Origin: Micromonospora profundi
GTDB lineage: Bacteria; Actinomycetota; Actinomycetes; Mycobacteriales; Micromonosporaceae
DNA length: 64,000 bases
Reading direction: 5' to 3'
Assembly: GCF_011927785.1 (NCBI RefSeq)
Contig: NZ_JAATJK010000001.1
Coordinates: 6,450,501 to 6,514,500, forward strand
Of the stretch, positions 1 to 64,000 are shown in pieces (positions within the stretch are counted from its first letter, which is position 1; each line of letters starts with the position of its first letter). The position numbers and the translations under genes were made by a program. The notes below the pieces were generated by a model, which saw only the letters and a program-made list of their open reading frames with translations, had not been told where the DNA came from and searched no databases.

Positions 1-947
1 CTCAGCAGCACCACCAGCGCAATGATCAGCACTGCGGCACCACCGACCAGGTGCGCGGCGGTCAGTGCCCGCCGTCGCTCGGCGGTGACCTCGGCGACCA
101 CGTCGGCGACAAGCTTCTTCTCGACGAACTGTCCGAGTCGGATCATCGAGCGGACGGACGGGAAGAGCGCGTCGAGCGGCACGTCGCGGACGGCGCCGGC
201 CGGGTCCCGGGCGCTGGTGACAAGGAAGTCGGGGCTGGTACGCGCGGCGACAGCCGAGTCCAGGAGCTGGGCGACCTTGAGCTGATCGGGTGTGATCAGG
301 CTCCGGAAGCGTCGGCTGTCCACCTGGAGGGCGGCGATGCACGCCACGTACGCGGCGCTGGCCTGCGGTGCGCCTGTCGCCTTGACCACCAGGCTCAGGG
401 TGGCGCAGGCGCCCAGACCCTCGTCGGCGCGCAGCAGCCCGTCAAGGGCGAGCACCTGGCGGCCGGTGAGCGTGTCGGTGTCCACGCCGAAGTTCAGCCG
501 GAGCGACTCGATGAGCCCGGTGTTGACAGGGCCGAACCCCTCCATCACCTGGATCGGGTTCGCGGTGCCGGTCAGCACTGCCGAGCGTAGATCGATGAGG
601 CTGGACACCGCGTCGAGGGCGTGCTCGACCCGGTCGGTCAGCTTCGTGTCGGCTCCGGATCGCAGGTCGGCGACCCGGTCGTCCACATCTGCGGACTTCC
701 GGATCAGTTCGGAGCGGTCGACCCGGCGGAGCAGGAAGCCGATCGAGAGGACGCGTTCCTGCTGAAGGTCCTGAAGGAGACTGCCGACCTGGCTGGCGAG
801 CCGTACGCGGTCGGTGATCTCGCCGGCGCGTTGCGCGGCGGCAACCCGGTCGAGCACCACGGGAACGGCGAGGCCGACCAGGCTGAGCAGGGGGATCACC
901 ACGAGCAGCGCGAGCTTGCCGCGGATCCGGAGCCTACCGAGAAGCAT
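1..947 (-). CDS. Nitrate/nitrite-sensing (NIT) type membrane sensor, probably histidine kinase (3' end outside window)
   Basis: The gene starts at ATG 947 and stays open to the left edge (315 codons seen), so only the sensory half is present. Residues 12-34 form a transmembrane helix, followed by a long helical periplasmic domain with the QQERVLS motif near residue 62 that is typical of NIT domains (PF08376). A second transmembrane helix begins in the last 20 codons, where a HAMP and kinase part would be expected to follow. It overlaps the upstream gene by 14 bp, so the two are probably translationally coupled. In actinomycetes such sensors often head conservon operons (roadblock, DUF742, small GTPase). 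That part is inference, because those genes would lie outside the window. Confidence 0.75.
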   Translation of the reverse strand, partial: MLLGRLRIRGKLALLVVIPLLSLVGLAVPVVLDRVAAAQRAGEITDRVRLASQVGSLLQDLQQERVLSIGFLLRRVDRSELIRKSADVDDRVADLRSGADTKLTDRVEHALDAVSSLIDLRSAVLTGTANPIQVMEGFGPVNTGLIESLRLNFGVDTDTLTGRQVLALDGLLRADEGLGACATLSLVVKATGAPQASAAYVACIAALQVDSRRFRSLITPDQLKVAQLLDSAVAARTSPDFLVTSARDPAGAVRDVPLDALFPSVRSMIRLGQFVEKKLVADVVAEVTAERRRALTAAHLVGGAAVLIIALVVLL

Positions 948-2127
948 CGAAGGGCCCCCACTGCGCGATCTCCGTGTGCTGGGTCGCGCCGACGGGTTGC
1001 AGCGTTCGCTGGTCGGCGGGTCTGCCCGTGCCACCCGGCGGCTGCCAGGGATCACCCGTCGTCAGGTCGCCCGAGCTGTCCACGTCAGTGGTCGGCGTGG
1101 CCGCGCGTCGGTGGGCCCGGCGGGCGGCCGCGATCAGCAGTGTGGCGAGCCAGCCCAGCAGCAGCACGGCGACGGCTGCGGCACCGACTGTGATCCAGCG
1201 GTCCCGGTCCAGCCCGTCGAGCCGTTCTACGAGCAGGGCGTCGAGTTCGGCGAGGACGACCGGCTGAAGTTGCCGGGCGGCGTTGCGCGAGTTGAGCGCG
1301 GCGGCGGCCAGTTGACCGGGATCCACCGCGCCGGTGCCGGCGGCCGGGGTCGAGTACGCGGCAAGCGCCTCCACCGACCGCTGGTAGGCGTCAAGTGGGG
1401 TCAGCACGTTCGCGCCCAGGTCGGTGCTCTCCGAGCTGTCCACCGCCGATCGCAGGTTGTCCACCACGCCGTTGGCGGGGGCGAGGGCGGATACCCGCAC
1501 GCTGGTCAGTTCGATGAGGCCGCGGGTCCGTTCGGCGGCGGGCCGGCGGCTGACGAGCGTGCCCAGGTCGGCGAGCCGGCCGGCGCCCACCATCGCCTCG
1601 GGCAGTTCCTGGCCGACGCTGTCCTGGAGGAAGTACGAGTCGGCGCCGGGATCACGGACCAGCCCGGAGCTCTCCCGGACCTTGTCGTGCAGGTCGAGCA
1701 GCAGGTCGGTGACCTCGCCGTACGCGGTGTAGGCGGATTCCGGGTCGGCGGGGCGGCGGTCGCGCAGCGCTTCCAGTTTGGCCCGGAGCCCGGCCCAGCG
1801 TTCCTGGCTGCGCAGTTCGACGCCGATGCGGGCGTCCAGCGTGGCGGCCTGCTCGACGGCGCGGGTCAGCGGCTCACCGGGGACGGGCCGGCCGCTGACG
1901 GCGGCCGACTGGGCCTCCACAAGGGCTTCGGTGATCGGGGCGAGGGCGCGCAGGTACTCCACGCCCAGCCGTGCCCGGGAGGCCTGGTCCCGATTCTCGC
2001 CGGTGTGTTGCCAGCTCTGGGTGAGCAGCAAGCCCACCGGGGCCAGGAGCGCGGCGATGAGCAGCAGCGGCAGCATTCGGCCCAGCGTGGACGTCCGTCG
2101 ACGGGCCCGCGGCGCGGGAACTGTCAT
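934..2127 (-). CDS. Membrane protein with extracytoplasmic helical sensor-like domain
   Basis: This 397-residue protein has an N-terminal transmembrane helix (about residues 18-36), a 270-residue mostly alpha-helical extracytoplasmic region, a second transmembrane helix (about 310-332) and a short polar tail. The layout resembles a chemoreceptor-like sensor domain without an output module. I do not recognise a named family. A strong GGAGGAG ribosome site lies just before ATG 2127. Its stop overlaps the start of the following NIT sensor gene by 14 bp, which suggests the two proteins are made together, possibly as ligand-binding partner and kinase. Function is otherwise unknown. Confidence 0.7.
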   Translation of the reverse strand: MTVPAPRARRRTSTLGRMLPLLLIAALLAPVGLLLTQSWQHTGENRDQASRARLGVEYLRALAPITEALVEAQSAAVSGRPVPGEPLTRAVEQAATLDARIGVELRSQERWAGLRAKLEALRDRRPADPESAYTAYGEVTDLLLDLHDKVRESSGLVRDPGADSYFLQDSVGQELPEAMVGAGRLADLGTLVSRRPAAERTRGLIELTSVRVSALAPANGVVDNLRSAVDSSESTDLGANVLTPLDAYQRSVEALAAYSTPAAGTGAVDPGQLAAAALNSRNAARQLQPVVLAELDALLVERLDGLDRDRWITVGAAAVAVLLLGWLATLLIAAARRAHRRAATPTTDVDSSGDLTTGDPWQPPGGTGRPADQRTLQPVGATQHTEIAQWGPFDASR

Positions 2128-2500
2128 GGTGTGTCTCCTCCGGCGTCGGGCGGGGGTCGACGCGGTTTCGGGTTCATCGATGAGTCCCGTCCGCCGGACC
2201 GGAAAACTAACCGAAGCCGTCGAGGTGGGGTCGCTGGCGCAGAGTCAGGTTTGCGTCAGTTCGAGCGATGTCACCATTCGTCCGGGTTGTAGACACGCTG
2301 CGTGGCATTGGCGGGTGTGACATGGAGGGATCGAGGTGGATTTCCGACGAAGATCGGAATTCACGGAATGCGAACTCAACTCACTGGCCAGCGCTGGACG
2401 TTGCGCGGTCGCACCCGTCTCGATCACCGATCGGAGTAACCGAACGGACGTACGGCGGATCTCAGCCAGCGCTCAGGCTCGGGGCCGTACCGTGTGCCGC
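2128..2500. other. Divergent intergenic region with an inverted repeat
   Basis: No convincing gene lies in these 373 bases between two divergent operons. An inverted repeat (TTCCGA, 6-base spacer, TCGGAA) sits at 2342-2359 and could be an operator. A TACCGT hexamer ends 7 bases before the ATG at 2501, so the fusion gene to the right may have a leaderless transcript. Confidence 0.4.
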
Positions 2501-5365
2501 ATGAGATCGCCGTCGCCGGCCGCGTGGTTCCGGCGTGCCCTGCCCACCCGCCGTCGCGCGATCGCCGCGACGGCGGTCGTCGTCCTGCTGGCCGCCGCCG
2601 TGACCTGGGCGGTGTGGCCGCAGGGATCGGGGGTACGCACCGAGAGCGCGATGCTCACCGTCCGCTCTGGACCGGCCGGTGACCAGCCCGTCGACCTGGA
2701 CACCACCCTGTACCTGCCGGACGACGCCTCGTCCGGACGGAAGGTGCCGGCCGTGCTGCTGGCGCACGGGTTCGGCGGCACAAAGGATTCGGTGCGCTCC
2801 GACGCGGAGGAGTTCGCCGGGCGCGGGTACGCGGTGCTCACCTGGACCGCGCGGGGCTTCGGTCGCAGCGGTGGTCAGATCCACCTGGACAGCCCGGACT
2901 ACGAGGTACGCGACGCGCAGCGGCTGCTGGACTGGCTGGCCGACCGGCCCGAGGTGCGCACCGACGCTCCTGGCGATCCGAAGGTAGGCGTGGTCGGCGG
3001 CTCGTACGGTGGCGCGCTGGCGCTGCTGCTGGCCGCCCAGGACCGGCGGGTGGACGCGATCGTCCCCATGATCACCTGGAACGACCTGTCCCGCGCGTTC
3101 CTGCCGGAGAGCACCGGCGGTTCGCCGACCGAGGGCGTGTTCAAGAAGGGCTGGGCGGGCCTCTTCTTCGGCGGGGGCGGCAACGTGGGCAGCGGCCCGG
3201 CCGGGCTTTCCGGGACGACAGCCGCCCAGCCGGAGGGCGCACCCGCGTCGGCCGGACCGCCCAGCCCGGGGCCGGGCAGCGGGCCGGGCACCGGTCCGGG
3301 TGGCGCACCGTCCGGAGCGGCCGACCCTGCGTGCGGCCGGTTCGCCGCCGACATCTGCGCCGCGTACCTGCGGATCGCCACCACCGGCCAGGCCGACCAG
3401 GCCGCCGTGGACCTGCTGCGCCGGTCCAGCCCGGCGGGCGTGCTGGACCGGATCACGGCACCCACCCTGCTGGTGCAGGGCGAGGCGGACACTCTCTTTC
3501 CCCTGGGCGAGGCGGACGCCAACGCCAAGGGCATCGCCGCCGCCGGCACCCCGGTGCGGGTCGCCTGGTTCACCGGCGGTCACGACGGCGGCGCTGGCCC
3601 CCGCTCGGATTCGGACCGGGTGAAGTTCCTGACCGTCCAGTGGCTCGACCACTACGTCAAGGGCGAGGGCGACGCGCCCGGTGACGACTTCACCTGGTCG
3701 CGCATCGCCGGCTTCGACGCGCTCGACAGGGGTCTGGTCGCCACCGGCTTCCGCGCCACCGACTATCCGGGCCTGGACGGCGACAGCCGCCGAGAGGTCA
3801 CCGTCGCCGGCCCGCCGCAGCCGATCGCGAACCCGCCGAACGGCAATCCGGCGGCGATCTCCTCGATCCCGTTCGCCGGCGGGCTCACCTCGCTGCTCGG
3901 CGGGGTGGCCGGCGACGTTCCGGGCCAGCACGCCCGGTTCGAGTCGACGCCGCTGACCGAGGCGGTGGACGTGGCGGGCGCGCCCACAGTCACAGTGCGG
4001 GCCGCGTCGCCGACCGGCGAGGCGGTGCTCTTCGTCAAGCTCTACGACGTCGACAAGGACGGCGCCGCGACCCTGTCGAACGGGCTGGTCGCGCCGGTCC
4101 GGCTCACCGGTCTGCCGGAGCAGGTGCAGGATGCCCGCCCGGTCACCGTGACGCTGCCCGGCATCGTCCACCGTGTCGAGGCCGGACACCGGCTGCGCCT
4201 TGTGGTCGCCACGTCCGACCAGGCGTACACCACTCCGGCCGAGCCCACCGTCTACACGGTTGCGGTGGACGGCGCGGTGAGCCTGCCCACGATCGACGGA
4301 GAGCCGATCCCCACTGCCGCGACCGTGTGGCGCTGGGTGCTCGCCGGCCTGCTCGCGGCCATCGCGATCGGGCTCGTCGTGGTCGTCGCAGTTGTCCGCC
4401 GCCGCCACCGCCGCCAGGACCGCTCGGTGCATCCGGAGTACGCGGACACGCCGCTTGCCGTGCGCGCCCTGCGCAAGGAGTACGCGGACGGCTTCGTGGC
4501 CGTGTCGAACGTCGACTTCGAGGTGCATCCGGGGCAGGTGGTGGGCCTGCTCGGGCCCAACGGGGCCGGTAAGACCACGACCCTGCGGGTGCTGATGGGG
4601 CTGACCCAGCCGACCGCCGGTGAGATCTACGTCTTCGGTCGGCGGCTGGTGCCCGGCTCACCGGTGCTCTCCCGCATCGGCGCGCTCGTGGAGGGGCCCG
4701 GTTTCCTGCCGCACCTGTCCGGCCTGGACAACCTGAAGGCGTACTGGCGGGCGACCGGGCGGCCGTGGGAGGACGCGCACTTCGACGCGGCGTTGGAGAT
4801 CGCCGGGCTGGGCGACTCGGTGCACCGGAAGATCAAGAACTACAGCCACGGCATGCGCCAACGACTGGCGATCGCCCAGGCCATGCTCGGGTTGCCCGAG
4901 TTGCTGGTGCTCGACGAACCGACGGACGGGCTCGACCCGCCGCAGATCGCCGAGATGCGCCGAGTCCTCCAGCGGTACGCCACCGACGGGCGCGCGGTGC
5001 TGGTCTCCAGTCACCTGCTGGCCGAGGTGGAGCAGACCTGCACCCACGCGGTGGTGGTGAACAAGGGCCGGATCGTGGCGTCCGGGCCGGTGGAGGAGAT
5101 CGTGGGGGAGTCGCCGAGCGTGCTGTTCGATGTCAGCGACCCGGTGGCGGCGCGGCAGGTGCTGGACGGCCTGCACGGCGTACGGGTGCTGCCGGAGAGC
5201 GACGGGCAGTTGGTGGTCGACACCAACGGCACGGCCCGCAGCGAGGTGGTGGCCGAGCTGGTACGCGCCGGCATCGGAGTGGACCGGGTGGTGCCCCGGC
5301 GCCGCCTGGAGGACGCGTTCCTCGCCCTGGTGGGCGAGAACTCTCGGGGAAGCGGTGACCGGTGA
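2501..5365 (+). CDS. Alpha/beta hydrolase (S15/CocE-like) fused to an ABC transporter ATPase
   Basis: This 954-residue fusion has three parts. A transmembrane helix (about 20-40) leads into a peptidase S15/CocE-type alpha/beta hydrolase with GGSYGG (nucleophile Ser168), candidate Asp330 and His361, and a PepX_C-like beta domain to about 600. A second helix at about 611-633 is followed by basic residues. The C-terminal ABC ATPase has Walker A GPNGAGKTT (685-693), an SHGMRQ signature and Walker B ending in Asp805-Glu806. The two helices predict an extracellular hydrolase tethered to a cytoplasmic ATPase. I chose ATG 2501 because it precedes the natural basic-hydrophobic N-terminus. A permease gene follows with stop/start overlap, so the pair should form one exporter. 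The substrate is unknown; S15-like enzymes hydrolyse acyl esters, amides or peptides. Confidence 0.88.
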   Translation: MRSPSPAAWFRRALPTRRRAIAATAVVVLLAAAVTWAVWPQGSGVRTESAMLTVRSGPAGDQPVDLDTTLYLPDDASSGRKVPAVLLAHGFGGTKDSVRSDAEEFAGRGYAVLTWTARGFGRSGGQIHLDSPDYEVRDAQRLLDWLADRPEVRTDAPGDPKVGVVGGSYGGALALLLAAQDRRVDAIVPMITWNDLSRAFLPESTGGSPTEGVFKKGWAGLFFGGGGNVGSGPAGLSGTTAAQPEGAPASAGPPSPGPGSGPGTGPGGAPSGAADPACGRFAADICAAYLRIATTGQADQAAVDLLRRSSPAGVLDRITAPTLLVQGEADTLFPLGEADANAKGIAAAGTPVRVAWFTGGHDGGAGPRSDSDRVKFLTVQWLDHYVKGEGDAPGDDFTWSRIAGFDALDRGLVATGFRATDYPGLDGDSRREVTVAGPPQPIANPPNGNPAAISSIPFAGGLTSLLGGVAGDVPGQHARFESTPLTEAVDVAGAPTVTVRAASPTGEAVLFVKLYDVDKDGAATLSNGLVAPVRLTGLPEQVQDARPVTVTLPGIVHRVEAGHRLRLVVATSDQAYTTPAEPTVYTVAVDGAVSLPTIDGEPIPTAATVWRWVLAGLLAAIAIGLVVVVAVVRRRHRRQDRSVHPEYADTPLAVRALRKEYADGFVAVSNVDFEVHPGQVVGLLGPNGAGKTTTLRVLMGLTQPTAGEIYVFGRRLVPGSPVLSRIGALVEGPGFLPHLSGLDNLKAYWRATGRPWEDAHFDAALEIAGLGDSVHRKIKNYSHGMRQRLAIAQAMLGLPELLVLDEPTDGLDPPQIAEMRRVLQRYATDGRAVLVSSHLLAEVEQTCTHAVVVNKGRIVASGPVEEIVGESPSVLFDVSDPVAARQVLDGLHGVRVLPESDGQLVVDTNGTARSEVVAELVRAGIGVDRVVPRRRLEDAFLALVGENSRGSGDR

Positions 5366-6261
5366 TGGCTGGCTCTTCCGTCGACACGCCGTCGGGCGTC
5401 ACCGATCCGGCCGGTGCGGCCCGGGGCTACCGGCCGTCGGCCACCATGCCGTTCGCTGCGGAGTTCCGCCGGCAGGCGTCCCGGCGGCGCACCCAGCTGG
5501 CGCTCGGGTTCATGGTGCTGCTGCCGCTGATCATCCTGATCGCGTTCCAGTTCGACTCGGGCGGTGACGACGACAACGGCCGCAACGAGTTCTCCAGCCT
5601 GGTCGAGCTGGCCACCTCGGGCGGGCTCAACTTCACCCTGTTCTCGATCTTCGTGTCGGCGTCGTTCCTGCTGGTGGTGGTCGTCGCGCTGTTCTGCGGC
5701 GACACGGTGGCCAGCGAGGCGAGCTGGGGGAGTCTGCGCTACCTGCTGGCCGTCCCTGTGCCCCGTGCCCGGCTGCTCACGGTGAAGCTCGTGGTCGCGC
5801 TCGCGTACTCGGGGCTGGCCCTGCTCCTGCTGGCCGGCACCGCGCTGGTGGCCGGCACCCTGCGCTACGGCTGGTCGCCGCTGCGCAGCACTGTCGCCGC
5901 CGAGCTGGAGCCGACCGAGGGGCTGCTCCGGCTGCTCGCCGTGCTCGGCTACCTGGCGGTCGTACTCCTGGTGGTGGCGGGGCTGGCGTTCCTGCTGTCG
6001 GTGACGACGGACGCCGCGCTCGGCGCTGTCGGTGGCGCCGTGCTGCTGTGGATCCTGTCCAGCATCCTGGACCAGATCACCGCCCTGGGGGCTCTGCGCG
6101 ACTTCCTGCCCACCCACTTCAGCACCGCCTGGTTGGGGCTGCTCTCCACCCCGGTGCAGACCGACGACGTGGTGCGCGGCTGCATCTCGGCGATTTGCTA
6201 CGCGACGCTGTTCTGGGGGCTGGCGTTCTGGCGGTTCACCCGCAAGGACATCACGTCGTAG
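5365..6261 (+). CDS. ABC-2 type transporter permease
   Basis: This 298-residue integral membrane protein has about six hydrophobic spans, including two near residues 45-65 and 90-115 and a late cluster at 190-245. That is the pattern of ABC-2 export permeases. ATG 5365 overlaps the stop codon of the fusion gene (TGATG); GTG 5362 is an equally possible start. Coupled translation with the ATPase-bearing fusion makes it the obvious partner of that ATPase. No substrate-binding protein is present, consistent with export rather than import. Confidence 0.85.
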   Translation: MAGSSVDTPSGVTDPAGAARGYRPSATMPFAAEFRRQASRRRTQLALGFMVLLPLIILIAFQFDSGGDDDNGRNEFSSLVELATSGGLNFTLFSIFVSASFLLVVVVALFCGDTVASEASWGSLRYLLAVPVPRARLLTVKLVVALAYSGLALLLLAGTALVAGTLRYGWSPLRSTVAAELEPTEGLLRLLAVLGYLAVVLLVVAGLAFLLSVTTDAALGAVGGAVLLWILSSILDQITALGALRDFLPTHFSTAWLGLLSTPVQTDDVVRGCISAICYATLFWGLAFWRFTRKDITS

Positions 6262-6414
6262 CGGCCACCTGACGCCACCGCTCGATCGACTCGCTTCCTG
6301 GGGCGTCGGTCGGGTGGGATGCGCGATTTCCGGGAAGCCGGAAACGTGCCGCCGCAACTATCGACGAGGCCGACAGGGTGTACGGACCGCGCGCGGAGCG
6401 GTACCGTCGGTTGC

Positions 6415-6426
6415 GGGAGCGCTCCC
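6415..6426. promoter_or_regulatory. LacI-type palindromic operator candidate
   Basis: GGGAGCGCTCCC is a perfect 12-base palindrome of the class bound by actinobacterial LacI-family repressors such as CebR. It lies 124 bases before the DoxX gene. The bases between, about 6460-6545, are clearly AT-richer than the surroundings and probably hold the promoter. The assignment to a LacI regulator is by motif only. Confidence 0.4.
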
Positions 6427-6549
6427 ACAGGAGGCGATCACGCCCGGCTTGTTCCGAGCAGGGATTTTCCCACTAGCAAGGAATCTATTAACTTCGATGG
6501 ATTCATGCTCCATGATGGGTGGTATCGATATCCATCTATGGGAGGTTCC

Positions 6550-6999
6550 ATGAACGTCTCTCGGCTCGGCGGGCCGATCCTGTCCCTGTTCCGCATCGTG
6601 ACCGGCCTGCTGTTCGCGCTGCACGGCCTGTCCTCGATCTTCGGGTTGTTCGGCGGCAACCCCGTGACCGGCAAGGCGATACCCCTCGGCACGTGGCCAG
6701 GCTGGTGGGCCGCGCTGATTCAGCTGATCTGCGGTGCGCTGGTGCTTGTCGGTCTCTTCACCCGACCGGCCGCGATTCTCGCCTCCGGTTCGATGGCGTA
6801 CGCCTACTTCGTCGTGCACCAGCCGGACGGCCTGCTGCCGCTACAGAACGGCGGTGAGTTGTCCGCGCTCTTCTGCTGGTCCTTCCTGCTGGTCGCGGTG
6901 CTCGGCCCAGGCTCCTGGGCGCTCGACTCGCTGTTGGCCCGGCGTCGCCCCGCCACTCTGACCGCGCCGATCGCCGAGCCCACTTCGGTACCGGTCTGA
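6550..6999 (+). CDS. DoxX family membrane protein
   Basis: This 149-residue protein has four hydrophobic helices and the DoxX pattern: an N-terminal helix with a LHGL segment, a GTWPGWW loop, a G-LFTRPA segment after the second helix, and a conserved HQPDGLLPLQNGGE loop before the last helix. DoxX proteins are small quinone-linked or redox-associated membrane proteins, and their exact roles vary. GGAGG lies 4 bases before ATG 6550, which fixes this start over in-frame upstream codons. The gene stands alone. Confidence 0.85.
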   Translation: MNVSRLGGPILSLFRIVTGLLFALHGLSSIFGLFGGNPVTGKAIPLGTWPGWWAALIQLICGALVLVGLFTRPAAILASGSMAYAYFVVHQPDGLLPLQNGGELSALFCWSFLLVAVLGPGSWALDSLLARRRPATLTAPIAEPTSVPV

Positions 7000-7157
7000 C
7001 CGCACTCCCACCGCGCGTCGCCGGGGCCTCGACGAGGCGGCCCCGGCGACGCGCCGTGCTCGTCACCCGTCCTGGCCTGGTCGGTTAGCTCACAGCGTGG
7101 GATCAGCGCTGGATGCGACGGCCGCCGGTGCCTAGAATCGGCGGCACAACTGAATAC

Positions 7158-7289
7158 CTCATCCAGAGGGGCTGAGGGATACGGCCCGACGACGCCCCGG
7201 CAACCACCCCGCGCGCTCACCGCTGAGCGACCCGTGGGGCAGGTGCCAATTCCGTCCCTGCCGCACCGTGCGATGCGGGGAAAGATGAG
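7158..7289 (+). ncRNA. SAM-I (S-box) riboswitch upstream of thrC
   Basis: The segment matches the S-box core. P1 strands CTCATC (7158-7163) and GATGAG (7284-7289) enclose the kink-turn core AGAGGGGCTGAGGGA, then GGCCCGACGA, then CGGCAACC, and the junction GGTGCCAATTCC. The 3' strand of P1 runs directly into the ribosome site GAGAGG (7287-7292) of thrC at 7302. Closing P1 with bound SAM should therefore hide the ribosome site, which predicts translational repression. No terminator hairpin is seen between the aptamer and the gene. Confidence 0.92.
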
Positions 7290-7301
7290 AGGACTCTCGA
7301 C

Positions 7302-8588
7302 ATGACGTCGACGCTCGCCGCCTCCGGCATCGACACCTCCGCCAGCCCCGCCCGCGCCCTGGTCTGCCGCGCCTGTTCGGCCCGCTACCCGCTCGCCGCG
7401 CAGCACGCCTGCTACGAGTGTTTCGGCCCGCTGGAGGTCGACTACGACACCGCCGCCCTAGCCACCGTCACCCGCGAGCAGATCGAGGCCGGCCCGAACA
7501 ACATCTGGCGGTACGCCGCGCTGCTGCCCGCCGGTCAGGACCCGGCCACCCGGGTCACCGTCAACCCCGGTCTGACGCCGCTGGTGGCGGCCCCGCACCT
7601 CGCCGCCGAGCTGGGCATCACCGCGCCGCTCTGGGTCAAGGACGACAGCGCCAATCCCACCCACTCGTTCAAGGACCGGGTCGTGTCGGTGGCGCTCACC
7701 GCCGCCAAGGCGCTCGGCTTCACCCGGTTCGCCTGCGCGTCGACAGGCAACCTGGCCAACTCGGTGGCCGCGCACGCCGCCCGGGCCGGGGTGCCCTCGA
7801 TTGTCTTCATCCCCAGCGACCTGGAACAGGGCAAGGTCATCACCACCGCCGTCTACGGCGGCGAACTCGTCGCCATCGACGGCTCGTACGACGACGTGAA
7901 CAGGCTCTGCGGCGAGCTGGTCGAGACCGACGAGTTCGAGGACACCGCGTTCGTCAACGTCAACGTCCGGCCGTACTACGCGGAGGGCTCCAAGACCCTC
8001 GGCTACGAGGTCGCCGAACAGCTCGGCTGGCGGATCCCCGCCCAGGTGGTCATCCCGATGGCCAGCGGCGAGCTGCTCACCAAGATTGACAAGGCGTTCT
8101 CCGAGCTTGTCGAGATCGGCCTGGTCGAGGCGCCGGCCGGTGGCTGGAAGGTCTTCGGCGCCCAGTCGGCCGGCTGCAACCCGATCGCCTCGGCGCTGCA
8201 CGCCGACACCGACACCATCACCCCGGTCAAGCCGACAGGCATCGCCAAGTCCCTCAACATCGGTGACCCGGCCGCCGGCCTCTACGCGCTGGAGGCGGTC
8301 CGTCGCACCGGCGGCTGGATGGAGTACGTCGACGACGACGAGATCCGTGCCGGCATCCGCGACCTGGCCCGCACCACCGGGGTCTTCGCCGAGACCGCGG
8401 GTGGCGTCACCGTGGCGGTACTGCGCAAGCTTGTCGAGTCCGGTCGGCTCGACCCGACGGCCGAGACTGTCGTGTTCAACACCGGCGAAGGGCTGAAGAC
8501 CATCGACGCCGTGGCCGGTCAGGTCGGCCCGACCCACCACATCAAGCCCTCTCTGCGCGCCGCCCGCGACGCCGGTCTCCTCGGCTGA
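7302..8588 (+). CDS. thrC: Threonine synthase (PLP-dependent, zinc-ribbon type)
   Basis: This 428-residue enzyme converts O-phosphohomoserine to threonine and phosphate in the cytoplasm. A four-cysteine ribbon (Cys22, Cys25, Cys37, Cys40) precedes the fold type II PLP domain. NPTHSFKDR carries the PLP lysine Lys124, and ASTGNLANS is the phosphate-binding loop. Length and ribbon fit the archaeal/plant-like class of threonine synthases. The gene is alone and not next to hom or thrB; a second thrC could sit in such a cluster elsewhere. The SAM-I riboswitch directly upstream implies that high SAM lowers its expression. Start ATG 7302 has GAGAGGA at good spacing. Confidence 0.93.
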   Translation: MTSTLAASGIDTSASPARALVCRACSARYPLAAQHACYECFGPLEVDYDTAALATVTREQIEAGPNNIWRYAALLPAGQDPATRVTVNPGLTPLVAAPHLAAELGITAPLWVKDDSANPTHSFKDRVVSVALTAAKALGFTRFACASTGNLANSVAAHAARAGVPSIVFIPSDLEQGKVITTAVYGGELVAIDGSYDDVNRLCGELVETDEFEDTAFVNVNVRPYYAEGSKTLGYEVAEQLGWRIPAQVVIPMASGELLTKIDKAFSELVEIGLVEAPAGGWKVFGAQSAGCNPIASALHADTDTITPVKPTGIAKSLNIGDPAAGLYALEAVRRTGGWMEYVDDDEIRAGIRDLARTTGVFAETAGGVTVAVLRKLVESGRLDPTAETVVFNTGEGLKTIDAVAGQVGPTHHIKPSLRAARDAGLLG

Positions 8589-8694
8589 CGTCCACCGCCG
8601 GTCGGGGGCGGGGGATCGCCCGGACGGGGGATCGGGCCGATCCGCCCTGTAACTGGCTTTTCGCAGTGAGTGTAGAAAACCCGCCGCTGCGGAC

Positions 8695-8723
8695 TTGACG
8701 ACAGGAACCGGACGGCGCAAGAT
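8695..8723 (+). promoter_or_regulatory. Strong housekeeping sigma promoter for the structured RNA
   Basis: TTGACG (8695-8700) and CAAGAT (8718-8723) are separated by exactly 17 bases, close to the ideal actinobacterial housekeeping promoter. Transcription should begin near 8730, inside the gene-free region and about 148 bases before the next start codon. Confidence 0.7.
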
Positions 8724-8730
8724 GCTCCGT

Positions 8731-8857
8731 GCGGGAGGGCATTTCGCCGGAGACTTTTGAAGTTCTTGCGACCCAACGCCGGAGGCGTTGTGCGAGTGTC
8801 CCTCCCGACCACGTCCGATCGGGCCACCGGATTAATTCGGTGGCCCGATCGCTTTTC
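8731..8857 (+). ncRNA. Candidate structured small RNA or orphan riboswitch
   Basis: The transcript predicted from the promoter at 8695-8723 has no ORF of note and folds well by eye. An outer stem pairs GGGAGGG (8733-8739) with CCCTCCC (8800-8806). Inside are a short hairpin (8752-8764) and a long one (8765-8796) whose two helices, 6 and 7 bp, flank a three-base ACC bulge. It ends in a strong intrinsic terminator (8816-8856). The following acetyltransferase starts only about 20 bases after the terminator. The element could therefore be a free small RNA or a terminating riboswitch for that gene. It does not match tRNA, 6C or SRP RNA as I know them. Confidence 0.55.
8816..8856 (+). terminator. 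Intrinsic terminator of the structured RNA
   Basis: A perfect 14-bp stem (8816-8829 with 8838-8851) with an 8-base loop is followed by CTTTTC. It lies upstream of the acetyltransferase gene, not after one, which is why it suggests a separate RNA or an attenuator. Confidence 0.8.
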
Positions 8858-8877
8858 CCGGTGACAGGCTCGCCGGC

Positions 8878-9897
8878 ATGAGCATCACGATCGCGTCCTT
8901 CGACGGCGCCGACCGGGCCGCTGTCGACGAGGCGTACCGGATCGGCGCGGCCGCCAACGACGTCGACATGCCGGACTTCCCGCCGTTCTGCCGGCGTCGC
9001 TTCGACGCGCTGTTCCACACGCCGATGCCCGGCACCGAGTCGCTCTGGGCGCTGGCCCGGCTGGACGGCGTACCGGCCGGCTACCTGCAACTGGACCTGC
9101 CCCAGCTCGACAACACCGACAACGCGACAGTCGAGCTGACGGTGCATCCCGAGCTGCGGCGTCGCGGCGTCGGCCGGGCACTGCACGAGTACGGGGTACG
9201 CCTGCTGCGCGAGCACGGACGCAAGCGGGTGGTCGGGATGACCGTCTCCACGATGCCCGACGGGCCGCCCCGATCAGTGGCGGGTGACGCGTTCGCCGCC
9301 ACGATAGGAGCCCAGGCCGCGCTTGTCGACGTGCGTCGCCGACTCGACATCGACAGCATCGACCGGGTCGCGCTGCGCGCTGCGCTCGCCGAGGCCCACA
9401 CCATGGCCGAGGGCTATCAGTCCGTCACCTGGCAGGGTGCGACCCCGACGGAGTACCTGGCGGACATCGCCTATCTGGACGGCCGACTGCTCATCGACGC
9501 GCCAATGGGCGACGTGCAGTGGGAGCCGGAGCAGGTCGACGCCGAACGCATCCGGGGCACCGACCGGGCGTTGGAGGCCAGGGGCCGGCGGCGCTACCAC
9601 CTCGGGATGCGACACGAGGCGTCCGGTCGGCTTGTCGCCTGGACCCTGCTCGACGTGGGCGCCAGCGCAGACTGGCACGCCTTCCAGCAGATCACCATCG
9701 TCGACCCCGCTCACCGTGGGCACCGGCTCGGTCTGCTCGCCAAGATCGAAAATCTGCATCACCTGCTCACCCACGAGCCGGCGGTACGCGTCGTCGACAC
9801 CTTCAACGCGGCAAGCAACAGTTACATGGTGGCGATCAACGAGCGGCTCGGCTTCCGCCCGGTGGACTCCTGGAACAACTGGCAGCTCACCCTCTGA
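8878..9897 (+). CDS. GNAT acetyltransferase, tandem-domain
   Basis: This 339-residue protein has two GNAT folds. The N-terminal one contains the acetyl-CoA loop RRRGVGRAL (about 100-108). The C-terminal one has a PAHRGHRLG loop and a closing ASNSYMVAINERLGF segment. The tandem arrangement recalls mycothiol synthase-like and other actinobacterial double-GNAT proteins, but a dedicated mshD is present at 43.4 kb, so the acceptor here is unknown. No clear ribosome site precedes ATG 8878. It may be read from the promoter at 8695 when the terminator is bypassed. Confidence 0.85.
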   Translation: MSITIASFDGADRAAVDEAYRIGAAANDVDMPDFPPFCRRRFDALFHTPMPGTESLWALARLDGVPAGYLQLDLPQLDNTDNATVELTVHPELRRRGVGRALHEYGVRLLREHGRKRVVGMTVSTMPDGPPRSVAGDAFAATIGAQAALVDVRRRLDIDSIDRVALRAALAEAHTMAEGYQSVTWQGATPTEYLADIAYLDGRLLIDAPMGDVQWEPEQVDAERIRGTDRALEARGRRRYHLGMRHEASGRLVAWTLLDVGASADWHAFQQITIVDPAHRGHRLGLLAKIENLHHLLTHEPAVRVVDTFNAASNSYMVAINERLGFRPVDSWNNWQLTL

Positions 9898-9947
9898 CGG
9901 GCGATCGGCGCTACTGCTCGCGCGGGGTCCTCAGGCATGATGGCGGC

Positions 9948-11621
9948 ATGACGGAGACCCCGCATCCCCTGTACGACAGGCACGCCGACACCCTCAACCG
10001 TGCGCTGACCGCGATCACGGAGCGGGGCTACTGGTCCGCGTACCCAGAATCCCCAAGCCCCCGGGTGTACGGCGAGACCGCCGCCGCCGACGGCAAGGCC
10101 GCCTTCGAGGCGTACCTCGGTGGGGACTTCCCCCTCGACCAGCCCGGCACGGGCCGGCGGATCGCCACCGAGGCGAGCCCGTTCGGTGTGGAGTTGGCCG
10201 TGCGCTACCCGCACGCCGGCACCGACGAGCTGATCAGGGCTGCCTCGACGGCGCTGCCGGCCTGGCGTGACGCCGGCCCGCAGGCCCGGGTGGGCGTCTG
10301 CCTGGAGATCCTCGACCGGTTGCACAAGCACATCTTCGAGCTTGCCAACGCTGTGCAGTTCACCAGCGGGCAGGCGTTCGTGATGGCCTTCCAGGCCGGC
10401 GGCGCGCACGCGCTGGACCGGGCGCTGGAGTCGCTGGCGTACGCGTACGCCGAGATGACCCGGCACCCGCAGACGGCCGGTTGGGAGAAGCCCGCGGGCA
10501 AGGGCGACCCGCTGCGGATGACGAAGACCTTCCACGTGGTGCCCCGTGGAGTGGCGCTGGTGATCGGCTGCAACACCTTCCCGACGTGGAACTCGTACCC
10601 CGGGCTGTTCGCCTCGCTCGTCACCGGCAACCCGGTGATCGTCAAGCCGCACCCGCGCGCGGTGCTGCCCCTGGCCGTCACAGTGAAGTACGCCCGGGAG
10701 GTGCTCGCCGAGGCCGGCTTCGACCCGAACCTGATCCTGCTGGCCGCCGAGGCGCCCGGCGAAAAGCTAGCCAGCGACCTGGCCCTGCACCGGTCCATGA
10801 AGATCGTCGACTTCACCGGGTCCACTGAGTACGGCGACTGGCTGGAGACGCACGCCCGGCAGGCGTCGGTCTACACCGAGAAGGCCGGGCTGAACACGGT
10901 GGTGATCGACTCCACCGACGACTTCGCCGGCATGTGCCGCAACCTCGGCTTCACGCTGACCCTCTACAGCGGCCAGATGTGCACCACCTCGCAGAACATC
11001 CTCATCCCGGCCGGTGGCATCGAGACCGACCAGGGCCACAAGAGCTTCGACGAGGTGGCCGGCGGCATCGCCGCGGCGGTCGGCAAGCTCACCGCCGACC
11101 CGGCGCGGGGCGTCGAGCTGACCGGCGCCATCGTCAACGACGGCGTGCTGGAGCGGCTGGCCGAGGTGACAAAGGTCGGCGAGCCCATCCTGGAGTCGCG
11201 GGCCGTCGCGCACCCGTCGTACGCCGACGCCGTGGTGCGTACCCCGACGATCGTGAAGCTGGCCGCGGACGACGCGGACACCTACGGCCGGGAGTGGTTC
11301 GGGCCCATCTCGTTCGCCATCGCGACCGACTCCACGGCGCACAGCCTGGAGCTGATGCGCCGGACCGTCGGCGAGAAGGGCGCGCTCACGGCGGCGGTCT
11401 ACTCGACCGACGAAGCAGTGCTGGACGCCGCCGAGGCGGTGGCCGTCGACGTCGGGGTGCACCTGTCCTGCAACCTGACCGGTGGGGTTTTCGTGAACCA
11501 GTCCGCGGCGTTCTCCGACTTCCACGGCAGCGGGGCGAACGCGGCGGCCAACTCGGCGCTGACCGACGGGGCTTATGTCGCCAACCGGTTCCGGGTGGTG
11601 CAGTCGCGGCGTCACGTCTGA
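9948..11621 (+). CDS. paaN: Phenylacetate degradation aldehyde dehydrogenase-like protein PaaN
   Basis: This 557-residue protein is of the PaaN (aldehyde dehydrogenase superfamily) type. It has the N-terminal DRHADTLNRAL region, cofactor-site segments IGCNTFPTWNS and KPHPRAVLPLA, the FTGSTEYG loop, and catalytic Cys345 in SGQMCTTSQ. PaaN homologues are proposed to oxidise ring-cleavage semialdehyde or related intermediates in phenylacetate and benzoate-type degradation. No paaABCDE genes accompany it, so its pathway here is open. ATG 9948 matches the family N-terminus; upstream in-frame sequence belongs to the shadow of the preceding gene. A long hairpin follows it. Confidence 0.88.
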   Translation: MTETPHPLYDRHADTLNRALTAITERGYWSAYPESPSPRVYGETAAADGKAAFEAYLGGDFPLDQPGTGRRIATEASPFGVELAVRYPHAGTDELIRAASTALPAWRDAGPQARVGVCLEILDRLHKHIFELANAVQFTSGQAFVMAFQAGGAHALDRALESLAYAYAEMTRHPQTAGWEKPAGKGDPLRMTKTFHVVPRGVALVIGCNTFPTWNSYPGLFASLVTGNPVIVKPHPRAVLPLAVTVKYAREVLAEAGFDPNLILLAAEAPGEKLASDLALHRSMKIVDFTGSTEYGDWLETHARQASVYTEKAGLNTVVIDSTDDFAGMCRNLGFTLTLYSGQMCTTSQNILIPAGGIETDQGHKSFDEVAGGIAAAVGKLTADPARGVELTGAIVNDGVLERLAEVTKVGEPILESRAVAHPSYADAVVRTPTIVKLAADDADTYGREWFGPISFAIATDSTAHSLELMRRTVGEKGALTAAVYSTDEAVLDAAEAVAVDVGVHLSCNLTGGVFVNQSAAFSDFHGSGANAAANSALTDGAYVANRFRVVQSRRHV

Positions 11622-11636
11622 TTGTGGTTGCGGTTG

Positions 11637-11712
11637 GGGTTTCCGGGGCAGCCCGACCCGCTCCGGGCGGTCAGGCTTGATCCCTGCGCGGGTCGGGCTG
11701 CCCCGGAAACCC
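11637..11712. terminator. 25-bp perfect inverted repeat between convergent genes
   Basis: Arms 11637-11661 and 11688-11712 are perfectly complementary over 25 bases, with a 26-base loop and a TTT after the right arm. It sits between paaN and the convergent acetyltransferase, so it can stop transcription from both sides. Its length exceeds that of a usual terminator and it could also be a dispersed repeat. Confidence 0.65.
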
Positions 11713-11782
11713 TTTGTGGGCACGCTTGTCGAAGCCTGCGGGCTTGGGGTGGATCAGATCAGCACGCGGTTTTGCAGTGGGA

Positions 11783-12313
11783 TCAGGCGGGGCGGCGCAT
11801 CTGTAGTTCGGTCAGGGCCGGGATCGTGGGGTGGGGCACGCGTACCCCGGTGTCCTTGAAGCCCAGCCGCTGATAGGCGCGACAGGCACGGTCGTTGCCG
11901 ACCACCACCTCAAGCATCAACTCCGGCCGGCCGCAGGCCAGCGACCAGGCCGCCACCTCGTCGATCAGATCACCGAGCAGGCCGCTGCCCCGCCAGGTCG
12001 GCGTGACATAGACCGCGTAGATCACTGTCAGGTCGGCCTCGCGCGGCGCCACAGTGCCACCGGCGTGCCCGACCAGCCGACCTCCGGGATCGGCGACGAA
12101 CTGCGCGGTGTCGGACCCGATCGAGGTGTACGCGATCCGGGCCGCGTACTCGGCGTGCGGCCGGGCCGCCGCTTCCGCCAGGGTCTCCAGGAAGGCCAAC
12201 GGCGCGTCGGCGAGCATCTCCAGGCGCAGGGCCCGCATCCGGCCGGCATCCTCCGGCCGGACCCGACGGATCTTCGCCTGTCGAACGGCGGCCGAGTCGG
12301 TGTCGGTGGTCAT
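11783..12313 (-). CDS. GNAT family N-acetyltransferase
   Basis: This single-domain 176-residue GNAT has an N-terminal IRRVRPEDAGRMRALRLEML segment, a VYVTPTWRGSGLLGDLI acetyl-CoA loop (motif A) and a C-terminal VGNDRACRAYQRLGF motif B. This form (R-L-E-L substrate side, about 170 residues) is common among actinobacterial acetyltransferases that act on small molecules or protein N-termini. The substrate cannot be told. It is monocistronic and convergent with paaN across the 25-bp inverted repeat. Confidence 0.85.
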   Translation of the reverse strand: MTTDTDSAAVRQAKIRRVRPEDAGRMRALRLEMLADAPLAFLETLAEAAARPHAEYAARIAYTSIGSDTAQFVADPGGRLVGHAGGTVAPREADLTVIYAVYVTPTWRGSGLLGDLIDEVAAWSLACGRPELMLEVVVGNDRACRAYQRLGFKDTGVRVPHPTIPALTELQMRRPA

Positions 12314-12672
12314 GTCTGCATGCCTACCACAGGGGCAGAAGCCGTTTTCCGGACCGCGCCTGACCCGTTCCCACCCGGATCCTCGGCAGGCCCACGCGCA
12401 TCCCGCGGTGGTTGATCAGGGCCGGCAGCGGCCACCTGCGCAACGACGGGCGTAAATCAAGCGGGGGTTGTCGCCACCGTCAGGCGTGCTGAGGGAAGGG
12501 TCAGGAATATGCCCGATTTGTGGTCGTGCGCGGCCGTCACTCCTCGTGTAGCGTGCGATTTCGGTCACCCCCTTCAGCGGCCGTCGTCGATCGCTGAAGC
12601 GGTGGGCCGGAGGCGTCCGGCCCTGCCGTGCGCCGGGGCCAGGCAACGCCGCGCAGAGTGAGGAAGTGCACC
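12314..12672 (+). promoter_or_regulatory. Promoter and long leader region of the cold-shock gene
   Basis: These 359 bases hold no supported gene. A TAGCGT -10 candidate at 12549-12554 would give a leader of roughly 110 bases. The leader can fold, for example TTCAGCG (12573-12579) with CGCTGAA (12592-12598). Long structured leaders are usual for cold-shock genes, where they change fold with temperature. The rest, 12314-12540, shows nothing I can name. Confidence 0.4.
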
Positions 12673-12876
12673 GTGGCACAGGGCACCGTGAAGTGGTTCA
12701 ACGCCGAAAAGGGCTACGGCTTCATTGCCGTCGACGGCGGTCAGGACGTGTTCGTCCACTTCTCCGCGATCGAGATGGACGGCTACAAGGCGCTGGACGA
12801 CGGTCAGCGGGTGGAGTTCGAGATCGCCCAGGGTCAGAAGGGTCCGCAGGCCGAGCACGTGCGCGTCGTCGCCTGA
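12673..12876 (+). CDS. cspA: Cold-shock domain protein (CspA family)
   Basis: This 67-residue single cold-shock domain binds single-stranded RNA or DNA and acts as an RNA chaperone. It carries RNP1 KGYGFI (13-18) and RNP2 VFVHF (26-30), and its length is exactly that of the family. Translation starts at GTG 12673, which gives the family N-terminus (V)[16 protein letters not shown] lies 7 bases before it. Earlier in-frame ATG codons would add an unrelated basic tail. It is monocistronic with a long leader, typical of constitutive or stress-induced actinobacterial csp genes. Confidence 0.93.
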
Positions 12877-12947
12877 GCGCAGCCCCGCACCCATCCGCCC
12901 GGCCGGGCGCTGAATCATGCCCGGTCGTCGGCGGGTCGGGGCTGCGC
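12877..12947 (+). terminator. Possible long-loop terminator after the cold-shock gene
   Basis: GCGCAGCCCCG (12877-12887) is complementary to 12937-12947 over 11 bases, with a 49-base loop and no T run. It is only a weak candidate. Confidence 0.3.
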
Positions 12948-13004
12948 CGACGAAGCCCACCCTGGAAGATCGTGAACCGTTCCAGCCAATGCTGAGGAGG
13001 GTTC

Positions 13005-16176
<3,172 letters not shown>

Positions 16177-16192
16177 GTCCAGTCCCGACACC

Positions 16193-16228
16193 GAACGGGG
16201 TGGGCCGCTGACGCGGTCCGCCCCGTTC
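16193..16228 (+). terminator. groEL intrinsic terminator
   Basis: A 14-bp stem (16193-16206 with 16215-16228, two G-T pairs) closes an 8-base loop and is followed by GTCGTTTGG, 17 bases after the groEL stop. The convergent small gene on the other strand ends just beyond it. Confidence 0.75.
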
Positions 16229-16246
16229 GTCGTTTGGCCCTTGTCG

Positions 16247-16486
16247 TCAGGTGGGCAGTGGCCGCTGGTTGCGCCGCTTCTTCGCCTGGTCGTACGGCGG
16301 AGGCAGCTGGATCGGCGCGTCCACCATCTCGTGCGACTCCGCCGCCGGGTCGTCGGTGGCCATCTCGGCCAGTTGTTCGGCGTCGCCGTAGTCGAGCCTG
16401 TCGAACGGCAGTTGGCCGGGCAGTTCGGCGACAGGCTTCCAGGTGATCGGCGGGCCGTCCTCGGTCTGGTCATCATCCGTGGTCAT
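16247..16486 (-). CDS. Small acidic protein of unknown function
   Basis: This 79-residue, acidic, proline-rich protein has a central PGQLPFDRLDYGDAEQLAEM segment and a basic KKRRNQR tail. No known domain is evident. A strong GAGGAGG ribosome site precedes ATG 16486, and codon third positions are GC-rich, supporting a real gene. It is convergent with groEL. Probably a lineage-specific conserved protein. Confidence 0.6.
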   Translation of the reverse strand: MTTDDDQTEDGPPITWKPVAELPGQLPFDRLDYGDAEQLAEMATDDPAAESHEMVDAPIQLPPPYDQAKKRRNQRPLPT

Positions 16487-16499
16487 GGCTGCCTCCTCT

Positions 16500-16550
16500 T
16501 ACCGAAACGGTAGGGGGTGTCGATCACCGATGCGGGCGAATCGCGTTATA
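16500..16550 (-). promoter_or_regulatory. Promoter and inverted-repeat site of the small acidic gene
   Basis: On the minus strand a TATAAC -10 candidate lies at 16545-16550 in an unusually AT-rich patch (16545-16562). Nearer the gene, TACCGAAACGGTA (16500-16512) is an inverted repeat just upstream of the ribosome site and may be an operator. Confidence 0.4.
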
Positions 16551-16573
16551 TGGATCTATATCCTGTTCGCCCT

Positions 16574-17512
16574 TTAACCGACATCGAGTGTCCGCCGGTA
16601 CAGGAAGAAGACCCGCTCGATCCGGGCACCCGCGCTGCCCGAGTAGAACGGCACCGGCCCCACCCAGCCGATCTGCGCCCGGTCCAGCCCTGCCGCCCGC
16701 TGGTCACGCAGGCAACGCCGCAGCAGCACCCCGCCGATGCCCGAACCCGCAGCAGCCGGCGCGGTGCCCATCGGCCCGAACCAACTCGGACGGGACGACC
16801 CGTACGCGGCGAAACCGAGCACCTCGCCGTCCCGCTCCGCAATGTGGCAACCGGCGCCCTCGCGACCCACCGACCCTGCCAACTCGCCGTCCCACGTGCC
16901 GCCGAAGGTGGACCGGGCGAACTCGGTCAGCGCCGGCAGGTCCGCCGGCTCCGCCCGGCGTACGGTGACGCCCTGCTCGGCAAGCCGCCGCTCCGCCGCC
17001 TCGGTGGACCGCAGTGCCGGCGAACCGTCGTACGACAGGTCGGCCGTCATGTTCCAGGCGGTCCGGTCCTGCCGGTAGCCCAGCGCGAGGGCGGCACAGA
17101 TCGCCGGCGTGTAGCGGACGTCGATGCCCGGCCACGCGTAGTACGGCGGGTTGCCGGCAAGCAGCACCTCGGTCGCGCCGCGTTCGGCGAGCACCCGCTC
17201 GGCCCGCCTCAGGAGCGCGCGACCGACACCTCGGCGACGCTGCTCCGGCAGCACGGCCACCAGGTCGACGTGCCCGAGGGACGGGTCGCTCGACGACACC
17301 GAGCAGAGCAGCACGCCGACCAGGTCAGCACCCTGGTACGCGCCCAGCCCGACCACCGGCCGGCCGGCTGTGGCGGCCCGGGGCCACAGCACGTCCACGA
17401 TGGCTGCCGCCTCGGTGGCGTCCTCCGCCAGGTCGAGAGCCTGTGCGCAGAGGCGTACCACGCTGGGAGCCAGGTCGGGAGTCAGCTCGGTGACGACGAT
17501 CTCGGCGGTCAT
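16574..17512 (-). CDS. GNAT acetyltransferase, tandem-domain
   Basis: This 312-residue protein has two GNAT modules. The first carries a complete acetyl-CoA loop PEQRRRGVGRALLRRAE (about 89-105) and an AGNPPYYAWPGID segment. The second (from about 175) has IGGVLLRRCL. The AWPGID tract between domains is seen in a recurring actinobacterial tandem-GNAT family of unknown substrate. Start ATG 17512. It is a single gene, with the promoter probably in the 17513-17540 region. Confidence 0.8.
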   Translation of the reverse strand: MTAEIVVTELTPDLAPSVVRLCAQALDLAEDATEAAAIVDVLWPRAATAGRPVVGLGAYQGADLVGVLLCSVSSSDPSLGHVDLVAVLPEQRRRGVGRALLRRAERVLAERGATEVLLAGNPPYYAWPGIDVRYTPAICAALALGYRQDRTAWNMTADLSYDGSPALRSTEAAERRLAEQGVTVRRAEPADLPALTEFARSTFGGTWDGELAGSVGREGAGCHIAERDGEVLGFAAYGSSRPSWFGPMGTAPAAAGSGIGGVLLRRCLRDQRAAGLDRAQIGWVGPVPFYSGSAGARIERVFFLYRRTLDVG

Positions 17513-17542
17513 GGTGGCCGACCCTAGATCACCGCGCGTCGT

Positions 17543-17598
17543 GCCGCGTTCCCGCCCGCCGCCTTCCCGCCCCGCCCCGCCGCGTTCCCGCCCGCCGC
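17543..17598. repeat. 20-base direct repeat pair
   Basis: The 20 bases at 17543-17562 recur exactly at 17579-17598, 36 bases apart, within a C-rich tract. The pair abuts the palindromic element at 17599 and may have arisen by slippage. Confidence 0.6.
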
Positions 17599-17651
17599 GT
17601 TAGGAAGGGCCCCTTCCTATACACCAGGCGTTAATAAGGTGCCCTTCCTTA
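17599..17651. repeat. GGAAGGG/CCCTTCC palindromic repeat element
   Basis: TAGGAAGGG (17601-17609) is followed after one base by its complement (17611-17619), and a further inverted copy, GCCCTTCCTTA, lies at 17641-17651. The right copy runs into the stop codon of the subtilase gene. The sequence is closely related to the element at 36997-37053, so it belongs to a dispersed family. It may serve as a terminator for the convergent side. Confidence 0.7.
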
Positions 17652-20282
17652 GGGCTGGGCGGCGCGGACAGCAGCGAAGGCATCGACCTGCCCCGCGCCC
17701 GTAACGTTGGCCGCGCCGCCGCAGGCGTCGGCCGGGTTGCCGGAACGGTAGGTCGCCGTCACCGGTGTGGCAGTGTCGCGCAGGATCTGCCGGGTCCGGG
17801 GCAGGTCACCGACCAGCGCCGGGTTCGCCGACCACATGAGCGCGACCACTCCCGCGACCTGCGGGGTCGCCATCGACGTGCCGTCCAGCGCCGCGTAGCC
17901 GCCGCCGGGCATTGCCGACACCACACCCACCCCCGGCGCCACCACATCCGGCTTGCCGTCGCCGCCCGGAACCGGTCCGCGCGAGGAGAACTCGGCCACC
18001 CGCCCCTGCGCGTCGACAGCACCCACGGTCAGCACGCTCGCGTACGGCGCGGGCGGGTCGTCGATCGACGCGCACCACGGGCCGGTGTTGCCAGCTGCGG
18101 CGACCACGAAGATGCCTGCGGCATCGAGCGCCGTGGCGGCCGGCAGCAGCGCAGCCGGGTCGCAGCCTTCGATGGGCGGGCAGCCCCACGAGTTGGTAAG
18201 CACCTGCGGTGCGCGTTCCGGACGGCCGTCGGTGAACGGATCGCCGCCGGCCGGGAAGGGGGCCAGCATGAACTGGAGGCAGTCCAGGTAGTGCCCGGGG
18301 CTACCCAGGTTACGGTCCAGGTTGACGCAGCCGACCCACTGCGCGTCCGGGGCCACCCCGACGCCGGCCCGTCCCACAGCGCTACCGGTCGTGTGGGTGC
18401 CGTGCCCGCCCTTGTCGGTGGGGGTGCGGGTGCCGTTCCACGGGTCGTACCAGGAGTCGTCCCCGCCACGGAACCCGGCTCGCAGCGCCGGATGGCCACC
18501 GTCCACGCCGGAATCGGAGCTGCCCACCACGATGCCCGAGCCGGTCACCCCGAGCTGCGACCAGACCTTGTCGGCGCCGATCTGCCTGATGTTCCACTCC
18601 GGGCCGGTGGGCGCCGGTGCGGTGCCCCGGGTCTGTCCCGCCGGGGCGGGCAGCGGTCGCAGTTGTTGGCTGACCAGTACACGGGCCACCTCGGGCCGCC
18701 GGGCCAGCCAGGCCCGCACGAACGGGCCGCCGTCCACCTCCACGGCGTTCACCAGGTAGTACGAGACGGGGTCGAGTCGTAGCCGGTTGACGTCGCGGCG
18801 CAGGTCGGCCTGGGTCCGCTCGGCGGTGGCCACCAGCCGCCGGTAGACCTCCACCGCCCGCGCGTCCCGCCCGGCCCTCCCAGGCGTGGCGGCCGGCAGG
18901 TCGCTCAGGTCGGCCTGCTCGCGCAGGACCACGAGCAGCCGCTCGCCGTGCAGGCCGGGCTGGCCGGGGCCGACGTCCACGACGACCGCCGTCACCAGCA
19001 GCACCACGGCTGCCACCGCCGCGACCCGGCGGCTCGGGGTGCGTGCCTTCGGCCGGGCGAGCAGCACCGCGTACCCGATGGCGACCAGGACCGCGACGGC
19101 GAGCCCGGCACCAGCGGCGACCGCCACCCAGTACGGAACGTCGCGGGTGCCGACCAGCAGCAGGCTGATCTCTTCCGGGTCGGTGAACGCCCGCGGGCCG
19201 AGCACGGCCAGGCCCACCAGCCACCCGGTCGCGGCCCGACCGGCGCGCGTGGCGTCGGCCGGGTCGGCGGTAGGTCGCCAGGTCGCCGCCCACAGCGCGG
19301 CCAACGCGAAACCCGCAGGTGGCAGGGTCAGCAGGGCGGGCAACTGCGCACCGGACTGACCGACGCCGGCAGCCAGCAGCAGCAACGCCACCCCGGCTAC
19401 CAGCCCACCGACAAGCACCAACCGGGTTGGGCGGGGCGGCCTACCGACAGCGAACGTCGACCAGAACGCAGCGTCGAACAGCGTCGCGGCCAGCACACCC
19501 ACTGCGGCTGCCGCCAGCACGGCGAGCACCGTCTCCAGCAGCCCGCCGAGCGCGCCCAGCCAGACCCACGGCAGCAGCAGCGCCAAGCCGGCGGCGACCG
19601 CGAGCAGCGGCACCGGCCCGGGGCGGCGCGACTCCCGCCGCCGCCCGACCGGCTCCGCGACGCCGCCGACCTCGGGCCGCGCGGTGTGGCTGTCTCCGTG
19701 GGGAGCGGCGTCGGCGACCCCGGGCCGCGCGCTGTGAACGTCGCCGTGGGGAACGGCGTCGGCGACCTCGGGCCGCGTGGCGTCGGCGTCTCCGTGGGGC
19801 GCCGCGACGGCGACGGGGTCGGAATCCCTGGGGTACGCCCGACGGCGCGCCGACCAGCGCACGGCGAACGCGCCGAGCAGCGCCGAGCCGGCAAGCCCGG
19901 CGAGGTACGCCTCGTGGTGCACCGGCGGCACTACCCGCAGCACAGTGAACACCCCACTGGCCAGCGCGGCGACCAGCCAGACCCATCCGGTGGCCCGGAC
20001 CGCGGCAGAGCGGGGCAACACGGTCAACAGCAGGGCGGGTGTGCCCACCAGCACGACGGTTGCCAGACCCAGCACCGGCCAGAGCCAGCCGACCCGGTCC
20101 AGCCCGAAGGCCAGCAGCACCTGGTCGGTGACCCAGCCACCGGCCTGGGTTCCCACGGTGACCGCTACCGTCCAGCAGCCCGCCAGCACGGCCGCGACGA
20201 CCGGCCACGGGCTGGGCCGGGGCGCCGCCCACGGCTGGTAGGGCGGTGGTTGACCAGCGGGTGACGCAGAGCCGACCTGCAT
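17649..20282 (-). CDS. Membrane-embedded subtilisin-like (S8) serine protease
   Basis: This 877-residue protein has an N-terminal half with about ten to twelve hydrophobic helices, interrupted near residues 150-210 by three similar PHGD-rich linker repeats. An S8 protease domain follows from about 555 to the end. Catalytic residues are visible: Asp590 in DSGVD, His627 in GHGTH, an oxyanion Asn in AAAGNTG, and Ser803 in GTSMATP. No prodomain or classical signal peptide is seen, so the multi-span region must position the protease outside the membrane. S8 domains attached to such a large membrane module are unusual. I start at ATG 20282; ATG 20312 is possible but adds a basic tail. Divergent from glpD. 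Substrate unknown. Confidence 0.85.
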   Translation of the reverse strand: MQVGSASPAGQPPPYQPWAAPRPSPWPVVAAVLAGCWTVAVTVGTQAGGWVTDQVLLAFGLDRVGWLWPVLGLATVVLVGTPALLLTVLPRSAAVRATGWVWLVAALASGVFTVLRVVPPVHHEAYLAGLAGSALLGAFAVRWSARRRAYPRDSDPVAVAAPHGDADATRPEVADAVPHGDVHSARPGVADAAPHGDSHTARPEVGGVAEPVGRRRESRRPGPVPLLAVAAGLALLLPWVWLGALGGLLETVLAVLAAAAVGVLAATLFDAAFWSTFAVGRPPRPTRLVLVGGLVAGVALLLLAAGVGQSGAQLPALLTLPPAGFALAALWAATWRPTADPADATRAGRAATGWLVGLAVLGPRAFTDPEEISLLLVGTRDVPYWVAVAAGAGLAVAVLVAIGYAVLLARPKARTPSRRVAAVAAVVLLVTAVVVDVGPGQPGLHGERLLVVLREQADLSDLPAATPGRAGRDARAVEVYRRLVATAERTQADLRRDVNRLRLDPVSYYLVNAVEVDGGPFVRAWLARRPEVARVLVSQQLRPLPAPAGQTRGTAPAPTGPEWNIRQIGADKVWSQLGVTGSGIVVGSSDSGVDGGHPALRAGFRGGDDSWYDPWNGTRTPTDKGGHGTHTTGSAVGRAGVGVAPDAQWVGCVNLDRNLGSPGHYLDCLQFMLAPFPAGGDPFTDGRPERAPQVLTNSWGCPPIEGCDPAALLPAATALDAAGIFVVAAAGNTGPWCASIDDPPAPYASVLTVGAVDAQGRVAEFSSRGPVPGGDGKPDVVAPGVGVVSAMPGGGYAALDGTSMATPQVAGVVALMWSANPALVGDLPRTRQILRDTATPVTATYRSGNPADACGGAANVTGAGQVDAFAAVRAAQP

Positions 20283-20346
20283 GACTCGCACAGTACGGGG
20301 CGAGCGCCGCATGTCGACCGGTGACCACGGCGGTTACGGTGGACGG

Positions 20347-22176
20347 GTGCGTGACCCCAACATCTCCCGATCGGTCGCCGGACAGCTCTCCCCGGCCCGC
20401 CGCACCGCTGACCTGCGCCGACTGCGCGCGGAACGCTTCGACGTGCTGGTCATCGGAGGCGGAGTGACAGGTGCGGGCGCGGCTCTGGACGCGGCGTCCC
20501 GAGGGCTCAAGGTCGCCCTGGTCGAGGCACGCGATCTCGCCTCCGGCACGTCCAGCCGTTCCAGCAAACTGATCCACGGCGGGCTGCGCTACCTGGAGCA
20601 GTTGGAGTTCCACCTGGTCCACGAGGCGCTTACCGAGCGCGGTCTGCTGGCGACCCGGCTCGCGCCACACCTCGTTCGCCCGGTGCCGTTCCTGGTGCCG
20701 CTGCCGGCGGGTCGAGGTCTGCGGGACCTGCCCGCCCGGATCTTCCGCCGCTCGTACTACGGCGCCGGTGTGGCCACGTACGACGCGTTCGCCGGTCTCT
20801 TCGGCGGTGGCCGAGGCATGCCGCTGCACCGGCACCTGACCCGGGAGGGTGCTCGGCGGATCTTCCCGAGCCTGCGGGCCGATGCGCTGGCCGGGGCGAT
20901 CCGCTACTACGACGGGCAGGTCGACGACGCCCGGCTGGTGGTCACCCTGGCCCGTACCGCCGCCAGCCTCGGCGCCACGGTGGTCAGCAGCACCCGTGCT
21001 GTCGGGTTGATCCGGCAGGCGCGGGAGGTCACCGGCGTCCGGGTGCGTGACCTTGAGGCGCCGGCCGGGTCGCCGGATGCCGAGTTCGAGGTGCAGGCCC
21101 GTACGGTGATCGCCGCCACCGGCGTGTGGAGCGACGACATGTCCCGGATGCTCAACGACGTGGGACTGCGGCCCGGCATCCGGGTACGCGCCTCGAAGGG
21201 GGTGCACCTGGTGGTGCCGCGCTCGGCGATCACCGGTGAGACGGGGCTCATCCTGCGTACGGCGCGCTCGGTGCTCTTCGTCATCCCGTGGGGCGGGCAC
21301 TGGATCATCGGCACCACCGACACCGACTGGCGACTGGACAGGTCCCACCCGGCGGCCTCGGCCAGCGACATCGAGTACCTGTTGCAGCAGGTGAACACCG
21401 TGCTCGACAGGCCGTTGACCACCGCCGACATCGAGGGCGTCTACGCCGGGCTGCGGCCGTTGCTGGCCGGTGAGGCCGACTCCACCTCGAAGCTCTCCCG
21501 CGAGCACGCCGTGTTCGAGCCGATGCTCGGGCTGATGCTTGTCGCCGGGGGCAAGTACACGACGTACCGGGTGATGGCCTCGGACGTTGTCGACAGGGCG
21601 GTACGCCGGTTGGGTGGCGGCCGTGCGTCGCGTACCGCCGATCTGCCGCTGCTCGGCGCGGACGGCTATCCGGCGCTGTGGCGCGACCGTGCCGACCTGG
21701 CGCGCCGGCACGGTGTGCCGGTGGGTGTCCTGGAGCACCTGCTCGAGCGGTACGGCAGCCTCACACTGGACCTGCTCGCCATGATCGACGCCGATCCGTT
21801 GCTCGCGTCGCCGCTGGCCGGGGCTCCGGAGTACCTGGCCGCCGAGGTCGCGTACGCGGCTCGGGCCGAGGGTGCGCTGCACCTGGAGGATGTCCTGACC
21901 CGGCGGACCCGGATCTCCTTCGAGACGAGTCACCGTGGCCTGGAGTCGGCGGAGCACGCCGCCGAGCTGATGGGCGGTGTGCTCGGTTGGGACGCGGCGA
22001 CCCGGGCCCGCGAGGTCGAGCACTACCGCGTGCGGGTGCAGGCGGAGCGGCAGTCCCAGTTGATGCCTGACGACGCCGCCGCCGACGCGGCACGGTTGGG
22101 CGCACCGGACGTCAGGGGTTACGCCGCGGATCGGGGTGGCGATGATCAGGCAGAGTTGCGTCCGTCCGCTCGGTGA
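20347..22176 (+). CDS. glpD: Aerobic glycerol-3-phosphate dehydrogenase (FAD)
   Basis: This 609-residue membrane-associated flavoenzyme oxidises glycerol-3-phosphate to dihydroxyacetone phosphate and passes electrons to quinone. It has the FAD dinucleotide motif GGGVTGAG (37-44), RSSKLIHGGLRYLE near 75-90, and the substrate-site segments TGVWSDDM and GGKYTTYR; the C-terminal helical cap is present. GTG 20347 follows GGTGGACGG and leaves a 64-base divergent promoter region; an upstream in-frame ATG at 20281 would overlap the subtilase start. No glpK or glpF lies beside it. Confidence 0.93.
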   Translation: MRDPNISRSVAGQLSPARRTADLRRLRAERFDVLVIGGGVTGAGAALDAASRGLKVALVEARDLASGTSSRSSKLIHGGLRYLEQLEFHLVHEALTERGLLATRLAPHLVRPVPFLVPLPAGRGLRDLPARIFRRSYYGAGVATYDAFAGLFGGGRGMPLHRHLTREGARRIFPSLRADALAGAIRYYDGQVDDARLVVTLARTAASLGATVVSSTRAVGLIRQAREVTGVRVRDLEAPAGSPDAEFEVQARTVIAATGVWSDDMSRMLNDVGLRPGIRVRASKGVHLVVPRSAITGETGLILRTARSVLFVIPWGGHWIIGTTDTDWRLDRSHPAASASDIEYLLQQVNTVLDRPLTTADIEGVYAGLRPLLAGEADSTSKLSREHAVFEPMLGLMLVAGGKYTTYRVMASDVVDRAVRRLGGGRASRTADLPLLGADGYPALWRDRADLARRHGVPVGVLEHLLERYGSLTLDLLAMIDADPLLASPLAGAPEYLAAEVAYAARAEGALHLEDVLTRRTRISFETSHRGLESAEHAAELMGGVLGWDAATRAREVEHYRVRVQAERQSQLMPDDAAADAARLGAPDVRGYAADRGGDDQAELRPSAR

Positions 22177-22186
22177 TGAAAAATAC

Positions 22187-22202
22187 GTTACCGAGGGGTA
22201 AC
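22187..22202. promoter_or_regulatory. Palindromic operator candidate 1
   Basis: GTTACC, GAGG, GGTAAC is a perfect 6-bp inverted repeat with a 4-base centre, just after glpD and 61 bases before the lipoprotein gene. It resembles TetR-type operators. A terminator role is less likely because no T run follows. Confidence 0.45.
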
Positions 22203-22234
22203 TATCGATTCTCCCCCCAATGGCGGTTTCGGAC

Positions 22235-22254
22235 CCTACCTACGGTGGGGTAGG
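22235..22254. promoter_or_regulatory. Palindromic operator candidate 2
   Basis: CCTACC, 8 bases, GGTAGG forms a 20-base inverted repeat ending 8 bases before the GTG start of the lipoprotein gene. A bound repressor here would cover the promoter or start site. Confidence 0.45.
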
Positions 22255-22262
22255 TTCCGCGC

Positions 22263-22799
22263 GTGCCTTACCGTGCGCACCCCCGCCTACTTCCGCTCCT
22301 GCTCGCCGCGGTGCTCACAAGCATCCTGACCGGTTGTTCGCTTTTCGACAGGGACGCCTCCGCCGGGCCGGCCGCGCAACCACCAGCCGGTACGGCGGCG
22401 GGTGGGTCGGAGCCCGAGATCCCGACAACTGTCGCCGTGGGACAGGTCAGCCTGCTGCAACGGCTCGGCGCGGATGGTCCGCTGCGCACCCTGAGCGTCG
22501 AGCGGGACGGCAGTTGGCGGTGCCTCGACTGTGCCGGCGACGGGGTCACCTCGCGGGGCAGGCTCGCGCCGGAGCAGACCGCACGGCTTCAGGTGCTGCT
22601 GGCCGATCCGGCGCTGGCCAACGAGACCGACCAGGTCCGGCGGTACCGGACGACCTGCATCGACGCGCTCACCTCGAGCCTGCTCACCTCCTCCGGGCTG
22701 ATCACCTCGCAGGACTGCCCGGGTGAGGAGCGCACGACAGTGGCGGGGGAGATCCTGCTGTTGCTCACCCAGGCGACCCCGGCCGAGGTCGAGGGCTGA
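22263..22799 (+). CDS. Secreted lipoprotein of unknown function
   Basis: This 178-residue protein has a type II signal peptide: basic start, hydrophobic LLPLLLAAVLTSI, then lipobox LTGC with the lipidated cysteine at residue 25. The mature part has a Pro/Ala linker (33-55) and a small domain with a CLDC pair (about 80-83) and two further cysteines (about 136 and 153), which could make two disulfides outside the membrane. No named family recognised. GTG 22263 is the only start that keeps the signal peptide intact. It is preceded by two palindromes. Confidence 0.78.
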   Translation: MPYRAHPRLLPLLLAAVLTSILTGCSLFDRDASAGPAAQPPAGTAAGGSEPEIPTTVAVGQVSLLQRLGADGPLRTLSVERDGSWRCLDCAGDGVTSRGRLAPEQTARLQVLLADPALANETDQVRRYRTTCIDALTSSLLTSSGLITSQDCPGEERTTVAGEILLLLTQATPAEVEG

Positions 22800-22817
22800 T
22801 CCACCGCTCTGCGCGGG

Positions 22818-24221
22818 TCAGAGCACCTTGCCTGGGTTGAGCAGCCCGGCCGGGTCCAGCGCCGACTTGATCGCCTGGTGCACCCGGACGCCGACCGGCC
22901 CGATCTCCGCGGCCAGCCAGTCCCGCTTGAGCAACCCCACCCCGTGCTCGCCGGTGCAGGTGCCACCCAGGTCCAGGCCGAGCCGCATGATCTCGTCGAA
23001 CGCCCGCCGGCCCCGCTCCACGCTCGCCGGGTCGGCCCGGTCGACAACGATGTTCGGGTGCATGTTGCCGTCCCCGGCGTGCCCCACCACGCCGATCGGC
23101 ACCGCGCACTCAGCAGCGATCCGGGCCACCCCGTCCAGCAGCGCGGCGAGCGATCCGCGCGGCACCGCCACGTCGTCGATCACCAGGCCGCCGTTGCCGC
23201 CCGGGTAGGCGTCGGCCGCGAACTTCTCCATCGCCGGGTGCGCCAACCGTCGGGCCTGGAGCAGGGCTGCGGCCTCCACCGCGTCGGTGGCCGCGTACAC
23301 CTCGTCGGCGCCGGCCGCCTCGCACACCTCGGCCAGGGCGGCCAGGTCGTCGGCCGCCCGGCTGCCGGTGTCGGCGGCGGCCAGCAGCAGTGCCTGGGCG
23401 TCGGTCCGCAACCCCATCGGCTGGTACGCCTCGATCGCCCGCAGGTGGGTCTGGTCCAGCAACTCCAGCAGGCTGGGGGTCAGCCCGCGGGCCGCGATCT
23501 CGGCCACCGCCGCGCCGGCCGCCGCCGTGGACGGGAAGACCGCCACCAGGGTCAACGACTCCGCCGGTGCGGGCCGGAGAGAGACAGTCACCTCGGTGAT
23601 CACCCCGAGGGTGCCCTCCGAGCCGACGAAGAGCCGCGTCAGGTCGTAGCCGGCAACCCCCTTTGCGGTACGCCGGCCGGTGCGCAGCACCTCGCCGGAG
23701 GCGAGCACCACCTCAAGGCCGAGCACGTACTCGGTGGTCACCCCGTACTTGACGCAGCACATGCCGCCCGCGTTCGTGGCCACGTTGCCGCCGATGGTGG
23801 ACGACTCCCAGGAGCCGGGGTCCGGCGGGTACCAGAGCCCCTGCTTGGCCACCGCCGCGGCAAGCGTCGCGTTGACCACCCCCGGCTGGACCACCGCGAT
23901 CCGGCTCACCGGGTCGATCTCCCGGATCTCGTTCATCGCGACGGTGCTGAGCACCACCGCGCCGTCCACGGCGTTCGCCGCGCCGGCCAGGCCGGTCCGC
24001 GCGCCCTGCGGCACCACAGGTACGCCGTACCGCGCCGCCGCCCGGACCACAGCGACGACCTGCTCGGTGCTGCTCGGGCGGGTCACCACAAGCGGCATCC
24101 CGGCGGCGCAGAGGTCGGCCTCGTCGCGCTGGTGCATGCGCAGCAGGTCCGGGTCGGTGAGCACGGCGTTCTCGCCCAGAGCGGCGCGAAGGTCGTCGAG
24201 GAGTCCGGTGGTGGAGGCCAT
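22818..24221 (-). CDS. FAD-linked oxidase (glycolate oxidase GlcD / D-lactate dehydrogenase family)
   Basis: This 467-residue flavoprotein has an N-terminal FAD_binding_4 domain (PQGARTGLAGAAN near 68-80, and NVATNAGGMCCVKYG near 150-165) and a C-terminal FAD-oxidase_C domain ending with HAGDGNMHPNI and CTGEHGVGLLKR. Family members oxidise 2-hydroxy acids such as glycolate or D-lactate using an electron carrier. It is a single-subunit form with no glcE/glcF beside it. ATG 24221 was chosen over the distal ATG 24290, which would overlap the divergent gene. Confidence 0.9.
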   Translation of the reverse strand: MASTTGLLDDLRAALGENAVLTDPDLLRMHQRDEADLCAAGMPLVVTRPSSTEQVVAVVRAAARYGVPVVPQGARTGLAGAANAVDGAVVLSTVAMNEIREIDPVSRIAVVQPGVVNATLAAAVAKQGLWYPPDPGSWESSTIGGNVATNAGGMCCVKYGVTTEYVLGLEVVLASGEVLRTGRRTAKGVAGYDLTRLFVGSEGTLGVITEVTVSLRPAPAESLTLVAVFPSTAAAGAAVAEIAARGLTPSLLELLDQTHLRAIEAYQPMGLRTDAQALLLAAADTGSRAADDLAALAEVCEAAGADEVYAATDAVEAAALLQARRLAHPAMEKFAADAYPGGNGGLVIDDVAVPRGSLAALLDGVARIAAECAVPIGVVGHAGDGNMHPNIVVDRADPASVERGRRAFDEIMRLGLDLGGTCTGEHGVGLLKRDWLAAEIGPVGVRVHQAIKSALDPAGLLNPGKVL

Positions 24222-24288
24222 GCAGCCGAGGCTAGGTCGCCGGTGGCCGATCATCAACATGATCAACTCTGCGGGATAACTTGGGCAC

Positions 24289-24573
24289 ATGCTCTACCTG
24301 GACCAGCCCGCCTGGCCGTGGCGCGACCGACTCTGGTCACACCTGATCAGCGACGTCTCCTACGCCGAGTTGCACGCCTTCGCCGAGGTGTTGGGCGCAC
24401 CCCGGCGTGGCTTCGACCGGGACCACTACGACATACCGGCCGACCGGTTCGAGTCGGCGGTGTGGCTCGGAGCGCGGGTGGTGCCGAGCCGGGAGGTGGT
24501 CCGGTTGCTCCGCGACGCCGGCCTGCGCCGCCCGAAGCACCTGGTCAGTCCGCGAGCATCGACGGCCCGTTGA
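24289..24573 (+). CDS. DUF4031 domain protein
   Basis: This 94-residue protein begins MLYLDQPAWPWR and contains WSHLISD, ELHAFAE and DHYDIPADR, the pattern of DUF4031, a small actinobacterial family with no proven function. The conserved Trp, His and Asp/Tyr residues suggest a binding or catalytic pocket. Its 3' end overlaps the convergent HD gene by 29 bases. Confidence 0.85.
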   Translation: MLYLDQPAWPWRDRLWSHLISDVSYAELHAFAEVLGAPRRGFDRDHYDIPADRFESAVWLGARVVPSREVVRLLRDAGLRRPKHLVSPRASTAR

Positions 24574-25201
24574 GGCTGGCCAGTTCCCGGCGCAGGTTGT
24601 CCCGTGCCGGCTGCTCCCATCGGTCGGCGAGAGGCGGCAGCCGGAACAACTCGGGCAGCGCCAGCAGCGCGGTGAGGACGCCGGCCCGACCCGCCCGGAA
24701 GGCCGGCTCGGGCACGTGCGCGTACTCCTGGCGGATCGCCGCCGCGTAGCGGTCGTAGGCGGCCGGCGGCGCGGCCAGCACGGCGAGGTCCGCGTCGCAG
24801 AGCAGGGCGCCGTTCGAGTCGGCGGGCCCCACCGCGTGCCCGGCGGTGAGCAGCACGAGCCGCCGTACCTCGGCCGCGGCCGCCTCCGGCACCCCGAGCC
24901 CGCTGAGCAGGTCTGCGGCCAGCTCGGCGCTGGCCCGCTCGTTGCTGTCGCCAGCGGCCCGGGGATCGTAGATCGCGTCGTGGCACCAGGCGGCCAGGCG
25001 GACCAGGTCGGCCCGCTCGGCCAGCGCGGCATGCCGGTCCACCACATCGAGTACGGCGGTCAGGTGCGCCACAGTGTGGTAGCGCCTGTGCGGTTCCCGC
25101 CACCGGGTGAGCAGCTGCTCCCCGGCCCGGGCCGCGGCATCGTCACAGGTCGCCCCGGCACCCCGGGCTGCCGCCCGCCACCGGCCCAGCAGATCGGTCA
25201 C
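24545..25201 (-). CDS. HD-domain metal-dependent phosphohydrolase family protein
   Basis: This all-helical, 218-residue protein has the HD-type pattern RRYHTVAHL (about 39-47), CHDAIYD with the His-Asp pair at 74-75, and NERASAEL and LCDADLAVL segments further on. Related predicted metal-dependent HD hydrolases are common in bacteria and their substrates are not known. GTG 25201 begins the conserved part; GTG 25264 would add 21 residues, and neither has a strong ribosome site. Divergent from the FUSC gene at 25279. Confidence 0.8.
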   Translation of the reverse strand: MTDLLGRWRAAARGAGATCDDAAARAGEQLLTRWREPHRRYHTVAHLTAVLDVVDRHAALAERADLVRLAAWCHDAIYDPRAAGDSNERASAELAADLLSGLGVPEAAAAEVRRLVLLTAGHAVGPADSNGALLCDADLAVLAAPPAAYDRYAAAIRQEYAHVPEPAFRAGRAGVLTALLALPELFRLPPLADRWEQPARDNLRRELASLNGPSMLAD

Positions 25202-25278
25202 CGTCCGAGTTTGCCGCAATCCGTCCCCGGTGCGCGGGGCGGGAGGATTCAGCGCGCCCGCCACGGGTAGTCGCGCCC

Positions 25279-26544
25279 ATGGCAGTGGCCCGCGACAAGA
25301 GACCGCCGATGGTGCGCCGCGCCCCGTTGCGGGAAGGTCTGGTGGACGTCGACGGTGCCCGCATCGCCGAGGTCACCGAGGAACTGCGCCACCGCAGCCG
25401 GGCCACACTGCACGACCGGCTGCACCGGGTACGGATGGCCGGTGGGCTGGCCGTCCAGGCCGGGCTGGCCGCCGGACTGGCGTACCTGATCTCGCACAAG
25501 CTTCTCGGCAACCCGCAGCCGGTCTTCGGGCCGATCTCCGCAGTCGGCACCCTGGCCGCGTCTGTCGGGCAACGATTCCGCCGGACCGTGGAGCTGATCC
25601 TCGGAGTGGCGATCGGGGTGGCGATCGGCGACATCCTGATCTACCTGGTCGGCACCGGGGCGTGGCAGCTCGGCCTGGTGGTCACGGTGGCGATCCTGCT
25701 CACCATCTTCGCGGGCGCCAGCATGGCCATCGTCATCCAGGCGGCGGCCACGGCGGTGCTGATCGTGACGCTGAGCCCTTCCACGGAGGATCTGGAGATC
25801 CCGCGCTTCATCGACGCGTTCCTCGGCGGCGGGGTCGCGCTGCTGGTGACGGCGGTCCTGCTGCCGCTCAACCCGCTGCGGGTGATCAATCGCGCCGCCC
25901 GGCCGGCGCTGGACCTGCTCGCCGACCAACTCGACGCCGCCGCCGACGGGTTGCGCAAACGGGACCGCGACGCCACCCAACGGGCACTGGACCGGATGCG
26001 CAACAACAAGGAGGAGTTGGCCACCCTGGCCGAGGCGATCGAGGGCGCGAAGGAGACGGCCACCCTCTCGCCGGCCCGCTGGCACCGCCGTAGCGAGCTG
26101 ACCCACTACGCGGAGGCGGCCGACCCGATCGACCGGGCGATGCGCAACACCGGCACACTCATCCGCCGGTCCGTCACGCTTATCGAGGACGACGAGCCCG
26201 TGCCGGAGCCGATGCCGGACGGCATCGAGCACCTCGCCGAGGCGGTCCGGCTGCTCAAGCATGAGTTCGCGTCCAGCCAGGAGCCGCAGAAGGCACGGGA
26301 GCGGTCGTTGCGGGCGGTAAGCGAGGCCGGCCGGGCGTACGGCGCCGGGGTGGGCTTCTCCGGCAGCGTGGTTGTCGCGCAGATCCGTACGACGGCAAGT
26401 GACCTGCTCGTGGCGTCCGGGATCGAGCAGGACGAGGCGAACCGGTGGATCCGCACCGCGTTCGGCGAGCAGGAGAGGCCGGTCGGTGAGCCGGCCGAGC
26501 CGGGCGAGGCACCGAAGCCACCCACCGCGCCGCCCATCGGCTGA
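25279..26544 (+). CDS. FUSC / aromatic acid exporter family membrane protein
   Basis: This 421-residue protein has an N-terminal block of about six membrane spans (residues 45-195, with GPISAVGTLAASVGQRFRRT and GAGVAIGVAIGD-like glycine patterns) and a long helical cytoplasmic part. The layout is that of the FUSC/ArAE families (PF13515, PF06081), which export aromatic acids or related compounds. The C-terminal tail is acidic and proline-rich. It is monocistronic from ATG 25279. Confidence 0.82.
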   Translation: MAVARDKRPPMVRRAPLREGLVDVDGARIAEVTEELRHRSRATLHDRLHRVRMAGGLAVQAGLAAGLAYLISHKLLGNPQPVFGPISAVGTLAASVGQRFRRTVELILGVAIGVAIGDILIYLVGTGAWQLGLVVTVAILLTIFAGASMAIVIQAAATAVLIVTLSPSTEDLEIPRFIDAFLGGGVALLVTAVLLPLNPLRVINRAARPALDLLADQLDAAADGLRKRDRDATQRALDRMRNNKEELATLAEAIEGAKETATLSPARWHRRSELTHYAEAADPIDRAMRNTGTLIRRSVTLIEDDEPVPEPMPDGIEHLAEAVRLLKHEFASSQEPQKARERSLRAVSEAGRAYGAGVGFSGSVVVAQIRTTASDLLVASGIEQDEANRWIRTAFGEQERPVGEPAEPGEAPKPPTAPPIG

Positions 26545-26625
26545 GCGCGCAGCCCGGCGTCAGTGCCGGCCGCATGGCTGTGGATGCGACCGGAACAGCA
26601 GGCGGCGGATGGCTACGCTGACCGC

Positions 26626-28095
26626 ATGGCCGACACCCCGCCCGGTGCACCCCTGCCGTCGTTGCCGCCCGCGCCCGCGACCCCACCCGGCGGCGAGGCG
26701 CCCCGGATGCCGTTGCGCCGACTTGGCTGGCGACGGTTCCTGGTGCTGGCCGGGGTGGTGCTGCTCATCGCCGCGTGCGCGGTCTTCATGCTCTTCACGC
26801 TCGGGCAGTCGCTCGGCGCGCAGGCGCTGCTGATCGGTGTGGTCGCCGCGATCCTGCCGGTGCCGGTGCTCGTCGCCTGCTTCCTCTGGCTGGACCGGTA
26901 CGAGCCCGAACCACTGAAGTACCTGATCTTCTGCTTCACCTGGGGAGCCTTCGTCTCCACCGCCGCCTCGCTCACAGTGAACGAGTTCTCGGCCGCCCAG
27001 TTCGCCGACAGGGGGCTGCCGGTCGCGCTCACCGGGGTGCTTGTGGCGCCGTTCATCGAGGAGTTGACGAAGGCCCTCGGCCCGATCCTGCTGCTGGTGT
27101 TCCGCCGCCGTGAGTGGTCCGGGATCACCGACGGCCTCGTCTACTGCGGGCTCTCCGCTGTCGGCTTCGCCATGGTGGAGAACATCCTCTACCTGGGCGG
27201 GCACGGTTATGCGGCAGGCGCCGACCAGTACGGCCCGGCGACCGGCACCCAACAGGTCATCGCCATCTTCATCGTCCGGATCCTCCTGTTCGGGTTCGCC
27301 CATCCGCTCTTCACCTCGATGGCCGGTGTGGGGCTGGGCATCGCGGCCCGTACCGCCGACCGTCGGGTCCGGGTGCTCGCCCCCATCGCCGGCCTGCTGC
27401 TGGCGATGATCCTGCACGGCACCTGGAACCTGCTGCCCACGCTGACCCAGGCCACCGGCGAGGTGGTGATCATGTTGTACGGCTTCCTCAGCCTCATGGT
27501 CCCGGTGTTCTTCGGCATGGTCGGGCTCGCGCTGTGGCTGCGTGCGTGGGAGGGCCGGCTCACCGAGCGGAGATTGCCTGACTACGTGCGCGCGGGCTGG
27601 CTCAGCCCACCCGAGGTGGCCGCGCTCAGCAGCCTCGGCCGTCGCCACGCGGCCCGCAGTTGGGCACGCCGGGTCGCCGGAGACGCCGGTGTACGGGCGA
27701 TGCGGGGGTACCAGTTCGCCGCCACCCGACTGGCTCTGCTGCGCGACGGCACGTTGCGGGGCCTGGACCGCAAGCCCGCCGACCAGGAGCGGACCGCCGC
27801 CGAGGAGCGGCAGTTGCTGGAGCAGATCACCGCGTACCGGTCGTTCTTCGTGGGCCGGGACCCGCAGGCACCGGTAGGGGTCTGGGACGGAAGCCGCTAC
27901 CACCTGCGCTTCCCGGACGGTACGCAGCGACCGGTGGACGCTCCCGACGAGCCGGTGGTGCCGATTCCCGTGGTGCTGGCCCCGCCGCCGCCTCCGCCCG
28001 GATACGGACCGCCCGGATACGGACCGCCCGGGTACGCGCCGCCCGGCTGGCCCGGTGCACGCCCGCCGGCGCCCTGGCCGCCCGCTCACCGCTGA
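26626..28095 (+). CDS. PrsW family intramembrane metalloprotease
   Basis: This 489-residue protein has a proline-rich head, about eight membrane helices and the PrsW signatures: FIEELTK (EExxK motif, about residues 143-149), GLSAVGFAMVEN, and a later HGTWN. PrsW-type proteases cut membrane proteins, often anti-sigma factors. The C-terminal 150 residues are cytoplasmic and end in repeated GPPGYGPPGY units, a disordered tail uncommon in the core family. ATG 26626 marks the natural N-terminus. No anti-sigma gene is adjacent. Confidence 0.87.
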   Translation: MADTPPGAPLPSLPPAPATPPGGEAPRMPLRRLGWRRFLVLAGVVLLIAACAVFMLFTLGQSLGAQALLIGVVAAILPVPVLVACFLWLDRYEPEPLKYLIFCFTWGAFVSTAASLTVNEFSAAQFADRGLPVALTGVLVAPFIEELTKALGPILLLVFRRREWSGITDGLVYCGLSAVGFAMVENILYLGGHGYAAGADQYGPATGTQQVIAIFIVRILLFGFAHPLFTSMAGVGLGIAARTADRRVRVLAPIAGLLLAMILHGTWNLLPTLTQATGEVVIMLYGFLSLMVPVFFGMVGLALWLRAWEGRLTERRLPDYVRAGWLSPPEVAALSSLGRRHAARSWARRVAGDAGVRAMRGYQFAATRLALLRDGTLRGLDRKPADQERTAAEERQLLEQITAYRSFFVGRDPQAPVGVWDGSRYHLRFPDGTQRPVDAPDEPVVPIPVVLAPPPPPPGYGPPGYGPPGYAPPGWPGARPPAPWPPAHR

Positions 28096-28138
28096 CGGCG
28101 GTCGGTGCGGCGGCGGTCGGTGCGGCGGCGAGCGGCGC

Positions 28139-28306
28139 TCAGGTCATCAGGGTGGTGAGGAAGTCACCGAGCCCCTGGGCCATCGCCATCAGCGCGGCCC
28201 CGATCGCCTTGAACAACTGCGCGGCGCCATCCGGCCGGAACGCCATGAAGTAGATCAGGAACGCGACGCTGCCCCAGGTCAGCAGCTTCTTTACGAATAC
28301 CGGCAT
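28139..28306 (-). CDS. Small single-span membrane protein
   Basis: This 55-residue protein starts MPVFVKKLLTWGSVAFLIYF, contains one clear membrane helix (about 8-24) and ends with an amphipathic alanine-rich helix. GGGAGGG lies before ATG 28306, and third positions are GC-rich. Similar very small proteins occur in related actinobacteria, without known function. It lies downstream of the GroES-like gene on the same strand, 103 bases apart. Confidence 0.65.
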   Translation of the reverse strand: MPVFVKKLLTWGSVAFLIYFMAFRPDGAAQLFKAIGAALMAMAQGLGDFLTTLMT

Positions 28307-28409
28307 CGTCCCTCCCCAGGGCAACGGTCGCCGGCTGGCTTCCCCACGTGGGGCCGGGCAAACGGTGCAGGGTGCAGAGTGCCTGCGCGGCTCGGTGGCC
28401 GAAAAGTGC

Positions 28410-28748
28410 CTAGAGGTAGAGGCCGGTCGAGTCGTTCTCGACGCGCTCGGCCGCCACGGCGTGCACGTCGCGCTCGCGCAGCAGCACGTACCCGCGCCCG
28501 TGCAGCTCGACCTCGGAGCGGTCGTCGGGGTCGAAGAGCACCCGGTCGCCGGAGACGATGGCGCGGACGTTCGGCCCCACACCGACGGCGGTGGCCCAGG
28601 CGAGACGCTTGCCGACCGCCGCTGTCGCCGGGATGACGATGCCAGCGGTGGAGCGCCGCTCGCCCTCGCTGCCGTCCATCCGTACCAGCACGCGGTCGTG
28701 CAGCAGGCGGATCGGCAGGCCGGAGTCGAAATCCTGGTCGGCGGTCAC
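28410..28748 (-). CDS. GroES-like co-chaperonin
   Basis: This 112-residue Cpn10-fold protein has RLLHDRVLVRMDG at the start, a mobile-loop segment with the IVI tripeptide (STAGIVIPATA), GDRVLFDPDD and a terminal LLRERDVHAV. The hydrophobic tripeptide should bind the GroEL apical domain. It is longer than the usual 95-100 residues, and its sequence is less canonical than standard actinobacterial GroES, so it may be a second, specialised co-chaperonin. No groEL or CIRCE element is adjacent. Start ATG 28748. Confidence 0.85.
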   Translation of the reverse strand: MTADQDFDSGLPIRLLHDRVLVRMDGSEGERRSTAGIVIPATAAVGKRLAWATAVGVGPNVRAIVSGDRVLFDPDDRSEVELHGRGYVLLRERDVHAVAAERVENDSTGLYL

Positions 28749-28906
28749 GGGGAGACGCTACCGTGTCGCCGGCGACCCGCCGCCGATGGTTACGCCAGAG
28801 GTGGCGGGGGCACTGTGTGGCGGAACTGTCCTAGGGTGTCGGGACGGACGTATGCTGTGCGACCTGTCACCGTGGGCGGGCCGGACTTTTCTGCCAGGAG
28901 GTGCGC

Positions 28907-30205
28907 TTGAGCCGCTTCGAGCAGGTACGCGGGCGGCTCCGCCGCGCCTACCAGTCGAGCCGGGATTCCGTACGCTCCGACCAGCAGAAGCCGAGCGACG
29001 TGCCGGAGACGGCCGGGGTGGCCTCGCCCGCCGTACCGGGGCCGGTCGCGCCGCCGGCAGCCACGGTCGTCGGTGCCGAGCCCGCGATGGACCTGCACAG
29101 CTCGACGTCCAGCCGCGATGACGCGGATGTGCCGCACGGGCTGCGGATCGCCGCGGCCTGGTGCTGGCGCCTGATCGTCATCGGGGTGGTGGCCTGGGCG
29201 CTGCTCCGGGTCGTCGGCACGATCAAGATCGTGATCATTCCGCTGGCCATCGCGCTGCTGCTGTCGGCGCTGCTCGCGCCGGCGGTGGGCTGGCTGCTGC
29301 GGGCCCGGCTGCCCCGGTCGCTGGCGACCGCGGTGGTGCTGGTCGGCGGCCTGGCGGCTGTCATCGGCACGCTGACCTTCGTGGTCAACGAGTTCATTCA
29401 GGGTGTACCGGAGTTGAGCGCGAAGTCCTCCGAGGGCGTCCGGCAGATCCAGAACTGGTTCAAGACCGGCCCGCTGCACCTCTCCGACAGCCAGTTCGAC
29501 CGCTACATCGCCGAGGCGCAGAGCTGGATCAACGACAACACCTCGAAGTTCACAAGCGGCGCGCTGAGCACCGCCGCGACGCTGGCGGAGGTGCTGACCG
29601 GCGCCCTGCTGGTGCTCTTCGCCACGTTCTTCTTCCTGCGTGACGGCAGCCGGATCTGGCGTTTCCTCGTACGGCTGCTGCCGGTGGCCGCCCGCTGGAA
29701 GGTCGACGACGCCGGTCGGGCCTCCTGGCAGACCCTCGTGGCGTACGTCCGCGCGACAGTGCTCGTGGCGTTCATCGACGCGGTCGGCATCGGCATCTTC
29801 CTTGTCATCTTCGACATCCCGTTCGCGTTCCCGCTGGCGGCGCTGGTGTTCCTCGGCGCGTTCATCCCGATCGTCGGCGCCACGCTCTCCGGCGGTGTGG
29901 CGGTGCTGGTGGCGCTTGTCGACAGCGGGCCGGTCACCGCGCTGATCATCCTGGGTGTGGTGATCGGTGTGCAGCAGGTGGAGGGGCACGTGCTCCAGCC
30001 GCTGATCATGGGTCGGGCGGTGGCCATCCATCCGCTCGCGGTGATCATCGGTATCGCCGCCGGCGTGGTACTGGCCGGCATCACCGGCGCGCTGGTCTCG
30101 GTGCCCCTGATCGCCGTCCTCAACACGGCCGTGCGCCGACTGGCCGCCCGTACCGTGCCGGACACCCCACCGGACGCCGTGGTCGTCGCCTCACAAGCTC
30201 CCTGA
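28907..30205 (+). CDS. AI-2E family (PerM-like) membrane transporter
   Basis: This 432-residue protein has a charged 85-residue head, then eight membrane spans with the family pattern: an early hairpin, a long soluble helical region (about 165-230), ALLVLFATFFFLRDG, then FVFLGAFIPIVGA-type and GVQQVEGHVLQPLIMG segments. Relatives export autoinducer-2 or act in ion homeostasis, so the substrate is open. AGGAGG at 28896-28901 lies 5 bases before TTG 28907 and overlaps the alternative GTG 28901, so TTG 28907 is the likely start. Confidence 0.85.
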   Translation: MSRFEQVRGRLRRAYQSSRDSVRSDQQKPSDVPETAGVASPAVPGPVAPPAATVVGAEPAMDLHSSTSSRDDADVPHGLRIAAAWCWRLIVIGVVAWALLRVVGTIKIVIIPLAIALLLSALLAPAVGWLLRARLPRSLATAVVLVGGLAAVIGTLTFVVNEFIQGVPELSAKSSEGVRQIQNWFKTGPLHLSDSQFDRYIAEAQSWINDNTSKFTSGALSTAATLAEVLTGALLVLFATFFFLRDGSRIWRFLVRLLPVAARWKVDDAGRASWQTLVAYVRATVLVAFIDAVGIGIFLVIFDIPFAFPLAALVFLGAFIPIVGATLSGGVAVLVALVDSGPVTALIILGVVIGVQQVEGHVLQPLIMGRAVAIHPLAVIIGIAAGVVLAGITGALVSVPLIAVLNTAVRRLAARTVPDTPPDAVVVASQAP

Positions 30206-30224
30206 GGCCGGCGCCGCGCCGGCC
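30206..30224. terminator. Possible terminator after the AI-2E gene
   Basis: GGCCGGCGC, one base, GCGCCGGCC follows the stop codon directly, between two convergent genes. No T run is present, so the evidence is moderate. Confidence 0.4.
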
Positions 30225-30283
30225 GCACAAGCCCGACGCGCGCGTCGCGCGGCCGCGGGGCGTGCAGTGGGCGGGGCGCGCCG

Positions 30284-32446
30284 TCAGGAGCTGGCTAGGC
30301 GTTCCAGGGCGCCGCGGGCGACCTCGGGGCGTGTCGTGTACCAGAACGGTGGCAGCGAACGACGCAGGAACGGCCCGTAGCCCCGGGCCGTCTCCAGCCG
30401 GGAGTCGAGCACCGCGACGACCCCCCGGTCGCCTGTCGCCCGGATGAGCCGGCCCACGCCCTGCGCCAGCCGGACCGCCGCGATCGGCACGCTTACCGCG
30501 GCGAAGCCGGAACCGCCGCCCGCGTCGACTGCTGCGGCACGCGCCGCCGCCAGGGGCTCGTCCGGCCGGGGGAAGGGCAGCCGGTCGATGACCACCAACT
30601 GGCAGGCGTCGCCCGGCACGTCCACCCCCTGCCACAGCGACATCACCCCGAACAGGCAGCTGGAGCGCTCCTCGCGGAACCGACGCACCAGCAGCGGCAA
30701 CGCCTCCTCGCCCTGCAACAGCACCGGCAGGTCGGTGCGCGCGCGCAGCAGCTCCGCCGCCTGCTGCGCGGCCCGCCGCGACGAGAACAACCCGAGGGTA
30801 CGTCCACCGAGCGCCTCGACGAGCCCGAGCAGTTCCTCCCCGGCGGCCTCGGGCAGCCCGGAGACGCTGGGGCGGGGCAGGTGCGCAGCGACGTACAGGA
30901 TGCCCTGCCGGGCGTAGTCGAAGGGCGACCCCACGTCCAGCGACCGCCAGCCCGGACCTTCGGTGGCCGGCACTACCGCGCCCGGGTTGGTGTCGCCGGC
31001 CAGGCGACGGCCTGGCGCCTCGGCGGCGGGGCGGCCGGGTGCGGTGCGGGCGGCCAGCGCGGCGGCGGCCGGCGTCGGCGGTGCGGGCGGGGGCGCGTCC
31101 AGGCCGAGGGCGCGAGCCACGGTGTCGAACCGGCCGCCGAGCGCCAGTGTGGCCGACGTGGCGACCACTGTGCGCTCGTCGTACAGGTGGGTGGCGAGCG
31201 TGCCGGCCACCGACAGCGGCGCGACCACCAGGGCCCGGCGGCTGCCGCTGTCGTTCTTCTCCACCCAGGCCACGTCGTGGTCGGCCTCCTCCAGCAGCCG
31301 CTGGGCGGTCGTCGACAGGTCGTCCAACGCGGCCTTGGCCTGCTGCTTGCGGACCGGGTCGGGGTCGTCGGACTTGACGTCGCCGATGGCGTCCAGGGCG
31401 GCGCGGGTGGCCGCGTCGAGCAGCGTGCACGCCTCCCGTAGCGGCGTCGGCAGCCCGGCGGTGAGGCGCCCGGCCGGTGCTTCGGCCAGCCCGACGGCGA
31501 GCGCGTCACCGGCTGCGGTGAGCGCCTCGGCGGTCTCCGGTCGCAGCAGCGGGCGGGCGCGGCGGGTGGACCTGTCGATCAGCTCCGGGACCAGCTCCGC
31601 CTGGGCGGCCGACGAGACCCGGTCGGCCAGCTCGTGCGCCTCGTCGACGATGAGCAGCTTGTGCGGCGGCACGATGTGGCGTTCGGCGAGCATGTCGACG
31701 GCGAGCAGGCTGTGGTTTGTCACAACGATGTCGGCCTCCCGGGCGCGCGCCCGGGACGCCTCGGCGAAGCACTCCTGCCCGAACGGGCAGCGGGTCGCCC
31801 CGACACACTCGCGGGCCGGCATCGACACCAGCCGCCAGGCCTGATCGTCGACGCCCGGGTCCAGCTCGTCGCGGTCGCCGGTGGCGGTCCGCTCGGCCCA
31901 GCCGCGCAACCGCTCGATCTGCTTGCCCAGCCGACTCGCCTCGCCCAGCCATTTCGTTCCGCCGCCGGGCCGGGCGGGCGGGGTGTCGAAGAGGGTGTCC
32001 TCCGGCTCGTCCTCGGTGGAGTTGTCCAGTCGGGCCAGGCAGAGGTAGTGGTGCCGGCCCTTGAGCACCGCGAACGTGGGCCGGCGGCCGAGCAGCGGCT
32101 CGACCGCGTCGGCCAGCCGGGGCAGGTCGTGGTCGACGAGTTGGGACTGCAACGCCAGCGTGGCCGTGGAGACCACGACCGGGCCGTCCACGGTGAGCGC
32201 TGGCGCGAGATAGGCGAGCGACTTGCCGGTGCCCGTGCCGGCCTGGACGAGCAGGTGCTCGCCGCTCGTCACACACTCCTCGATAGCGGTGGTCATCTGC
32301 TGCTGGCCGGGGCGCGCCGCGCCGCCGGGGACCGCGCCGACCGCCGCCGCCAGCAGCTCGGTGCCGCTGGGCCGGGCACCCCGCCGCCGGCTTCCGGCAC
32401 GGGCCGACGGGGTGGCGGAACCGGTGGCGGTGCGGGGCGGAGTCAC
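30284..32446 (-). CDS. dinG: DinG/XPD-type ATP-dependent DNA helicase
   Basis: This 720-residue superfamily 2 helicase has Walker A GTGTGKS (70-76), a DEAH box (268-271), and four cysteines placed as in the iron-sulfur cluster of XPD/DinG (Cys136, Cys214, Cys220, Cys226). The C-terminal half has the motif V/VI region with GVGRLIRATGDRG. Such enzymes unwind damaged or R-loop DNA 5' to 3'. GTG 32446 is preferred because upstream codons would add an atypical glycine-rich tail. An Ala/Pro-rich insertion (about 480-520) is not part of the core fold. Confidence 0.9.
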   Translation of the reverse strand: MTPPRTATGSATPSARAGSRRRGARPSGTELLAAAVGAVPGGAARPGQQQMTTAIEECVTSGEHLLVQAGTGTGKSLAYLAPALTVDGPVVVSTATLALQSQLVDHDLPRLADAVEPLLGRRPTFAVLKGRHHYLCLARLDNSTEDEPEDTLFDTPPARPGGGTKWLGEASRLGKQIERLRGWAERTATGDRDELDPGVDDQAWRLVSMPARECVGATRCPFGQECFAEASRARAREADIVVTNHSLLAVDMLAERHIVPPHKLLIVDEAHELADRVSSAAQAELVPELIDRSTRRARPLLRPETAEALTAAGDALAVGLAEAPAGRLTAGLPTPLREACTLLDAATRAALDAIGDVKSDDPDPVRKQQAKAALDDLSTTAQRLLEEADHDVAWVEKNDSGSRRALVVAPLSVAGTLATHLYDERTVVATSATLALGGRFDTVARALGLDAPPPAPPTPAAAALAARTAPGRPAAEAPGRRLAGDTNPGAVVPATEGPGWRSLDVGSPFDYARQGILYVAAHLPRPSVSGLPEAAGEELLGLVEALGGRTLGLFSSRRAAQQAAELLRARTDLPVLLQGEEALPLLVRRFREERSSCLFGVMSLWQGVDVPGDACQLVVIDRLPFPRPDEPLAAARAAAVDAGGGSGFAAVSVPIAAVRLAQGVGRLIRATGDRGVVAVLDSRLETARGYGPFLRRSLPPFWYTTRPEVARGALERLASS

Positions 32447-32590
32447 CGTGCGACGGTACCCGCCGCGCCCGACACCGGCTGCGCCCATCCGCCCGCGTGG
32501 CGCGCAGCCGACCGGTAGGTCGTTTCGGTGGTAGCCGTCCGGTTACGGCGGCACTACGAGGCGTGGGCGGTATCGGTTAAGGTGCGAATC

Positions 32591-33097
32591 ATGCCGAGCG
32601 ACGTGGTCCGAGTGATCTACCGCAAGTACGACGGCAGAGCGCACCGTGACTACCCGGCTCGTCGCCTCGCTGAGGACGACCTGGGCATCTGGCTCGGCGT
32701 CCCGTTCGGCACCGAGTCCGTCTACCACGGCCGGCCGTCGGTGGAGAAGATCCCCTTCGTCCTGCTGGTGCCGCACCACGCCTGGTGGACGTGCATGTTC
32801 AACCCGCCGCCGCGCACCAGCGAGGTCTACTGCGACATAGCAACCCCGGCCCGCTGGGAGTCCGACGACACGGTCCACCTCATCGACCTGGACCTGGATG
32901 TCGTCCGCCGTCGCGCCACCGGCGTTGTGGAACTGCTCGACGAGGACGAGTTCGCTGAGCATCGGGCGCGCTTCGGATACCCGGAGGACCTGGTCGTCGA
33001 GGCCGAGGCGGCCGCCCGCTGGCTGTTCGGGGCGCTCGGTGACGGCACCGAGCCGTTCGCCACCGCGTACCGGAAATGGCTGGCGCTTGTGGTCTGA
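32591..33097 (+). CDS. DUF402 family protein
   Basis: This 168-residue protein has the DUF402 pattern: YRKYDGRAHRDYPA at the start, WWTCMFNPPPRTSEVYCDIATPA in the middle and IDLDLDVV followed by LLDEDEFAEH. Acidic and aromatic residues mark a metal and nucleotide-like ligand site. Characterised relatives include nucleoside di/triphosphate-type phosphatases and FomD. The reaction here is unproven. ATG 32591 gives the family N-terminus. It is convergent with the sigma factor gene, 12 bases apart. Confidence 0.87.
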   Translation: MPSDVVRVIYRKYDGRAHRDYPARRLAEDDLGIWLGVPFGTESVYHGRPSVEKIPFVLLVPHHAWWTCMFNPPPRTSEVYCDIATPARWESDDTVHLIDLDLDVVRRRATGVVELLDEDEFAEHRARFGYPEDLVVEAEAAARWLFGALGDGTEPFATAYRKWLALVV

Positions 33098-33109
33098 GCC
33101 GGCGCCGGC

Positions 33110-34075
33110 TCACAGGCGTGGCGGCCACCCGTCGTCGTCGCCCAGCGGCGGCACGTCGCCAAGCTTCTCCGGGTTGAGCTGGTTGAACACGCCGGTGATC
33201 CGGCCTTCGTGCACGGCGAAGGCGACGACAAGGCGGATCGGTCGCCCGTCGCTGTGCACCGTCTCCATCTGAAGGCCGAGCACACCGTCGACAAGCACCG
33301 GCCGGGACGTCACCCGCTGCCCGTACCGGCCGGCCCGACCGAACAGGCCGAGGATGAAGCGACCCACAGCGTCCGCGCCGACCACCGGCCGGCGGGCAGC
33401 CGGGAAGTGCCCACCCGAGTCGCCGAGGAGGATCACGTCCGGGGCGAGCACCCGCAGCAGTTGATCCAGCTCGCCGGACTCGGTGGCGGCAACGAACGCT
33501 TCCAGCACCCGCCGCTGCTCGGCCGGATCGGCGGTGTGCCGTGGCGCGTCCGGTGCGGTGACCGCCCGCCGCGCCCTGGAGGCGAGCTGCCGGGCGGCCG
33601 CCTCGGTGGTGCCGAGCACGTCGGCGATCCCGGCGAACGGCACAGCGAACACGTCATGCAGCACGAGTGCGACCCGCTGTTCGGGCGCGAGCCGCTCCAG
33701 CATCACCCGTATCGCGGTGCCGACCTGGTCGGTGCGGACCGCCCGCTCGGCGGGGTCGGGGGCGTACCCGTCGGTCGGCGGCTTGGCGTCCAGCGGGCTC
33801 ACCACCGGCTCCGGAAGCCACTGCCCGGGGTACGCCTCGCGCCGGACCCTCGCCGAGCGGAGGACGTCGAGGCAGATCCGGGCGCAGGTGGTCGTCAGCC
33901 AGGCGGAGAGGTCGCGGATCTCGGCACGGGCCGTCGGATCGGCGAGCGCCCCGGCGTAGCGCAGCCAGGTCTCCTGCACCGCGTCCTCGGCCTCGCTGCG
34001 GCTGCCCAGCATCCGGTTGGCCACCGCGAGCAGGCGGCGTCGCTCGGCCTCGAACTCCGTCGCCAGGTCCCGCAC
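33110..34075 (-). CDS. ECF sigma factor of the ECF41 (SigJ) group
   Basis: This 321-residue sigma factor has region 2 (residues 5-75, with RMLGSRSEAEDAVQETWLRY), the ECF41 linker WLPEP (86-90), region 4 (about 120-180) and a C-terminal SnoaL-like domain with the NPEKL end motif (301-305). In ECF41 the C-terminal domain controls activity in place of an anti-sigma factor. The usual partner (a carboxymuconolactone decarboxylase, oxidoreductase or epimerase gene) is not adjacent, so its target cannot be named. GTG 34075 follows GGGTGG. Confidence 0.9.
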   Translation of the reverse strand: MRDLATEFEAERRRLLAVANRMLGSRSEAEDAVQETWLRYAGALADPTARAEIRDLSAWLTTTCARICLDVLRSARVRREAYPGQWLPEPVVSPLDAKPPTDGYAPDPAERAVRTDQVGTAIRVMLERLAPEQRVALVLHDVFAVPFAGIADVLGTTEAAARQLASRARRAVTAPDAPRHTADPAEQRRVLEAFVAATESGELDQLLRVLAPDVILLGDSGGHFPAARRPVVGADAVGRFILGLFGRAGRYGQRVTSRPVLVDGVLGLQMETVHSDGRPIRLVVAFAVHEGRITGVFNQLNPEKLGDVPPLGDDDGWPPRL

Positions 34076-34274
34076 GACCCACCACCCTCCCCGACCGGTA
34101 CGTGTCCCGGAGCCCATCCTCCCGCCAACCGGACGAACGGGCAGCCCCGCCGCCACTGATGACGGCCCGGTGACCGGGCGGGCCCGGTCGGGGTGTGCTG
34201 ACGGCTCCGCCGGTCCCGGCGGTTGGGGCGGCCCTCGACGGGCGGACGACCGGCGGGTGGGCGATGATCCGAGG

Positions 34275-35213
34275 ATGAGCGCACCCCAGCACGGGCAGAT
34301 CGTGGCGCCGGACGGCGGATCCGTGCGGAAGCTGTTGCGGGTCACCGCGCCGGTGGACCTCGCGGCGATCGACCCCCGGTCCACCCCCGGGCTGCCGCCG
34401 ACCGAGGTGACCGGGGAACGCCCCAAGACCTGGGCCCGTGACCAGGTCGAACTCGTCGGCGGCGAGTTGGGCAGGCAGCAGGAGATGCTGTACGCGATGG
34501 CCACGGCCGCCTCGGACCGTCCGGCGCACCGGGTGCTGCTGGTGCTCCAGGCGATGGACTGCGGCGGCAAGGACGGCACGATCAAGCGGGTGGCCGGCGC
34601 GATGAACCCGCTGGGCCTGCACATCCGGTCGTTCGGTCCGCCGACGCCGCAGGAGCTACGGCACGACTTCCTGTGGCGGATCCGTCGGGCGCTGCCGCCG
34701 CCCGGGTACGTCGGAATGTTCAACAGGTCACACTACGAGGACGTGCTGATCGCCCGGGTCGGCTCGCTGGTGCCGGAGGCCACCTGGCGAGCCCGCTACG
34801 ACGAAATCAACTCCTTCGAGCGGGAGCTGGCCGACGGCGGGGTGACCCTGGTGAAGGTGATGCTGCACATCTCGTACGCCGAGCAGGGCGAGCGCCTGCT
34901 GGAGCGGCTCACCGACCCGCGTAAGCACTGGAAGTACAACCCGTCGGACGTCGATGCCCGGGCGCAGTGGGACGACTACCAGGCTGCGTACGCCGAGGCC
35001 CTGAGCCGGTGCGGCACGGACGCCGCGCCCTGGTTCGTGGTGCCGGCGGACCGCAAGTGGTACCGGGACTGGGCGGTGGCCCACCTGCTGAGAGAGACGT
35101 TCGACACGCTGAATCTCGGGTATCCGCCTGCCGATTTCGACGTGGCGCACGAGCGCGACCGATTGAGTGTCGGGGGAGCGGGGCGGTCGGGACCGCAGAT
35201 GAACAGCAGGTGA
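34275..35213 (+). CDS. ppk2: Polyphosphate kinase 2 (PPK2) family enzyme
   Basis: This 312-residue enzyme has the PPK2 Walker A segment AMDCGGKDGTIK (93-104), the FNRSHYEDV lid, and a DPRKHWKY motif followed by a DRKWYRDWAV segment. It transfers phosphate between polyphosphate and nucleotides; class (AMP or ADP phosphorylating) cannot be fixed by eye. ATG 34275 begins the conserved part. Its 3' end carries the PHO box of the next operon, placing it at the head of the phosphate block with DUF47, Pit and Pst genes. Confidence 0.9.
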   Translation: MSAPQHGQIVAPDGGSVRKLLRVTAPVDLAAIDPRSTPGLPPTEVTGERPKTWARDQVELVGGELGRQQEMLYAMATAASDRPAHRVLLVLQAMDCGGKDGTIKRVAGAMNPLGLHIRSFGPPTPQELRHDFLWRIRRALPPPGYVGMFNRSHYEDVLIARVGSLVPEATWRARYDEINSFERELADGGVTLVKVMLHISYAEQGERLLERLTDPRKHWKYNPSDVDARAQWDDYQAAYAEALSRCGTDAAPWFVVPADRKWYRDWAVAHLLRETFDTLNLGYPPADFDVAHERDRLSVGGAGRSGPQMNSR

Positions 35214-35226
35214 ACGAGCGGTGAAT
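35194..35226 (+). promoter_or_regulatory. PHO box (PhoP site) upstream of the DUF47-pit operon
   Basis: Read on the minus strand, three contiguous 11-base repeats appear: ATTCACCGCTC, GTTCACCTGCT and GTTCATCTGCG. They fit the actinobacterial PhoP direct-repeat unit GTTCACC-N4. The box lies inside the last codons of ppk2 and 114 bases before the DUF47 start. Two further forward-strand ATTCAC units occur near 35254 and 35279, and a TAGCAT -10 candidate at 35275-35280. Confidence 0.75.
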
Positions 35227-35339
35227 CAGGTCTGACCAGGGGTGGGCCGACGCATTCACGCTTCGAGCGTTTCCTAGCATTCACCAGGCGGACGCCGATG
35301 GACGCCGCCACCTTCCACCGACACGACGAGGTCTGTGCT

Positions 35340-35966
35340 GTGAAGTTTTCCTTCCGCCCCACCGAGGGCGCCTTCTACGAGCTCTTCACCAGGGCTGCGC
35401 AGAACCTGGTCCGGGGCACGGCGCTGCTTAACGAACTGGCCCTTCCAGGTGTCGACGTCCAGTCGGTCAGCGAGCGGCTGACCGAGGTCGAGCACGACAG
35501 CGACCAGATCACGCACGATCTCTACAAGAAGATCAACTCGACGTTCATCACGCCGTTCGACAGGGAGGACATCTACCGGCTCGGCTCGCTGCTCGACGAC
35601 GTGATGGACCACCTCGAGGCCGTCGGCGACCTGCTCTACCTGTACGGGCTGACCGAGCTGCCGGCGCTGCCCCGCGAGCTGCACGAGATGGTCAACGTCC
35701 TCGACCAGCAGGCGAAGCTCACCGCCGACGCGATGCCCCGGCTGAAGTCGATGAAGGACCTCGAGGACTACTGGATCGAGTGCAACCGGCTGGAGAACGA
35801 GGGCGACCGGATCAACCGGCAGCTGCTCGTCCGGCTCTTCTCCGGCGAGTACGACGCGCTGACGGTGCTCAAGATGAAGGAGGTCGCCGACGAACTGGAG
35901 GCCGCCTGCGACGCCTTCGAGCACGTGGCCAACACCGTAGAGACCATCGCGGTCAAGGAGTCCTGA
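35340..35966 (+). CDS. DUF47 (PhoU-like) Pit accessory protein
   Basis: This 208-residue helical-bundle protein of the DUF47/PhoU_div type has EVEHDSDQITHDLYKKIN near residue 45 and a second related ENEGDRINRQL segment near 155, both with metal-binding Glu/Asp patterns. These proteins are typically encoded directly before a Pit transporter and modulate it. Here the pit start follows the stop by 4 bases. GTG 35340 begins the conserved region and is preceded by GACGAGG. Confidence 0.92.
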   Translation: MKFSFRPTEGAFYELFTRAAQNLVRGTALLNELALPGVDVQSVSERLTEVEHDSDQITHDLYKKINSTFITPFDREDIYRLGSLLDDVMDHLEAVGDLLYLYGLTELPALPRELHEMVNVLDQQAKLTADAMPRLKSMKDLEDYWIECNRLENEGDRINRQLLVRLFSGEYDALTVLKMKEVADELEAACDAFEHVANTVETIAVKES

Positions 35967-35970
35967 GCCG

Positions 35971-36984
35971 GTGACTCTGACGCCCGAACTCATCGCCGTG
36001 CTGGCGGTGATCGCGGTGGCCCTGGTGTTCGACTACACCAACGGCTTCCACGACGCTGCCAACGCGATCGCGACAAGCGTCTCCACCCGGGCGCTGACAC
36101 CTCGGATCGCCCTCGGGCTCGCCGCGGTGGGTAACTTCATCGGCGCCCACTTCGGCGCCGGGGTGGCGAAGACCGTCGGCGACGGCCTGGTGACCCTGCC
36201 CACCGGGGTCAGCAGTCTCGGTGTGGTGTTCGCCGGGGTGCTCGGTGCCATCGCCTGGAACCTGATCACCTGGTACTTCGGCCTGCCGTCGTCGTCCTCG
36301 CACGCGCTCTTCGGCGGTCTGGTCGGCGCGACCCTGCTGTCCACCGGCGGCATCGTCCAGTGGGTCACAATCGGCGAGAAGGTCATCCTGCCGATGGTGC
36401 TGTCGCCGATCGTCGGTCTGACCCTCGGTTACCTGGTGATGCTCGCCATCCTCTGGCTGTTCCGTAAGGGGCAGCCGGGCAAGCTCAACCGGGGCTTCCG
36501 CTGGGCGCAGACCGCTTCGGCCGCCGCCATGTCGGTCGGCCACGGCATGCAGGACGCCGCCAAGACCATGGGCATCGTGGTGCTCGCGCTCTACACCGGC
36601 GGTTTCCAGGAGAGCAAGACGCACATCCCCGGCTGGGTCTTCTGGACCTCGGCGACGATGCTGGCACTGGGGACGTACGCCGGTGGTTGGCGGATCATCC
36701 GCACGCTCGGTCGCAAGATCATCGACCTTGGCCCCCCGGAGGGTTTCGCCGCCGAGACGGTGGCCAGCGCGGTGCTCTACTTCAACGCGCTTGTGTTGAA
36801 GGCGCCGATCTCCACGACCCACACGATCACCTCGGCGATCATGGGTGTGGGCGCGACGAAGCGGCTCTCCGCGGTCCGCTGGAACGTCGCCGGCAACATC
36901 GTGCTCGCCTGGATCATCACGTTCCCGGCGGCCGCGCTCATCGCCTGCGTCGCCTACCTGCTGGTCCGGCCGATCTTCGGCTGA
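35971..36984 (+). CDS. pit: Inorganic phosphate transporter, Pit family
   Basis: This 337-residue, roughly ten-span carrier takes up metal phosphate with protons. The two inverted PHO4 signatures are visible: FDYTNGFHDAANAIATSV near residue 20 and, in the second half, a matching segment around ISTTHTITSAIMGVGA. GTG 35971 lies 4 bases after the DUF47 stop, so they form an operon under the PHO box at 35194. It is the low-affinity companion of the Pst system 2 kb away. Confidence 0.93.
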   Translation: MTLTPELIAVLAVIAVALVFDYTNGFHDAANAIATSVSTRALTPRIALGLAAVGNFIGAHFGAGVAKTVGDGLVTLPTGVSSLGVVFAGVLGAIAWNLITWYFGLPSSSSHALFGGLVGATLLSTGGIVQWVTIGEKVILPMVLSPIVGLTLGYLVMLAILWLFRKGQPGKLNRGFRWAQTASAAAMSVGHGMQDAAKTMGIVVLALYTGGFQESKTHIPGWVFWTSATMLALGTYAGGWRIIRTLGRKIIDLGPPEGFAAETVASAVLYFNALVLKAPISTTHTITSAIMGVGATKRLSAVRWNVAGNIVLAWIITFPAAALIACVAYLLVRPIFG

Positions 36985-36996
36985 TCCCCGCCGCTC

Positions 36997-37053
36997 GTGA
37001 AAGGAAGGGCCCCTTCCTAACGCATAGCGTTAGGAAGGGGCCCTTCCTTTCAC
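36997..37053. repeat. 27-bp perfect palindromic repeat, bidirectional terminator
   Basis: Arms 36997-37023 and 37027-37053 are perfectly complementary over 27 bases with a 3-base loop. They contain GGAAGGGCCCCTTCC and its partner. The right arm ends exactly before the stop codon of the convergent oxidoreductase gene. The core is shared with the element at 17599-17651, which makes it a dispersed family rather than a unique terminator. Confidence 0.85.
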
Positions 37054-38022
37054 TCACTCGTAGCGCACGCCGATCTGCTCGCGGATCGCGTCCAGCAGGG
37101 CCATCACCTCGAGGGTGGTGGTGTGCGGCACCAGCGGGCTCTCGGTCAGCCCGGCGGCCAGGCAGCGCTGCACCTCGATCGCCTCGTGCTGGTAGCCGTT
37201 GCCGACGATCTCGGTGGTGATCGTCTCCGGCTCGACGCCGTCCCGGTGCAGGGTCAACGAACCCGGCCGGAAGAAGGGCTCCGGCAGGTCGATGCGGCCG
37301 GTGCTGCCGGTGATCGAGGCGGTCAGCTCACTCGCGCCGACCATGCCGCAGCTCAGGGTGGCAAGCGCCCCACTGTCGTAGCCGAACAGGATGCCGGTGT
37401 TCTCGTCCGTGCCCTCCGGGCCGAGCTTCGCCCACGAACGGACGTGCTGCGGCACGCCGAGCAGCAGGTGGGCCAAGCTGATCGGGTAGATCCCCAGGTC
37501 GAGCAGCGCACCTCCGCCCAGCGCCGCGTTGCGCATGCGGTGCTCCGGCGGGAACGGCCCGGCCACCCCGAAGTCGGCGCGGACGTTGCGCACCGTGCCG
37601 ATCGCCCCGTCCCCGATGAGCTGTACCGCCCGCAGGATCAGCGGATTCACCCGCATCCACATGGCCTCCATGAGGAAGACCCCGGCGGCGCGGGCGGTGT
37701 CCACCACGTCGGTGCTGGTGGCGAGATCGAGGGTGAACGGCTTCTCCAGCAGCACCGGCTTGCCGGCGGTCAGGCAGGTCAGGGCTGCCTCGTGATGCGC
37801 GGCGTGCGGAGTCGCCACGTAGATCACGTCGACGTCCGGATCGGCGGCCAACTCCACCCACGAACCGTGCGCGCGCTGTGCGCCGTACCGCTCGGCGAAG
37901 AGCTTGGCGGTCTCGACGCTGCGGGAGCCGACAGCGACCAGTTCGGCGTCCGGCACCAGCCGGAGGTCTTCGGCGAAACGGCTGGCGATTTGGCCGGTGG
38001 CGAGGATGCCCCAACGAGTCAT
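37054..38022 (-). CDS. Gfo/Idh/MocA family oxidoreductase
   Basis: This 322-residue NAD(P)-dependent dehydrogenase has an N-terminal Rossmann domain (ILATGQIASRF at 6-16, EKPFTLD near 93) and a C-terminal beta-sheet domain (GGGALLDLGIYPISLA). EKP contributes the conserved lysine. Relatives oxidise sugars, inositols or trans-dihydrodiols; the length and DLGIYP motif fit the dihydrodiol/glucose-fructose oxidoreductase branch. ATG 38022 chosen. The upstream 150 bases hold a shared promoter region with the NUDIX gene. Confidence 0.88.
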   Translation of the reverse strand: MTRWGILATGQIASRFAEDLRLVPDAELVAVGSRSVETAKLFAERYGAQRAHGSWVELAADPDVDVIYVATPHAAHHEAALTCLTAGKPVLLEKPFTLDLATSTDVVDTARAAGVFLMEAMWMRVNPLILRAVQLIGDGAIGTVRNVRADFGVAGPFPPEHRMRNAALGGGALLDLGIYPISLAHLLLGVPQHVRSWAKLGPEGTDENTGILFGYDSGALATLSCGMVGASELTASITGSTGRIDLPEPFFRPGSLTLHRDGVEPETITTEIVGNGYQHEAIEVQRCLAAGLTESPLVPHTTTLEVMALLDAIREQIGVRYE

Positions 38023-38173
38023 GTCAGCAACGCTAGCCGAGCCGGTGCGCTGCCCCGATGTCCGGTCGCCGCCAGCGCATCCAGCGGGATCGGGTGGTTG
38101 GTCGGCGGTCGAGCGTGCCCGGCCGGCACACCTGTCGATCGGCGTCGCCGCGTCGGGCAACTAGGCTCGCGCC

Positions 38174-39007
38174 ATGACGATCGACAGCGACGGCTTCGCC
38201 GCACCGGCCGCCCTGGTCGAGCACGCCCGCCGGTTCCAGGCCGAGGGTGGCACCCCGGCGGTGCCGCGGGTCGCGGCCACAGTGCTGCTGCTGCGTCCGA
38301 CCGACACCGACTTCGAGGTGTACGTCATCCGCCGGGTCGCGTCGATGACCTTCGGCGGGGTGTACGCCTTCCCCGGCGGTGGGGTCGACCGCTCCGACTC
38401 CGAGGCGCACCTGGACTGGGCGGGCCCGCCGCCGACCGGATGGGCGCAGCGACTGGGGGTCGACCCGGACGCCGCCCAGGCGGTCGTCTGCGCAGCGGCC
38501 CGCGAGGTCTTCGAGGAGGCCGGCGTGCTGCTGGCCGGCCCGGACCCGGCGACAGTGGTGGGCGACGTCAGCGGCGACGACTGGGAGGCCGCCCGGCAGG
38601 ACCTGGAGGGGCGCCGGCTGGGCTTCGCGGCGCTGCTCGCCGACCGTCGGCTGACGCTGCGATCGGACCTGCTGCTGCCGTGGAGCCGGTGGATCACACC
38701 CGAGTTCGAGCCGCGCCGCTTCGACACGTACTTCTTCGTGGCCCTGCTGCCCGCGGGGCAGCGGACCCGGGACGTCTCCGGCGAGGCCGACCACACCCTC
38801 TGGATCCGTCCGGCGGACGCGCTGGCCCGCCACGCGGCGGGCGAGTTGACGATGCTGCCGCCGACCCTTGTCACGCTGGAGCAGGTCGCGGCTGCCGGCG
38901 ACCTGGCCGGAGTGGCGCGGGCGGCGGCCGACCGGGACGCCGCCACGCCGATCACCCCACGCCTGGACCTCCCGCCCGACGGCGAACCCCGCTTCGTGCT
39001 CGGCTGA
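38174..39007 (+). CDS. NUDIX hydrolase
   Basis: This 277-residue protein has a NUDIX box split by an insertion: FPGGGVD (about 65-71), then about 40 residues, then AAAREVFEEAGVLL (about 110-123). The large insertion and length match the RNR/NUDT19-like branch, which acts on CoA esters or other nucleotide diphosphates. The rest of the protein is proline and arginine rich with no second domain. Single gene, divergent from the oxidoreductase and convergent with the pst operon. Confidence 0.85.
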   Translation: MTIDSDGFAAPAALVEHARRFQAEGGTPAVPRVAATVLLLRPTDTDFEVYVIRRVASMTFGGVYAFPGGGVDRSDSEAHLDWAGPPPTGWAQRLGVDPDAAQAVVCAAAREVFEEAGVLLAGPDPATVVGDVSGDDWEAARQDLEGRRLGFAALLADRRLTLRSDLLLPWSRWITPEFEPRRFDTYFFVALLPAGQRTRDVSGEADHTLWIRPADALARHAAGELTMLPPTLVTLEQVAAAGDLAGVARAAADRDAATPITPRLDLPPDGEPRFVLG

Positions 39008-39040
39008 CACGCCGCTCGCCGGCGACCGGACGGGGTCAGC

Positions 39041-39817
39041 TCAGCCGAAGCGGCCGGTGATGTAGTCCTCGGTCTTCTTCACGCCGGGGTTGCTGAAGAT
39101 CTTCTGCGTGTTGTCGTACTCGATGAGGCGGCCCGGGTCGCCGGTCTTCTCGATCGAGAAGAAGGCGGTCCGGTCCGACACCCGAGCGGCCTGCTGCATG
39201 TTGTGGGTCACGATGATGATCGTGAACTTGTCCTTGAGCTGGAACATCAGGTCCTCGATCGCCAGCGTGGAGATCGGGTCCAGGGCCGAGCACGGCTCGT
39301 CCATGAGGACGACCTGCGGCTCGACCGCGATGGTCCGCGCGATGCACAGTCGCTGCTGCTGACCGCCGGAGAGGCCCGCGCCGGGCTTGCCCAGCCGGTC
39401 CTTGACCTCGTCCCACAGGTTCGCCGAGCGCAGCGCCTTCTCGGCCGCCTCCTCCAGGATCGACTTCTTCCGGACGCCGTTGAGCTTCAGCCCGGCCACC
39501 ACGTTCTCGAAGATGCTCATGGTGGGGAACGGGTTCGGCCGTTGGAACACCATCCCGATCATGCGCCGGACAGCTGTGACGTCCACGTCCCGGTCGTAGA
39601 TGTCCTGGTCGTCGACGGTCAGGCTGCCCTCGACCCGGGCGCCCGGCAGCACCTCGTGCATCCGGTTGATCGACCGCAGGAACGTGGACTTGCCGCAACC
39701 GGACGGGCCGATCAGGGCGGTGACCGTCTTCGGCTCGACGGTCAGGTTGATGTTCTCGATCGCCTTGAAACCGCCGTAGTACGCGGTGACGTTCGAGGCT
39801 TCGACACGCTTGGCCAT
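39041..39817 (-). CDS. pstB: Phosphate ABC transporter ATPase PstB
   Basis: This 258-residue ATPase has Walker [10 protein letters not shown] (37-45), the PstB-specific segment FQRPNPFP, signature LSGGQQQRL, Walker [13 protein letters not shown] and the switch THNMQQA. It powers high-affinity phosphate uptake with PstC and PstA. ATG 39817 gives the standard N-terminus; the longer in-frame extension lies in the pstA gene end. Last gene of the pstSCAB operon, 20 bases after pstA. Confidence 0.97.
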
Positions 39818-39837
39818 TGTGGTGGTACCTCCGGGGT

Positions 39838-40926
39838 TCATCGGCCGAGCCGGTTGCGACGGGCCAGCAGCTTCGCCGCGATCGTCAGGACGAGTACGAG
39901 GGCGACAAGCGTGAGCGCTGCGGTCCACGCCCGCGCCGGCGCGTACCGCGACGCGTCACTTGCCTGCTGGTAGACGAAGAGGGACAGCGACGACTGGTTG
40001 TTCTCGAACGGGTTGACGTTGATCGCGGCACCGCCGCCGGCGACCAGCAGCACCGGCGCGGTCTCGCCGGCCGCGCGGGCGATGGCGAGCATGACGCCGG
40101 TGACGATGCCGGGCAGCGCGGTCGGCAGGACCACCTTCAGGATGGTCTTCCACTTGGGTACGCCGAGCGCGTACGCGCCCTCGCGCAGCGGCGCGGGAAC
40201 GAGGCGGAGCATCTCCTCGGTTGACCTCACGATGGTGGGCAGCATCAGCACGCTCAGCGCGAGCGCGGCGGCGAAACCGGAGAAGCTCGGCCGGCCGTCG
40301 TTGAACCACGGCGAGACGATCAGCACCCAGAACGCCAGCACGAAGAGGCCGGAGACGATCGACGGGATGCCCGTCATCACGTCCACGAAGAACCGGATCG
40401 CGAAGGCGAACTTGCCCCGGCCGTACTCGACGATGTAGATGGCGCAGAGGATGCCGAGCGGCACGGTGATCAGGGTGGCGATGCCGACCTGCTCAAGCGT
40501 CCCGACGATCGCGTGGTACGCGCCGCCGTTCGCGTCACGCGCCCCGATGTTGTTCATCGAGGTCTGGAAGAAGTTGACGTCCAGCCGCTCGGCGCCCTTG
40601 CTGACGAGCGTCCAGACCACCGACACGAGTGGCAGCACCGCCAGCACGAACGCGGAGTGGATCAGCGCGCTCCAGGTGCGGTTCCGGGCCGATCGGCGTC
40701 CCTCGACGGCGTTGGCGGCGCCGAAGAGCCCCACCAGGTAGAGGATCGCGCCGAGGACGATCACGAGGACCGGGCCGCCGAGGCCGGCGCCGTAGACGAT
40801 CACGGCGGAGAGCGCCAGGGCCGCGACGGCGATTGCCGGTGCGGCGTACCGGGGCAGCCGGCGTGCCCGCAGCGAGTCGGGCTGGGCCGGCGGACGGGTG
40901 CGGTGGGAAGTGGCGGTTGTGGTCAT
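39838..40926 (-). CDS. pstA: Phosphate ABC transporter permease PstA
   Basis: This 362-residue protein has six core membrane spans plus an N-terminal pair, with the permease loop [21 protein letters not shown] and [23 protein letters not shown]. The N-terminal extension of about 60 residues is longer than in E. coli PstA. Start ATG 40926 overlaps the pstC stop by 4 bases (ATGA), which couples their translation. Confidence 0.96.
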
Positions 40927-42014
40927 GCGGCCGACTCCGTGAACTCCCGGCGGCGGTAGATGATCGCCCGCGCCGTGATGTTGACGATCAGCGTGATGGT
41001 GAACAGCACCAGACCGGAGGCGATCAGCGCGCCCCGGCCGGTCTCGTTCGCCTCGCCGAACGCGTTGGCGATGTTGGCGGCGATGGTGTTACCGCCGTTC
41101 TGGATCAGGTTGAACGAGATGCCGAAGGTGATGCCGAGGGTCAGCGCCAGGGCGATGGTCTCGCCTAGCGCCCGGCCCAGACCGAGCATCACGGCGGCGA
41201 TGATGCCGGGGCGACCGTAGGGGAGTACCGCGGTGCGGAGCATCTCCCAGCGGGTGGCGCCCAGAGCAAGGGCGGCCTCCTCGTTCGCCGTCGGCGTCTG
41301 GAGGAACACCTCACGCGACAGCGAGGTGATGATCGGCAGCACCATGATCGCGAGCACCAGGGCGCCCAGCATGACGGAGGCGCCGAACGGGCCGTCGCCG
41401 CCGAAGAGCGGGATCCAGCTGAAGTGCTGGTTGAGCCAGATCGAGAAGTCCCGGACCGGGCCGCTGAAGACGTCGCGCCCCCAGAGGCCGAAGACCACGC
41501 TGGGTACGGCGGCGAGCAGGTCGATCAGGAAGCCGAGTGCGGTGCCCAGCCGGCGGGGAGCGTAGTGCGAGAGGTAGAGCGCGATGCCCAGCGCCACCGG
41601 AACCGCCACGAGCAGCGCGAGTGCCGAGCTGAGGACGGTGCCGAAGGCGAGGGCACCGATGCCGAACTTCGGCTCGGTGTCGTTGGGGGACCAGCCCTCG
41701 TAGGACCAGAAGTTCTCGGTGTTGGCGCGCAGGGCCGGCACCGCCTTCGCGACCAGGAAGATCGCGATGGCGGCGATGATGACCAGAACGGTGGTGCCGG
41801 CGGCCAGGGTGAGACCGCGGAAGGCCCGCTCGGCGCCGAACTTACGGCTGCGCGGCAACGCGCCGCCGCCGCCCAGCCCCCCGCTGCCCGGGGAACGGGT
41901 GCTGACTGGTGCCTCGGCCACGTGCGCCGAGGCACCGGCGGGCCACTCGTGACTCTGGGTCACTTGCGTCCCGCCGGTGCCGGCGTCGGCCGAGCGGTGA
42001 GGGGTTTCACCCAT
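40923..42014 (-). CDS. pstC: Phosphate ABC transporter permease PstC
   Basis: This 363-residue permease starts with a 65-residue disordered, Gly/Pro-rich cytoplasmic head, then six membrane spans with LPIITSLSREVFLQTP and the EEAALALGATRWEMLRTAVLP loop that docks on PstB, and GLGRALGETIALAL. It forms the phosphate channel with PstA. ATG 42014 lies 39 bases after the pstS stop. Confidence 0.96.
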   Translation of the reverse strand: MGETPHRSADAGTGGTQVTQSHEWPAGASAHVAEAPVSTRSPGSGGLGGGGALPRSRKFGAERAFRGLTLAAGTTVLVIIAAIAIFLVAKAVPALRANTENFWSYEGWSPNDTEPKFGIGALAFGTVLSSALALLVAVPVALGIALYLSHYAPRRLGTALGFLIDLLAAVPSVVFGLWGRDVFSGPVRDFSIWLNQHFSWIPLFGGDGPFGASVMLGALVLAIMVLPIITSLSREVFLQTPTANEEAALALGATRWEMLRTAVLPYGRPGIIAAVMLGLGRALGETIALALTLGITFGISFNLIQNGGNTIAANIANAFGEANETGRGALIASGLVLFTITLIVNITARAIIYRRREFTESAA

Positions 42015-42053
42015 CTGCTCGCTCGATTCGGTTGCTGAGGTGTTGGGGTCGGG

Positions 42054-43160
42054 TCAGGAGAGGTTCTTGACCGCGGACTCGACCTTGGTGCGAACCGTCT
42101 CCGGCAGCGGGGCGTAGCCCAGGTCGGTAAGCGAGTTCTGGCCCTCGGCGCTGGCGGCGTAGCCCAGCAGCCCCTTGACCAGCTGCAACTTGTCGGCCGC
42201 GAGGCCCTTGCTGCAGACGATCTCGTACGTCGCCAGGACGATCGGGTAGGCCCCGGCCTCCTTGGTGTTGTAGTCGATCTTCAGCTTGAGGTCGTCGCCC
42301 TGGCCCTCGACCTCGGCACCGGCGATGGTCTTGCCTGCCGTCTCGGCGGTCAGCGCGGCGAACTCACCGTTACCGTTGCCGATCTTGGACATCTTGAGGC
42401 CGGCGTTCTCGGCGAACGACCACTCCATGTAGCCGATGGAGCCCTCGGCGCCCTTGACCCGGCTGGCCACGCCGTCCGAGCCCTTGGCGCCGGTGCCGCC
42501 CGGGCCCTTCCACGCCTTGGCGTTGCCGAGCGTCCAGTCGGCCTCGGCGGTCTTGGAGAGGAACTTGGTGAAGTTGTCGGTGGTGCCCGACTCGTCCGAG
42601 CGGTGCACGGTCTGGATCGTGGTCGCCGGCAGCTTGGCGTCCGGGTTGTCGGCCTTGATGGCCGGGTCGTCCCACTTGGTGACCTTGCCGGCGAAGATCT
42701 TCGCCAAGGTGGCCGGCTTGAGCTGGAGGTTGTCCACGCCGCTGATGTTGTAGGCGACGGCCACCGGGCCGATCACCATCGGCAGGTGAATGGCCTTGCC
42801 GTCGACGCACTTGGCGTCGGCCTGCGGCTGCTCCTCCGGCTTCAACGCGGAGTCCGAGCCGGCGAAGTCGGCGGTCCCGGCGATGAACGCCTGGATGCCG
42901 GCGCCGGAACCGGTCGGCTCGTAGTTGACAGTGGTGCCCTGGCACTTCTGCTGGTACGCCTTGATCCACTCGGCCATGGCGTTCTTCTGCGCCGACGAGC
43001 CCTGGGCGTTCAGCGTTCCGGTAGCGCAGTCGATCGCGGCGGCCGAGCCCGAAGCGCCGGCACCGGCAGCGGGCTCGTTGTTGTCCGAGCCGCATGCGCT
43101 GAGGCCGAGCGTCGCGGCGAGGGCGAGGCCGGCAATAGCGCCGTACCGCTGGAGCTTCAC
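42054..43160 (-). CDS. pstS: Phosphate-binding lipoprotein PstS
   Basis: This 368-residue substrate-binding lipoprotein has a signal peptide with lipobox LSAC (lipidated Cys23), then NAQGSSAQKNAMAEW, TVNYEPTGSGAGIQAF, and SDESGTTDNFTKFL, all phosphate-contacting PstS segments. It delivers phosphate to PstCA at the cell surface. GTG 43160 gives the proper signal peptide start; the longer in-frame reading has no ribosome site. The PHO box at 43270-43291 lies upstream. Confidence 0.96.
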   Translation of the reverse strand: MKLQRYGAIAGLALAATLGLSACGSDNNEPAAGAGASGSAAAIDCATGTLNAQGSSAQKNAMAEWIKAYQQKCQGTTVNYEPTGSGAGIQAFIAGTADFAGSDSALKPEEQPQADAKCVDGKAIHLPMVIGPVAVAYNISGVDNLQLKPATLAKIFAGKVTKWDDPAIKADNPDAKLPATTIQTVHRSDESGTTDNFTKFLSKTAEADWTLGNAKAWKGPGGTGAKGSDGVASRVKGAEGSIGYMEWSFAENAGLKMSKIGNGNGEFAALTAETAGKTIAGAEVEGQGDDLKLKIDYNTKEAGAYPIVLATYEIVCSKGLAADKLQLVKGLLGYAASAEGQNSLTDLGYAPLPETVRTKVESAVKNLS

Positions 43161-43269
43161 CTGAGGGGTTCCCTTCGCGTCTGACTTGGCACCCCGAATC
43201 CGGGGCCCGAGGACCGGCACTGGCCGGCTGACACGAAAGTTAGAAGTGCCAGGTAGCCGGTTTGCCGGT

Positions 43270-43291
43270 CACAAGTGAACGCAAGGTGAAC
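43270..43291 (-). promoter_or_regulatory. PHO box (PhoP site) of the pst operon
   Basis: On the minus strand, GTTCACCTTGC and GTTCACTTGTG form two contiguous 11-base PhoP repeats. A TAACTT -10 candidate lies at 43237-43242, which puts the box near position -40. A further single GTTCACTT unit lies at about 43336-43346. Confidence 0.85.
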
Positions 43292-43373
43292 ACGTACGGC
43301 CTGGAAGATGACCGCTCGCTGAGGGTGAGTTGTCCGTTAAGTGAACCAGGGCACTTCAGTGCCCCGTTGCAGC

Positions 43374-44300
43374 TCAGCCGAGGTGGTAGTTGATGTGCGC
43401 GGACCAGCGGGCGAAGCCCGTCCGCTCGTACAGCGCGACCGCTGCGCTGTTCGACTCGTCCACGTAGAGCATCACCCGGTCCAGGCCCCGCTTGTCCCGC
43501 AGGTACGCCAGCCCCGCAGTGGTCAGGGCGCGGCCGAGCCCGCCGCCGTGCGCTGTCGGTTCCACGCCGAGGACGTACACCTCGCCGACGCGGGCCGACC
43601 CCGGACGCTCATGGACCTTTGTCCAGTGGAAGCCGAGCAGCCGGCCGGTCGCGGTCTCCTCGGCGAGCAGGAAGCCGGCCGGGTCGAACCACGGCTCGGC
43701 GAGGCGGACGCGCAGGTCCTCCGAGGTCCACCGGCCCTGCTCGGGATGCTCGGCGAAGGCGCGCGCGTTGAGGGCCAGCCACGCCGCGTCGTCCGCCCCC
43801 GGCCGGAACGCGCGCAGCGCCACCCCGTCGGGCAGGCGCGGCTCGCCCTGCGGGGTGGTCAGCGGCCGGCGCAGTTGCAGGAGCACCCGCGCCCGGGTGA
43901 AACCGAGGTCCACGCCGAGTGCCGCGGCCGAGGGGTGGTCGCCGTGCGCCCACGCCCGCAGCGGCCCGGTGGCCGACGCGAGCACGCCCCGGGCCAGCGC
44001 CCGACCGGTGCCCCGCCGCCGGTAGCCGGGGTGCACAACGAGTTCCACGCCGATGCCGCCCACCGGGTCGGTGGTGTCCAGGTGCGCGTACCCGGTGAGG
44101 GTGCCGTCGTCGGCGCGGGCCAGCAGATGTACGGCGCTGGCCTCCGGGTCACGCAACCGGAGCAGGACGTGCTCGTCGAGCGGGTCCGCGCCGTCGGTGT
44201 CGCCAGCGGCGCCGGCCAGGGCCAGCACGTCAGCGATCTCCGCCGGAGCCAGTCGGTCGGTCCGGGTCACCTGGTCGCTGGTCGGCTCCGCGCTGCTCAT
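43374..44300 (-). CDS. mshD: Mycothiol synthase MshD
   Basis: This 308-residue enzyme acetylates the cysteinyl amine of Cys-GlcN-inositol, the last step of mycothiol synthesis. It has two GNAT domains: VVHPGYRRRGTGRAL in the first and EVYVLGVEPTAHGGGLGRAL in the second, plus the MshD-specific NARAFAEHPEQGRW and YVDESNSAAVALYERTGF. Start ATG 44300. Its place beside pst and glnR is conserved in actinobacteria. Confidence 0.96.
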   Translation of the reverse strand: MSSAEPTSDQVTRTDRLAPAEIADVLALAGAAGDTDGADPLDEHVLLRLRDPEASAVHLLARADDGTLTGYAHLDTTDPVGGIGVELVVHPGYRRRGTGRALARGVLASATGPLRAWAHGDHPSAAALGVDLGFTRARVLLQLRRPLTTPQGEPRLPDGVALRAFRPGADDAAWLALNARAFAEHPEQGRWTSEDLRVRLAEPWFDPAGFLLAEETATGRLLGFHWTKVHERPGSARVGEVYVLGVEPTAHGGGLGRALTTAGLAYLRDKRGLDRVMLYVDESNSAAVALYERTGFARWSAHINYHLG

Positions 44301-44376
44301 TCCGCCACCGTATCCGTTGGGTGCGTGACGCTCGGACCGTCGCCAGGTAAAGCCGCGCCCGCCGTGGATGCCTGGC

Positions 44377-45246
44377 TCACGTCGGGTCGGTGGGCAGCGC
44401 CTCCAACTCGAAGTGCGTGCTCAGCTCCGGCAGGATCCGGCGTAGCGCGTCGACGGTGCCCTGCCGGTCGCCGCCCGCGTCGTGCAGCAGCACCACCGAG
44501 CCTGGGCCCACCTGGGTGGACACCGTCGCGGCGATCTTGCCGGCGCCAGGTGCCTGCCAGTCGGAAGGGTCCACCGACCAGTGCAGCGGGGTCATGCCGA
44601 GCTGCCGTGCCACCGACACCACCGGATACGTCCAGGCGCCGCCGGGCTGGCGGTACCAGACAATGGGCGCCTCCGGCACTGCGGCCCGGATCGCGGCGTT
44701 GGTGCGCAGCAGGTCGGCGCGGATCTGGTCGGTCGACTTGTTGCCCAGCGAGACGTCGTGGTGCCAGGAGTGGTTGCACAGTGTGTGCCCGTCGGCCACG
44801 ATCGCCTGGATCAGGTCCGGGTGGTTCTGCGCGTTCTCGCCCACCACGCAGAACGTGGCCTTGACGTCGTACTCGCGCAGAGCGGCGAGGACCTGCGGGG
44901 TGTAGCGCGGGTCCGGCCCGTCGTCGAAGGTCAGCGCGAGTCGGTCGCTGCCGGTGCCGGTGTGCGCGCCGAACAGCCGATCGCCGCTGGCGTCCCGCCC
45001 CGAGCCGTCCTGACCTGCCTCGGTGGGGCCGGTGCTCTGGCTGGCGCTCGGGGTGCCGCTGGGCTCGTCGGGAGGGAGCTGGTCGGTGTAGTGCGGCTCG
45101 TCGCCGTTCGTGGTGGCGCCGGTGGCGTGCCGTCGGGGCTGCTCCGGGACGAGACTGCGGCCCAGCACGTACGCCGAGCCGAGCAGTGCGACCACAACCA
45201 GCGTCACTATCGCCGCGGCGCGCGCGGTCGAGTTGACCCGGATCAC
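44377..45246 (-). CDS. Membrane-anchored polysaccharide deacetylase (NodB domain)
   Basis: This 290-residue protein has an N-terminal membrane anchor (about 10-30), a Pro/Ser/Gly-rich linker to residue 95 and a NodB domain. TFDDGPD supplies the catalytic base and metal Asp (Asp108-Asp109), HSWHH the metal histidines (His159, His163), and RQPGG and DPSDW further pocket residues. It should remove acetyl groups from peptidoglycan or other extracellular glycans. GTG 45246 follows GAGGCGGAA; a TTG at 45327 is possible. Confidence 0.85.
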   Translation of the reverse strand: MIRVNSTARAAAIVTLVVVALLGSAYVLGRSLVPEQPRRHATGATTNGDEPHYTDQLPPDEPSGTPSASQSTGPTEAGQDGSGRDASGDRLFGAHTGTGSDRLALTFDDGPDPRYTPQVLAALREYDVKATFCVVGENAQNHPDLIQAIVADGHTLCNHSWHHDVSLGNKSTDQIRADLLRTNAAIRAAVPEAPIVWYRQPGGAWTYPVVSVARQLGMTPLHWSVDPSDWQAPGAGKIAATVSTQVGPGSVVLLHDAGGDRQGTVDALRRILPELSTHFELEALPTDPT

Positions 45247-45424
45247 GGCTTCCGCCTCGTCGACAGGGCGCGCCCGCCCGTTGCCCCCGTGGTACCTGCG
45301 CGCACCGTCGCCCCCCTTTTCCGACAAACCCGGCAGTCAGAATAGAGCCGGCGAGCTGCGCAAAAGGGGCATATGGGAAATCGTCCGGAGGTGGGATCGC
45401 GTCCTCGGCGATCCCGGGTCAGGG

Positions 45425-46138
45425 TCAGACGGGCAGTGGCGCGTGCTCCGCCTCGGGCAGGGACCGCGACGGCGGCACGACGAACTTGTAACCCACCTGA
45501 CGGACCGTACCGATCATCGACTCGTACTCCGAGCCGAGCTTCGCGCGCAGCCGCCGGACGTGCACGTCCACCGTCCGGGTGCCGCCGAAGTAGTCGTAAC
45601 CCCACACCTCGCGCAGCAGCTGGTCGCGGGTGAACACCCGGCCCGGGTGCTGGGCCAGGAACTTCAGCAGCTCGAACTCCTTGTAGGTGAGGTCGAGCGG
45701 GCGGCCCTTGAGCTTCGCCGCGTACGTGTCCGGGTCGATCGTCAGCTCACCGGCGCGGATCGAGCCGCCGGCACCGGCGGTCGCGTTGCTCAGACGCCCG
45801 ACCGCCAGGCGCAGCCGCGCCTCCACCTCGGCGGGGCCGGCCGAGGCGAGGATGACGTCGTCGACGCCCCAGTCGGCGTTCAGCGCGATCAGGCCGGCCT
45901 CGGTCACCACCGCGACGAGCGGCACACCGAGCCCGGTGGCGTGCAGCATCCGGCAGGTCGCCCGGGCCTCGCTCAGCTCCGAACGGGCGTCCACAAGCAC
46001 CGCGTCCGGGCTGGGCCCGGCGACAAGTGTGCGGACGTCTCGCGGCGCGGTGCGAACCGAGTGCGGCAGCAGGTCGAGTGCCGGCAGCACAGCCGACGGC
46101 TCCCCCGCTCGCGCGGTCACCAGCAGCAGGATCTCCAC
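45425..46138 (-). CDS. glnR: Nitrogen regulator GlnR (OmpR-family, atypical receiver)
   Basis: This 237-residue regulator has a receiver-like domain (1-115) that keeps Asp50 but lacks the usual acidic pocket partners, and a winged-helix DNA-binding domain (about 135-228) with [22 protein letters not shown] and [20 protein letters not shown]. These match actinobacterial GlnR, the phosphorylation-independent regulator of nitrogen assimilation. GTG 46138 lies 5 bases after GGAGG. Neighbour mshD supports the call. GlnR-box-like sites upstream suggest autoregulation. Confidence 0.93.
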
Positions 46139-46238
46139 GATCACCTCCGTCCCGGCGGCGCATCGCCGCGCGCGACCAGACACACTCATCGAGGAGTGCG
46201 CTGAGAAATTGCGTGGTCCCGGCGTCGCTGACGGGCGG

Positions 46239-46254
46239 GTAACGCGTCTGAGAC
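46239..46254 (-). promoter_or_regulatory. GlnR-box-like site A
   Basis: GTAAC, 6 bases, GAGAC fits the GlnR pattern gTnAC-N6-GaAAC with one mismatch. It lies about 100 bases before the glnR start. Confidence 0.4.
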
Positions 46255-46327
46255 TAACCGATCGCCTCGCCCGCACCATCAGGCCCTTTCCTGTTTGTCT
46301 AGCTTGCCCCTGATCGTGGCGCACTTT

Positions 46328-46343
46328 TTAACGTTGCTGAAAC
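46328..46343. promoter_or_regulatory. GlnR-box-like site B
   Basis: TTAAC, 6 bases, GAAAC fits gTnAC-N6-GaAAC with one mismatch. It lies 43 bases before the divergent membrane protein gene at 46387 and could serve either gene. Confidence 0.4.
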
Positions 46344-46386
46344 CCGGGACCACCGTGTCGGGCGGTCGGTCTGGCACGATCGGGGC

Positions 46387-47442
46387 GTGTTTCCCTCCAC
46401 CTCGTCCGACGCCGATCGCGAATCGTGGCCCGACGGCCCCCGCTCGGGTCCGGCCGCCCCGACCCGTGGCCAACCGCCGGCGCCGCGCACCGGCCCGGCC
46501 GGCACCGATGGCGAACGCCGTGAGCGCGGTGGGCCGCGCCGGGCTCGCCGCGCCGGTGAGCCCGCCCGCCGCTCCGAGGACGAGGTCGACGAGCCGGAGG
46601 AGGAGGTCGTACCCCCGGTCGAGGTGCGCCGCCCGCTGGCGCTGACCATCGCCGGCTTCGCCGCGCTGCTCGGTCTCGGTCTGGTGCTCGGTGCGCAGAC
46701 CTCCGGGCCGGGCAACCGGCTGCCGTTCGCCTTCGTCGTCTTCGGCGTCCAGTTGCTCTTCATCCTCGCCTGGACGATGGCGATGCGCCCACCGGCGGTG
46801 CTGCTGGTCGCCGGGGTCAGCGCGGTGGTCGCCGCAGGCGTCGACGTCGCCGCCGTGCAGACCGACGTCGCCGGGCTGGCACCACTGGGTTACCTGGCCG
46901 TCGGCGGTTTCCTCGCCGCCGTGCTCGGTCAACTGGTCCGTCGGGTCGACCGTGCCCGGGTCACCGATTCACTCGGCGCCACGCTGCTCATCGTGGTCGG
47001 CGTGGTGGCGTTCGGCACCCTGATCGTGCTCAGCCGCATCCCGGCCGGCACCCAGGCCATCATGGTCTGCCTGACCGCCAGCGGGGTCGCGCTGACAGTC
47101 GCCCGGCTCACCGACGCGGTGTTGCCGTGGCCCCGGCTGGCCCCGCAGGTGCCCCGAGGTGCCGCTGGCGTGGTGGCTGGCGCGATGGTCGGCACGCTTG
47201 TCAGCGCGGTGCTCGGGAGCTACCTGGTGGCACCTTTCACGCCGACGAGGGCCGCGGTGCTCGGCCTGGTCGCGGCGGTCACCGCCGTGCTCTCCGACCT
47301 CGCCGTGGGGTACGCGGAGGCGGGTCGAATGATGGCCGGCGAACTGCCCACAATGTGGGTGGCCCGGCACATGCAGGGGCCGCTCGGTGGCTTCGCCCTG
47401 GCGGCGCCGGCGGCGTACGCGATGTGCATGCTCTTTCTTTGA
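46387..47442 (+). CDS. Integral membrane protein with charged N-terminal region
   Basis: This 351-residue protein has an 80-residue head rich in Arg, Glu, Pro and Gly, followed by about eight to nine hydrophobic helices. No transporter signature or catalytic motif is evident, though the C-terminal MAGELPTMWVARHMQGPLGGFALAAP is conserved-looking. A CACGAT -10 candidate ends 6 bases before GTG 46387, so the mRNA may be leaderless. Function unknown; its place beside glnR is probably conserved in actinobacteria. Confidence 0.8.
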   Translation: MFPSTSSDADRESWPDGPRSGPAAPTRGQPPAPRTGPAGTDGERRERGGPRRARRAGEPARRSEDEVDEPEEEVVPPVEVRRPLALTIAGFAALLGLGLVLGAQTSGPGNRLPFAFVVFGVQLLFILAWTMAMRPPAVLLVAGVSAVVAAGVDVAAVQTDVAGLAPLGYLAVGGFLAAVLGQLVRRVDRARVTDSLGATLLIVVGVVAFGTLIVLSRIPAGTQAIMVCLTASGVALTVARLTDAVLPWPRLAPQVPRGAAGVVAGAMVGTLVSAVLGSYLVAPFTPTRAAVLGLVAAVTAVLSDLAVGYAEAGRMMAGELPTMWVARHMQGPLGGFALAAPAAYAMCMLFL

Positions 47443-47564
47443 TCCATCGTCGGGCCGTGAGTCACGGTTGAGCGCGGCGCCGGTCGGGTACCTACGGAGG
47501 CGCCGCGCTGCGGCACCGGTACGCACGCCCCGCCGCGCCGCGGCGGGTGGAGACAGGAGGCGGC

Positions 47565-48353
47565 GTGGCCCAGGAGTATCCGGCCGGCGATGCCCGGCCC
47601 CGACGGCGCGGTCGCAAGCTGCTCATCGGCCTGGTCGTGCTGCTCCTGGTGGTGGGGGGCCTGCTGGTGGTCGCCGACCGGGTGGCTGTCGGTGTGGCCG
47701 AGCGCCTCATCGCCGACCGGGTCAGCCAGGAGGTCAGCAAGCAGGGCGCGCAGGCCGCCGCTCCCAAGGTGGAGGTCGCCGGGACGCCGTTCCTCACCCA
47801 GGTGCTCGACGGTCGCTACGAGCGGATCTCCATCCAGCTGCGGGACGTGCAGGCATCGGTCGAAGGTGACGCCGTACGGCTGCCGGTGCTCGACGTGGAC
47901 GCCCGCAACGTGCGGGCATCGCTGGACACCCTGCGTACCGGGCAGGGCGACGTCGTGGCGGACACCGTCAACGGCACCGGCACGATCAGCTACGACAGCC
48001 TCGCCGCACTGCTGAACCGGCCCGGGCTCACCCTCGGCGAGCAGGGCGGCAAGCTCGCGGTCACCGCGCCTGTCGACGTGCTCGGCCAGAACTTCACGGT
48101 CAGCGGCACCGCCGACGTCACCGTCGCCGAGAACGGCGCTGTCGCGCTGCGCTTCAGCAACCTGGACGCCGAGGGTCTGCCGAACCTGCCGCTGGCCCGC
48201 GCCGTCCTGAACAACTACGCCAAGGGCATCTCCGTCGACGTGCCGTTGCCGGATCTGCCGTTCCAGCTCGCGGTCCGGGAGGTCCGGCCGTTGCCCGAAG
48301 GTCTGGCCGTCACCGCCGACGCGAAGGACGTGCCGATCAACTCCGCAGGCTGA
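47565..48353 (+). CDS. LmeA/DUF2993 family phospholipid-binding protein
   Basis: This 262-residue protein has one N-terminal membrane helix (about 20-40) after a basic segment, then a beta-rich extracellular domain of DUF2993 type. The segment VLDGRYERISIQLRDVQ, the LPVLDVDARN stretch and the final KDVPIN stretch fit this family. In mycobacteria LmeA binds phospholipid and supports lipomannan elongation. GTG 47565 follows AGGAGG at 4 bases. Confidence 0.87.
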   Translation: MAQEYPAGDARPRRRGRKLLIGLVVLLLVVGGLLVVADRVAVGVAERLIADRVSQEVSKQGAQAAAPKVEVAGTPFLTQVLDGRYERISIQLRDVQASVEGDAVRLPVLDVDARNVRASLDTLRTGQGDVVADTVNGTGTISYDSLAALLNRPGLTLGEQGGKLAVTAPVDVLGQNFTVSGTADVTVAENGAVALRFSNLDAEGLPNLPLARAVLNNYAKGISVDVPLPDLPFQLAVREVRPLPEGLAVTADAKDVPINSAG

Positions 48354-48470
48354 GTGGCACGTCAGTTTTCTCCGGCGGTGGGACACGCCAATGGTTCGAC
48401 AGCCGGGGCGATTCCCGGATGCTGGTCGGCTCTGTGGCAGCTCCGTCACTCACTGGTAGGCTCCGTGACC

Positions 48471-48548
48471 ATGGGGATTCACCTCACCAAACGGCGCGCG
48501 GTCGACCTGTGCCGCGTGGCCACCTGCCTGTGTCGCCCCGTCATCTGA
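48471..48548 (+). CDS. Cysteine-containing leader peptide of the sulfurtransferase operon
   Basis: This 25-residue ORF starts MGIHLTKRRAVDL and carries three cysteines at codons 14, 19 and 21 near its end. Such short LTKRRAVDLCRV-type peptides precede sulfur-metabolism genes across actinobacteria, and mycobacterial polycysteine leaders act as cysteine-responsive attenuators (established for those, inferred here). A TAGGCT -10 candidate (48457-48462) lies 8 bases before ATG, suggesting a leaderless message translated from its first base. A terminator-like hairpin starts 1 base after the last Cys codon. Confidence 0.8.
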   Translation: MGIHLTKRRAVDLCRVATCLCRPVI

Positions 48549-48563
48549 CGGCGGGGCTGTTTT
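48535..48563 (+). terminator. Attenuator-like hairpin over the leader peptide end
   Basis: GCCCCGTC (48535-48542) pairs with GGCGGGGC (48550-48557) around a 7-base loop, then TGTTTT follows. It covers the leader stop codon and looks like a regulated terminator. A second hairpin (GGCCGCC/GGCGGCC) starts at 48565. The rest, to 48755, is leader with no gene. Confidence 0.65.
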
Positions 48564-48755
48564 CGGCCGCCTGATGGCGGCCACCGGCTTGCAGGGTCCT
48601 CGACCCCTCCGGTGATCCCACCGAACGCCCGGCAGCGGCGCCGTCGCACGAACCCGTGATCCCGTCCTTCCGCTGGGTCCCGCGCGCGGTGCGACAAACT
48701 GCATCCATCGACATTCGCGCGCTGACTCACCATCCATTCACCAGGGAGTGATTCG

Positions 48756-49604
48756 ATGAGTCGCGACACCGCACTCGTTTCGGCCGAGTGGGCCGAGAAG
48801 AACCTCGACGCCCCGGGCGTCGTCTTCGTCGAGGTCGACGAAGACACCTCGGCCTACGACACCGGCCACATCGCCGGCGCCGTCAAGATCGATTGGCGGA
48901 CCGACCTTCAGGACCAGGTCCGCCGGGACTTCGTCAACAAGACCCAGTTCGAGGCGCTGCTCTCCGAGCGGGGCATCAGCAACGACGACACCGTCATCCT
49001 CTACGGCGGCAACAACAACTGGTTCGCGGCGTACGCCTACTGGTACTTCAAGCTGTACGGCCACGGCGACGTGAAGCTGCTCGACGGCGGCCGCAAGAAG
49101 TGGGAGCTGGACGCCCGCCCGCTGGTCACCGACGCGGTTCAGCGGCCGAAGACGCAGTACGTCGCGCAGGAGCCGGACACCTCCATCCGCGCCTTCCGTG
49201 ACGAGGTCGTCGACGCCATCGGCACCAAGAACCTTGTCGACGTGCGCAGCCCCGACGAGTTCGCCGGCCGGCTGCTCGCCCCCGCCCACCTGCCGCAGGA
49301 GCAGGCGCAGCGGGCCGGTCACATCCCGACCGCGATCAGCGTCCCGTGGTCCAAGGCGGCGAACGAGGACGGCACGTTCAAGTCCGACGACGAGCTGCGC
49401 AAGATCTACGCCGACGCCGGTCTGGACGACGGCAAGGAGACGATCGCCTACTGCCGGATCGGCGAGCGCTCCTCGCACAGCTGGTTCGTGCTCCAGGAGC
49501 TGCTCGGTCACCGCAACGTCAAGAACTACGACGGATCCTGGACCGAGTACGGCTCGCTGGTCGGTGTGCCGGTGGCGCTCGGCGACGAGCCCGGGGAGGC
49601 CTGA
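48756..49604 (+). CDS. cysA: Thiosulfate sulfurtransferase (rhodanese, tandem domain)
   Basis: This 282-residue enzyme has two rhodanese domains. The first (about 1-125) lacks a cysteine in its loop (GGNNNWFAAY) and is structural; the second carries catalytic Cys233 in CRIGERSSHSWF, the loop typical of actinobacterial CysA2/SseA-like enzymes. It transfers sulfane sulfur from thiosulfate to cyanide or thiols, and in mycobacteria it pairs with SseC. GGGAG precedes ATG 48756. Expression is probably controlled through the cysteine leader upstream. Confidence 0.93.
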   Translation: MSRDTALVSAEWAEKNLDAPGVVFVEVDEDTSAYDTGHIAGAVKIDWRTDLQDQVRRDFVNKTQFEALLSERGISNDDTVILYGGNNNWFAAYAYWYFKLYGHGDVKLLDGGRKKWELDARPLVTDAVQRPKTQYVAQEPDTSIRAFRDEVVDAIGTKNLVDVRSPDEFAGRLLAPAHLPQEQAQRAGHIPTAISVPWSKAANEDGTFKSDDELRKIYADAGLDDGKETIAYCRIGERSSHSWFVLQELLGHRNVKNYDGSWTEYGSLVGVPVALGDEPGEA

Positions 49605-49606
49605 CG

Positions 49607-49927
49607 ATGACCGCTCCCACGGCTGCGGGTTGCGCCGCCCCGGACCAGGCCGCGCCGCTGCCGGCCAGCCTGGACCTGGAGAAGGAAACCGTCATCACGG
49701 GCATCGTTCGCTCCGCGGCGGACGAGGTCGTGCCGGGCGCGTACGTTCGGCTGCTGGACTCGACCGGTGAGTTCACCGCCGAGGTGGTCACCTCGGCAGC
49801 CGGGCAGTTCCGGTTCTTCGCCGCGCCGGGTTCCTGGACGCTGCGGGCACTGTCCCGGCACGGCAACGGCGATGCCGCCGTCACCGCCGCCCGGGGCCTC
49901 AACGAGGTCACCGTCACCGTCGCCTGA
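49607..49927 (+). CDS. sseC: SseC/DUF1416 family protein
   Basis: This 106-residue protein has the DUF1416 pattern: VITGIVRSAADEVVPGAYVRLLDSTGEFTAEVVTS and AAPGSWTLRAL, a small beta-sandwich (transthyretin/carboxypeptidase regulatory-like) fold. Its start lies 2 bases after the sulfurtransferase stop. The mycobacterial cysA2-sseC2 pair has the same order, so a role in sulfur transfer is inferred; no activity is proven. Confidence 0.9.
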   Translation: MTAPTAAGCAAPDQAAPLPASLDLEKETVITGIVRSAADEVVPGAYVRLLDSTGEFTAEVVTSAAGQFRFFAAPGSWTLRALSRHGNGDAAVTAARGLNEVTVTVA

Positions 49928-49934
49928 CCCACTG

Positions 49935-49990
49935 CTCTGATCGACCGGGCCGGTCACTCCTTCGAGGGTGACCGGCCCGGTCGATCAGAG
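49935..49990. terminator. Strong bidirectional terminator
   Basis: Arms 49935-49957 and 49968-49990 are perfectly complementary over 23 bases, with a 10-base loop. It separates the sseC operon from the convergent module that ends at 49995. Confidence 0.85.
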
Positions 49991-49994
49991 GGGA

Positions 49995-50744
49995 TCAGTA
50001 GGCCCGCATCCTGCTCTGGTTGACGGCAGGAGGCGAGTCGGGTGGTACCACCTTGTAGTTCAAGGCTTCCAGCCCTTCAGCGGCGATGCTGGGGGCATCC
50101 CGCACCGCCGCGAGCAACTGGAGGCGGCGCCAGTTTTCCCGACCCTCCTCGACGGCGTCCCGCCAGCGATCCACGGTGTCCACGCAGAACTCCTCCACCA
50201 CGGCCTGCAGGATGTCCTCCACGCAGGGTCGGAAGCGGTGGCCGCCGAGGGGGAAGTGGAACTTTGCGAGCCGGGGCACCTCGTGCCTGCGCTTGCGGGC
50301 CTTCGGACGCCCTCGTCCACCCTCCTGCATGGCAAAGGCGAACTCGTCGCGATGGCCATGGACGTGCAGGTGGGCGCAGGGCAACCCGGTCTGGAAATCC
50401 CGCACGTACTCGAATCGGAACAGAGGTGCCTTGTCGCCTTTGGCCGTGATGTGGAACCACGAGGCGTCCGTGGCGAGGTGCTTGCCGCTCGAATCCATGC
50501 AGCAGTTGAACTTGAGCAGCAGGTCCAGGCGGTGCTTGTCGTCTATGTACAGGGGAAAGGTGCCGAAGCCGTCGTCCTCGACGATGCCCACCATGACCCG
50601 GCCGCCGTTTCTGCCCGGCATCAGCAGTGCGGAGAGGCTCTTCTCCGTCTTCACCACACGATGTAGCCGACTGGTGATGTCGTCGGCGAATGCGCTGGCT
50701 CTGGCGATCAGGTCTGGGTCGACGGCGGCGCCGTCAGTCTTCAT
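49995..50744 (-). CDS. Protein of unknown function in a two-gene module (HxHxH motif)
   Basis: I do not recognise this 249-residue protein. It shows an N-terminal helical region, a beta-rich middle with LYIDDKHRLDLLLKF and WFHITAKGD, then CAHLHVHGHRDEF with three His in HVHGH spacing that could bind metal, and a C-terminal HFPLGGHRFRPCVEDILQAVVEEF helix. The RGRPKARKRRHE linker is basic. It overlaps the small upstream gene by 11 bases, so the pair is one translational unit. Toxin-antitoxin or defence roles are possible but unproven. Confidence 0.75.
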   Translation of the reverse strand: MKTDGAAVDPDLIARASAFADDITSRLHRVVKTEKSLSALLMPGRNGGRVMVGIVEDDGFGTFPLYIDDKHRLDLLLKFNCCMDSSGKHLATDASWFHITAKGDKAPLFRFEYVRDFQTGLPCAHLHVHGHRDEFAFAMQEGGRGRPKARKRRHEVPRLAKFHFPLGGHRFRPCVEDILQAVVEEFCVDTVDRWRDAVEEGRENWRRLQLLAAVRDAPSIAAEGLEALNYKVVPPDSPPAVNQSRMRAY

Positions 50745-50919
50745 CGCCGAGCAGGTAGTCGATGGAGCGGACCATCTCGTAGACGTTGCGCTCGTCCGGC
50801 CGGAGCTCGAAGTTCCGCCCCAGGTCGTACAGCGTCTCCTTGTTCATGTGGACGCGTTCCAGGAGCCGAGCCCGCCACCGGCGCAGCTCGTCAGGGGTCT
50901 TGACGATGGCGGTTCCCAT
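50734..50919 (-). CDS. Small helical partner protein of the two-gene module
   Basis: This 61-residue protein (ATG 50919, preceded by GAGGACC) has a TPDELRRWRARLLERV helix and a second helix ending MVRSIDYLLGDED, highly charged. It precedes the 249-residue protein and overlaps its start by 11 bases. Its size and charge fit an antitoxin or small adaptor, but no family is recognised. Confidence 0.7.
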   Translation of the reverse strand: MGTAIVKTPDELRRWRARLLERVHMNKETLYDLGRNFELRPDERNVYEMVRSIDYLLGDED

Positions 50920-50980
50920 TTCTGGTCCTCTCGCCGTCGACGACGTCGCTGTTGGCGTCACCCTACTGCCTCCCTCCGAC

Positions 50981-51010
50981 GCTCGGGACCGTTAACGCCG
51001 GTCCGAGCGT
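50981..51010. promoter_or_regulatory. Inverted-repeat operator candidate of the module
   Basis: CGCTCGGGACCG (50981-50992) is complementary to CGGTCCGAGCG (51000-51010) with one bulged base; within it TAACGC (50994-50999) and GCGTTA (51008-51013) form another inverted repeat. It lies 62-91 bases upstream of the module start. The rest of 50920-51249 holds no gene I can support. A TATCTA -10 candidate near 51211-51216 could serve the rightward regulator. Confidence 0.45.
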
Positions 51011-51249
51011 TACCATTCCACTACCCAACGTCTATCTTTGAAACCGGCCGTCTGGACGCGCAGTTGTCGGTTGAGCGACAGTCGTGAACGAGGCCCGGTC
51101 AGGGTGAAGTCGGGCTTGTGGATGATGTTGGCCGGCATCCGGGACGTAACCGAGAGCCCGGTCGGTCATCGCGCGGCAGCCCCCCGAAATACATCGGTGT
51201 ACGTCACTATCTATGGGTGAAGTCACGGTGGGTGTGGGCTGGAGGCGAC

Positions 51250-51750
51250 GTGTCCGGTGCGGACGTCCCGATCGTCGTCTGCGTCAGTGCGGACGTGTCG
51301 GTGCGTGAGCGGGTCCTGCGCCAGTTGGACGGGGTCGGCCCGGTGCTGAGCTGTGCCGACCTGTCCCAGCTGCGGGCGATGCTGTTCCCAGCAACGGCGG
51401 GCCCGGCACCGGCCGTCGTCCCGCCGGTGGCGCAGCAGGGGCCGGTCCGCTGGGGTGAGCTGGTCGTCGATCGGGCCGGGCACGTGGTCACCTGGCGCGG
51501 CGGGCCGATTCCACTCACCCGCATCGAACGCGAGTTGCTCGCCCGGCTCATCGGCCCGCCGTTGGTGGTGTGGAGCTACGAACAGCTCTTCGCCGCCGTC
51601 TGGAACGGCGCGTACCTGGGGGATTCGTCGATCCTGCACTCCGCGGTCAAGCGGCTCCGCCACAAGCTGCGCGACCTTCCGGACGGCCCGCGGGTGCACA
51701 CCGTGCGGGGGGTCGGCTACCGGATCGACCCGCCGCCCCGGTCCGGTTGA
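51250..51750 (+). CDS. Winged-helix (OmpR-type) DNA-binding protein with vestigial receiver
   Basis: This 166-residue protein has a short 45-residue N-terminal remnant of a receiver fold (VPIVVCVSADVSVRERVL), too short for phosphorylation, a linker, and a Trans_reg_C winged helix (about 68-163) with TRIERELLARL and DSSILHSAVKRLRHKL, and VRGVGYRI. GGAGG lies 4 bases before GTG 51250. No histidine kinase is adjacent, so it acts without standard phospho-relay. Its target may be nearby genes. Confidence 0.82.
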   Translation: MSGADVPIVVCVSADVSVRERVLRQLDGVGPVLSCADLSQLRAMLFPATAGPAPAVVPPVAQQGPVRWGELVVDRAGHVVTWRGGPIPLTRIERELLARLIGPPLVVWSYEQLFAAVWNGAYLGDSSILHSAVKRLRHKLRDLPDGPRVHTVRGVGYRIDPPPRSG

Positions 51751-51826
51751 GACGGGTACCGCCGTACCGTGCTGCCGACCGACCGCTGCCTCCGAGCCGG
51801 CGGACCGCCCGTGACACCATGACCGG

Positions 51827-52702
51827 GTGAGCGGTGCTGTGCAGACGGGTTGGCCGTCGTCGAACGGTCCTGTCGCGCCGGCACCCGCCCGGCGCTGGCG
51901 GCGTTGGCTGCTTGTCGCGTCCGTGCTGTGGGGCGTCCTGCTGGCCGGGCTCGCCTGGACGTCGGCTCGGGACGACCCGCCGACAGTGCGCGAGCAGCGC
52001 ACCCTCGACCAGGCTGGCCCGATCGTCGACAGTGCGGCCGGCGAGTTGGCCCGTGCCGCCGGTCCGGCGGGGCTGCTGGAAGTCGGTCCGGCCCGGGTCC
52101 GTTCGGGCTGCCGGGTCACCCCGATCTCCGACGGTGCCGCCCTGCGACGCGAGGTCGGCGTGCTCGCGCCCGCCGGCACCGAACGGGCCGTGCTGACCGG
52201 CATCGCCGACCGACTGCCCGCCACCTGGCGGGCCTGGGTCGGCCCCGGACTGGACGGCCCGGAGCTGCGCGCCGACGCCGGCGAGTTCGTCTCCGTCGAG
52301 GGCCGGCCGACCGGGGACGGCCGGGTCCGGTTGACGGTCGAGACCGGCTGCCGGCCGGTGGGCTCCGGCTACACCCCGACGTCCGCCGCCGCAGGCCCGG
52401 AGGTCGCCGGGCTGAGCCTGGTGCTGACGGCCGCGCTGAAGGCTCTCGGCCAGCCGAACCCCGCCGCACCGGAGGTGGTCACCGCGCCCTGTCCCGGTGG
52501 CGCGCTGGCCCGTACCGCCCGGTCCGCCGAGCCCGGCCCGGTTCCGCCGGCCGGCGCACTCGCGCAGTTGGCCGGCGATGCTCCACTGCTGGACAAACCT
52601 CCGGTGTACGCGTACCGCGCCGGCGACGTCACAGTGCTGGCCGAGGCCGGCCCGGACGACGGCGCCGTACGACTGGCGGCCACCGTCGGCTGCCCGGACT
52701 GA
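51827..52702 (+). CDS. Membrane-anchored secreted protein of unknown function
   Basis: This 291-residue protein has one N-terminal membrane helix (about 27-46) after a short polar start, then an extracellular Ala/Gly/Pro-rich region with four Cys (near residues 93, 177, 223 and 290). No domain is recognised. GTG 51827 has no strong ribosome site; it lies 76 bases after the winged-helix gene and may share its message. Confidence 0.72.
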   Translation: MSGAVQTGWPSSNGPVAPAPARRWRRWLLVASVLWGVLLAGLAWTSARDDPPTVREQRTLDQAGPIVDSAAGELARAAGPAGLLEVGPARVRSGCRVTPISDGAALRREVGVLAPAGTERAVLTGIADRLPATWRAWVGPGLDGPELRADAGEFVSVEGRPTGDGRVRLTVETGCRPVGSGYTPTSAAAGPEVAGLSLVLTAALKALGQPNPAAPEVVTAPCPGGALARTARSAEPGPVPPAGALAQLAGDAPLLDKPPVYAYRAGDVTVLAEAGPDDGAVRLAATVGCPD

Positions 52703-52717
52703 CGCGACCAACTCCGG

Positions 52718-54772
52718 TCAGCTGTCGGTCGCTCCGCCCTGCGAATCGCGGCTGCGACCCAGGGCGTCCACCCGGCCCCAGCGGCCGGGAATGTCCAGCA
52801 GCTCGATGCGGCCCATGCCCGGTGGCACCGCCGGGTCGATGATCAGGTGCTCACCCTGCGGCTCCAGCCCCAGCATCACCCGCAGCAACAGCAGCGGGGT
52901 GCCCGTCGACCACGCCTGCGGGCTGCACGCGGTCGGATACTCCACCGGATAGTCGGTGAGGTCGCGGGCGTAGCCGGCGAACGCCTCCGGAAGCCGACCC
53001 CCGAAATAGCGGGACGCCGCCAGCATCGCGTCGCAGATCAAGCCGGCCTCCGCGCGGTATCCGTACCGCCACAGGCCCCAAGCGATGATCGAGTTGTCGA
53101 ACGGCCAGACGGTGCCCACGTGGTAGCCGATCGGGTTGTACCGGCCCTGGTCCTCGGCGAGGGTCCGCACGCCCCAGCCGGAGAAGAGGCGCGGCCCCAG
53201 CAGATGCCCGACCACCTTGCCGGCCCGGCTCTCGTCGACGATGCCGCTCCACAACAGGTGCCCGATGTTCGACGTCAACGCGTCCACCTGGCGGCCGTCG
53301 GCGTCCAGCGCGAGCGCGTAGTAGCCCCGCTCGGCGATCCAGAAGTCGTGGTTGAACCGCTGCTTGAGATCGGCGGCCTCCCGCTCCAACCGGTCGGCGA
53401 ACTCGGGATCGTTCCAGAACGTCCGGGCCAACCGGGCGGCCCGGATCTTCGCGTCGTACGCGTAGCCCTGCAACTCGCAGGTAGCCCGGGGAAAGCCGGG
53501 CAGTTGGCCGTCGGCGTACGAGATGGCGTCCCAGGAGTCCTTCCAGCACTGGTTCTGCAGGCCGCTGCTCGGGTTGCGGGTCTGGTACCAGAGGTAGCCG
53601 GTGCCCAGCAGATCGCCGTACGTGTCGATCCACTCCAGTGCCGCGCGGACCTGCGGTTCCAGCCGACGGATCAGCGCGGAGTCGCCGGTCCAGCGCTCGT
53701 ACTCGTCGATGAGGATGATGAACAGCGGCGTCGAGTCGGCCGACCCGTAGTACGGCGAGTGCGGCTGCTCCTCGAAGCCTGCGGTTTCGCCGTAGCGCAG
53801 CTCGTGCAGGATCTTGCCGGGTTCCTCGTCCCGGAAGTCGTCCACCCGGTGTCCCTGAAGACCGGCCAGCATCAGGATGGTGGGCGGGATCAGCTCCGGT
53901 AGGAACGGCACCACCTGCAACGAGGTGAAGATGCTGTCCCTGCCGAACAGCGTCATGAACCAGGGCAGCCCGGCGGCGATCAGCCGTACGCCCAGGGTGA
54001 TCGACTCGTAGCGCAGGGCGGCCAGGTCGTTGAGGCTGCACCGGTACGCCCCGGCCAGCGGCTCGCAGTCGCAGCCGAGCTTCGGCGCCCTGTCGATCAG
54101 TTCCTGCTGCTCGACGCGGATGACGTCCGCGCTGCGGCCGCCGCCGAACGGCAGGGTGGCCCGGATGTCCTCTCCCCGCGCCCCGTAGACGACTGTCGAT
54201 ACGCACAGCCTGGTGGTCCACTCGCCCTTGGCATCGACACGGATGTCGAAGGTCATTCCGGAGGCGTCGACCTGCGCGGGCATGCTGGAGGCGACCACCG
54301 TCTCCCGGTGGAACGCCTCCCGTCGATAGGTGAACCGCAGCTCGTTGTCGGTAACCGAAACCGTTGTGCGGCCCTGCTTCTGCCGGGCGTGCTTGATCTC
54401 GAACAGGTCGGCGAAGTCGCTGCCGATCTCCAGCCGGACTGTGAACTCGACCTGCTTGCCGGAGTGGTTCAGCACGGTCAGCTCCTCCTCGAAGCTGCCG
54501 CCGATCGACCGGCTGCGGATCACCGACGCCTTGGCGTCCAGGTAGTGGGTGGGCTCGCCGGGGGCGAGGAAGAACTTCGTCCGGTACGACTCGCGGTCGT
54601 CCATCGAGAGGGTGTGCAGCCGCTCGCCGTTAATCTTCAGAACCCAGCTGGACAGAAAGCGTGTGTCGAAGGAGAACAAGCCGGTCGGGAAGTCGTACGA
54701 CGGCTCGATGTCGCCCGCCCGGTCGCTGACCAGGAAGGTGTTGCCATCGAGGATGCTGACGAGATCCTTCAC
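52718..54772 (-). CDS. Glycogen debranching-type glucosidase (amylo-alpha-1,6-glucosidase family)
   Basis: This 684-residue protein has an N-terminal GDE_N_bis beta domain (residues 1-230, starting VKDLVSILDGNTFLVSD) and a C-terminal (alpha/alpha)6 barrel with WFMTLFGRDSIFTSLQ, YYGSADSTPLFIIL and RYNPIGYHVGTVWPFDNSI. The GRDS and TVWPFD segments mark the glycosidase active region. It should hydrolyse alpha-1,6 linkages of glycogen-like or related glucans; the exact substrate is uncertain. GTG 54772 overlaps the SCP2 gene stop by 4 bases (GTGA). Confidence 0.88.
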   Translation of the reverse strand: MKDLVSILDGNTFLVSDRAGDIEPSYDFPTGLFSFDTRFLSSWVLKINGERLHTLSMDDRESYRTKFFLAPGEPTHYLDAKASVIRSRSIGGSFEEELTVLNHSGKQVEFTVRLEIGSDFADLFEIKHARQKQGRTTVSVTDNELRFTYRREAFHRETVVASSMPAQVDASGMTFDIRVDAKGEWTTRLCVSTVVYGARGEDIRATLPFGGGRSADVIRVEQQELIDRAPKLGCDCEPLAGAYRCSLNDLAALRYESITLGVRLIAAGLPWFMTLFGRDSIFTSLQVVPFLPELIPPTILMLAGLQGHRVDDFRDEEPGKILHELRYGETAGFEEQPHSPYYGSADSTPLFIILIDEYERWTGDSALIRRLEPQVRAALEWIDTYGDLLGTGYLWYQTRNPSSGLQNQCWKDSWDAISYADGQLPGFPRATCELQGYAYDAKIRAARLARTFWNDPEFADRLEREAADLKQRFNHDFWIAERGYYALALDADGRQVDALTSNIGHLLWSGIVDESRAGKVVGHLLGPRLFSGWGVRTLAEDQGRYNPIGYHVGTVWPFDNSIIAWGLWRYGYRAEAGLICDAMLAASRYFGGRLPEAFAGYARDLTDYPVEYPTACSPQAWSTGTPLLLLRVMLGLEPQGEHLIIDPAVPPGMGRIELLDIPGRWGRVDALGRSRDSQGGATDS

Positions 54773-55149
54773 GCCAGCCGCCCGGCTGCCCTTCGGGCCA
54801 CCTCACGGGGGTCGCGGGTGCCGGGCGGGTTCGGGAAGAAGCGACGGAAGGCCAGGAAGAGCACCACGTTGCCGCTGAACGTGCTCTCGTTGCGCAGCAC
54901 GGCGGCGATCCCCTGGGCCTCGCCTGTGATCAGCTTGTCGAACAGGGCCGCACGGCAGTACCAGATGGCGTCGGCGGGCCCCCGTTCGCGGGCGCTCCGC
55001 ACCGCACCCGGTTGCATCCGTACCAGCCAGTGCTCCGACTGCTGGCCGTCCTCGAGATCGATCTGAAGGGTTCCTTCGACAAGGCCACGCAGGATCGTGG
55101 GGCCACGAGCCGGCAGTGATTCGAAGAACCTCTCCGTCGCCTCGGTCAC
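54769..55149 (-). CDS. SCP2 sterol-binding domain protein
   Basis: This 126-residue protein has the SCP2 fold pattern (GTLQIDLEDGQQSEHWLVRMQPG, ADAIWYCRAALFDKLITGEAQGIAAVLRNESTFSGN) with a lipid-binding cavity. Such proteins bind acyl-CoA or lipids. The gene overlaps the debranching-enzyme gene by 4 bases, so they are co-translated. The combination of lipid-binding and glycogen-type proteins is unusual. GTG 55149 has no strong ribosome site. Confidence 0.85.
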   Translation of the reverse strand: MTEATERFFESLPARGPTILRGLVEGTLQIDLEDGQQSEHWLVRMQPGAVRSARERGPADAIWYCRAALFDKLITGEAQGIAAVLRNESTFSGNVVLFLAFRRFFPNPPGTRDPREVARRAAGRLA

Positions 55150-55230
55150 CTCCGAATCGTAGGCAGCCGGTGGGGTCGCCGGGCCGGTATCCGTACTCCG
55201 TCGGCCTGTCCCGTGGCGGCGCGCGGGCGG

Positions 55231-55593
55231 TCAGTAGACGAGCGCCTGTGCGCCCTCTGCCATCGCCTCTTCGACGAACGCCGCAGCACCGGCGATCCGG
55301 ACGCCGGGCAGGACGTCGTCCGGGCCGATTCCCCGGCGGGCCGCGCACTGGGTGCAGGCGGTCACCCGGCCACTGGTGAGGATGACGTGCAGCAGCTCGG
55401 CCAGCGGCGCGGAGTGCGGCAGCTCGAATTCCTGGGCGCGGCCGGGCAGCACGAACCAGGTCGACTCCCCGGTGAGCCAGAGCGAGACGTCCACCCCGGC
55501 CGCGACCGCCGTGGCGGCGACAGTGAACGCCTGCGCGCACCGTTCCGGGGCGTCCGCCCCTGCGGTGGCCTTGACGACGAGAGAGCGGGCCAT
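55231..55593 (-). CDS. DsrE family protein
   Basis: This 120-residue protein has the DsrE/DsrF fold pattern: LVVKATAGADAPERCAQAF at the start, LWLTGESTWFVLPG in the middle and CTQCAARRGIGPDD with two cysteines near residues 89-92. DsrE-type proteins transfer sulfur or bind small ligands. The CTQC pair would be the sulfur carrier if active. ATG 55593; monocistronic, next to a divergent small membrane gene. Confidence 0.85.
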   Translation of the reverse strand: MARSLVVKATAGADAPERCAQAFTVAATAVAAGVDVSLWLTGESTWFVLPGRAQEFELPHSAPLAELLHVILTSGRVTACTQCAARRGIGPDDVLPGVRIAGAAAFVEEAMAEGAQALVY

Positions 55594-55617
55594 GACGCCC
55601 AGCATAGGATGGGCTGG

Positions 55618-55722
55618 ATGGTTACCGAGATCGGGTTCGTCAGCCTGCTGGTCGCCGGCCTGGGCGGGCTCGCCGGTGGCCTGCTGTACCTTGCCGTACG
55701 CATTTCGAGAGGACGCTGGTGA
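55618..55722 (+). CDS. Small single-span membrane protein
   Basis: This 34-residue ORF begins MVTEIGFVSLLVAGLGGLAGG and is almost entirely one membrane helix with a basic end (RISRGRW). ATG 55618 is 24 bases from the divergent DsrE start; the nitrobindin gene follows 19 bases later. Size and composition make it plausible, but there is no direct proof. Confidence 0.5.
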   Translation: MVTEIGFVSLLVAGLGGLAGGLLYLAVRISRGRW

Positions 55723-55741
55723 GCGCGAGGAGTGAGCCGGG

Positions 55742-56332
55742 TTGAGCGACGAGAACCCCCTGCAACCACCGTGGCTGAACGCGCCGCCGGTCGAGGAGTA
55801 CCCGTACGAGGAGAGCTACGACCTTCGGGTCGGGCCCAAGCTGCACCCGGCGCTGGACGGCCTGCTGCCCTACGTCGGGCTCTGGCGTGGCCGGGGCAAG
55901 GGTGGCTTCCCCACCATCGAGGACTTCGACTACGCACAGGAAATCCGGATCAGCCACGACGGCCGGCCGTTCCTGCACTACGAATCCCGTGCCTGGCTTC
56001 TCGACGAGCAGAGCAGGCCGGTGCGCCCGGCGGGTCGTGAGGTTGGCTGGTGGCGGCCGGTGATGGTGGACGGTCGGGCCACCGACGAGCTGGAGGCGCT
56101 GATCACGACCCCCACCGGTGTGATGGAGCTGCATCTCGGCAAGCGCACCGGCACCCAGGTCGAGTTCGCCACCGACGCGGTCGTCCGGTCGCCGACCGCC
56201 AAGGAGGTCACCGGAGGGCGCCGCCTCTTCGGCATCGTCGAGGGCGCGCTGCTCTACGCCCAGGAGATGGCGGCCATGGGGCACCCGCTCAGCCCGCACC
56301 TGTCCGCCCGGCTCATCCGGGTCGGCGGCTGA
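55742..56332 (+). CDS. Nitrobindin-like heme-binding protein
   Basis: This 196-residue protein has the nitrobindin (FABP-like, DUF1794) pattern: GLWRGRGKGGFPTIEDFDY, the GxWxGxG loop, EIRISHDGRPFLHYES, and a final AQEMAAMGHPLSPHLSARLIR with the heme-ligating His. It binds heme and can isomerise peroxynitrite in the related Mycobacterium protein. TTG 55742 follows GAGGAGTG. Its position near pabC and ygfZ is conserved in actinobacteria. Confidence 0.9.
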   Translation: MSDENPLQPPWLNAPPVEEYPYEESYDLRVGPKLHPALDGLLPYVGLWRGRGKGGFPTIEDFDYAQEIRISHDGRPFLHYESRAWLLDEQSRPVRPAGREVGWWRPVMVDGRATDELEALITTPTGVMELHLGKRTGTQVEFATDAVVRSPTAKEVTGGRRLFGIVEGALLYAQEMAAMGHPLSPHLSARLIRVGG

Positions 56333-56335
56333 CGC

Positions 56336-57217
56336 TCAGTCGACGGGAAAGCCCAGCAGGGCGTGCAGGGCTGGGGTGCGAGGGCAGTGGTCCCGACGCA
56401 CCCCGTCCAGCACCCGGACCTCGGTGAGCCCGCGCACCGAGGAGCTGAACCACACCCCGTCGGCGGCGTGCAGCTCCTCCGGCGTGACCATCCGTTCGGC
56501 GGCGTCCAGGCCCAGCTCGCCGGCGTGGGCGAGCAGCCACGCCACTGTCGTGCCGGGCAGGATGCCTGTGGTGGCGGCCGGCACGGTGCAGAGCGTGTCT
56601 CCGGTGAGCCACACCACGTTGGCGGTGGGCCCCTCCAGGGCGTACCCGTCGGAGGAGAGCCAGAGCACGTCGTCCACGCCGGCCAGCTTCGCCCAGCGAC
56701 GGGCGGCGGTGTTCACCGCGTACGACGTGGACTTGATGCCTGCCGGCAGCCAGTCCAGGCCGGTCCGCGCGTCGGCGGGGATCCCCAGCGGCAGGAAGGC
56801 CACTGTGATCCCGGTGCGCCGGGTCGCCTGGGACGCCGCCGCCACCTCGGTAAGCGTGGCGTAGACGGTCGGTGGGCCGCCCGCCTCCGAGCCTCTGGTG
56901 CACACAAGCCGTAGCGCGCCCTCCACCTCTGCCGGCCAGCCCGCGCGCACAGTGTCGAGCAGGTCGATGAGCGCGTCGGTGGGGGGCAGGTCCAGGTCGA
57001 CGGCGGCCGCCGCGGTGGCGAGCCGGGCCAGGTGCTCGTCGCGCAGCCACGGCCGGCCCTGGCGCAGATGCATGGACTCGAAGAGCCCGTCGCCGCGCAG
57101 AACGCCCAGGTCGTCGCCCCTCAGGACGGGCTCGTCGGCAGGGATGAGACCCCGCCCGAGTACGGCGAGGCGGGCGCTCGCTGTGGTCGGGGTCGTGCCG
57201 GTGGGTGACGTCACCAT
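56336..57217 (-). CDS. pabC: Aminodeoxychorismate lyase (aminotransferase class IV)
   Basis: This 293-residue PLP enzyme has DDLGVLRGDGLFESM, IKSTSYAVNTAARRWAKLAGVDDVLWLSSDGYALEGPTANV with the PLP lysine in IKSTSY, and TTGILPGTT. It fits 4-amino-4-deoxychorismate lyase, which makes p-aminobenzoate for folate; other class IV aminotransferases cannot be excluded. ATG 57217; convergent with nitrobindin at a 3-base spacing. Confidence 0.87.
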   Translation of the reverse strand: MVTSPTGTTPTTASARLAVLGRGLIPADEPVLRGDDLGVLRGDGLFESMHLRQGRPWLRDEHLARLATAAAAVDLDLPPTDALIDLLDTVRAGWPAEVEGALRLVCTRGSEAGGPPTVYATLTEVAAASQATRRTGITVAFLPLGIPADARTGLDWLPAGIKSTSYAVNTAARRWAKLAGVDDVLWLSSDGYALEGPTANVVWLTGDTLCTVPAATTGILPGTTVAWLLAHAGELGLDAAERMVTPEELHAADGVWFSSSVRGLTEVRVLDGVRRDHCPRTPALHALLGFPVD

Positions 57218-57285
57218 GACCGTCGAGCCTAGCGGCGGTCGGTCGCGGGCAGGAGGGGTCGCGATTGCCGAACTATGATCGGACG

Positions 57286-57714
57286 GTGTCCGAATCCTCG
57301 CTCGCGGAAATGCTCCGAGCCCGCGGCCTGCGGCTGACAGCCCAGCGGCAGCTCGTCCTCCAGGCGGTGCTCGATCTGGGCCATGCCACGCCGGAGCAGG
57401 TGCACACCGCGGTCCGCGAGGTCGCCGCCGGAGTCAACATCACCACCATCTATCGCACGCTGGAGCTGCTGGAGCGGCTCTGCCTGGTGACGCACACCCA
57501 CCTGTCGCACGGTTCGCCCACCTACCACGCGGCCGGTGAGCACCAACACGTCCACCTGGTCTGCCGGGAGTGCGGCGCTATCGACGAGATCGAACCCGAG
57601 ATGCTCCGGCCGCTTGCCGACCAGTTGGCCACGCAGCGGGGTTTCCAGGTGGACATCGGGCACGTGTCACTCTTCGGCGTCTGCGCACGCTGCCAGAACG
57701 GGGACCAGAAATGA
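57286..57714 (+). CDS. Fur family metal-responsive repressor
   Basis: This 142-residue regulator has the winged helix (LRLTAQRQLVLQAVLDLGHATPEQVH), the TIYRTLELLERLCLV recognition region, the metal site HQHVHLVCRECG, and a second Cys pair CARC at the end for structural zinc. It could sense iron, zinc or peroxide. TATGAT lies 6 bases before GTG 57286 (leaderless start); TTG 57265, after AGGAGGGG, is the alternative. It overlaps ygfZ by 4 bases (ATGA). Confidence 0.9.
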   Translation: MSESSLAEMLRARGLRLTAQRQLVLQAVLDLGHATPEQVHTAVREVAAGVNITTIYRTLELLERLCLVTHTHLSHGSPTYHAAGEHQHVHLVCRECGAIDEIEPEMLRPLADQLATQRGFQVDIGHVSLFGVCARCQNGDQK

Positions 57715-58823
57715 TCGACATCGCGGGCGCGGTGGCCGTCGAGAGCATCGACGAGGCCACCCGCGACCAGCCGGATCCGGCGCACGTCGCGGCCGGGGTA
57801 CGAGGGGTCGCCGCCCACTACGGCGACCCGCTGCGTGAGCAGCGCATCCTGGACACCGAGGTCGGGCTCGTCGACAGGTCGCACCGGGGTGTCGTCGCGG
57901 TGCCCGGCGAGGAACGGGCCAGCTGGCTGCACACTGTCACGTCGCAGCATCTGACGACGCTTGCCGCGGGCGAAGGCACCGAGCTGCTGGTGCTGTCCCC
58001 GCACGGCCACATCGAGCAGCACGCGTTTGTCGCCGAGGACGGCGAGACCACCTGGCTGGACACCGACCCCGGAGCGACCGAGGGCCTGCTCGGCTATCTG
58101 GAGAAGATGCGGTTCTTCAGCAAGGTCGAACCCCGCGACGCCACCGCCGAGCGCGCGCTGCTGTCACTGGTCGGTCCGGCGGCACCGGACGCCCTGGCCA
58201 CGCTCGGGGTGACCGGGCTGGCAGCCCCGGACCTGCTTCCCGTGCCCGGCCCGAAGTTCGTCGCCGGCGCCGTCCCACCCCGGGCCGGCGTGCGGTACGA
58301 CGTCCGACCGCTGCCGGCTGGCGGCTGGGCTCGGAGGGGGCCGCTCGGGGTGGACCTGCTGGTGCCCCGCCCGGCGATGGAGCAGGTGGTGGCGGAGCTT
58401 CGCGGCGCAGGCGTACCACTGGCCGGCCTCTGGGCGTACGAGGCGATCCGGGTGGCCGCCAAGCAGCCCCGGGTCGGGGTGGACACCGACCACCGGACCA
58501 TCCCGGCCGAGGTGGATCTCATCGGCCCGGCGGTCCACCTGGACAAGGGCTGCTACCGAGGTCAGGAGACGGTGGCCCGCGTCCACAACATGGGCCGGCC
58601 GCCGCGTCGTCTGGTGCTGCTGCACCTGGACGGGGTGACCACCGATCAGCCACCGACCGCCGGTACGCCGGTGACCCTCGACGGCCGGACTGTGGGTTTC
58701 GTGGGCACCGCCGTGCTGCACCACGAGTTGGGTCAGGTCGCGCTCGCCGTGTTGAAGCGGAACGTCCCGGATGACGCCGCCCTCATGATCAACGAGACCG
58801 CGGCAGCGATCGACCCGTCCTGA
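57711..58823 (+). CDS. ygfZ: Folate-binding YgfZ-type iron-sulfur maturation protein
   Basis: This 370-residue protein has the GcvT-like fold and the YgfZ signature DKGCYRGQETVAR near residues 281-293. YgfZ helps assemble or repair certain iron-sulfur clusters and binds folate. ATG 57711 overlaps the fur stop by 4 bases, so iron regulation and cluster repair are co-transcribed. Confidence 0.92.
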   Translation: MIDIAGAVAVESIDEATRDQPDPAHVAAGVRGVAAHYGDPLREQRILDTEVGLVDRSHRGVVAVPGEERASWLHTVTSQHLTTLAAGEGTELLVLSPHGHIEQHAFVAEDGETTWLDTDPGATEGLLGYLEKMRFFSKVEPRDATAERALLSLVGPAAPDALATLGVTGLAAPDLLPVPGPKFVAGAVPPRAGVRYDVRPLPAGGWARRGPLGVDLLVPRPAMEQVVAELRGAGVPLAGLWAYEAIRVAAKQPRVGVDTDHRTIPAEVDLIGPAVHLDKGCYRGQETVARVHNMGRPPRRLVLLHLDGVTTDQPPTAGTPVTLDGRTVGFVGTAVLHHELGQVALAVLKRNVPDDAALMINETAAAIDPS

Positions 58824-58846
58824 GCGAGCCGTCTAGGATCGCCGGC

Positions 58847-59674
58847 ATGACGACAGGAACGTTGATCACGGTGGCCCCGACCGGCGCGGAGTCGGCCAAG
58901 GCCGAGGTGCCGGCGCTGCCGGTGACGCTCGACGAGCTGCTGCGCACCGCCAAGGAGTGCGAGGCACTCGGTGCCGCCGTGATCCACGTCCACATCCGTG
59001 ACGAGGCGGCGCGGCCGACCCTCGACCCGGTGCGCCTGGCCGAGACCGTTGCGGCGTTGCGGGAGAGCACCGACCTCATCGTGCAGCTTTCGTCCGGCGG
59101 CGCGGTGACCGACCCGGAGGCGTCCCGGCTCGCAGTGCTCGACGCCCGCCCGGACATGGCCTCCTGCACCATGGGCACCGTCAACTTCGGCGACGACGTC
59201 TTCCTCAACCGGTGGGAGTTCATCGTCGATCTGCACACCCGTATGCAGGAGCGGGGGATCGTGCCGGAGTACGAGATCTTCGACCTCGGTCACCTGTCGG
59301 CGTTGCAGCGGCTGCTCGGCAAGTACGGGCTGCCGGCCGGTGGGCACGTGCACGTCGACTTCGTGATGGGTGTGCCGGGCGGGATGCCGGGCACCACCGA
59401 GACGCTCGTCGCTGCGCACCGGATGTTGCGGGACCTGCCGGAGGGCACCACGTTCTCGGCGACCGGTGTCGGTCGGAGCACGATCCCGGTCCTGCTGGCC
59501 TCGCTGTCGACAGGCGGGCACCTGCGCGTCGGCATGGAGGACACAGTGACGTACGCCAAGGGGCGCCCGGTGGAATCCAACATGCAGCTGGTCGCCCGTG
59601 CGGTCGGCTTCGCCCAGCTCGCCCAGCGGCCGCCGCTTACCACGGTCGAAGCTCGTACCCTGCTCGGGTTGTAA
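58847..59674 (+). CDS. BKACE (3-keto-5-aminohexanoate cleavage type) enzyme
   Basis: This 275-residue enzyme of the DUF849 family has AAVIHVHIRDE (metal-binding HxH) near residue 50, IVQLSSGG, and EYEIFDLGHLSALQRL, then GMEDTVTYAKG. BKACE enzymes cleave beta-keto acids with acetyl-CoA; the specific substrate depends on the active-site family and is unknown here. ATG 58847, 23 bases after the ygfZ stop. Confidence 0.88.
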   Translation: MTTGTLITVAPTGAESAKAEVPALPVTLDELLRTAKECEALGAAVIHVHIRDEAARPTLDPVRLAETVAALRESTDLIVQLSSGGAVTDPEASRLAVLDARPDMASCTMGTVNFGDDVFLNRWEFIVDLHTRMQERGIVPEYEIFDLGHLSALQRLLGKYGLPAGGHVHVDFVMGVPGGMPGTTETLVAAHRMLRDLPEGTTFSATGVGRSTIPVLLASLSTGGHLRVGMEDTVTYAKGRPVESNMQLVARAVGFAQLAQRPPLTTVEARTLLGL

Positions 59675-59768
59675 GGCCGGCCCCTGTCCTACGCCCCTGT
59701 CACCCGGGCGGTGGAAAGCCTGGTCACCCCGCCGCCGTGCGGTCCCGGACCGTCGGTACCGTCCAGCC

Positions 59769-60728
59769 GTGGCAAAGACGTACGAGGGCGGCGTGCCGCT
59801 CGCCGAGGTGGTCCGCTCCGGGTTCGTGGAGGGCGCGCACCGCGGCTCGGTGGTGGTGCTGGACGCGGCCGGTGTGCCGGTGGCCGCCGCCGGGGATGTG
59901 ACAGCACCCATCTTTCCCCGCTCGGCAAGCAAGCCGATGCAGGCGATCGGAATGCTCCGCGCCGGCCTGTCGCTGACCGACCCGACCGACCTGGCACTGG
60001 TCTCGGCCAGCCACGCGGGTGAGGCGTTCCACCTGGAGCGTGTCGGCGCTCTGCTGGACAGTGCGGGGTTGGACGCGTCCGCGTTGCACTGCCCGCCCGA
60101 CCTGCCGGCCGGTGCGGCGGCCCGGGAGGCGGTACTGCGCTCCGGTGGCGGCCCCTCCAGGGTCCAGATGAACTGCTCGGGCAAGCACAGCGGAATGTTG
60201 CTGACCTGCCAGGCCGCCGGGTGGCCGCTGGACGGCTACTGGCGGCCGGAACACCCGTTGCAGCAGCGGCTACGGGCAGCCATCGAGGAGTTCACCGACG
60301 AGCCGGCGGCGGCGGTGGGGGTGGACGGTTGTGGTGCCCCGGTGCTCGCGGTGTCGCTGACCGGCCTGGCTGGCGCGTACCTCAGGCTTGTCGATGCCGA
60401 GCCCGGCTCGGCGGCGCGCGCCGTCGCCGACGCCATGCGTGCCCATCCGGAGATAGTCGGCGGCAGCCAGGCCGACGACACCCGGTTGATGCGCGGCGCC
60501 CCGGGTCTGCTCGCCAAGGTCGGCGCGGAGGGCGTGTTCGCGGTGGGACTGCCGGGCGTCGGAGCGGTGGCCCTGAAGATCGACGACGGGGCCGAGCGGG
60601 CCCGGATGCCGGTGCTGGTGTCGGCGCTGCGCCGGCTCGGCGTGGACGCTCCCGTGCTGGCCGAGTACGCCGAGGTGCCTCTCTTCGGCGGCGGCGTCCC
60701 GGTCGGCGCGGTCCGCGCGCTCTGGTGA
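59769..60728 (+). CDS. Class 3 (Rhizobium etli type) asparaginase
   Basis: This 319-residue protein has the asparaginase_II (PF06089) pattern: SASKP with Ser52 and Lys55, NCSGKH with Cys136 and Lys139, and DGCGAP with Cys188. These match the Ser-Lys pairs and the zinc-binding cysteine pair of the R. etli enzyme ReAV, distinct from E. coli type I and II enzymes. It hydrolyses L-asparagine. GTG 59769 has no strong ribosome site. Confidence 0.88.
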   Translation: MAKTYEGGVPLAEVVRSGFVEGAHRGSVVVLDAAGVPVAAAGDVTAPIFPRSASKPMQAIGMLRAGLSLTDPTDLALVSASHAGEAFHLERVGALLDSAGLDASALHCPPDLPAGAAAREAVLRSGGGPSRVQMNCSGKHSGMLLTCQAAGWPLDGYWRPEHPLQQRLRAAIEEFTDEPAAAVGVDGCGAPVLAVSLTGLAGAYLRLVDAEPGSAARAVADAMRAHPEIVGGSQADDTRLMRGAPGLLAKVGAEGVFAVGLPGVGAVALKIDDGAERARMPVLVSALRRLGVDAPVLAEYAEVPLFGGGVPVGAVRALW

Positions 60729-60846
60729 GCGAAGGGCGGGCCCCTTCAGGCGGGGAAATGTGCCCCTGCCTGCGTGTGCGGTGCGGTAGGCAAGCGCCAG
60801 CGTAGGCACCGCCGGCCGCCGCCGGGGCGGAGGCCATGAATGGGCC

Positions 60847-60884
60847 TGATGCCTCAGAGGCATATTGATGACTCTGAGGCATCA
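60847..60884. repeat. 13-bp inverted repeat, terminator or dispersed repeat
   Basis: TGATGCCTCAGAG (60847-60859) is complementary to 60872-60884 with a 12-base loop. It sits between the convergent asparaginase and hydrolase genes and is AT-richer than its surroundings. No T run follows; it may be a dispersed palindrome. The rest of 60729-60970 shows nothing else. Confidence 0.6.
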
Positions 60885-60970
60885 AGCTTGTTCGGGTGAC
60901 AGGGCGCCGAGCTGCGGCTCTGGAGCGGACGGCGCCGAGGCGTTCCTGGAGGGCATCGATGCGGTGTGGA

Positions 60971-61768
60971 TCAGCTCAGGAAGTCGAGCACTGCGGCGTT
61001 TACCGGCTCGGGGCGCTCCAGCGGCAGCAGGTGCGCGGCGTCCGGTACGTCGGGCAGCCGTACCGCGTCGGGCACTTCGGCGGCGATCCGGTCGGCGAGC
61101 CGGCGGATGTCCGGCACGTCGGCCGCGCCGGCGGTGACCAGGACGGGCACCCGTAGCTCGCCGAGACGGTCGATCGCCGGCGGTGTCAGCTCGCCCACCT
61201 CGACCGCGCCGAGGGCCAGTTCGGCGGCGAGCGCGCGCTGATCCATCTCCTGCGCGAACGCGATCAGGTCGCTGTCGACGTCGGACGGCTGGCGGGCCGG
61301 GCCGACCACCCAGAACCGCACCTCGCCTGCCGCCCCGGCGGTGAAGTCGTCGGGGTCGACCTCACCGACGAGGTCGTCCCACAGGTCATTGGCCTCCTCG
61401 GACCACTCGTTGCCGGACACCGCCGTGCCGAACAGTGCGAGCGCGGTGACCCGGTCCGGGTGTGCGAGCGCGGTGTCGATGGCGACCGACCCGCCGAAGG
61501 AGCAGCCGACCAGTGCGGCCCGGGGAATGTCGAGCGCGTCCAGCAGGCCGGCCACGTCGTCGTGGTGCGCGAACGGCGTCGCCGGCAGTTCCGAGTCTCC
61601 GTACCCGCGCAGGTCGAGGGCGATCACCCGGTGCCGGGCGGCGAGCGCGGGCAGCACGCCGCGCCACATGCGGCGGTCGGCGATGCCGGCGTGCAGCAGT
61701 ACGACGGGGGTGCCGGTGCCGGCCTCGTCGTACGCGAGGGCTGCACCGTTGATTGTGATCTTGTGCAC
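60971..61768 (-). CDS. Alpha/beta hydrolase
   Basis: This 266-residue protein has the hydrolase pattern VVLLHAGIADRRMW (oxyanion), DLRGYGDSE, the nucleophile GCSFGG (Ser near residue 96) and a late His in DAAHLLP. Substrate unknown. GTG 61768 gives the natural start, VHKITINGAAL; the longer TTG reading adds a basic tail. Divergent from the XRE regulator. Confidence 0.87.
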   Translation of the reverse strand: MHKITINGAALAYDEAGTGTPVVLLHAGIADRRMWRGVLPALAARHRVIALDLRGYGDSELPATPFAHHDDVAGLLDALDIPRAALVGCSFGGSVAIDTALAHPDRVTALALFGTAVSGNEWSEEANDLWDDLVGEVDPDDFTAGAAGEVRFWVVGPARQPSDVDSDLIAFAQEMDQRALAAELALGAVEVGELTPPAIDRLGELRVPVLVTAGAADVPDIRRLADRIAAEVPDAVRLPDVPDAAHLLPLERPEPVNAAVLDFLS

Positions 61769-61822
61769 GGAACGGACCGTACGGAACGGACGAGTGGCGC
61801 GCAAATGGGATGTTGAGACGTT

Positions 61823-61872
61823 GCTAACTCTGGTTAGCGTTTTGCTTGCAGGAGTTAGCAGCGCGGATTAGC
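61823..61872 (+). promoter_or_regulatory. XRE promoter with GTTAGC operator repeats
   Basis: GCTAAC, 4 bases, GTTAGC (61823-61838) is an inverted repeat; further GTTAGC (61854-61859) and ATTAGC (61867-61872) copies follow. TTGCAG (61846-61851), 17 bases and TAGCGT (61869-61874) form a promoter 7 bases before ATG 61882, suggesting leaderless transcription and autoregulation. Confidence 0.6.
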
Positions 61873-61881
61873 GTCTGGGTC

Positions 61882-62499
61882 ATGGCCACACCCAAGGATC
61901 TCCCCGACGTTGGCGGGTTCATTCGTGATCTGCGGCGTAACGCCAAGATCTCGCTGCGGCAGCTCGCCGACCAGGCGGGGGTCAGCAATCCGTACCTCAG
62001 CCAGATCGAGCGTGGCCTGCGCAAGCCCAGCGCCGAGGTGCTCCAGCAACTGGCGAACGCGCTACGGGTCTCCACGCCCGCCATGTACCTGCGGGCGGGG
62101 CTGCTCGACGACAAGGAGGGGCACGGCGTGCTCGCCTCCATCGCAGTGGACCCCGACCTGACGATGGCCCAGAAGCAGTCGCTGACCCAGATCTACGAGA
62201 CTTTCCGACGGGAGAACGCGCGGCTGGCCGAGGCCCAGGCCGCCGCCGAGGGCACCCGCACGGACACCCCGGACACCACTGGCGACGCGACCGGGCCGAC
62301 CGCCCCGACCGACGTCGTCGATCAGCCTGCGGACGTGGCCAACCTGGCCGCGACCGGCCCCACCACTGCCGGTGGCACCCCGACCGAGGCCGTCCTCGAG
62401 TCGGTAGCCGTCACCGAGGCGGGCACCGCTCCCGCTCCGAAAAGCACAAACACCCCTGAGAAGAAGGCCGCCCCGACGGCCGAGGAGGAGACGTCATGA
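61882..62499 (+). CDS. XRE family transcriptional regulator
   Basis: This 205-residue regulator has a helix-turn-helix (residues 10-65: SLRQLADQAGVSNPYLSQIERG) and a middle helical segment (TMAQKQSLTQIYETFRREN). The C-terminal 90 residues are Thr/Pro/Ala rich and probably disordered. In mycobacteria the same type (Rv0474) precedes hbhA. It overlaps the next gene by 4 bases (ATGA). Confidence 0.9.
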   Translation: MATPKDLPDVGGFIRDLRRNAKISLRQLADQAGVSNPYLSQIERGLRKPSAEVLQQLANALRVSTPAMYLRAGLLDDKEGHGVLASIAVDPDLTMAQKQSLTQIYETFRRENARLAEAQAAAEGTRTDTPDTTGDATGPTAPTDVVDQPADVANLAATGPTTAGGTPTEAVLESVAVTEAGTAPAPKSTNTPEKKAAPTAEEETS

Positions 62500-63299
62500 C
62501 CGAGCCGAAGACCAACCGCATCCCTGCCCCGATCTACGCCGCCGCAGGCGTTGGCGAGCTGGCCTTCGAGCAGCTGCGCAAGCTGCCGTCGGTGGTCGGT
62601 GTCCTCGGCACCCGGGTCGTCGCCGACCTGGGTGGTCGGGCGGTCCTGACCGGTTTTGAGCTGCGCCAGAAGGCCACCGAGACGCTGCGTACCGCGAACG
62701 AGACCGCGGAGACCCTGAAGGGCCGCGCGCAGGCCGAGTTGGACCTGGCGAAGCTGCGCGAGTCCGCCGACCTGGCAAAGCTGCGCGAGGTCGCCGACCT
62801 GGACAAGCTGCGCGAGGTGGCCGACCTCGACAAGCTGCGCGCCGCCGCGACCCGCAACGCCGCCGTTGTCGTCGCCAGCGCCCACGCCGCCCAGGAGCGG
62901 GCGTTCGCCGCGTACGGCGCGCTCGTCGCCCGCGGTGAGCGGGTCGTCGGCGCCGGTGTGCTGGAGGCCGCCGAGACGGTGAACGCCGACATCGAGGCCA
63001 CCGAGGGCCTGCCGGCCACGACCGCCACGCCGACCGCCGCCACCCCGGCTGTGACCGCCGGCACCACGACTGCGGCGACTGCGCCGACCGAGGTGCCGAC
63101 CCCGGCCGAGGTGGCCGAGATCGTCGAGGCCAAGCCGGCCGCAGTCAAGAAGGCCACCCGGGCGAAGGCGGCCAAGCCGGTCGCCACCTCGACCGCCAAG
63201 ACGGCCGCTGCTCCGACCACCAAGGCTGCCAAGTCGGCCGCTACCCCGTCGGCGAAGCTGCCCCGGGCCACCAAGCGGACCCGCCCGGCCGCCGAATAG
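62496..63299 (+). CDS. HBHA-like heparin-binding hemagglutinin family protein
   Basis: This 267-residue protein has an N-terminal membrane-associated helix, then a coiled coil with four ADLxKLREV-type 9-residue repeats (about residues 84-117), and a lysine/alanine-rich tail with KKATRAKAAKP motifs resembling the heparin-binding end of HBHA. In mycobacteria HBHA binds host glycans; here a role in cell-surface lipid or glycan binding is inferred. ATG 62496 overlaps the XRE stop. Confidence 0.8.
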   Translation: MTEPKTNRIPAPIYAAAGVGELAFEQLRKLPSVVGVLGTRVVADLGGRAVLTGFELRQKATETLRTANETAETLKGRAQAELDLAKLRESADLAKLREVADLDKLREVADLDKLRAAATRNAAVVVASAHAAQERAFAAYGALVARGERVVGAGVLEAAETVNADIEATEGLPATTATPTAATPAVTAGTTTAATAPTEVPTPAEVAEIVEAKPAAVKKATRAKAAKPVATSTAKTAAAPTTKAAKSAATPSAKLPRATKRTRPAAE

Positions 63300-63370
63300 T
63301 TCGCGACGTCGACGGTCCCGGCGGCGTCCTTGTCGGACGTAGCCGGGGCCGTCGACATAAGCTTGCCGGC

Positions 63371-63685
63371 ATGGCCAACGCTGCGCCGATCTTCGCGTTC
63401 GAAGTCCGCTACGTGATCGAGCTGATCCTGCTCGTCTTCGCGCTGATCATCCAGGGCGTCGCGCTGGTGCACGCCGTCACCCAGCGATCCGACGGTTTCT
63501 CCGCCATCGGGACGCTGCCCAAGGGTGGCTGGATCGCCATCCTGGCGGTCTGCCTCGTGCTGACCCTGCTCGGCTTCGGTCCGATCAGCCTCTTCGGACT
63601 GATCGGCATCGCCGCCGCACTCATCTACCTGCTCGACGTCCGGGTCGGCCTGCGCGACCTCACTGACGGCAAAGGGTTCTGGTGA
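63371..63685 (+). CDS. DUF2516 family membrane protein
   Basis: This 104-residue protein has three hydrophobic helices with VRYVIELILLVFALIIQG, LPKGGWIAILAVCLVL, and a terminal YLLDVRVGLRDL. It fits DUF2516, a small actinobacterial family of unknown role that usually follows hbhA. ATG 63371; its stop overlaps the next gene start by 4 bases (GTGA). Confidence 0.87.
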   Translation: MANAAPIFAFEVRYVIELILLVFALIIQGVALVHAVTQRSDGFSAIGTLPKGGWIAILAVCLVLTLLGFGPISLFGLIGIAAALIYLLDVRVGLRDLTDGKGFW

Positions 63686-64000
63686 GAGGTTTCCGTTGGC
63701 CGCCGCCGCCCGACGGAGGCCCCCGCACCTGGGGGCCGGGTCCGGGCGGGCCGCGTACCGGTCGGCCGGCGCTGCCGGAGCCGGAGACCGAACTGGTCGC
63801 CACCCCGCACGGCGTGCGGCTGGAGCGGCTGGTCACCGGCACCGGTGATCCGGTCACCGTGTTCGCGCACGGGCTGGGCAACGGGATCGCCACCACCCGA
63901 CCGTTCGGCAGCGGGGTGACCGGCCGCAAGGTGTTCTTCCAGTTCCGTGGGCACGGCCGCTCCGAAGCGCCGGACGGCCCGTGGAACTACCTGGACCTCG
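63682..64000 (+). CDS. Alpha/beta hydrolase, N-terminal part (cut by window edge)
   Basis: The first 106 codons are visible. A Pro/Gly-rich head (1-40) leads into the hydrolase core with VTVFAHGLGN (oxyanion loop) and FRGHGRSE. The nucleophile and later residues lie outside the window. GTG 63682 overlaps the DUF2516 stop by 4 bases, so the four-gene XRE to hydrolase operon is continuous. Confidence 0.82.
   Translation, partial: MRGFRWPPPPDGGPRTWGPGPGGPRTGRPALPEPETELVATPHGVRLERLVTGTGDPVTVFAHGLGNGIATTRPFGSGVTGRKVFFQFRGHGRSEAPDGPWNYLDL

Follow-up and report, generated by a model that had tools for sequence, protein, structure and literature searches.

Structured RNAs of several described kinds provide points of comparison for the locus reported here. 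In Streptomyces coelicolor the small RNA Ms1 is about 230 nt long and is encoded at the locus sco3558-sco3559, and a table row lists Micromonosporaceae genera in the Ms1 search (both from excerpts of PMC9130861). SAM-I and similar riboswitches have a multi-branched fold followed by a terminator, and comparative genomics has yielded orphan structured RNAs that were found by their conserved structure and have no known function. The Micromonosporaceae are known for their antibiotic producers, and the host of the present locus, Micromonospora profundi, is a soil actinobacterium.

The DNA analysed, referred to as the window, is a stretch of 64,000 nt of M. profundi DNA (contig NZ_JAATJK010000001.1, positions 6,450,501 to 6,514,500, forward strand). 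Within it, the spacer between thrC and an acetyltransferase gene contains a promoter, a folded region and, just ahead of CTTTT, a 16-bp hairpin. A sequence-only reading had described an orphan structured RNA at 8695-8857, between these two genes; the sequence is present there, and TIGR00260 and PF00583 identify the neighbours. On comparative sequence evidence, we hold with high confidence that this is a real, free-standing structured RNA gene. The features of the locus are as follows.

7156-7291, upstream of thrC: SAM-I riboswitch (RF00162, 71.8 bits)
7302-8588, + strand: thrC (TIGR00260 above cut-off)
8649-8680, + strand: upstream conserved element GTAACTGGCTTTTCGCAGTGAGTGTAGAAAAC, set 46 nt before the -35 box
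8695-8723, + strand: RNA promoter, with -35 box TTGACG at 8695-8700, a 17 nt spacing and -10 box CAAGAT at 8718-8723
8731-8811, + strand: RNA core, a three-way junction closed by stem P1, with GACCA at its end
8732-8744, + strand: closing stem P1, 5' strand (partner 8794-8807)
8745-8770, + strand: hairpin P2, which differs among genera
8774-8790, + strand: hairpin P3, CAACGCC-GGA-GGCGUUG, conserved near Micromonospora and variable further away
8794-8807, + strand: closing stem P1, 3' strand
8807-8811, + strand: tail GACCA, made up of the last stem base, A and CCA; invariant, with variable bases following
8816-8856, + strand: terminator-like hairpin of 16 bp with a 4-nt loop (stem-loop 8816-8851) and CTTTT after it, -31.3 kcal/mol
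8832-8870, + strand: probable leaderless promoter of the acetyltransferase, TTAATTCGGTGGC at 8832-8844 and CAGGCT at 8865-8870, overlapping the terminator
8878-9897, + strand: GNAT acetyltransferase, 339 aa (PF00583)

The RNA was found in 37 of the 44 genera sampled from the Micromonosporaceae. With blastn, positions 8690-8865 matched 38 of 61 relatives, namely 36 of the 37 that belong to the same genus and, by short matches, two that do not, and within the family 170 of 300 genomes from 21 of 44 genera. In G009, the one genome of the genus left unmatched, thrC sits at the end of a contig. A covariance model, R1, built from an alignment of 34 sequences (A1), matched 96 of 150 family genomes in 28 of 44 genera, with one match each (E <= 0.001), and a second model, R2, was run on 20 family genomes that had no R1 match; thrC could be placed in 18 out of 19 of these. 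Diverged RNAs directly downstream of thrC were recovered in genera g29, g49 and g62 (R2 E values of 1.7e-5, 0.011 and 0.003), the latter two being counted for their position after thrC, and in g60 blastn matches 57 bases at a locus (L082) that R2 also matches weakly. Further members were spotted by eye in g33, g34, g35 and g36, and by pattern in g26; in these five of the 37 genera neither R1 nor R2 matches at the place recognised near thrC, and a weak R2 hit that a g33 genome (G107) has elsewhere was left out. Among the other seven genera, one genome is 69% complete and has no thrC match. G104, from the same genus as G063, has no R2 match, and no RNA was seen in it over the 430 nt that follow thrC. 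In the M. profundi genome no second match to the core was seen at the thresholds used.

Beyond the family, R1 returned 23 matches from 200 genomes of the order, all in Micromonosporaceae, and three from 296 genomes of the phylum, of which two are in the same genus and one is a partial 28-bit match in G654 that is taken as chance; R2 returned three from 246 genomes of the class, all in the same genus, and such searches of more than 40 genomes used stricter filters that lose weak matches. A pattern of promoter, stem and tail was found in 67 of 348 genomes of the order, 16 of them outside the Micromonosporaceae. We ascribe these 16 to chance, because eight share one related f16 sequence and a reversed control pattern hit 11 outside genomes. 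In a DNA pattern scan of named genomes, 80 of 117 stretches were listed, and 25 of these were scored with R1 together with the G654 locus (L140). Twelve of these 26 loci are clear members, all Micromonosporaceae by title or genus; this was looked up for Virgisporangium and Plantactinospora, and the other genera we take to belong to the family. The score was 28.1 bits for L140 and at most 20.6 bits, or none at all, for the other 13 loci, Streptomyces, Nonomuraea and Acrocarpospora among them. The named members include Plantactinospora, Asanoa, Verrucosispora, Planosporangium and Virgisporangium. As judged from these searches the RNA family appears limited to the Micromonosporaceae and does not convincingly occur outside them.

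The core of the RNA is about 80 nt long, or about 125 nt with the terminator. Positions 8725-8860 fold at -72.4 kcal/mol, against -48.8 +/- 4.1 for shuffled sequences (z -5.8, reached in 0 of 200 shuffles), with the terminator contributing much of this energy. The folded, three-way shape given in the sequence-only reading is borne out across the family: the core by itself forms a three-way junction, with exactly two hairpins within the closing stem, in 84 of 85 distinct members (drawn from 115 loci, window included), and the exception, L074, has three hairpins there. Pairwise identity among 57 Micromonospora sequences averages 92% over the core (8730-8811) and 96% over 8695-8729, compared with 88% at the end of thrC, 79% in the terminator, 78% at the start of the acetyltransferase gene and, with gaps scored as differences, 33% in the spacer after thrC. 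The core is therefore at least as conserved as neighbouring coding DNA (92% versus 88% at the thrC end).

An alignment of relatives and a search for compensatory changes had been proposed at the outset, and the stems proved to be conserved in this way. In alignment A3, of 31 distinct sequences with a 25-pair structure made in this analysis, 96.0% of pair cells are paired and double changes occur at 11 of the 25 pairs, including 6 of 13 in P1 (31 distinct members). None of 500 shuffles attained any of five measures, a test in which related sequences can outscore shuffles even without structure. When the partners are slid the paired cells drop to 32-52%, a comparison that favours the A3 structure, as it was partly derived by folding its own sequences. 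The automatic consensus of A1 has 22 pairs, four of them with double changes. There are 57 G-U cells versus 8 A-C cells, as expected for an RNA of the + strand; by folding energy the + strand is lower in 49 of 85 members, with no clear separation of the strands. Both P2 and P3 alter in length and sequence between genera, P2 throughout and P3 only further out, P3 also being conserved nearer to Micromonospora. P2 of the window pairs weakly, with several pair probabilities of 0.2-0.6. At least seven other genera have a longer P2 bearing GAGCUUGGCRACAAUCUC or close forms, with a GNRA-type loop. This element (L071, L073, L080, L146 and others) contains a C-U mismatch and is absent from Micromonospora; a tertiary contact is one possible role for it. 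A3 has 21 invariant columns. P1, the single base preceding it and the tail account for 18 of them, P3 for two and the foot of P2 for one.

Upstream of the RNA, the -35 box has five of six consensus bases and a conserved position, but the -10 box has only three of six, and the earlier description of the promoter as near-consensus was too strong; a strict promoter scan does not list it. The spacing from the -35 box to the stem is constant to within 1 nt in all 85 distinct members, window included, and TTGAC is present at -35 in 78 of them. The weight given to the promoter and to the terminator thus comes from conservation and not from consensus match. We predict an RNA with its own sigma-70-type promoter, active from sequence indications, and a start that is probably at 8729-8731, at the foot of P1. 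Further upstream, the element at 8649-8680 has 78% mean pairwise identity, versus 33% in the spacer alongside (57 Micromonospora sequences), and is partly kept in other genera, including the loci at which thrC is not adjacent, L064 and L147. Its signal is moderate across all 85 distinct members, its consensus is roughly GTARYYG-N-TTTTGCC-N-GT-N-GAGAAAAC, and no second copy was found in the M. profundi genome at up to three mismatches. It may be the site of a regulator, either an activator or operator site.

The terminator had been described as a 14-bp hairpin. A hairpin with a T-tail is there, but its stem is of 16 bp; the tail has four T in its first eight bases, and a generic terminator scan does not list the hairpin. 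When the 75 nt that follow the RNA are searched for their best hairpin, it exceeds the 5% level of 255 shuffles in 32 of 37 distinct members from Micromonospora and in 12 of 48 from outside that genus. Since the other 36 of those 48 have no hairpin beyond shuffle level, read-through into the next gene is possible outside Micromonospora. A second place in the M. profundi genome (G000:C1:3132113-3132151) resembles the terminator hairpin on both strands, with 83-84% identity.

The genes around the RNA vary. On the same strand upstream, thrC is present in 113 of the 115 loci, within 81-330 nt in 112 and at 2117 nt in one (L064); in L147 and L148 it was not seen in the upstream stretch examined. 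An acetyltransferase start was placed downstream in 96 loci, at 43-159 nt in 94 and beyond 1.1 kb in two, and four further loci (L065, L080, L089, L147) have an acetyltransferase match with no start placed. The other 15 have no acetyltransferase match in the downstream DNA examined, which in L150 is only 0.3 kb. At loci without it, as far as crude, GC3-based gene calls indicate, the next gene is paaN (L013, L026, L028, L149) or the closest frame called runs on the opposite strand (e.g. L066, L142, L157). In L058 an opposite-strand IS4/5-type transposase frame, identified by Pfam, lies between the RNA and the acetyltransferase gene, and the 5' arm of the terminator remains with the RNA. In five genomes (L286, L287, L288, L290, L292) the acetyltransferase gene directly follows thrC, with no RNA and no R2 match. 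On the evidence of the 15 loci and the five genomes, either one, RNA or acetyltransferase, can be missing where the other is present. In some Micromonospora relatives (L019, L021, L023, L030 and L095) two acetyltransferase matches lie in a row; the second is of full length in L095 and cut by the end of the locus in the others.

Leaderless promoters are common in actinobacteria, and the acetyltransferase gene probably has one of its own, with an activity predicted from its sequence. The -10-like CAGGCT at 8865-8870 sits 7 nt ahead of the ATG at 8878. Among 95 distinct sequences upstream of the acetyltransferase, CASNCT is found 6-8 nt before the start in 72, a TAATTCGSTSGC-like box in 78 and both in 65, and no clear Shine-Dalgarno site was seen there by eye. 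In L058 and L062 these boxes travel with the acetyltransferase gene, away from the RNA.

What might such an RNA do? The sequence-only reading had allowed for either a trans-acting small RNA or a riboswitch that controls the acetyltransferase gene by terminating transcription. The latter, a riboswitch or attenuator within the 5' leader of that gene, would account for a start that lies 43-159 nt downstream in so many loci and for the terminator that follows the fold in most Micromonospora members. As a general explanation it nonetheless fails, and we consider it very improbable: the gene has no match at 15 loci, several of which have opposite-strand frames adjoining the RNA, it occurs without the RNA in five genomes, it probably has its own leaderless promoter, and outside Micromonospora no more than 12 of 48 members have a hairpin that rises beyond shuffle level. 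Nor is there competing structure. The pairs of P1 and those of the terminator are both near probability 1 in one ensemble, and no alternative pairing between the RNA stem and the terminator was found; as the two coexist in this way, no switch is seen. With gene and RNA separable and no competing structures, riboswitch control of the acetyltransferase is rejected as the general function. A regulator tied instead to thrC, whether by processing of its 3' end, through its stability or in feedback with the SAM riboswitch that precedes it, is unlikely to a somewhat lesser degree. The upstream, same-strand thrC of almost every locus speaks for it, as does the SAM-I riboswitch ahead of thrC, found in the window and in seven of the nine deep-branching loci scanned. 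Against it, the RNA's own promoter separates it from thrC, the RNA is kept where thrC is 2.1 kb off (L064) or unseen upstream (L147, L148), and in several genera thrC is present without the RNA. With thrC no more than 330 nt upstream at 112 of the 115 loci, the RNA may still have some local role linked to it. Apart from the RNA, control of threonine synthase by S-adenosylmethionine in the Micromonosporaceae would be worth a look.

A trans-acting, independent RNA agrees better with the separate promoter, the structure with its double changes and the changing neighbours. We propose a free-standing small RNA, acting in trans, whose own sigma-70-type promoter would start transcription at the foot of P1; a protein would recognise it through the stem and the CCA tail, the RNA serving as decoy or scaffold, and in Micromonospora transcription would stop at the hairpin that overlaps the acetyltransferase promoter. 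That the RNA works mainly by binding protein, and not as an antisense RNA or riboswitch, strikes us from the sequence comparison as an evenly balanced proposition. Protein binding is favoured over antisense action because, across genera, the stem and the GACCA tail are kept while both hairpins change. An antisense small RNA, in which unpaired parts of P2 and the junction would pair with mRNAs in trans, is an explanation that we think possible although not probable. It would suit the RNA's own promoter and the intrinsic terminator of Micromonospora, as in a classical small RNA, and within that genus the whole core is conserved and P2 of the window is paired with low certainty. Antisense pairing may occur within a single genus. 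The change of P2 and P3 between genera tells against it, as do the placing of 18 of the 21 invariant A3 columns in or beside P1 or the tail and the lack of a second core match in the M. profundi genome at the thresholds used. Finally, the data are at the DNA level, and long overlapping frames span the region, as is usual at this G+C. A conserved DNA element or a small protein gene, with no RNA product, is nevertheless hardly credible in view of the 57 G-U versus 8 A-C cells, the double changes, the length differences not divisible by three and the scattered stops. Core lengths range from 80 to 151 nt and a GTG frame stops at many codons (at codon 7 in 24 of 115 loci); in the absence of a conserved reading frame the small protein gene is rejected.

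Across genera, it is the closing stem and the tail that the RNA retains. Among the 115 loci the core begins with GCGGGAGG in 111, GCGGGGGG in two and GCGGGGAG in two, and it ends with GACCA in all 115, a tail that is partly built in, given that the search expression demanded CGACCA at the 3' end (95 of 95 loci fit), that the 20 further loci were delimited by covariance model, and that the expressions used for the deep members also demanded a CCA end. In the 10 deep-branching members the interior is rebuilt, the promoter is similar and a CGGG-type closing stem is retained; eight of them end in GACCA and two (g34) in GCGCCA. Four deep-branching members (L298, L299, L300, L304) have an interior motif in common, GUCGAGCAGCGCCAGC, that was not seen in the other members compared.

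Such an end resembles the acceptor arm of a tRNA, in that N-CCA follows a stem of 7 bp or more. It resembles tRNA-Pro in particular: the RNA has CGGG...CCCG-A, as do all three tRNA-Pro genes of the same genome. A T-arm pattern recovered 40 distinct tRNA genes from that genome; CGGG opens none but these three, each of which has CCCGAC or CCCGACCA at its end. Only 15 of the 40 encode CCA, so an encoded CCA is not the default in this genome. Unlike the stem of a tRNA, that of the RNA runs past 7 bp into a three-way junction, and in clade g34 the RNA ends in GCGCCA. There is no T arm, the RNA being absent from the 65 T-arm matches of its own genome, and ARAGORN finds no tRNA or tmRNA gene in the window. 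A tRNA or tmRNA is rejected on these grounds and for want of a tRNA family match in Rfam.

RNase P reads a stem with CCA, and G72 and A73 matter to bacterial ProRS. By analogy, the RNA might be a mimic of the tRNA acceptor, presenting an N-CCA stem on a freely evolving three-way junction, with CCA as its mature 3' end, and binding a tRNA-handling enzyme so as to tune translation or stress responses. We offer this tentatively, as the boldest of the readings and an unlikely one. In most members the mimicking end would be tRNA-Pro-like (C-G...A-CCA), and the partner could be RNase P, a synthetase such as ProRS, an editing or CCA enzyme, or EF-Tu. If true, such mimicry would be a compact new route by which an RNA, itself no tRNA, addresses the tRNA machinery, with a role within one bacterial family.

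With a core conserved at least as well as coding DNA and an occurrence in 37 of 44 genera, the RNA must do something useful. The constancy of promoter, stem and CCA tail against the changing hairpins leads to testable predictions on its partners, and a covariance model from A1 or A3 would allow others to annotate the RNA.

As the sequence-only reading had supposed, the RNA fits no named class. At gathering scores, Rfam 15 finds only the SAM riboswitch in the whole window; a relaxed scan of 8500-9000 gives three matches, far below gathering scores, and a relaxed scan of the nine deep-branching loci gives SAM in seven and four low matches to unrelated families. Among the literature matches listed, judged by title or the start of the abstract, none describes the RNA or offers RNA-seq data on it, and the words Micromonospora, Salinispora, Actinoplanes and thrC are absent from the main text of PMC8632094, a survey that reports orphan structured RNAs. 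Ms1/6S identity is rejected, since there is no Rfam match at gathering or relaxed threshold and Ms1 is at another locus.

How, then, does the RNA compare with known systems? Like the SAM-I class it has, in Micromonospora, a multi-branched fold and then a terminator, but unlike terminating riboswitches it has no competing structures, no fixed downstream gene and no Rfam match. It is independent of any fixed neighbour: of the 115 loci that keep it, 15 show no match to the acetyltransferase and three have it at a distance from thrC. Ms1 (excerpts of PMC9130861) is likewise a structured, free-standing actinobacterial small RNA, and one that binds protein; where 6S-type RNAs have a long hairpin with a central bubble, the RNA described here has a three-way junction. 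It also resembles the orphan structured RNAs of comparative genomics, being found by conserved structure and having no known function, and differs from them in its absence from Rfam 15. On the comparative evidence, the RNA is a new family of a known kind, the structured small RNA, with an unusual end.
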